Source: a virus
IMG/VR virus record: IMGVR_UViG_3300034737_000034
Span: 1-25,469 of that record
Length of the DNA stretch: 25,469 nucleotides
Strand: one strand, 5' to 3'
The notes below the pieces were generated by a model. It was not told the DNA's origin. It did not search any database and was given only the letters and a program-made list of their open reading frames with translations. Positions 1 through 25,469 of this stretch are shown here, piece by piece; position 1 is the stretch's first letter; every line of letters starts with the position of its first letter. The translations under genes were made by a program, and so were the position numbers.

Positions 1-419
1 CAAAAGAAAAGTTCCAATGGATAGTAGATTTTCTTGAAGATAATCCAGAGACTATAGTTTTTTCTCTGTTTAAAGACCCTGTAATGGAGTTAAAGAAACA
101 CCTGAAAGACAAGGTGTATATGATTACAGGAGAATATAAGAAAGAATTTGATGATGCACTGAGAAAACAAAATAAACCAATAATTACAACATACGCTCTG
201 AAGGAAGGTGCTAACCTTCAGAGATACTCAAATGTTGTATATCTATCTTTACCTATGACATACCGAGACTACCAGCAATCACTGGCTCGGGTCTATCGGA
301 CAGGACAAGAAAAGAAAGTATCAATCTATAAATTATTCCAACAAACAATTGATTACAAGGTATATAATATTATCTTAAATAAAGGTAAAATTTATGGCTA
401 CTTACGCAAGGAGGATTAA
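1..419 (+). CDS. SNF2-family helicase, C-terminal part (5' end outside window)
   Basis: The frame is open from base 3 with no stop, so the gene enters from the left; the ATG at 84 is internal. The visible part matches the second RecA-like domain of SNF2/SF2 ATPases. Helices and strands of the HELICc fold lead to a segment in which unwound-product strands should pair (TYALKEGANLQ). Motif VI follows as QSLARVYRTGQ, equivalent to the usual QxxGRxxRxGQ with its arginine finger. Motifs I-III lie outside the window. Such phage helicases act in replication, recombination or replisome remodelling. It ends two bases before the next ATG, whose ribosome site it contains, so the two genes are co-transcribed. 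Family assignment is good; the exact role is not readable. Confidence 0.85.
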   Translation, partial: KEKFQWIVDFLEDNPETIVFSLFKDPVMELKKHLKDKVYMITGEYKKEFDDALRKQNKPIITTYALKEGANLQRYSNVVYLSLPMTYRDYQQSLARVYRTGQEKKVSIYKLFQQTIDYKVYNIILNKGKIYGYLRKED

Positions 420-420
420 T

Positions 421-1119
421 ATGTTAGAGATTTCAGCAAGCGGTATTAATCTATATCTTCAATGTCCAGTAGCTTTCAAACTGAAGTATATAGATAAAGT
501 AGAGATACCACAACAAGAAAACACAGCATTAATTACAGGTAAATTGGTGCATAGATGCTTGGAGTTATACTTTAAAGACAAGTTAAATAATAAAGATGGT
601 TATTTAAAACCAACTGATTATATGAAACTATCAGTAGAAGACTTTAAACACATCAATCCTTTACTTCTGGACGAAGCAATAGAAGAAGCAGACCATTACC
701 TTACTTTATATAATAAAGTAGCTCAGACATTAGTTCCAGAAGGTTCAGAGGAATATTTTGAGATGGAGTTAAATAGCAACTTAAAACTCAGAGGTTATAT
801 TGACTTGATTGCTCGTGAAGGTAAGAAAAGAATACTGATAGACTTTAAAACAACAAGGTCATCAGTAAAGGAGAATGCTAAATATAATCTACAGATTTCT
901 TTATATTCACTGACAAATAAAGCAGATGCATATTATCTCCATTACTTGACACCAACACACATTCAAGTAATGGAGATAAAACCTATTAATAAAGATATTT
1001 TACATAGTATAATTAGTAATGTAGAGAAATCAGTTTTAAACGATAATTTTCCACCTGTAGGAGTTATTAATGAAACTTGTAAAAGTTGTCAATTTAAGAA
1101 AGTTTGTAAATTTGTTTAA
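421..1119 (+). CDS. PD-(D/E)XK nuclease, RecB/Cas4-like, with probable Fe-S cluster
   Basis: This 232-residue protein has the RecB-family nuclease signature: GKLVH with His44, GYIDLI with Asp128, IDFKT with Asp141 and Lys143, and QISLY with Gln158. Cys15 near the N-terminus and Cys220, Cys223 and Cys229 at the C-terminus are spaced like the four ligands of a 4Fe-4S cluster in Cas4 and AddB nucleases. It is expected to process DNA ends during phage recombination or replication. The start at 421 is chosen because AAGGAGG at 408-414 lies six bases upstream; an in-frame ATG at 394 lies upstream of that site, inside the helicase gene. No Cas genes or arrays are near, so a recombination role is more likely than CRISPR adaptation. 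Confidence 0.88.
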   Translation: MLEISASGINLYLQCPVAFKLKYIDKVEIPQQENTALITGKLVHRCLELYFKDKLNNKDGYLKPTDYMKLSVEDFKHINPLLLDEAIEEADHYLTLYNKVAQTLVPEGSEEYFEMELNSNLKLRGYIDLIAREGKKRILIDFKTTRSSVKENAKYNLQISLYSLTNKADAYYLHYLTPTHIQVMEIKPINKDILHSIISNVEKSVLNDNFPPVGVINETCKSCQFKKVCKFV

Positions 1120-1138
1120 ATAATCGGAGGATACTGAG

Positions 1139-4021
1139 ATGGAACAGAATATAAATTTTCCTACATTATCATTTTACGAATTTGTAGATACATTAGGACT
1201 ACTTGAAAAGAATGTTAAGAAGTTTGAACCGTCAGATTTAACAGCACAGATTACACATCAAACAGACTTTACACTTGTCTCATTCAATCCGATGGTAGTA
1301 GCACTTTTCAATAATAAACTAACATCAATGAGAGATTTATTTCCATCAACTACTCTTAACTCTTTTAAAAACATCATTAACTCATTAGCAACTGAAGATT
1401 GGAGAGAACTCAGATTTACTATATCTCTTTACTCAAATAATAACCAATCATATCAGAACTTTGAGAAATCAAAAGTGTTAGCAAGAGCAGATATAGATAC
1501 AGCATATCCTCTGGAAGAGTTGGTATTAATGATAGAAAACACTTTCGGAGAGTATTTGCCAAACCTTATACACCGAACCTTTAAAGGTTGGCATCTCTTC
1601 TGGTTAGCAGATGAATTCATAGAAAGAAAAGATAGAAATTTAATAGAGAATTTTGTTGCTCTATTAAATAAATTTAAGTTTAGAACCAAAGCTACTTTTA
1701 TAGATAAGATTGACCTGTTTGGTGCTATGACACGCATTGTAAATAACGATTTACAATGCTATGTCTATAATCAAACTCTTTATTCTGTAAAAGCATTAAG
1801 AGATTTTGATACTAAGAAGTTAAAAAGTAATTATGATTACATCATTCCAGATAGATTAGAATTTGAAGATGTGTTGTCGCATTGTTCTGCATTCCAAACT
1901 CTGGATAACACTTGGGAGACACATTCATATAGACAATGGTTATATATGAGTATGTTATACGCAGCTAAATATATTTTAGCTGATACAGAGATAGAGAAGA
2001 AGAGAATTTATGATGAATTTGTTGAGAAATCTTCTACATATTCAAATGCTAATATTAACAAAATTAAAAAACAGTTTCAGTATTCTTTAAAGTGGGTGTT
2101 GAAAGATGACAAGTTAATACTACCTTCTTGTCGTGCTTTATACATCAGTGGTATATGTGAAAAATGTCCTATCTTCCGAGAGAAAGATGGGAACATAATT
2201 TCACACCCGTTTAGAGACAGTTTTAAGTTCAATGTAAATATAGATGGTTTCATCATCAGAAACGGAAGATGGTTCGCTCAAGAAACTGATAAAGAAGGTA
2301 ATGAGTTATTAATTGAGATATGTAAAGAGTTTAAAATATTGAAAGTGTTAAGAAAGATTATGCCATCAGAAACAATTGACTATTTGAAAATACTTGTTGA
2401 TAACAAGACTTATATAGTTCCAAAAGACAACAAAACTGATGGTGGTCTTAATCTTTCTATTATAGCTAACATAATACCTATTGCTGATAAAAGAAGATTT
2501 AGAAATCTAATAGAAAAATATCTTTATAATCTCAGTTTTGACAAAACCAACTTTATAGAAGTTGATTTTGTCGGATATAGAAAGAAGTTCAATGTTAAAG
2601 ATTATGAGATTGTAGTCGCTAACGAGAATGTATCCGAACAAGATTTGTTCGGCATTCTCTACGGCTACTTTCAAGATAATAATAGTTTAGCTGACTACAT
2701 ACCTGCAAGAAAAGGTAATTATGAGAGATGGAAGGAAGCTTATGTAAAGTTATTTCAACTTCAGGAACCATTATCACTTTATTTAGTGAGTTTCTCTTTA
2801 TCTCACCTACTACTTGATTGGTATAAAGAAAGCACAGGCTTTCTTTTAACACCAATAATTGCTCTGAAAGGTCAGAGTAGAGTAGGTAAAACAAAGAGAA
2901 GTATATTATCACTTGCTCTTTATGGAAAACCGAAAGAGTTTTCTTTTGGTTCTATAACAGAGGCGAGGATTAAAAACCAATTCGGAGTGATAAAAACTCC
3001 GATTATAATTGATGAAGTAGTATCTCGTGGTAGTAATTTTGAGAAGATGCGTAATTTGTTATATCATATAGCAAATGCATCAGTGAAAGCTGATGCATAC
3101 AAGACTGCACCACCAATTAGTTCTCCTGTGATACTTACAGGAGAACCTCAGAACTTCAACCTTGAGAAACTCTTCCAAGAAGCTCAAGGATTGATAAGAA
3201 GAGTATTCACTATTTTATTAAAGAAAGAAACTATTAAAGAAGACTTCTGGAATGCTATAGATTATGAAATACTTCCAGTACTAACTAAAAACTATGGCTG
3301 GATATTTAGGCACTTAAACTCTTTCAAAACTGCTGATTTAGATAGTATGTTTACTGAGACTAAGAAAGTAGTAGATAGTCTATTTCATAGATTTAAATCT
3401 ACACTTTACGAAGACCATTTGACACAGATAACAATCTCATTTATGGCATTCAAAATATTTTATAGAGACTTAGGTATTAGTGAAGATGAAATAAATGAGA
3501 CTATAGTAAAAATCTCTGAGTATCTACTTGAGAAAACAGAAATAATGTCAGACTTCTTAGCATCTGATAACTCATTTGAAGATTTTATCTTAGACACTGC
3601 TAATAAACTAAAAGAAGCATTATCAAACAGAAAAGAGTTATCAGGTATCACTTTATCACAAGCATTAACCAAGAGTAATGTCTCATTGGAAGGTTTAGAT
3701 AAAGAAGAAAGTTCACTGTTAAAACTATGTTTTGGTAAGCGTTATAGTAGTGGTAATTACTATTTTGCTAATAATGTATTGATAGATACTATTTATAAAG
3801 ACACAGATGTAAATAGACTTCTTAATAATAAGACACAAGTATCAGAAAAACTCTGGAACACTTTTGTTGATTTATATAAAGCACTTATCAAAAAGAAATA
3901 TGACCTTAAAACATCACTAAGTATATTTGAAAAGTTAGCAACTGGTGGACTTCCAGAGTTTAAAAGTAGTGATAAACCCGAAGAAATAACTAATGAAGAA
4001 ATAGGGGAGGTAGATTTCTAA
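1139..4021 (+). CDS. Primase-polymerase (AEP-like) fused to P-loop helicase
   Basis: The 960-residue protein appears to carry priming and unwinding activities in one chain. The N-terminal part shows three motifs typical of archaeo-eukaryotic primases: RADIDT (Asp118, Asp120), KGWHLFW (His152) and KIDLFGAMTRIVN. A cysteine cluster near residues 330-345 (SCR...GICEKCP) may bind zinc. The C-terminal part has Walker A GQSRVGKT (578-585), Walker B PIIIDE (Asp625, Glu626), a sensor-like VILTGEP and an arginine pair (LIRRVF). This resembles the DUF927/SF3-like helicases of phage primase-helicases. GGAGG lies ten bases before the ATG. The stop overlaps the next start (TAATG). A polymerase follows, so the set forms a phage replisome. 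Primase motifs are assigned by eye. Confidence 0.75.
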   Translation: MEQNINFPTLSFYEFVDTLGLLEKNVKKFEPSDLTAQITHQTDFTLVSFNPMVVALFNNKLTSMRDLFPSTTLNSFKNIINSLATEDWRELRFTISLYSNNNQSYQNFEKSKVLARADIDTAYPLEELVLMIENTFGEYLPNLIHRTFKGWHLFWLADEFIERKDRNLIENFVALLNKFKFRTKATFIDKIDLFGAMTRIVNNDLQCYVYNQTLYSVKALRDFDTKKLKSNYDYIIPDRLEFEDVLSHCSAFQTLDNTWETHSYRQWLYMSMLYAAKYILADTEIEKKRIYDEFVEKSSTYSNANINKIKKQFQYSLKWVLKDDKLILPSCRALYISGICEKCPIFREKDGNIISHPFRDSFKFNVNIDGFIIRNGRWFAQETDKEGNELLIEICKEFKILKVLRKIMPSETIDYLKILVDNKTYIVPKDNKTDGGLNLSIIANIIPIADKRRFRNLIEKYLYNLSFDKTNFIEVDFVGYRKKFNVKDYEIVVANENVSEQDLFGILYGYFQDNNSLADYIPARKGNYERWKEAYVKLFQLQEPLSLYLVSFSLSHLLLDWYKESTGFLLTPIIALKGQSRVGKTKRSILSLALYGKPKEFSFGSITEARIKNQFGVIKTPIIIDEVVSRGSNFEKMRNLLYHIANASVKADAYKTAPPISSPVILTGEPQNFNLEKLFQEAQGLIRRVFTILLKKETIKEDFWNAIDYEILPVLTKNYGWIFRHLNSFKTADLDSMFTETKKVVDSLFHRFKSTLYEDHLTQITISFMAFKIFYRDLGISEDEINETIVKISEYLLEKTEIMSDFLASDNSFEDFILDTANKLKEALSNRKELSGITLSQALTKSNVSLEGLDKEESSLLKLCFGKRYSSGNYYFANNVLIDTIYKDTDVNRLLNNKTQVSEKLWNTFVDLYKALIKKKYDLKTSLSIFEKLATGGLPEFKSSDKPEEITNEEIGEVDF

Positions 4022-4299
4022 TGAAGAATTATAAAACTCTTGAAGGTTTAATTAGAATTTTTAGTGATTATCAAGATGAATTTACTGATTATGATAGCTA
4101 TTTCGCAAGTAGAATGTTATTGAAAGAGTATTTTGAAATAGTTAAGACTTCAGATTATTTAGACTTTGTTTTTGATGTAGCGATGGAATATATAGCACCT
4201 GAAGATATTTACATAATAGAAGAATTTATTTCAAGTTATTATGAAAAATACTATAAATTATTATTAAGGAGGTTGAAAGATGTATCAACTAATAAATAA
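4021..4299 (+). CDS. Small acidic helical protein of unknown function in replication operon
   Basis: This is a 92-residue protein I do not recognise. It is acidic and rich in Tyr, Phe, Asp and Glu, with probable helices throughout and no cysteine motif, signal peptide or membrane segment. Its ATG overlaps the stop of the primase-helicase, and AGGGGAGG lies just upstream at 4003-4010. Its end overlaps the polymerase start by 20 bases. The tight coupling between helicase and polymerase suggests a replisome accessory factor, but that rests on position alone. Confidence 0.72.
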   Translation: MKNYKTLEGLIRIFSDYQDEFTDYDSYFASRMLLKEYFEIVKTSDYLDFVFDVAMEYIAPEDIYIIEEFISSYYEKYYKLLLRRLKDVSTNK

Positions 4300-5920
4300 C
4301 TTACCTGACTTACCAAGAGATAAGACTTTATATGTAGATACAGAAACAACCAATTTATATGGAGATGTTGTCTTATTACAATTGTATCAGGAAGATTTAG
4401 ATAAAGTTATTATAGTAAATACTAAAAATATCTCCAGAGAAACTATTTTAGAGTATCTAAAAAGTTTTAAACATATAGTAGGTTATAACCTACTATATGA
4501 CTTTGAAGTTTTAGGTGCAAGTTTTGATGATGTAAAAGACAGAAACTTTTATGATGACTTATACCTTGCTTCAAAGTATGTCTTTTATGAACAAGAAAAT
4601 TTCAGCTTATATGATATTCTTAACAATGTGTTAAAGCTTGATATAAAGATAGATAAAAAGAAGATGCAGAGACAAGGTTTTGATGGTCTCTTCTTTACAC
4701 AGGAGCAGTTAGAATACTCTGCTACTGATGTATTACACCTTCCAAAGCTTTACAAAGCAATCTTAAGAATGGAACCTAATCTATTTGACAACAATAGAAT
4801 ATATAGAATGGATTTATTCGTATCCAAAATGATGTTGGATATTCATAAAAACGGTTTAAAAGTGAATAGAAGAAAACTCCAAGAAAGAAAATCAGAACTT
4901 GAAAATAGATTAAAATCTTTAAAGTTTGATTTTAATCCACTATCACCTCAGCAGGTAGCTAAAGTCTTAGGAACTTCTAAGGCTGATAAAGAAGTGTTGC
5001 AAGACTTGGCTTACAGAGGTAATGAAACAGCTAAACAAATATTGGAATATAGAAAGATTACAAAACTTTTAAACTTCATTGAGAAATTTAATAAAGACCG
5101 AGTGTTCGGGAAGTTCAATGTCGTTGGAACTAAGAGTGGTAGAATGTCTTGTTCCAATGAAAATATACAACAGATACCGAGAGAGTTGAGAAGTATTTTC
5201 GGTTTTGAAGATGATGACGATAGAGTGTTTGTAGTAGCAGACTTCCCACAGATTGAACTTCGTCTTGCTGGTCTTATTTGGCAAGAAGATAATATGATTA
5301 AAGCATTTCAAGAAGGTGTAGATTTACACCGTTTCACTGCATCAGTAATATACTCTAAAGATATGGAAGATGTAAATAAAACAGAGAGACAGATAAGTAA
5401 AAGTGCCAACTTCGGACTTCTTTACGGAATGTCTGGAAGAATGTTCTCCAAGTATGTTTACACAAACACAGGTATAGAATTATCAGAAGAAGATGGAGAA
5501 ATGATTAAACAGAAGTGGTTAAATACATATACTAAGATAGCATCAAAACACCAAAGAGTGAAAAATGCTTTATATCCTTTAAGAGTTTATGAAGACAAAA
5601 CAATCTTAGGAAGGAGATATAGAACAAACTCCTTCAATGAAGCTCTTAATATCCAAATACAGGGTTCAGGTGCAGAGTTGTTAAAACAGACATTAATAAC
5701 TTTAAAGTTAAAAAATCCATCTTTAAAGATAGTGAATATCATTCACGATGAGATTATTATTGAATGTGATAAGAAAGAAGCAGAAGAAGTTAAAACACTT
5801 CTAAAGCAATCTATGGAAGAAGCTTGGAAGATACTGTGTAATAAGTCAAAATTAGATATAAAGTATTTTGACCTTGAAGTAGAAGAACCTGAGATATTAA
5901 AAACAATTTCCAAATCTTAA
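4280..5920 (+). CDS. polA: Family A DNA polymerase with 3'-5' exonuclease domain
   Basis: The 546-residue enzyme replicates the phage genome. The N-terminal DnaQ-like exonuclease keeps its catalytic acids: VDTET (Asp20, Glu22), the VGYNLLYDFE segment, and YSATDVLHLP. The polymerase domain shows a T-x-SGRMS...NIQQIP stretch, motif A with Asp321 (DFPQIELR), motif B with Lys374 (KSANFGLLYG), and motif C His489-Asp490-Glu491. No 5' nuclease domain is present, which explains the length compared with about 930 residues in E. coli Pol I. The overall plan resembles proofreading family A polymerases of hot-spring Aquificae viruses; that likeness is from memory and not tested. AAGGAGG at 4266-4272 sits seven bases before the ATG. 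Confidence 0.96.
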   Translation: MYQLINNLPDLPRDKTLYVDTETTNLYGDVVLLQLYQEDLDKVIIVNTKNISRETILEYLKSFKHIVGYNLLYDFEVLGASFDDVKDRNFYDDLYLASKYVFYEQENFSLYDILNNVLKLDIKIDKKKMQRQGFDGLFFTQEQLEYSATDVLHLPKLYKAILRMEPNLFDNNRIYRMDLFVSKMMLDIHKNGLKVNRRKLQERKSELENRLKSLKFDFNPLSPQQVAKVLGTSKADKEVLQDLAYRGNETAKQILEYRKITKLLNFIEKFNKDRVFGKFNVVGTKSGRMSCSNENIQQIPRELRSIFGFEDDDDRVFVVADFPQIELRLAGLIWQEDNMIKAFQEGVDLHRFTASVIYSKDMEDVNKTERQISKSANFGLLYGMSGRMFSKYVYTNTGIELSEEDGEMIKQKWLNTYTKIASKHQRVKNALYPLRVYEDKTILGRRYRTNSFNEALNIQIQGSGAELLKQTLITLKLKNPSLKIVNIIHDEIIIECDKKEAEEVKTLLKQSMEEAWKILCNKSKLDIKYFDLEVEEPEILKTISKS

Positions 5921-5921
5921 A

Positions 5922-5941
5922 AGATTACAAAATTGTAATCT
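5922..5941. repeat. Inverted repeat upstream of promoter (operator or weak terminator)
   Basis: AGATTACAA and TTGTAATCT face each other across two bases. It lies just after the polymerase stop and nine bases upstream of the -35 box of the next promoter. As RNA it could form an eight-pair stem with a four-base loop, but no T-run follows, so termination would be weak. The TTACA/TGTAA half-sites recur in a second inverted repeat downstream of the promoter, which favours a protein-binding site. Confidence 0.45.
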
Positions 5942-5949
5942 AAAATCTA

Positions 5950-5978
5950 TTGACAAACTAAAAATTTTTATATATAAT
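5950..5978 (+). promoter_or_regulatory. Consensus sigma70-type promoter for the acidic-gene operon
   Basis: TTGACA at 5950-5955 and TATAAT at 5973-5978 are separated by exactly 17 bases. Transcription should start near 5985 and give a leader of about 30 bases before the ATG at 6017. The extended sequence TATTGACAAACTAAAAATT resembles the two - strand promoters in this window. Confidence 0.88.
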
Positions 5979-5983
5979 TATTA

Positions 5984-6003
5984 TGTAAATAAAATTTATT
6001 ACA
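5984..6003. promoter_or_regulatory. Candidate operator: imperfect inverted repeat at the transcription start
   Basis: TGTAA at 5984-5988 and TTACA at 5999-6003 bracket an AT-rich near-palindromic core. It begins five bases after the -10 box, so a bound protein would block RNA polymerase. It has the same half-site as the repeat at 5922-5941. AT-rich DNA gives chance palindromes, so confidence is modest. Confidence 0.35.
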
Positions 6004-6016
6004 GGAGGATTTGAAA

Positions 6017-6367
6017 ATGGATTACACAGTTGTGTTTTACGACAAGTTCCTAAATATTAATGGTGTAGATGTTAAGTTGTCAGAGGCGTCATTTGACTAC
6101 CTTACCAACCCACCTAATATCAGTGAGAATTGTTTACACATCTTCATCACTATTGAAAATCTAAACACTTCAAGTGAAGATGAGGAATGTGAAGATACTG
6201 AACCGAAATATTTATCATACTTCCACGCTGAAGAGTATGAAATTCAATTTGGTAATTTTGATTTGGATCTCTATCAGTCTGATGTAAAATTTCTACAGTT
6301 CAAAATTAGTGATTATTATTTGTTGACAATTACAGTAGAACAATCATCAATGACAAGAGAACTTTAA
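6017..6367 (+). CDS. Small acidic protein, first gene after the strong + strand promoter
   Basis: This is a 116-residue protein I do not recognise. It is strongly acidic, with a central Asp/Glu-rich stretch (SSEDEECEDTEP) followed by Tyr/Phe-rich strands. It has no signal peptide or membrane helix. The ATG at 6017 is chosen over the in-frame TTG at 6011 because AGGAGG at 6003-6008 is eight bases before the ATG but only two before the TTG. The 17-base sequence from the ribosome site through the ATG is repeated exactly before the third gene of the operon. The promoter strength and small size suggest a host-takeover or regulatory protein, but no homology supports this. Confidence 0.75.
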   Translation: MDYTVVFYDKFLNINGVDVKLSEASFDYLTNPPNISENCLHIFITIENLNTSSEDEECEDTEPKYLSYFHAEEYEIQFGNFDLDLYQSDVKFLQFKISDYYLLTITVEQSSMTREL

Positions 6368-6379
6368 GGAGGTGTTATT

Positions 6380-6721
6380 ATGTTAGAAAATATTATTTTA
6401 AATATTTGTGATGAAGGTGATTACTACAGTTTCAAGTTTGAGTATTACGGAATTTGTTATCCATATATTAGATTAATATTTATTAAAAAGTTTGATAATG
6501 ATACTAAGAAAAGTTTTGTTTTTGAATTATTATCTGATTGTAGAAATAGAATATATGTTGTAGCAGAAGAAGATTTACAAGGTAGAGAACTCCAAGATTA
6601 TGATTGGGAATTTGTATTTAAAGATTATACAACCAAAATAATAACTAAGCTTAAAGATGCTCGGTTTATGTTAATGAATGAAGAAGAGTTAAAAGAATAT
6701 ATGGATATTATATTTGAATAA
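6380..6721 (+). CDS. Small acidic protein, paralogue A of a tandem pair
   Basis: This 113-residue protein has an excess of about nine acidic over basic residues. It aligns along most of its length with the next gene product: YYSFKFEYYGICY against YYGFNFEFEEPCY, NRIYVVAEEDL against NKIYVVAQEDF, DYDWEFVF against EYEWEFEF, and MNEEELKEYMD against MTEEQLNEYYD. The two therefore come from a duplication. AAGGAGG at 6366-6372 overlaps the previous stop and lies seven bases before the ATG. There is no known domain; the alternating hydrophobic and charged pattern suggests a small beta-rich fold. Function unknown. Confidence 0.78.
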   Translation: MLENIILNICDEGDYYSFKFEYYGICYPYIRLIFIKKFDNDTKKSFVFELLSDCRNRIYVVAEEDLQGRELQDYDWEFVFKDYTTKIITKLKDARFMLMNEEELKEYMDIIFE

Positions 6722-6736
6722 AAGGAGGATTTGAAA

Positions 6737-7117
6737 ATGATAAAGAGTGTATGTTTTGAATTGTATAATCACAGTGAGTATTATGGGTTTAATTTTGAGT
6801 TTGAGGAACCTTGTTATATAGACATCAGACCTGTAAGTTGTGGAGATTTTGGAGACCGAAACTATAAACAGTTCGGTCTTGTAAGTGGTTGTTATGTTCA
6901 GAATTACTTTATCTTTGAACTGACAGATGCATATAAAAACAAGATATATGTCGTAGCACAAGAGGACTTCTGGGACACAAACCCAGAAGAGTATGAGTGG
7001 GAATTTGAATTCAGTGGTCGTAAGATAAAACTATCAACTAAGCTTGGAAATGCTTGGTTCGGTTTAATGACTGAAGAACAATTAAACGAATACTACGATT
7101 ATATGGATAGTATCTAA
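6737..7117 (+). CDS. Small acidic protein, paralogue B of a tandem pair
   Basis: This 126-residue protein is homologous to the preceding one and about 13 residues longer, mainly through an insertion between the N-terminal strands and the conserved FxFEL segment (around CGDFGDRNYKQFGLVSGC). The insertion contains two of its cysteines. The net charge is about minus 13. The ATG at 6737 is preferred over the TTG at 6731 because AGGAGG at 6723-6728 is eight bases upstream of the ATG. It is the last + strand gene before the convergent hairpin. Acidic small phage proteins sometimes mimic DNA to block host nucleases or restriction enzymes; here that is a hypothesis only. Confidence 0.78.
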   Translation: MIKSVCFELYNHSEYYGFNFEFEEPCYIDIRPVSCGDFGDRNYKQFGLVSGCYVQNYFIFELTDAYKNKIYVVAQEDFWDTNPEEYEWEFEFSGRKIKLSTKLGNAWFGLMTEEQLNEYYDYMDSI

Positions 7118-7123
7118 CCATAC

Positions 7124-7146
7124 CAACCGACCTATACGGTCGGTTG
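7124..7146. terminator. Convergent hairpin, probable bidirectional terminator
   Basis: CAACCGACC and GGTCGGTTG form a perfect nine-pair, GC-rich stem with a TATAC loop. It fills the 31-base gap between the last + strand gene (stop at 7117) and the last - strand gene (stop at 7149). GC-rich stems are rare in this AT-rich window and the location is right for a shared terminator. Neither flank has a long U-run, so efficiency is uncertain. Confidence 0.65.
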
Positions 7147-7148
7147 TC

Positions 7149-7487
7149 TCAAATTTCAACTTCTTTAACTTGTATCACACTACCTTTCTCTTGATTATGT
7201 ATATGAAACACATACACATCAAAACCTTTCTTCAGCCACGGTAAAAATTTCTCTTGGTGTATAGATAACTTACCTTTGTTTAATTTCACTTCAACAAATG
7301 AAGGTTTCAGTATCTTATCGTAAGGTTCCTTATAACTCACTGCGATGTAGTCTGGAAATCCTCTCAGTATCGGAGTATATATTTTCACAGCTTCTCCAAA
7401 AATATACTTTTGAAGATATGGATAAGTTTCTTTCTCTTTTGAAAACTGTTTCTTTATAGGTATCTCAAGTATTGTAGTCATCTTCAT
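7149..7487 (-). CDS. VRR-NUC (PD-(D/E)XK) nuclease
   Basis: The protein of about 112 residues matches the compact VRR-NUC fold. Catalytic residues are visible as GFPD (Asp46), FVEVK (Glu66, Lys68) and the downstream Gln78 in KLSIHQ, followed by a strand GFDVYVFHI. Stand-alone phage VRR-NUC proteins are thought to cleave branched DNA such as Holliday junctions, which fits a role before DNA packaging. Numbering uses the ATG at 7487, nine bases after AGGAG; ATGs at 7493 and 7481 are alternatives. It overlaps the zinc-ribbon gene by about 20 bases and is the last gene of the - strand block. A nuclease at the end of a virion operon suggests late expression for clearing branches during packaging. 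Confidence 0.85.
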   Translation of the reverse strand: MKMTTILEIPIKKQFSKEKETYPYLQKYIFGEAVKIYTPILRGFPDYIAVSYKEPYDKILKPSFVEVKLNKGKLSIHQEKFLPWLKKGFDVYVFHIHNQEKGSVIQVKEVEI

Positions 7488-7674
7488 CTTCATAATCTCC
7501 TAAGACTAAGTTGTCAGTATCTTCCTTTCTCTTTCTGACATCTTTAAACAGTCTCCTATAACATTTGTCGCATAAATCAAATATGTGTCTATTTCTACCT
7601 CTAACTGCTTCTATAAAATAGATGTCTTCAGATAAAACAGTAGTCTTGCATAAATCACATACATAAACAATCAT
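7465..7674 (-). CDS. Small zinc-ribbon protein
   Basis: The 69-residue protein has two CxxC knuckles, Cys6-x2-Cys9 and Cys35-x2-Cys38, separated by a basic stretch (RGRNRH). It ends in a charged tail with KRKED and an acidic last ten residues. This is the pattern of small phage zinc ribbons that bind nucleic acid or RNA polymerase. AAGGAG lies six bases before the ATG. It overlaps the VRR-NUC gene and so is probably translationally coupled to it. Its target cannot be read from sequence. Confidence 0.78.
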   Translation of the reverse strand: MIVYVCDLCKTTVLSEDIYFIEAVRGRNRHIFDLCDKCYRRLFKDVRKRKEDTDNLVLGDYEDEDDYNT

Positions 7675-7720
7675 TCTACACTCCTTTGTTTAATAACTAA
7701 TATTTTACCATAACTTTTCA

Positions 7721-7802
7721 GCTCGTATAGTCTAATTGATAATTGAAATTCAATCTCAATTGCAACAGATTAGGTTTCTATATAAAGTATCAAAAACGAG
7801 CC
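7721..7802. other. Structured intergenic leader between the 54-aa gene and the zinc-ribbon gene
   Basis: The 136-base gap at 7675-7810 holds no open frame. GCTCGT at 7721-7726 can pair with ACGAGC at 7796-7801, closing an arm of about 80 bases. Inside, CTAAT/ATTAG, AATCT/AGATT and ATTGAA/TTCAAT pairings are possible, some mutually exclusive. It precedes the zinc-ribbon and nuclease genes on the - strand and contains the 18-bp repeat shared with the scaffold leader. It could be a leader RNA, a processing site or an operator. Confidence 0.35.
7744..7761. repeat. 18-bp repeat, copy 1
   Basis: TGAAATTCAATCTCAATT is identical to 17527-17544. Both copies lie in non-coding leaders just upstream of - strand genes. 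A shorter core, TCAATCTCAATTG, also occurs at 7948-7960 inside the 54-residue gene. Confidence 0.6.
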
Positions 7803-7810
7803 GAGAACTA

Positions 7811-7975
7811 TTAGTTCTTTTTCTTCTTTTTAGATTTTTCTACTGAGTTAGATATAGTCTCAACTACTTCAGTCATAACTTCGTCAGGTATGTTTGGAAT
7901 ATCTTCTTCCATTTCAACCTCAACTACTAACTTATAAACACCTCTATCAATCTCAATTGTCTTTTTTGAATTCAT
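7811..7975 (-). CDS. 54-residue charged protein of unknown function
   Basis: An open frame of 54 codons starts at 7975 with AAGGAG seven bases upstream and overlaps the end of the preceding membrane-protein gene by 23 bases. This is the same coupling seen elsewhere in this operon. The product begins with alternating hydrophobic and charged strands (TIEIDRGVYKLVVEVEME). It continues with an acidic helix and ends in a lysine-rich tail (EKSKKKKKN). No family is recognised. The site, overlap and complete lack of stops make it a convincing small gene, easily missed because of its size. Confidence 0.68.
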   Translation of the reverse strand: MNSKKTIEIDRGVYKLVVEVEMEEDIPNIPDEVMTEVVETISNSVEKSKKKKKN

Positions 7976-8156
7976 TACTAATCTCCTTTATTTCTTTTTT
8001 CATTTCTGCAATATCGTTCAACATCATTTCTTTTACGATTTTATCTTTTTCTATATAGATGTTTATTCCCCAGATAGCTTTGGCAGTAGGTATTAAAATA
8101 AGAGAAGCTAATATCTGTATTATACCAAGCACTGATAAGATAACAGATAATTCCAA
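7953..8156 (-). CDS. One-helix membrane protein with coiled coil, holin- or ejection-associated candidate
   Basis: The 67-residue product has an N-terminal hydrophobic segment (about residues 4-33, LSVILSVLGIIQILASLILI core) and a charged coiled-coil tail (IVKEMML...EMKKEIKEISNEF). It starts with TTG, and AGGAG lies ten bases upstream. It follows the 1444-residue protein directly. The plan resembles phage holin accessories and small virion-entry membrane proteins. A gene with the same layout follows the portal gene at 23466-23747. Location in the membrane is likely; the role is not established. Confidence 0.7.
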   Translation of the reverse strand: MELSVILSVLGIIQILASLILIPTAKAIWGINIYIEKDKIVKEMMLNDIAEMKKEIKEISNEFKKDN

Positions 8157-8157
8157 A

Positions 8158-11100
8158 TTATTTTTTCTCCTGTAGTTTGCGTTTTGCTTTTATGATATCT
8201 TTATAATCTACATCAATTTGTTTATTTTGCAACACTTTATAGAGTTGACTATAAGCCATTTTTAAATCATCAAGTTCTTTATCATTATACCAACCTAAGT
8301 AATCACTTACTACTAAAAAGTTTTGTATAGCTTTAAATCTTCTTTTTATTTCTTTCACATCACTATAACTATACTCCTCTTTCTTTAGTAGTTTAGTCAT
8401 TTCTTTGGAGTTTTTAGTCATTAAATTAATTGACCTATCTTTAACATCAGGTAGTTTATTTTCTGGAATATATCTTAAAGTAGCGATGATTTCGTCTGGA
8501 TTGTTATCAGTAAATACTTTAATATCTTTAAAGTTCATACTTAAATAATGTTCTACTCCTGCTGGATTACGAACAGGAGAGAATAAATCTTTTTTAGTTT
8601 CATCATTTGCTAAATCATATCTCATTAATTGATATGCTTTCTGCACCAAACCACCGTTGAATATAGTATCACCGTGTAGTGCTATGAAACCAACAAGATG
8701 TGCTATTCCAAGTAATCCTTGTCCTTCTTTACTTAACAGTTCTTCAGGTAGAGATGGTTGCCATATATCTTCTTTACCTGTCTCACTGACTCCTTTAACT
8801 AAAGTTCTACCTGCAACTTCTTTGTATATTCCATTAATTAATGGAATATTTTGAGCTAATGCTACTAAAGTTTCAGTAGCTTTTGTTGTATCATCTGTAG
8901 CGTTAACAGTCTTCTTAACTAAAGTCTGTATCATTGATAAAGCAGGAACTGGAATATCTGCTGCGTAAGAACCTGCTGTTGGTGATACTACTCCACTTGC
9001 TCCAAGTTTAGATATTAAGTCTAAACCAACTTTTAAGTAGTGAACGAATGGATTAGTATCCCAACCTGTAGCTTCTGCACCAGCTATAGCTTGTAATAAA
9101 GAAGAACCGAAAGATGTATAAAAATTAATTTTCTCGTTCGGGTCTAATAAACCTGATTTTAAATAACGATAATCTAACTCTTTTAAAACAAGTTGTGAAA
9201 AGTTTTTATCTGTAAAGATATCTTCTTCTCCGAGAATATTAGCGAGAGTATTACCAAATTGTGATACTAAAGTATAAATAGTTTCTGCTGGTGCTAAGAA
9301 AGGAACTGCTTGAGAACCAAGTGCTATAGCTGAGAATGTAGAAAAACCTACAGCCTTACCGATAGTTTTTCCGATACCATATTTTGCTATATACTCTGGT
9401 GCATCTTTCCAATTCTTTATTATCTGAGTAGCAACTGCTAAAGGAGATGCTACAAACTTATACCACGGCATTATATTCTCACCAACTTTAGCAGCGTTTA
9501 AAGTCATTGTTTGTAAAGCTCTTCCATCTAAACCTGAAACATAATTTATTAAATCATCTGCTAACTCTTCTCTTCTATCGTTATAAAATGCTTTCATTCC
9601 ATTGATAAAATCTTTGTTTTTAATCTCTAAGTTTTTACAGTAGTCTTCAACAGCTTTCTCAAATATTTCATCATTCTTGAAGTTAGCTATTAAGTGTGCT
9701 TTTAATACACCTTCAGTTAGAGATGATATTGGATTAAAGAGATTGTATTTATAAACACCTTCAGCATAGATAAATTTTTTCATCTCTTTATTCCAAGCAC
9801 TACTGATTTCAGATATTTTAGCAATATCTAAACTTGGTATTAACATATGTAGAGATTGAAAAGTAGCTACAAAGTTCCCTAAAGCTACTGCTGGATTTAG
9901 AAGAGTTAGTAAATTACCAAATGCTCTTTGGAACTTTACTAATGGTGTAATATTTCTTCCTAATGTTAAGTCTAAAAATTTCTTTAATAATTTCTGTGTT
10001 TCGTTAAGTCCGTTTGGATTTCGTTTTTCTAAGTCTTCCAAGAAACCTGCGAAACTATGGAGTGAAGGTAATGCTTTTAAGTTGGTTAAAGTAGGAGTAA
10101 TGTATTTTAAAGTAGCGAAACTTTTAAAGTTGTCATAGTTATCAAACACATTAAACTCTACTTTATTTGATTTTTCTAACAAGTCTGAAGTAGCGTTCAT
10201 TTTACTAACTATGTTATCTATCATTTCTGGTAAGTTATCCATTCTATAACCTGCTTCTTCACTTGTTTTAAATCTACCTACTAAATCTCTTAGTTCTGAC
10301 ACTTCTTTATTTAATGTCTTAGTGTTATAGTGTTGTGAAAATTCTTCAAGTTGTTTTAATCTATTATTTAAAAGATTGATTGTATGACTTTCTTGGTCTA
10401 ATATATAATGCTCTGTTATATCTCCTAATTCTTTATCTCTTGATACTACTGTTTTCATATGTTCTGTTATGTTATGCTTAATAGCATTTATCACTTCTGA
10501 AGGATTAGAGTTTAGGTAGTGGTCTATACCAATATCTACTCTTCCTTTTTCTGTCTCTACTGCTTTATGTAAGAAACCATTATCGTAAGCATTTTTTACA
10601 AGATTTTCAAATTCTGATTTACTAAGTTCTTTATCTTTCAACAGTTTGTCTTCTGCTTTCAAGACTTCATTAGATATGTTCTCAAGTTTAGGAGTTAAAA
10701 CACTATGTCCTGATTTATAGAATAAGACATCGTTTATTTTAATATCTTCATAACCTTTATTTTTAACATACTCTTGTAAAACACTTTCAAACTCGTGAGT
10801 TCTTGTAATTGGAACTGGTATCTCATCTTCAATCTCGTGCCATTCTCCATCTTTTAAAACATTAAACTTACCTTTAACTACTCTGAAGTTCGTTGATGCT
10901 GGGTGATTTACTGGTCTTATTGTCTTAGTTATTAACTTTTCTCCTCTTTTATATCCAACAGTAATTAGATTACCTTTTTTAAACTCTTCCTCTGCTAAGT
11001 CTATTATATCTTGTAAAGAACTGTTTTTTAAGTTTATTAAATGATTTTCTACTGGTGGTTGTATTATGTTATTTTCATCTACTTTTATAACATCAGAGTT

Positions 11101-12492
11101 ATATTTACCTATCACTATCTCAGAGTTGCCGTGTTCTATTGCTTGGTGTATTTCTGATAGTAGATTTTTCTGTCTATCGTATTGTAAATACTTAGCTACT
11201 GTCTCATCTTTTTCAGCCAGTTTTAATAGTTCTGTTTCTAACTTACTCATATCATCTATCACAATCTTACCATCTTTAGTGAATGTTTTAGTGATTAACT
11301 CTTTAATAGGTTCGTAATCAAGGAATGCTTCAGTTATTGCTCTATCATATTTCACTATATCTTCTTCATTACTTTTTACTGATAATATTTTATTTAAAAT
11401 GACATTTGCTCTTTCTCCCATTCCTTTAGAAACTATTTTTGAAACTAAGCTAAGTTGATGACCTATCTTACTTGTTAATGTTTTATTTTCTATGTTTTTC
11501 GCTTCTAACAAATCTTTTTTAAATTCTGTTATTTCTGATTTATCTAATTTACTACTTTTTGAGTAGTGTTCCAGTATCGCTTCTGTCGGATTAAAGTCTT
11601 TACTTTTCAATTTTTCTTTCATTTCGTAAGCCGGTAATGTTTTAATTTCTTTTGGTATATCTTTAACACTTTTAACTACATCACTACCGATAGCCAAATC
11701 TAAAGGAGATAAAGTATGAACCACACTTTCTTTATTTGCGTCTGCTCTATATAAACCACCTGCTACAGGAGTGATTGAACTCGCTCCGATTACTGCATTA
11801 GCAACTACTTTAGCAACAGGAGTTTTAGCAACTACTCTTAAAACTTTACCTGCTCCTAAAGATAGAATAGATACACCATTAGCTATATCTATAAAAGTAT
11901 TAACTGTTTCATAATGGTCTATAGTATCTTTCACAGTTCTAAGTTTCGGGTCTGATTTCAACTTTGCTGTATTATTTAAATCACTTTCAAACTTAACTAT
12001 TTCTGGTAATTGAGATTTAAGCTGTGGATTTGCTTTTATTAAAGATTTTAACAGGTTATATTCTCTAACACTGATAATAGCATCTTGCGGTGAACCTTTA
12101 CTTTTTAAAGTAGTATTTATTCTATTAATAAAATCATTCTTAACTGTCTGGATAACAACATTAGCCGATTGTGGATTTTCTAAAGAATGTGAGAAAGTAG
12201 TTTGTAATAATTCGTTATCGTTATTTCTTATTGCTTTTAGTGTATATTCTTTAGCTTTCTGTGGATTTTTTAGTTCTTTTGTTGTTGGTATATTATGAAA
12301 AGTTTTAAAGTGTAAATGTTCTGATGTCGTATCATTCAACCAAACTTTAGCGTGAAAAGGAGTTTTATTTAATACTTTACCAGTAGCTTTTTGATAGACA
12401 TAGTTAACACCATTTACAGCGAAATCCACTAAATCAGTTCCTATTCCGACTACTTCTTCACCTGCATTTCTAATAAAATTTCCTATATCCAT
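8158..12492 (-). CDS. Very large internal virion / DNA-ejection protein candidate (1444 aa)
   Basis: This is the largest gene in the window. The product is mostly helical and lysine/glutamate-rich. It has a hydrophobic patch near the N-terminus (around TPVAKVVANAVIGASSITPV) and a second group in the last third (KTIGKAVGFSTFSAIALG and following). Between them is a segment (LLTLLNPAVALGNFVATF) of the type found in large polyvalent and internal core proteins of phages. Size, position after capsid and adaptor genes, and membrane-active segments match podoviral ejection proteins such as T7 gp16, which form a channel through the cell envelope. I see no lysozyme or transglycosylase motif. AAGGAG precedes the ATG by six bases. 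Sequence identity to T7 gp16 is not claimed. Confidence 0.65.
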   Translation of the reverse strand: MDIGNFIRNAGEEVVGIGTDLVDFAVNGVNYVYQKATGKVLNKTPFHAKVWLNDTTSEHLHFKTFHNIPTTKELKNPQKAKEYTLKAIRNNDNELLQTTFSHSLENPQSANVVIQTVKNDFINRINTTLKSKGSPQDAIISVREYNLLKSLIKANPQLKSQLPEIVKFESDLNNTAKLKSDPKLRTVKDTIDHYETVNTFIDIANGVSILSLGAGKVLRVVAKTPVAKVVANAVIGASSITPVAGGLYRADANKESVVHTLSPLDLAIGSDVVKSVKDIPKEIKTLPAYEMKEKLKSKDFNPTEAILEHYSKSSKLDKSEITEFKKDLLEAKNIENKTLTSKIGHQLSLVSKIVSKGMGERANVILNKILSVKSNEEDIVKYDRAITEAFLDYEPIKELITKTFTKDGKIVIDDMSKLETELLKLAEKDETVAKYLQYDRQKNLLSEIHQAIEHGNSEIVIGKYNSDVIKVDENNIIQPPVENHLINLKNSSLQDIIDLAEEEFKKGNLITVGYKRGEKLITKTIRPVNHPASTNFRVVKGKFNVLKDGEWHEIEDEIPVPITRTHEFESVLQEYVKNKGYEDIKINDVLFYKSGHSVLTPKLENISNEVLKAEDKLLKDKELSKSEFENLVKNAYDNGFLHKAVETEKGRVDIGIDHYLNSNPSEVINAIKHNITEHMKTVVSRDKELGDITEHYILDQESHTINLLNNRLKQLEEFSQHYNTKTLNKEVSELRDLVGRFKTSEEAGYRMDNLPEMIDNIVSKMNATSDLLEKSNKVEFNVFDNYDNFKSFATLKYITPTLTNLKALPSLHSFAGFLEDLEKRNPNGLNETQKLLKKFLDLTLGRNITPLVKFQRAFGNLLTLLNPAVALGNFVATFQSLHMLIPSLDIAKISEISSAWNKEMKKFIYAEGVYKYNLFNPISSLTEGVLKAHLIANFKNDEIFEKAVEDYCKNLEIKNKDFINGMKAFYNDRREELADDLINYVSGLDGRALQTMTLNAAKVGENIMPWYKFVASPLAVATQIIKNWKDAPEYIAKYGIGKTIGKAVGFSTFSAIALGSQAVPFLAPAETIYTLVSQFGNTLANILGEEDIFTDKNFSQLVLKELDYRYLKSGLLDPNEKINFYTSFGSSLLQAIAGAEATGWDTNPFVHYLKVGLDLISKLGASGVVSPTAGSYAADIPVPALSMIQTLVKKTVNATDDTTKATETLVALAQNIPLINGIYKEVAGRTLVKGVSETGKEDIWQPSLPEELLSKEGQGLLGIAHLVGFIALHGDTIFNGGLVQKAYQLMRYDLANDETKKDLFSPVRNPAGVEHYLSMNFKDIKVFTDNNPDEIIATLRYIPENKLPDVKDRSINLMTKNSKEMTKLLKKEEYSYSDVKEIKRRFKAIQNFLVVSDYLGWYNDKELDDLKMAYSQLYKVLQNKQIDVDYKDIIKAKRKLQEKK

Positions 12493-12495
12493 ATT

Positions 12496-13629
12496 CTACT
12501 CCTTAGTTTTAGGTATGACACTATTATTGTCTTCTTTCTTGGTTGTTTTCGGTGTGTTATATTTCTTTTCAATTTCTTTTTCTTTTAATGCTGTTTTCTT
12601 TTCATTTATTTTTTCCATAGCTTTATAATGTTTTTCTTTAATTTCATCTGACTTTTGGTAATGTTGTGCTTGAGTTTGTGCTTTAAATATACCTATACCA
12701 AGCATCGTTTCTATTTTTTTCATATCTATTAAGTCTTTTAATATTTTGGCTTTTTCATCAAGTTCTGATTTGTATGTAGAGAAAGCATCTTTCAATGCTC
12801 CAATCTCATCTAAGTTTGATTTCATTTTTAGTTTTAAAACTTCTCCGATTTGTTCTAAATACCCTGCTAAATTCTCATCTGCAGATTTAGCTAATACAGG
12901 ATTATCTGCTATTGCTATTATATCTCCTGTTGATAACTCTGATGGATTTACATTATTCATTTTAGCAAGATAATAACCTTTAGTCAATTTTGAAAAGTTT
13001 TCTAAAGCATTAGCATATGGCATTGATGTAAATAACTGTGTAGTATGATGTATTAAATCTTCATTAGTCATATTGTTAAGTGGAGTTTTAGATAGTAATA
13101 AAGACATCATCGGTAAAGTAGCTAATAATTGTTTTTCATATAATTCGTTTGCTTGCATATGTTTCTCAAGTGCAGTGTCATATGCTTGTCTATACTTATC
13201 TAATTCACTAAATAAATTTTTAAATTCTTCTTGTAGTCCATTAAAAGAGCTGTCTCCTGAACCTGTATCATTATTTGTAGGTGTCTGTGTCGGAGTTTGT
13301 AGGTTTTGTAATACTTGATTTAATGGTGGTAAAGATTTATTATTCTGTTCTTGTGGTTTATTAGTTTGTTTCTGTGGTTTCTTTTCTTGAGCTTTCGGTT
13401 GTGGTTTTTTCTGTTCTTGTTTTATTGGTTGTGTTTTCTGTGTTGCAGTTGTTGTAGGTTGTTGTTTGTTATCTTCTTCATCTTCTTTTGTTTTTAAATA
13501 ACCTAAACCTAAAATTCCACTACCTACTGTAATCTTTCCTTTGTTATTTTTAACAAGATTAGACACATTTTCAAAATTAAATTTAGTTCCAGTATTACTC
13601 AAGAGTTTAAATAAAGCTGAGATATTCAT
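12496..13629 (-). CDS. Internal virion protein candidate with Gln/Lys/Pro-rich linker and coiled coils
   Basis: The 377-residue protein has a short N-terminal domain with a small hydrophobic stretch (GSGILGLGYL). A low-complexity linker rich in Gln, Lys, Pro and Thr (about residues 57-115) follows, then long charged helices predicted to form coiled coils, ending in a KE/KK-rich tail. It has no catalytic motif. It is packed three bases upstream of the 1444-residue protein and downstream of two other helical proteins. This mirrors the run of three or four internal proteins in podoviruses. GGAG lies five bases before the ATG. The role as a virion core or ejection protein is inferred from order and composition. 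Confidence 0.6.
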   Translation of the reverse strand: MNISALFKLLSNTGTKFNFENVSNLVKNNKGKITVGSGILGLGYLKTKEDEEDNKQQPTTTATQKTQPIKQEQKKPQPKAQEKKPQKQTNKPQEQNNKSLPPLNQVLQNLQTPTQTPTNNDTGSGDSSFNGLQEEFKNLFSELDKYRQAYDTALEKHMQANELYEKQLLATLPMMSLLLSKTPLNNMTNEDLIHHTTQLFTSMPYANALENFSKLTKGYYLAKMNNVNPSELSTGDIIAIADNPVLAKSADENLAGYLEQIGEVLKLKMKSNLDEIGALKDAFSTYKSELDEKAKILKDLIDMKKIETMLGIGIFKAQTQAQHYQKSDEIKEKHYKAMEKINEKKTALKEKEIEKKYNTPKTTKKEDNNSVIPKTKE

Positions 13630-13639
13630 ACTAACTCCT

Positions 13640-14227
13640 TTATTTCTGGTTATTGTTGGTGTTATTATTGTTTAAAGATAGTGCGAATAGTTGTAATATA
13701 ACACCTAACTTTTGTGGATCTTGTGCGAGGTCTTCTTTAAAAGCAGAAAACAAAGCTTTTTGGTCTGGTGGTAAATTAGATTTGTTGATTACTTCATCTA
13801 TTAACTGCATCTTCTTTTTCAACTTAACTTGTTTGTCTATAATATTAGCTGATAACATATCTGTAGCTTGAGGATTTTTTAATGCTTCAAATTTTGCTGA
13901 TAAAGGTGCATTAGCGAATGCTTCTCTTTGTTTCTTTATATCTAATATACTGCTTGCGATATCATTACCTTGTCCTGCTAATTCCTGTAGTTTTGAAAAG
14001 TTTATATTACCTTTCTCATCTACAGCATCAGGTAAAATTGATTTTACTTTATCTTTCAAATCTGAAAGACTATGGTCGGAGTATTTGTCAATGTATTCTT
14101 TATTTTGTTGATATATACCTAAGGTTTGAAAAAATCCTTGTAAATCAGTCATAGCATCTAAGAAAGGATTTCCTGAATGCTTACTTAATTCACTGAAACC
14201 TTGAGGATTTAATATTGCTATACCCAT
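13640..14227 (-). CDS. Helical virion protein candidate, internal/ejection group
   Basis: The 195-residue protein is mostly amphipathic helix, with an N-terminal Gly/Pro-containing segment (GIAILNPQGF) and an Asn-rich tail (NNNNTNNNQK). It has no recognised domain. It sits in a four-gene run between the head-tail adaptor and the 1444-residue protein and has AAAGGAG seven bases before the ATG. The context suggests a minor internal virion component. The identity cannot be pinned down from sequence alone. Confidence 0.6.
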   Translation of the reverse strand: MGIAILNPQGFSELSKHSGNPFLDAMTDLQGFFQTLGIYQQNKEYIDKYSDHSLSDLKDKVKSILPDAVDEKGNINFSKLQELAGQGNDIASSILDIKKQREAFANAPLSAKFEALKNPQATDMLSANIIDKQVKLKKKMQLIDEVINKSNLPPDQKALFSAFKEDLAQDPQKLGVILQLFALSLNNNNTNNNQK

Positions 14228-14249
14228 CTTTTTACTCCTTTAAAGATAT

Positions 14250-15149
14250 TTAATCTCCGAAATAATCTTCATCGTCAAAATCATCACCACCATAGTAGTC
14301 ATCACCACCACTATAGTAGTCATCATCTCCACCTGCATAACCACCTGTTGTAGGAGTTCCTCCAGTATATCCACCTGTAGGAGTTCCTCCAGTATATCCA
14401 CCTGTTGTAGGAGTAGTTCCACCAACATCTCCACCTGTTGTAGGAGTTCCTCCAATATCTCCATCTGTAGGAGTTCCACCACCTCCGAAGATACTACTAA
14501 GACCACTTTTTACACTATTCCAAGACGGTAGTCCTTTAGACATTAATAGTCCTGTAGTTAACAAATTACCTAATTGAGATAGAGGAGACATCTTTGGATA
14601 TAAAGCAGTATTTAAACCATTCAATATACCTGCTAATTGAAGTTGCATATTATACTGGTTTATAGTCGGGTCTATACCTGAGAAAGTTTCTCCAAATGCT
14701 GATAATACTTGTGGTGATTTACTATAGTAGTCTAAAAGACTTTGTAATTTAGCTGTATCTAAATTGTTTAAAGCCTGAGTTTCTTCTTCAGCAACACTAC
14801 CGAATAGTTTACTTACTATGTCTGATTGAGTTATCTGAGTTGCTGGTGTGTTATACATTCCCATTGCAGATAAACCTAAAGCAGATTTACTCCACTGATT
14901 ACTCATTTGAGTTTGGATATTGTTAAACAAACTTGAATATCTATTTGTTATACTGGTTGAAGTATTACCAAATAATTGATTTACTTTATCAGGAAAGCTA
15001 CGAAATATAGATAACGCTTCATTTAAATATGGTGCTTCTATATTATATTTTGCTGATGCAATATTACCAACTTGTCCTTCAACACCTTTAATTACATTGT
15101 AAGCTTCTTGTGTCGTAGGTGGTATAACTACTCCTACATTATCACTCAT
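14250..15149 (-). CDS. Virion protein with Gly-Thr-Pro repeats and acidic Tyr/Asp tail
   Basis: The 299-residue product has two parts. Residues 1 to about 225 form an Ala/Leu/Ser-rich helical region with many Asn and Gln (for example SKSALGLSAMGMYNTPATQ), typical of the first internal or DNA-transfer proteins of podoviruses. The last 75 residues are low complexity: repeats of the type GGTPTTGGYTGG followed by an Asp/Tyr/Gly tail (GGDDYYGGDD). The flexible repeat could be a linker or an extended surface element. A GAGG site precedes the ATG, and the gene starts two bases after the adaptor gene ends. A second frame (14240-14506) is open across the repeat only as a by-product of its codon pattern. 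Confidence 0.65.
   Translation of the reverse strand: MSDNVGVVIPPTTQEAYNVIKGVEGQVGNIASAKYNIEAPYLNEALSIFRSFPDKVNQLFGNTSTSITNRYSSLFNNIQTQMSNQWSKSALGLSAMGMYNTPATQITQSDIVSKLFGSVAEEETQALNNLDTAKLQSLLDYYSKSPQVLSAFGETFSGIDPTINQYNMQLQLAGILNGLNTALYPKMSPLSQLGNLLTTGLLMSKGLPSWNSVKSGLSSIFGGGGTPTDGDIGGTPTTGGDVGGTTPTTGGYTGGTPTGGYTGGTPTTGGYAGGDDDYYSGGDDYYGGDDFDDEDYFGD
14276..14485 (-). repeat. Coding tandem repeats (GGTPT units and GDDYY units)
   Basis: Two blocks lie side by side. At about 14329-14485 the units contain CCTGTTGTAGGAGTTCCTCC-like sequence (opposite strand of GGTPTTGG) at roughly 30- to 36-base spacing, with degenerate copies. At 14276-14328 shorter ATAGTAGTCATCACCACC-like units encode GDDYYGG. 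Copies are nearly identical in DNA, indicating recent slippage or unequal crossing-over. There are no spacers, so this is not a CRISPR array. Confidence 0.8.
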
Positions 15150-15151
15150 AA

Positions 15152-15781
15152 TTAATACCTCGGGTTATCTATTCTGATTGTTGTTTTACTGTATTTTCTC
15201 TTTTCTTGTCTTGCTCTTTCGTTGATTTCTAAGTATTCTTTTAATTTAATATCTAAGTTTAAATCAGCTGTATAAAATCGTTCTATTAACATTCCTAAAG
15301 TAATGTTTAAAAGTTCAAAGTTTTCAATTAGTAGTGGGTGTGTGTTATCAGGAGATAATAAAGTATCATTATCATATGTATATACATAGTAGTCAACTAC
15401 ATACTCATTATTATCAACTAAAGAACAAGAAAAGTAAAGTTTTTTATCTACAGCATCGTAGTAGTATCTTTGTGGATATCCTTTATTATCTGCATCAAAT
15501 AATAAAAAGAAAGATTTAGTATCTTTATCTCCAAATAACTCCATCTTTCTTGTCTTATCAAATACTGATTTTATATATTTGATGTTATCAGTGAGAGGTA
15601 TGAAGTAGTTATTTTTAAGAACAGAGAACAAGGAAGTCCGATGATTATATGCGAAATCTATCCTTGTCTCCAAGTCTTGAATAGCTACTTTAAAGTAATC
15701 TTGTATTTGAGAGAGTAGAGCATCGTCATAAGGAACTTTTTTGTCTCTTATGACGAAGTCTAAAAACTCTTTATTAGTCAT
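15152..15781 (-). CDS. Head-tail adaptor (connector) protein candidate
   Basis: The 209-residue protein begins with a helical region (EFLDFVIRDKKVPYDDALL), then a beta-rich centre with many aromatic residues. It ends in a long helix (ENFELLNITLGMLIERFY) and a charged C-terminal arm (EYLEINERARQEKRKYS). This helix-strand-helix layout and length resemble T7 gp11/P22 gp4-type adaptors that bind below the portal. It comes directly after the major capsid gene, with GGAG seven bases before the ATG. The call is by fold pattern and gene order; no invariant motif is available. Confidence 0.5.
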   Translation of the reverse strand: MTNKEFLDFVIRDKKVPYDDALLSQIQDYFKVAIQDLETRIDFAYNHRTSLFSVLKNNYFIPLTDNIKYIKSVFDKTRKMELFGDKDTKSFFLLFDADNKGYPQRYYYDAVDKKLYFSCSLVDNNEYVVDYYVYTYDNDTLLSPDNTHPLLIENFELLNITLGMLIERFYTADLNLDIKLKEYLEINERARQEKRKYSKTTIRIDNPRY

Positions 15782-15784
15782 TAA

Positions 15785-16870
15785 TTAAGCTCCAAGAAGA
15801 ACACCACCAGCAGGTTGTCCTTCTGCTGCGAACCAAGTAGGAACCTCACCTCTGATAGTGTTTACAGCAATAGACATAAATCTTCCGAAGTCTGCCTTTT
15901 CAACTGGAAGAACTTGCTCTGGTCTTACTATCGCTTCTCTTACTGCATCTTTTGATAAAAAGATTGCGATAGCTTTTCCTTTAGCTGCCGATTGTGCGTC
16001 TGCGAAGAATAAATCAATCCATTTTCCTTTATCAAGAATAATATCTTGACCGTAGAACATTCCTACATAACCATTATAGATACGGTCTTTATCTCCCATT
16101 CTTGAAACCATTGTCTTAAAGTCAGGGTCTCTCATTAAATCGTTTTGTGCTTGATGGTTAATGATTACAAGATAGTTTCCGAAACCTTTTCCATCGTAAG
16201 ATGGAGTATTTAAATCAGTAAGAGCTTTTGCGAAGTTTAAGATAGTGTCTAAAGTAAGTGGTGCGAACTTAGTTTGTGAAATATCTTGTTGTTTAATTGT
16301 TATTGGAGTTGTATTTTGTGAAAATGTTTTATCAGGAAATACAGACACTCCAGTTTGAACTGTTAAACCGTTATCTGAAGTATTCAATCCAAGCACATCA
16401 AGATAACCAAATGCATTCTCAATTAAATCTCTTTCAAGTGATGCTATCACACCATCAGATAACTGTTCTCTTACTTCTGAAACAATGTCAAAAGATGAAA
16501 ATATCTGTGCTTGCAATGTGAAAGGTATCTTAAATCCTCTTTCATCTACTTGAATATCAGATGTTTTGTATGACATTGTTTGGTCTGGTAGTGGGTCAAA
16601 TTCTCCGATGTTATTCTTCCATAAAGTATCATAACCTCTTGTCATCTTTTTCGGAACAATTAAATACTTACCTTGATTTTGTCCGAAGTTTGTGAACTTT
16701 GATGCATACTTTCTGAAGGTAATTTCTGGCATTACCTTCTTCATCAGTTCTTTACTCATCTCTGCTCTTGTGATTGGTGCTGCGTCTCCAGTATCAAAGA
16801 AGATGTCCGATGTGAAAGATGATTGTTGTGGTGTTGCTACTGATTGCCAAAAAATTCCTGTTGATGCCAT
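15785..16870 (-). CDS. Major capsid protein (HK97 fold, N4 gp56-like)
   Basis: The 361-residue protein matches podoviral major capsid proteins. An N-terminal helix precedes the LMKKVMPEITFRKYAS segment, a glycine-containing stretch follows (NFGQNQGKYLIVPKKMTRG), and the long spine-helix region contains SDGVIASLERDLIENAF. The C-terminal A-domain signature INHQAQNDLMRDPDFKTM is followed by NGYVGMFYGQDIILD. This hP...L..D..F ... nG.vG...G pattern is typical of N4 gp56-like capsids. It has no cleavable delta domain of the HK97 type, agreeing with the separate upstream gene for a probable scaffold. GGAGG lies ten bases before the ATG. Promoter and leader at 17500-17588 should give high late expression. 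Confidence 0.85.
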   Translation of the reverse strand: MASTGIFWQSVATPQQSSFTSDIFFDTGDAAPITRAEMSKELMKKVMPEITFRKYASKFTNFGQNQGKYLIVPKKMTRGYDTLWKNNIGEFDPLPDQTMSYKTSDIQVDERGFKIPFTLQAQIFSSFDIVSEVREQLSDGVIASLERDLIENAFGYLDVLGLNTSDNGLTVQTGVSVFPDKTFSQNTTPITIKQQDISQTKFAPLTLDTILNFAKALTDLNTPSYDGKGFGNYLVIINHQAQNDLMRDPDFKTMVSRMGDKDRIYNGYVGMFYGQDIILDKGKWIDLFFADAQSAAKGKAIAIFLSKDAVREAIVRPEQVLPVEKADFGRFMSIAVNTIRGEVPTWFAAEGQPAGGVLLGA

Positions 16871-16891
16871 TATTCTCTAACCTCCGTTTAG

Positions 16892-17500
16892 TTAAATTTC
16901 TGCTGGTATATTTTCGTAAATAGATGCTTTAGGTATTCCTGTCTTTCTTCTTTTTCCGTTTTCATCAACTATACCGTCTAAAAATTCTACTTGTGCTACT
17001 TCTTTAGCAGTAGTCTTTTCAAGATATTTCTTATACTCGTTATTAAATTCTTCCATAGAGTAAGATGGAGTTTGTGGTTGTGATGGTGCTGTCTTCTGTC
17101 TGCTTGTTTGAAGTTGTGAAGAGATTATATCTTTAGAAAATGAAGCAATCTCTTTTATTGTTTCATTATAAGCTTTCTCTAAATAGTCAAAATACTCATC
17201 TCCAACTTTACCTGCTTGGATATCTGACAATACTCTTTGGTCTGCTTTAGGTATCACTAAATTTAAAATCTTTGAAAAGTTTTTCAAGTGTCCGTATTGT
17301 GAACCAAATCTAATAAGACCAATTTCTTTCCAAGCTCTAAATTGTTCCTCTACTCCTGAGGAATTATTAGATGTGTTGTCTTGTGGTGATTGAGAAGGTT
17401 GTGGTGATTGAGATGGTGCTTGTGGTTGTGGTTGTGTCTTTGGTTCTGTTTCTTTCGTTAATTCTTCAAGCTCTTTTAAGAGCTTTTGTAAATCGTCCAT
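16892..17500 (-). CDS. Probable capsid scaffolding protein
   Basis: The 202-residue product starts with a Leu/Lys/Glu coiled-coil helix (DDLQKLLKELEELTKETE). A Pro/Gln/Ser low-complexity linker (about residues 23-48) follows, then further helices, and a short basic segment (NGKRRKTG) near the C-terminus. Scaffolding proteins commonly have this hydrophilic, helical, low-complexity form and lie directly upstream of the capsid gene, as here. The ATG at 17500 is chosen because GGAGG at 17507-17511 is six bases upstream; the frame extends to 17542, but that would start upstream of the ribosome site. It is the first gene after a consensus promoter. A head-assembly or decoration role remains possible. 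Confidence 0.62.
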   Translation of the reverse strand: MDDLQKLLKELEELTKETEPKTQPQPQAPSQSPQPSQSPQDNTSNNSSGVEEQFRAWKEIGLIRFGSQYGHLKNFSKILNLVIPKADQRVLSDIQAGKVGDEYFDYLEKAYNETIKEIASFSKDIISSQLQTSRQKTAPSQPQTPSYSMEEFNNEYKKYLEKTTAKEVAQVEFLDGIVDENGKRRKTGIPKASIYENIPAEI

Positions 17501-17516
17501 TCTATACCTCCAATTA

Positions 17517-17539
17517 AAATTCAATCTGAAATTCAATCT
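17517..17539. repeat. Tandem 12-bp direct repeat in scaffold leader
   Basis: AAATTCAATCT occurs at 17517-17527 and again at 17529-17539, a 12-base period. The second copy lies within the 18-bp sequence shared with 7744-7761. It lies in the untranslated leader, between transcription start and ribosome site of the scaffold/capsid genes. Confidence 0.6.
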
Positions 17540-17544
17540 CAATT
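17527..17544. repeat. 18-bp repeat, copy 2
   Basis: TGAAATTCAATCTCAATT is identical to the copy at 7744-7761. Here it lies between the promoter palindrome and the ribosome site of the scaffold gene. Confidence 0.6.
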
Positions 17545-17557
17545 AGTAAATTTACTA
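17544..17557. promoter_or_regulatory. Palindrome at transcription start of scaffold/capsid promoter, candidate operator
   Basis: TAGTAAATTTACTA is a perfect 14-base palindrome beginning three bases downstream of the -10 box on the - strand and covering the expected start site. Its placement matches that of the inverted repeat at 5984-6003 relative to the + strand promoter. The sequence is AT-rich, so chance cannot be excluded. Confidence 0.42.
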
Positions 17558-17560
17558 CTA

Positions 17561-17588
17561 ATTATAATCCAATTTTTAGATTTGTCAA
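17561..17588 (-). promoter_or_regulatory. Consensus sigma70-type promoter for scaffold and capsid genes
   Basis: On the - strand, TTGACA (17588-17583) and TATAAT (17566-17561) are separated by 16 bases. The -35 box overlaps the stop codon of TerL. The upstream and spacer sequence TATTGACAAATCTAAAAATT matches that of the + strand promoter at 5950. It drives the most abundant virion genes. Confidence 0.88.
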
Positions 17589-19039
17589 TATTCAGGTGCA
17601 ACTATTTTAAACTTACTATTGTTTCTCTGTCTTGATACTCCCCAAATCACATAACGCAGTGCATCGTGTATGTGATCGTAGTAGCCGTCCTTGACTGGTC
17701 TCCCGATGTCGTCCATCTTGAACTCACCGAGAAAACCAGCCATAGTAATCGGCACATCAGGAGATATTTGTAAAGCTTTCTGATTACGAATATCTTTATC
17801 TAATAACTCTCTTACTAAACCAACACTATCAAGAATAGGAACCTTGTTGGTAATGATGTTAATATTGTAATCTTGTCTTACTCTATTTATTATTGAAACT
17901 CCATCTGATTGTGATGCTTGTCTTCCTGCGATGTCTCCATACCACTCTACCTGTAAAGCATCAAGACGCCATTTTTCTCTTAATCTTCGTCTTACTGTAT
18001 CTATAAATTGTAAAGTAGATATATTCTCTCCAAGTAATTCATCAATGACTATCAATCTTCCCCACTCATCTTCAGCAAGTAGAACAAATGCAGGTCTTCT
18101 AAAACCAAAGTCTAAACCTGCGTAAGGTTTATAAAAAACTTGTAAGTCTTTAGGAGTTATAACACCTTTGAAAACATTAGCTTCTGTAAATGTAGATGTA
18201 TATAGTCCATCATCTACATAAGCAGAACCCCACTCACCGTGAAGCATAACTCGTTTGAATGCGAAGTTTCTATGTTCCATTTCAACATAGAAACTGTGTG
18301 CTAAGTTATACTTCTTGGCAAGTATGTAATCTCCTTCTCTACCGATAACTGCGTATCGTGTATTATCTATTACATAATACTCATTCTCTTCGTATGTGTA
18401 AGGTTTTGCTTTACTTGTGAATATATGCATTGGTATTTTTACTTTTATAAAGTTATCATAAGAACTCGTTTTGATAACTTTAGTCTGTGGAAATTCGTTT
18501 TTTACGAACTTGCGATATACCCAGTGTGTCTCCGGCACAGGGTTCAAGTTTAGTAAACCTTTGTTAAATTTATGTGGTAGTCTCATTCTTTGTGAAACTT
18601 CGTCAAAAGCTTCTTCACTAATACGGTCAAGCTCATCTATTATAACTACATTAAACTCGTAAGATAAAACAGAACGATATTGCTGGTTTCTATCTGATAA
18701 AGAAAGATAAAAGATTTTGGTTTTCGTTGTTAGGTTTTCTATGTATTGCAGGTCATCTTTAACGATGAAAACCTCATCTTCTTTAGCACCAATCTCCATA
18801 CACTTCTTTTTAAATTCTGCAACCAGCGTATTCTTTAAATCTCTCAAGCTTTCTCTGGCTATCAAAATCTGTGAATTTTTAAATCTTTCATCAAAAAACA
18901 ATGTCAGTAAGATAATAACAGATACAGTAGTTTTTGCTGAACCTTTACCACCAACAGATAAAATCCATCGTGTATCAGGTTCATCAAAGAATGTATTATA
19001 AATAGTTGACTGTTTATCAGTTAAAACTATATTACTCAA
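17585..19039 (-). CDS. terL: Terminase large subunit (ATPase and nuclease)
   Basis: The 484-residue protein pumps DNA into the prohead and cuts it. The ATPase half has Walker A GGKGSAKT at residues 30-37 and Walker B VVIIDE with Asp135 and Glu136. The nuclease half shows AGLDFGFRRP with Asp310, WYGDIAG with Asp369, and YYDHIHDALRY with Asp455/Asp459, the three acidic positions of the RNase H-like terminase fold. The start is TTG at 19039, with AGGAG at 19045-19049 overlapping the previous stop; no ATG is better placed. No clear small terminase is adjacent. TerL lies between tail genes and the scaffold gene, well separated from the portal, which is an uncommon order. Confidence 0.95.
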   Translation of the reverse strand: MSNIVLTDKQSTIYNTFFDEPDTRWILSVGGKGSAKTTVSVIILLTLFFDERFKNSQILIARESLRDLKNTLVAEFKKKCMEIGAKEDEVFIVKDDLQYIENLTTKTKIFYLSLSDRNQQYRSVLSYEFNVVIIDELDRISEEAFDEVSQRMRLPHKFNKGLLNLNPVPETHWVYRKFVKNEFPQTKVIKTSSYDNFIKVKIPMHIFTSKAKPYTYEENEYYVIDNTRYAVIGREGDYILAKKYNLAHSFYVEMEHRNFAFKRVMLHGEWGSAYVDDGLYTSTFTEANVFKGVITPKDLQVFYKPYAGLDFGFRRPAFVLLAEDEWGRLIVIDELLGENISTLQFIDTVRRRLREKWRLDALQVEWYGDIAGRQASQSDGVSIINRVRQDYNINIITNKVPILDSVGLVRELLDKDIRNQKALQISPDVPITMAGFLGEFKMDDIGRPVKDGYYDHIHDALRYVIWGVSRQRNNSKFKIVAPEY

Positions 19040-19047
19040 AACTACTC

Positions 19048-19419
19048 CTAAGTATTAGCTTTTGGTATTTTTATTACTAAGCTGTTAGTGTTAATAATAA
19101 ACTGGTCTTGATTTAAGTATGGTTTAGCTTCTACTAAATCTACAGTAGCTACTAAATTAGAACCATTGTAAAGTTGCACTTTTGAAACAAGGTTGTTAAG
19201 AGGTGCTATATCAGATGTAGCAAGAACAAATGTAATTTGTGAAGTATTAAATATATAGATATAATTACTATCTTCACTTGTTTGAACTTGTCCGAATTGC
19301 ACTCTTTGATAACCACCACCTTGACACTCTGTTCCGTCTTGCCTGACTAATGCTACATATAGATTTGGAAATACTGGAGATATCAAATCTGCGAATGATT
19401 TAGTTAAATTTGTTGCCAT
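19048..19419 (-). CDS. Small virion protein with SGGGY-like signature
   Basis: The 123-residue protein starts with ATG at 19419, nine bases after GGAGG (19429-19433); a TTG at 19428 touches the ribosome site and is less likely. It is beta-rich. Its segment YVALVRQDGTECQGGGYQR (residues 21-39) resembles a signature of small phage proteins often annotated as tail fibre or head decoration, of the form LxxGTExxGGGYxRQ. Later strands contain ATSDIAPLNNLVSKVQLYNG, also typical of that group. It precedes TerL, with its stop within the TerL ribosome site. The family link is from memory of the motif, so the role as a virion surface protein is tentative. Confidence 0.6.
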   Translation of the reverse strand: MATNLTKSFADLISPVFPNLYVALVRQDGTECQGGGYQRVQFGQVQTSEDSNYIYIFNTSQITFVLATSDIAPLNNLVSKVQLYNGSNLVATVDLVEAKPYLNQDQFIINTNSLVIKIPKANT

Positions 19420-19591
19420 TACTATCAACCTCCGATAATATTATTATAACAGAAAAATTAGATGTGTCAATAACTTTCTCATTTAATACCAACTCAGCTT
19501 GAACTGAGTTGTCAGATTTTACATATATTACAACACCTTGAATTACTTTTATACTCTTACCTTGCTTACCTTGTATTATCTTTACACCCAT
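19400..19591 (-). CDS. 63-residue beta-rich protein with internal promoter in its gene
   Basis: This small gene begins with ATG at 19591, eight bases after AGGAG, and overlaps the preceding tail gene's stop by ten bases. Its end overlaps the next gene by 20 bases. The product has alternating hydrophobic strands (VKIIQGKQGKSIKVIQGVVIYV) with no recognised domain. Its DNA carries a perfect promoter at 19443-19470 and the next gene's ribosome site, so its codons in that part (encoding VIDTSNFSVIIILSEV) are constrained by two functions. A minor tail protein or chaperone are possibilities; no evidence decides. Confidence 0.58.
   Translation of the reverse strand: MGVKIIQGKQGKSIKVIQGVVIYVKSDNSVQAELVLNEKVIDTSNFSVIIILSEVDSNGNKFN
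19443..19470 (-). promoter_or_regulatory. Consensus promoter with extended -10, inside the 63-residue gene
   Basis: On the - strand, TTGACA (19470-19465) and TATAAT (19448-19443) are 16 bases apart, and TGT precedes the -10 box to give an extended TGnTATAAT. Transcription should start near 19436, two or three bases before the GGAGG of the 123-residue gene, giving a very short leader. It shares TATTGACA and CTAA with the other two promoters. It would raise expression of that gene and TerL. Confidence 0.8.
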
Positions 19592-20754
19592 AGTGAAAAC
19601 TCCTCTACTCTTAATGCATTATTAGAATGAAGAGTAATGACAAACTCATTACCACGAGCAAGTAATCTGTAATTACTTTTATTGTAAAGTATTCCATAAG
19701 ACCATATATTATAGCCATTGTCATATCTTGCCTCAATTGTCAATGATGCTACTCTATCATTAGTTGTTTTCTGAACTTCTGGAATTCTTATTATCGCAGA
19801 TTTAAAAACTAAGTAAGATGTATCTAATTTAAAACTAATTTCGTGGTAATCTGTAGTAGTTAAAAACTCACTCTGTAAAATATCAGTAATTATATAGAAA
19901 TTAATTTCTTGGAGTTTAAAACACACATTAGGAGTTAAGAATACTGTTTCTCTACCAAAATAAAAGTTTTTCATATCTTTAGTTAAATAGATATAAGAGT
20001 TATAAAGTGTATTATAAAACACAAAAAATGATTGAGTTTCTCTAACAAAGACAATTCCTACATTTTCAAATTCTCTGAACGGTGTGTATTTGTAATCAAA
20101 AGTTTTCATAGTTTGTAAATAAATAATATCTTCTATCTTCATATTTAAAAGAACTGTAAAATCATCTCCAATTAAGAATAATTTATCTTCAAGACTGATT
20201 AAATCTACATTCACAACAGGATTAGAAAATGAAGCGTAAGAGAAAGAGTTTATATTAACAGTAGAACCATCATCAGCAGAAGCAATAGCTCCTGCACTAT
20301 CAAGACCGAAAAAGTGGATAGTTGTAGGATTACTTGTTATGATAACAAAAAGTTGTGGAGTTATCTGTTTTACTTTAATAATGTTTTGGTTAGCATTATC
20401 TATAGTTAAAGTTATTGTTTTAGCTTTATCTGTTGTAGTATCTATTACTAAACATTTGTTTTGATAAAACACATAATAAATAGTTCCGAATACACAAAAA
20501 CCATTAAAATTAGGTGTTTGATATAGTGTATTTAAATTATATAAAACTACATCGGTAGTTTGTTTATAAATATAGATTATTTTATTGTTTAAATAAAAGC
20601 CATCATAAACATCTAAAGTATTAAGAGAAAAGTCAGAGTTTAGTATTTTAAGTATTTGAGGAAATATTATATTTTTATTTTCATTTAACTTTACAAACTC
20701 ACCTGTAATTTTAGTTATCGGTAGGTTTAATAAATTAATAGGTTTTAGCTCCAA
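19582..20754 (-). CDS. Tail protein, possible tail nozzle / gp10-like
   Basis: The protein of about 390 residues is beta-rich with repeated short hydrophobic strands (VVLYNLNTLY, NKCLVIDTTT, KLFLIGDDFTVLL), suggesting a propeller-like core. The C-terminal region (SLTIEARYDNGYNIWSYGILYNKSNYRLLARGNEF..., then RVEEFSLWV) resembles the end of P22 gp10-type and T7 gp12-type nozzle proteins: a DNG/W turn, a short-side-chain/Arg region, and final strands. TTG at 20754 is the preferred start, ten bases after GGGAGG at 20765-20770; TTG at 20763 or 20772 are alternatives but are too close to or upstream of the site. It overlaps the preceding gene by ten bases. The family is tentative. Confidence 0.5.
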   Translation of the reverse strand: MELKPINLLNLPITKITGEFVKLNENKNIIFPQILKILNSDFSLNTLDVYDGFYLNNKIIYIYKQTTDVVLYNLNTLYQTPNFNGFCVFGTIYYVFYQNKCLVIDTTTDKAKTITLTIDNANQNIIKVKQITPQLFVIITSNPTTIHFFGLDSAGAIASADDGSTVNINSFSYASFSNPVVNVDLISLEDKLFLIGDDFTVLLNMKIEDIIYLQTMKTFDYKYTPFREFENVGIVFVRETQSFFVFYNTLYNSYIYLTKDMKNFYFGRETVFLTPNVCFKLQEINFYIITDILQSEFLTTTDYHEISFKLDTSYLVFKSAIIRIPEVQKTTNDRVASLTIEARYDNGYNIWSYGILYNKSNYRLLARGNEFVITLHSNNALRVEEFSLWV

Positions 20755-21452
20755 GTGTTGCAATCCTCCCAATTGTCAAATTTTCGCATCCAAAAAGTCA
20801 TTTTACAGTTCGGATTAATATAAGTGAAACCTGATAAAGAAAATTTAGCATTTGATATAATGTATCTATTATTGTATATAATAGGTGTTATTGTGATACT
20901 GTATTTAACTGTTGAATTTATATATCTTAAATTTGTTGCAGTAGTAATAGTGTTTAAACTAAACTGCATATTTGAATTTAAGTATCTTAACAAACTACCA
21001 CTACTATAAATAGAAATAGGAATAGTAGAAACATTATAAAAGAAAACTACTTTATACTTACTCAATGACTCAGGAACCTTAACATCAGAAGTTAAATAAA
21101 ATTTAATCTCTGTTGAATTTAAATCTTGGTTTAATGTGAAAGTATCTCCAACTATAAATTCTTTAACATTAACAGTAGGTCTTTCTACTCTGTTGAAAGT
21201 ATAACTTGAAAATATGTCAGGGTTGTAAGATTTAACAGGTAAAGGAAACTTAAGTTTAGTTCCTTTAGGAAAGTGTGTTATATCAAAAATGTAAACTTTC
21301 GGAATAACTGTAAAAGAGATATAACCACTCCAGTAATCACATTCATTCCAAGAATTACTAAACTTATACTTCCACGCTGTATTATCACACTTTGTTTGTT
21401 CGTTAATATAATCAGAAAAAGATAGAGTTGTTTTAATTGTATTTATATTCAC
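20745..21452 (-). CDS. Beta-repeat tail or fibre protein candidate with duplicated W-C-WS motif
   Basis: The 235-residue protein starts with GTG, overlapping the previous stop as GTGA, with GAGG seven bases upstream. It is very rich in Tyr, Asn, Ser, Thr and Ile, as in tail fibres and other extended beta proteins. A motif SWNECDYWS near residues 34-42 recurs as NWEDCNTWS at the last nine residues. Between them, residues 156-221 form imperfect repeats starting with RYLNSN, RYINST and RYIISN at 20-residue steps, then TYINPN. No enzymatic motif is seen. A receptor-binding or tail-tip role is plausible from composition and position before the probable nozzle gene, but unproven. Confidence 0.55.
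   Translation of the reverse strand: MNINTIKTTLSFSDYINEQTKCDNTAWKYKFSNSWNECDYWSGYISFTVIPKVYIFDITHFPKGTKLKFPLPVKSYNPDIFSSYTFNRVERPTVNVKEFIVGDTFTLNQDLNSTEIKFYLTSDVKVPESLSKYKVVFFYNVSTIPISIYSSGSLLRYLNSNMQFSLNTITTATNLRYINSTVKYSITITPIIYNNRYIISNAKFSLSGFTYINPNCKMTFWMRKFDNWEDCNTWS
20790..20987 (-). repeat. Coding repeats of about 60 bases (20-residue units)
   Basis: Codons for residues 156, 176 and 196 of the 235-residue protein begin copies of an R-Y-[LI]-N/I-S unit with alternating hydrophobic positions afterwards; a fourth, shortened copy begins at residue 210. DNA identity is low, so the duplication is old or selected at protein level. Confidence 0.5.
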
Positions 21453-21859
21453 TCTTCAACCTCTACTTCTATGAAGTCCTCTATAGACTTCTGTGTAGTT
21501 ATGTTTATGTTTATCATCGGAGTAGTAGTCTGTTCTTGTTTAGGTTTCAACTTATCTGTAGCGTTTGAAAGTGATATAAGTTTTTCTGCTACTTCTAACT
21601 TCGTCTGTAATATCTCATTCATAGTTCGTGCTGGGTTTTTTACTTTACTTAATAAAGATGCATCATTATAAATTAACTCTGCTTGTATATAAGTCTGCAT
21701 TAATATTTTTCTTGCTGTTTCTAAATCTTCTACTTGTCTATGAGTAGCGTAATTTACTACTTCTTTAGTAGATAAAGATAGATTAGAGTTATCTTTAACT
21801 ATCTGTTCTACATCTTCTTTCTTTACAAGTATATTACAGTCCGAGTTTAAGGAATGCAT
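21449..21859 (-). CDS. Helical protein of unknown function, weak small-terminase candidate
   Basis: The 136-residue protein has an N-terminal region with STKEVVNYATHRQVEDLETA and a long helical middle (ARKILMQTYIQAELIYND... and EILQTKLEVAEKLISLSNATDKL). It ends in a beta/acidic tail (MININITTQKSIEDFIEVEVEE). Length and helix-then-tail layout are in the range of small terminase subunits, which are otherwise missing from this window, but no DNA-binding helix-turn-helix is evident and TerL is four genes away. GGAGG lies nine bases before the ATG. It overlaps the ATP-grasp gene by 26 bases and the following gene by four, so it is coupled to both. Confidence 0.6.
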   Translation of the reverse strand: MHSLNSDCNILVKKEDVEQIVKDNSNLSLSTKEVVNYATHRQVEDLETARKILMQTYIQAELIYNDASLLSKVKNPARTMNEILQTKLEVAEKLISLSNATDKLKPKQEQTTTPMININITTQKSIEDFIEVEVEE

Positions 21860-23042
21860 TATAGCAATCCTCCAAATTTTCTAACTCATCAGTTAGAGAG
21901 TATGCTTCAATCTTGCCAAGTAAATCTGACATAGTATTTTTCACTTTATTAAATTCTAAAGTGTTAAATGTTTCACATACAATACCACCTGAAGGTTGTT
22001 CTGCTTTAGGTATATAGTAATCATTTTTAACTTTCATTAGTGCCTCAAAATTAAACCTTTTATCTTTTTCTGGAAAACGGATATTAACAAACATATTTTT
22101 AGTTTCTGTTATACTAAATGGCACTGACACATAATATTTACCTTTATACTTTGGATTAGAGCTATCAAATACTACATCTTTAAAGTTTTCTACTGCGTAT
22201 CTATAACCTAAAGACAGTGGATATGCACCTCTGACAGTAATGTCAAGGAAGTAATGCCTGCCTGTCTTCAGGTTGACAAACTCCTCAGTAGATAACATTC
22301 CTCTATAACCTGTTTTAATTAACAAGTCAGATAGTTTTAATACTGTTTCTTGGATTGGTTTTGGTAGCTCACCGAAACTATTAATAACTCTTCCAATATA
22401 TACTCCTTTCTTATACTCAATTCCCAGCATTAAAGGAAACAGAAAACCACCTTTATCTGCATCAAAGAAACTATCAATACCTACCTCTACATAGTTTTTG
22501 TCTAAATCTAATAATTCTTCCACAACAAATTCCATATCATTTAAGAAAGCACCAAACTCTATCTCTAACTTTGTTTTTAAATTCTTCTTCTGTGTTTCAT
22601 TTGTAATAATGAATGTCTCCATAGAGCCTCTGAATATAGACAATTTAACAACACTTGGAACAGGTATGTTATCATAACCTTTTACAATCTGATATGGTGG
22701 AGATTGCAACTTCATTACAGATAGAGCAGATTTCAAATTCTTTCTGTTTAACTCTAACTCTGTTGCTATACCACCTCCGAAGGTTTTATATCCTTTCTTT
22801 TTCAGAAACTCCATTAAGTCTCCATTTAAAACATCAAAGTTGCAGACAATATCTACCTTGTCTATGTATGTAAAAGGATTATGAACCTTCTTTATATTCT
22901 TAAAACCGTATCCTGATGCATAATCATCAAAGCTTGGAAAGGTTGAGACAAAATCTGTATAGTAATATGTCTCCACTCCTGCTTCTGCAAGAGCTAAAAT
23001 ATGTGAGAATTCTATACCTGTTCCAATCACTAATGCTTTCAT
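21834..23042 (-). CDS. ATP-grasp carboxylate-amine ligase-like protein
   Basis: The 402-residue protein has the ATP-grasp plan of GAR synthetase (PurD)/biotin carboxylase-type enzymes. The N-terminal Rossmann-like start is MKALVIGTGIEFSHILALAEAG, the linker into the ATP lid is GGGIATELELNRKNLK, and the lid includes VVKLSIFRGS (Lys133, Gly139, Ser140). The hinge is FVVEELLD (about 172-179), and the C-terminal part has GYRGML with FLDITVRGAYP. In the family the last segment usually reads ExNxRxG; here it is Asp267-x-Thr269-x-Arg271, so two metal or phosphate ligands differ. It likely activates a carboxylate with ATP to form an amide bond. It lies between portal and tail genes beside an amidoligase-like gene, not beside purine genes. 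The substrate is unknown. Confidence 0.82.
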   Translation of the reverse strand: MKALVIGTGIEFSHILALAEAGVETYYYTDFVSTFPSFDDYASGYGFKNIKKVHNPFTYIDKVDIVCNFDVLNGDLMEFLKKKGYKTFGGGIATELELNRKNLKSALSVMKLQSPPYQIVKGYDNIPVPSVVKLSIFRGSMETFIITNETQKKNLKTKLEIEFGAFLNDMEFVVEELLDLDKNYVEVGIDSFFDADKGGFLFPLMLGIEYKKGVYIGRVINSFGELPKPIQETVLKLSDLLIKTGYRGMLSTEEFVNLKTGRHYFLDITVRGAYPLSLGYRYAVENFKDVVFDSSNPKYKGKYYVSVPFSITETKNMFVNIRFPEKDKRFNFEALMKVKNDYYIPKAEQPSGGIVCETFNTLEFNKVKNTMSDLLGKIEAYSLTDELENLEDCYNAFLKLGL

Positions 23043-23479
23043 TTTTTATATATCTCCTCTACATCTTGATAGATTTGGTTTACTTCTTCTTCTGTCTTTT
23101 TACCTTCTATTACCTGTAAAACATTATGAGCCACTGATAAGTCTTTGAAGTCTGATGTGTATATCTTCGGAAATAGAAGATGATGTGTATGACCTTTGTA
23201 GGTCATTGTGTCTTGAGAGAAGAATATTCTGTGTCCGTTCATTAAAACAAAAGCTTGTCTATTTGGATTGTAGTAATCATCAATAACTTTAGCTTTATGT
23301 ATCTTGAGTAAATTTTTTATATAAAGAGTTAGTGCTTCATTAGGTCTATATTCAAAAAATACTTCATCATCAACTTTTCTGCCGACAATATCACTACCAA
23401 ACATAATAAAAGTAGGTGTTCTAACTTTCTTAGTAAAAGCTTCTTCTACAGATAAAAAGTCTGGTTCAGTGAGAAACAT
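23039..23479 (-). CDS. Divergent, short amidoligase (COOH-NH2 ligase-like) candidate
   Basis: The 146-residue protein contains three elements in the order expected for phage COOH-NH2 ligase-type proteins (phiEco32-like group). These are an N-terminal TEPDF (compare DPEF), then MFGSDIVGRKVDDEVFFEYRPNEA (Gly28 to Ala49, with Glu43 and Arg45 as in the ExRP motif), then YKGHTHH (Gly96, His97, His99, compare GGHIH). The family is usually about 250 residues, so this copy is short, missing mainly the C-terminal half or strongly reduced. It overlaps the ATP-grasp gene by four bases, and that pairing is the second line of evidence. AAGGA lies eight bases before the ATG. The assignment is by eye and needs profile search. 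Confidence 0.42.
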   Translation of the reverse strand: MFLTEPDFLSVEEAFTKKVRTPTFIMFGSDIVGRKVDDEVFFEYRPNEALTLYIKNLLKIHKAKVIDDYYNPNRQAFVLMNGHRIFFSQDTMTYKGHTHHLLFPKIYTSDFKDLSVAHNVLQVIEGKKTEEEVNQIYQDVEEIYKK

Positions 23480-23747
23480 CTATCATATCCTTTATTTTGT
23501 CAACATCTTCAGGTTTAAATGGTATCACTTTATTTCTTTCTTTATTGTTTTTAAATTTATCTATACTTAACTTAGTTAAGTATTTCACTGCTTCTGTTAA
23601 TTCTTCTATTCTTGTCTTAACTTCTTGCTGTGATGCTTTCTCATCGTTAAAATCAAATCTCAATCTCTTAAGTTCATAATAAAGAAAGAGTATTAATCCA
23701 ACATTAACTATAGTTCCTATAACATTAATCATTATCAGAACTTGCAT
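23466..23747 (-). CDS. One-helix membrane protein with coiled coil, following portal
   Basis: The 93-residue protein has an N-terminal hydrophobic helix (residues about 2-24, VLIMINVIGTIVNVGLILFL) and a charged coiled coil (EKASQQEVKTRIEELTEAVKYL). It ends in a basic then acidic tail. The ATG at 23747 is chosen because AAGGAGG lies five bases upstream; the frame extends to 23786 inside the portal gene without such a site. It overlaps the portal gene by 23 bases and the amidoligase-like gene by 14. The layout repeats that of the gene at 7953-8156. Membrane location is likely; holin, spanin-like or ejection-associated roles are possible. Confidence 0.7.
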   Translation of the reverse strand: MQVLIMINVIGTIVNVGLILFLYYELKRLRFDFNDEKASQQEVKTRIEELTEAVKYLTKLSIDKFKNNKERNKVIPFKPEDVDKIKDMIDVSH

Positions 23748-25469
23748 TAGAGCCTCCTTGTGATTGAGCTTGAGACACTTTAGCATTAGCTATCATTTGA
23801 ATATACGCCATTAGTGTTTGTGGGTCTTGTGATAGTTTAGCTAACATCTCTTTGTCTTGTAGTATCTGTTCTGATACTGATGAAGATAATTCTTCAGATA
23901 TTTTTTGTTTTTCAGATTGAGCTTTTGCCATTGCTTGTAATTCTTCAGGAGTTGGTATTCTAACAAGTTCACTATCAAGTTGTAAGATTTGGAATATTCT
24001 CTTGAAGATTTCTACCATATTCAAATATGGTATCAATCCAAGATTAGAAGATAGTTCTACTATATCCATAATATTCTCAAGTTCTTCTTTCTGCTTTATT
24101 ACTCCTGACATACCTTGCACCTTAACAACGGTGCCTTTATACAATTCTTTTATAAGATAGTAGTATGGTTCTCTATCTTCCATAATAGCCTTATTCATTA
24201 ACTCGTTCATTTCTTTTAACTCTGTAGGTTCAAGCATTCCAGAGTTAATTATTTCGTTTAGGTGATACTGGAACATTAAAGAGATAAGTTTTCTCGTAAT
24301 ACGTGCGATGAACTCATCTTCAATTCTATTTATAATTGTTGAAATTACATTTTGGTTCATTTGTGTTTTGAGTGCAACTTCCTTCGCAGTAGGACGCCCC
24401 TTAGAAGTCGGCTGTCCCATTAAAAACTCAGTCAACGCACTAACATTCTGAGCTTCTTGGAGTATCAATTGACGCACTGGAAGAACATTAGGGTCAAACG
24501 ATGCCATACTGAACGGTCTTATAGCTTGCTGGTCTGAGACAGATTTAATCACTGTGAAAGGTTTCACAGTGAAGACTTCATCTTGACTTGAAAGTGCAGA
24601 TGTGTTTATCTCAAATCCCATCGTTGTAGATAAGATAGCACGGTCAATTATCGCCCTGATTAATCTGCTGTCCTCTTTGTAGTAGTCCCAGATGAGGTCA
24701 GCGTAGGAAAGCTGCATCTCATCTGAGTAGAACGCTATAGATATAACTGGTAGTTGTTTATCTGCGTGAAGTATATTCTCTACATCTACTAATTCTTTAT
24801 CATTATATATTGTGAATTTCACAGGTAAAGAAACATCACCTTGAGGATTTACATATCTACCGAAGATATATGATATTTTGCCATATGTAGTTCGGTCTCT
24901 CATAGATGTTATCAAATAGTCAGTTCTATCTTTATCAGTAGTTAAGTTATAAACTTCTAATTTCTCTGGTTGATACTTCCAGAGTTTAGAAAGTCCTTTA
25001 ATCTTCTCAATTGGTAAAAAGACATCGTAAGCGTAAAACTGATTATCTGATGACTTATAATATTCTAAAGGATTTAGTGCTTTTGCAAGTATCGTAAACT
25101 CTACATCGTCCCACTCGTCCACAGAGTAGTCAGCGTCTAATAACACTGACAACTCTCCAGACAGAATTCCAAACCACAACGCCTTATCTATCTTTTCAAA
25201 TAATGATGTTTTATAGACACCAAGATTGAATACCTTCCTATATGCAGATGGAAGGTAAGTGAATTTCTTACTTTCAAAAGATAAAAGAGATTTTGTGGAT
25301 TTGTGAAGTAATGCACGCAAGTAAAGATATGCGAACAAAGTCTTCTGAAAGAAGATAGAAGACTTTATATTAGTTCGCCAATTACCTGTAGCATCATCAG
25401 GGTCAGGAATGACTGTGTTGCCATTGAGTTCAGATAAGTAGTCAATTACTCTACTTCTACGAGGTTGAG
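23725..25469 (-). CDS. Portal protein (5' end outside window)
   Basis: The frame is open to the right window edge with no stop, and the TTG at 25338 is internal, so the gene is incomplete here; at least 580 residues are present. The portal is the dodecameric ring for DNA entry and exit. The middle holds a wing/clip-like beta region, then the stem and crown region with SYADLIWDYYKEDSRLIRAI. The segment QEAQNVSALTEFLMGQPTSK leads to GRPTAKEVALKTQMNQ, a common motif of podoviral portals. A long helix and a Gln/Ser-rich tail (SQAQSQGGSNASSDND) follow. It precedes the membrane protein and amide-ligase pair, forming the upstream part of the virion operon. Confidence 0.88.
   Translation of the reverse strand, partial: QPRRSRVIDYLSELNGNTVIPDPDDATGNWRTNIKSSIFFQKTLFAYLYLRALLHKSTKSLLSFESKKFTYLPSAYRKVFNLGVYKTSLFEKIDKALWFGILSGELSVLLDADYSVDEWDDVEFTILAKALNPLEYYKSSDNQFYAYDVFLPIEKIKGLSKLWKYQPEKLEVYNLTTDKDRTDYLITSMRDRTTYGKISYIFGRYVNPQGDVSLPVKFTIYNDKELVDVENILHADKQLPVISIAFYSDEMQLSYADLIWDYYKEDSRLIRAIIDRAILSTTMGFEINTSALSSQDEVFTVKPFTVIKSVSDQQAIRPFSMASFDPNVLPVRQLILQEAQNVSALTEFLMGQPTSKGRPTAKEVALKTQMNQNVISTIINRIEDEFIARITRKLISLMFQYHLNEIINSGMLEPTELKEMNELMNKAIMEDREPYYYLIKELYKGTVVKVQGMSGVIKQKEELENIMDIVELSSNLGLIPYLNMVEIFKRIFQILQLDSELVRIPTPEELQAMAKAQSEKQKISEELSSSVSEQILQDKEMLAKLSQDPQTLMAYIQMIANAKVSQAQSQGGSNASSDND

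Follow-up and report, generated by a model that had tools for sequence, protein, structure and literature searches.

A divergent predicted ATP-grasp ligase of the PurD/PurK type encoded in the virion operon of an uncultivated virus group

The described phage systems that come closest to the gene pair analysed here are the clusters of phiEco32 and Cellulophaga phage phi14:2, in which a RimK-type ATP-grasp protein is encoded together with a full-length COOH-NH2 ligase and an amidoligase, a glutamine amidotransferase and a gamma-glutamyl cyclotransferase. Other phage ATP-grasp ligases form a separate R2K clade and have been predicted to be protein modifiers (PMC4431377). The locus considered here lies in a stretch of 25,469 nucleotides (the window), positions 1 to 25,469 of the IMG/VR virus record IMGVR_UViG_3300034737_000034. 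Its likeness to the phiEco32 and phi14:2 clusters is one of adjacency only, a phage ATP-grasp gene beside another gene; those clusters are placed among replication and metabolism genes, whereas the ATP-grasp gene here is located in a virion operon. With the PurD and PurK enzymes, in contrast, the predicted protein shares the fold along residues 1-399 (Z about 21), the domain order, the ATP/Mg residues and the metal strand, although the identity is about 15% and the protein is virus-encoded in a virion operon with no purine genes adjacent. A sequence-only reading of the window had regarded the pair as a minimal two-enzyme amidoligase system, with the smaller partner as a half-length amidoligase.

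The two genes are located downstream of the portal gene, between portal and terminase. The features of the region, all on the minus strand, are as follows.

23725..25338, minus strand: portal gene (PHROG 332, E 4.4e-8); the window edge truncates its start, and the portal is longer in relatives
23466..23786, minus strand: TM106, 106 aa, with an N-terminal membrane-type segment and a coiled-coil-like tail as judged from its sequence, between portal and P146
23039..23479, minus strand: P146 gene, 146 aa, without a family or fold match, with varying motifs, and kept where the ATP-grasp gene is missing
23039..23042, minus strand: 4-base ATGA stop/start overlap of P146 and the ATP-grasp gene, from coordinates and junction sequences (15/15 pairs)
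21834..23042, minus strand: ATP-grasp gene, 402 aa, assigned by Foldseek and VIA matches along 1-399, hhalign to PurD and conservation in 15 sequences
21449..21859, minus strand: P136 gene, 136 aa, overlapping the 3' end of the ATP-grasp gene
17585..19039, minus strand: TerL, the large terminase subunit, used for the tree (Pfam Terminase_3, E 4.4e-17; PHROG 2, E 8e-29)

A first search identified seven related virus contigs. Later searches extended the set by eight contigs that carry all or the start of the ATP-grasp gene and by three in which P146 alone occurs. The two genes are neighbours in the window and at 14 further loci, invariably overlapping by 4 bases, within a shared order of portal, TM106, P146, ATP-grasp, P136, P235, P396, P63, P126, TerL, scaffold and capsid. 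The four-base overlap described from the sequence was thus confirmed by the coordinates and by its recurrence in all 15 pairs. The placement of the pair between portal and tail genes proved roughly right: it does lie downstream of the portal, but what comes next is five unassigned or fibre-like genes, followed by TerL, scaffold and capsid. Identity to the window copy across the loci is 56-87% for the 402-aa protein and only 21-76% for P146; pairwise dN/dS (dS < 1) is about 0.04-0.1 for the ATP-grasp gene and 0.02-0.15 for the P146 gene. Given the conserved pairing and overlap in 15 loci and the low dN/dS of the 402-aa gene, both open reading frames are genes under purifying selection, which is strong for the 402-aa gene, and not chance ORFs.

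Profile searches gave no indication that P146 belongs to the amidoligases. The PF14395 and PF12224 profiles matched neither P146 nor its 18 relatives, nor was a match found in a six-frame search of seven records. P146 hit no family in Pfam, PHROG or NCBIfam, and searching its relatives against amidoligase models returned nothing at E up to 10. Profile comparison of P146 yielded 0.2% with the phiEco32 amidoligase and 0.1% with the phiEco32 COOH-NH2 ligase, a comparison that is weak alone, the phiEco32 comparators being single sequences that fail to find each other. The ExRP and GHxH letters on which the amidoligase proposal had been built are literally present in the window copy, at positions 43-46 and 96-99, respectively. 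They carry no meaning as motifs, however, since their columns vary among 19 relatives: E, D or N occurs at position 43, R, W, S, T or H at position 45, and H, Q or I at position 97. The residues of P146 that do not vary are F24, G33, K35, E39, F41, K55, K59, D68, Y70, R74, G82 and F87, together with Y94, G96, F103, S109, D110, D113 and Y137. With no profile match, no conservation of the motif letters and no similarity to the phiEco32 proteins, the assignment of P146 as an amidoligase or COOH-NH2 ligase, including its half-length version, was rejected.

The AlphaFold model of P146 (pLDDT 79, pTM 0.64) consists of strands, one helix, strands and three helices. It had no Foldseek match in the PDB at E<=0.001 and a best VIA Z of 3.0, which is neither proof of a new fold nor exclusion of any fold, a glutamine-synthetase-like one included. 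A further candidate, the OB-fold DNA-binding protein PrgE or a lactococcal phage SSB, was also dismissed: the PDB profile E value of 0.007 went to 0.15 with more relatives, and against the PrgE/phage-SSB family profile P146 scored 21.4 while the top shuffled score was 21.1, which is shuffle level. P146 is best read as a small protein in its own right, linked to the ATP-grasp protein at most through translation. This corrects a tempting misannotation, in that short motif letters in a neighbouring gene do not make an amidoligase system.

The two genes can also be separated. In three near-identical contigs of one lineage (L025, L026 and L027) P146 is intact and P136 lies directly next to it, joined by an identical ATGA overlap; the P146 stop codon thereby overlaps the start of whichever gene comes next. 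The ATP-grasp gene was not found elsewhere in these contigs, which are fragments of 6-19 kb, while the lineage keeps all other structural genes. In a portal tree the lineage groups with L006 and L020 (98/99 support), both of which carry all or the start of the ATP-grasp gene, and the sister clade has the gene as well, so that it is kept in both deep clades. The simplest history suggested by this tree would be one clean loss of the ATP-grasp gene. Because P146 persists in a lineage without the ligase, the two do not form an obligate pair and the ligase is not essential. Among the neighbours in this lineage no obvious acceptor motif was lost, in a comparison of one loss event only. The same lineage has a shortened TM106 with internal deletions (L025:1914-2156 and L027:2178-2420) and a P146 shortened at the N-terminus. 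No amidoligase, COOH-NH2 ligase or GATase_6 was detected in seven records (the window and six related ones, some of them fragments), which agrees with the earlier remark that no glutamine amidotransferase is visible. The proposal of a minimal two-enzyme amidoligase system was not supported by these analyses: P146 is no amidoligase by the above comparisons, the ATP-grasp protein appears to be of another type (see below) and the pair is not obligate.

The 402-aa protein is recognised by no family in Pfam, PHROGs or NCBIfam. Its identification as an ATP-grasp protein, made by the sequence-only reading, is nevertheless upheld by structural matches and by a profile match to PurD. The AlphaFold model, generated with 15 virus sequences (pLDDT 73.9, pTM 0.77, with residues 313-351 at pLDDT < 50), has a pre-ATP-grasp domain at about 1-90, an ATP-grasp domain at about 90-290 and a C-terminal domain at about 300-400. 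Foldseek with this model returned 503 PDB chains at E<=1e-3, with PurK/PurD first (E 1.4e-15), and the 50 best PDB matches were all ATP-grasp enzymes (50/50). VIA superimposition onto B. subtilis PurD (2xcl) covered 346 residues with a Z of 21.6 and an rmsd of 4.8 Å. The Z was 20.7 for Aquifex PurD, 18.8 for PylC and 18.2 for RizA, with the PylC/RizA-type ligases spanning 17.8-18.8; on a predicted model, this ranking among PurD, PylC and RizA does not settle the substrate of the 402-aa protein. PylC/RizA-type L-amino acid ligases have the same three-domain architecture, with Z somewhat lower than PurD/PurK, and amino-acid amides are plausible products of the 402-aa enzyme because of this shared architecture.

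Comparison of the 402-aa profile with nine PurD sequences by hhalign resulted in a probability of 79% (E 1.6e-5), versus 4.8% for a reversed PurD profile used as control; the PurK profile, with 6.8%, stayed at control level. The PF01071 (GARS_A) profile did not match the protein, which by sequence does not group with PurD proper. The comparison with phiEco32 gp80, which is RimK-type, gave 0.1% but is powerless alone, as PurD versus gp80 also gave 0.1%. For the R2K clade, which is characterized by a second conserved Lys downstream of the strand-2 Lys and by DUF4343/CDC123 profiles, there was no Pfam match, and the occurrence of the basic linker residues R100 and K104 at PurD positions leans against membership. 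Model and profile comparisons together place the 402-aa protein among the ATP-grasp enzymes of the PurD/PurK type and not with the RimK type found in the known phage amidoligase clusters.

Residues E97, R100, K104, K133, E175, E186, E209, E253, D267, T269 and R271 are invariant in 15 sequences. In a full-length alignment, E97, R100, K133, E175 and E186 correspond to PurD E102, K105, K145, E187 and E194, and D267, T269 and R271 to PurD E286, N288 and R290; this alignment is permissive and itself favours such residue matches. For the PurD residues, ligand roles were taken from the Aquifex enzyme (PMC8880213), with the numbering shifted by 2-3. Of 11 PurD ligand or metal-strand positions, nine keep their chemical class, eight of these being invariant in the 15 sequences and one Lys/Arg. 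E253 is aligned with PurK E226. The ATP-binding Lys/Glu and the two metal-binding acids are present (K133, E175, E186, E97, E253 and D267, aligned with PurD/PurK), and the pre-ATP-grasp residues G7, G9, E11 and H14 are invariant near the place of the PurD GxGGREH motif. Neither the GPNTGGMG loop of PurD nor the RPHNSGH loop of PurK is found in the 402-aa protein. At the PurD glycine site, formed by D214, R290 and E295, the chemical class is kept at E209 and R271, but E295 is replaced by the invariant L276. As a glycine-contacting Glu of PurD is lost by this replacement, glycine is predicted to be an unlikely substrate.

Two of the substitutions relative to PurD, K105 to R100 and N288 to T269, possibly reduce or alter the chemistry. 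The latter belongs to the metal strand, in which the sequence-only reading had pointed out an altered DxTxR motif. The motif is real, and D267, T269 and R271 are invariant in 15 sequences. It need not be disabling: the PurK equivalent is E238-A240-R242 (E-x-A-x-R) with an invariant Ala, so an enzyme with Thr in place of this Asn may still be active. The canonical ExN of the last metal strand reads D-x-T here and E-x-A in PurK, and the Asn is thus not universal.

Judged from the model and the alignment, the 402-aa protein is quite probably a catalytically competent carboxylate-amine ligase that acts late and in an accessory role. For such an enzyme we infer acylphosphate chemistry, an amide product and late expression. 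ATP and two Mg2+ would be held between the halves of the ATP-grasp fold by E97, R100, K133, E175, E186, E253 and D267, as in PurD. R271 would position the carboxylate substrate, probably one other than glycine, and ATP would phosphorylate the carboxylate to form an acylphosphate. The N-terminal pre-ATP-grasp domain would provide most of the binding site for the amine, which would then attack the acylphosphate to give the amide, ADP and phosphate. The enzyme would work without a viral amidoligase or glutamine amidotransferase. Its gene place suggests that it is probably made late, with the head, neck and lysis proteins, and it is probably useful to the virus, though dispensable.

As to what the ligase might make, the reading that holds up best, plausible yet well short of established, is a small-molecule ligase producing an amide metabolite needed late, such as a modified nucleotide precursor, a dipeptide or a cofactor, with the operon place setting only the timing. 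The complete PurD/PurK three-domain architecture with Z of 18-21 to small-substrate enzymes fits this role, as do the invariant G7, G9, E11 and H14, and genes for thymidylate kinase, ThyX and a PAPS-reductase-like PP-loop protein occur in related records; the missing PurD E295 contact and GPNTGGMG loop, and the lack of an adjacent metabolic gene, speak against it. Alternatively, the enzyme might join an amino acid or a small amine or acid to a virion protein (portal, neck or scaffold) or to the host envelope late in infection, which we consider a tentative and rather doubtful option. At every locus having it, the ATP-grasp gene lies inside the virion/lysis operon, and the R2K-clade phage ligases offer a precedent in that protein modification is predicted for them (PMC4431377). 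However, the nearest structural relatives PurD, PurK, PylC and RizA act on small molecules, the ATP-grasp-less lineage keeps its other structural genes, and no acceptor motif loss was seen in the neighbours. Location favours the virion or envelope; because the modelled architecture is that of small-molecule enzymes, a small-molecule ligase appears to have a slight edge over an enzyme that modifies proteins or the envelope. A more specific scenario, in which a viral ligase derived from PurD acts as a self-contained enzyme and places an amino acid or small group on the assembling particle or host envelope under hot conditions, is unlikely; if true, it would be a virion or envelope modification at high temperature without a described equivalent.

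It is more unlikely still that the protein is a non-catalytic ATP-grasp fold serving as a structural or scaffolding component of the virion. Such a role could be read from the position of the gene between portal and terminase and from the replacement of Asn by Thr and of Lys by Arg in the active site, but at overall identities of 56-87% the ATP/Mg positions do not vary, PurK tolerates a residue other than Asn there, and one lineage lost the gene and kept the virion genes. That the pair is a minimal phage amidoligase system, with P146 as a half-length COOH-NH2 ligase and the ATP-grasp protein as its partner, is highly improbable: adjacency with the 4-base overlap in 15 loci and the ExRP and GHxH letters of the window copy are outweighed by absent profile matches, varying letters, the survival of P146 after loss of the ATP-grasp gene and the missing glutamine amidotransferase.

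The window has the gene set of 'Pyrovirus' (TOSV/OS3173 and kin), described in PMC7689252 as uncultivated hot-spring viruses predicted to infect Aquificota: DUF927, a family-A polymerase with 3'-5' exonuclease, a Cas4-like nuclease, a helicase fragment, portal, TerL and capsid. The spacing is also that of OS3173 ORFs 16, 25 and 27, namely portal, eight genes, terminase, one gene, capsid (PMC7689252); the assignment is made from gene set and spacing against that text and not from direct sequence comparison with OS3173. The DUF927-exonuclease-PolA polyprotein is 1608 aa in the related record G006 and 1606 aa in OS3173 (PMC7689252). A related 40-kb record combines a fused 1608-aa polyprotein and a sliding clamp with the same virion operon including the ATP-grasp gene. 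The window (1139-5920, plus strand) encodes DUF927 and PolA as two separate genes, the related record L065 (9505-14331, minus strand) as one 1608-aa polyprotein. PMC7689252 predicts the structural gene block to be late, and its main text mentions no ATP-grasp gene. By analogy with that study, the host of the window virus may be a member of the Aquificota. A short-peptide scan of 84,980 prokaryote genomes detected no relatives of the ATP-grasp protein or TerL, hence no host from a provirus, and no relatives were found in GenBank phages.

Most sampled members of this hot-spring virus group, which has no cultured representative, have conserved the ATP-grasp family; it is as conserved as the terminase, yet unrecognised by Pfam, PHROGs and NCBIfam. 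It is a divergent unannotated family in a known superfamily at an unusual genomic place, and its mechanism class is already known. The 402-aa enzyme is an expressible, probably thermostable candidate for substrate discovery.

Several other genes were noted in the window and the related records. The 126-aa gene before TerL (window 19048-19428, minus strand) scores 27.5 bits against Pfam PF23140 (podophage GP4 fiber I protein gp80), just above the cut-off of 27; this slot is called small terminase by synteny in PMC7689252, a call that the match makes look doubtful for this gene. A PAPS-reductase-like PP-loop protein (PF01507) is encoded in both of the long related records, at L065:17258-18370 (minus strand, E 6e-15) and L066:14942-15982 (plus strand, E 1e-12), and goes unmentioned in the available text of PMC7689252. 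In L067, thymidylate kinase and ThyX-type thymidylate synthase genes lie side by side on opposite strands (18872-19913). A 299-aa protein of the window (14250-15149, minus strand) has a C-terminal GGTPTTGGY-like repeat, and its length ranges from about 280 to 568 aa among relatives.
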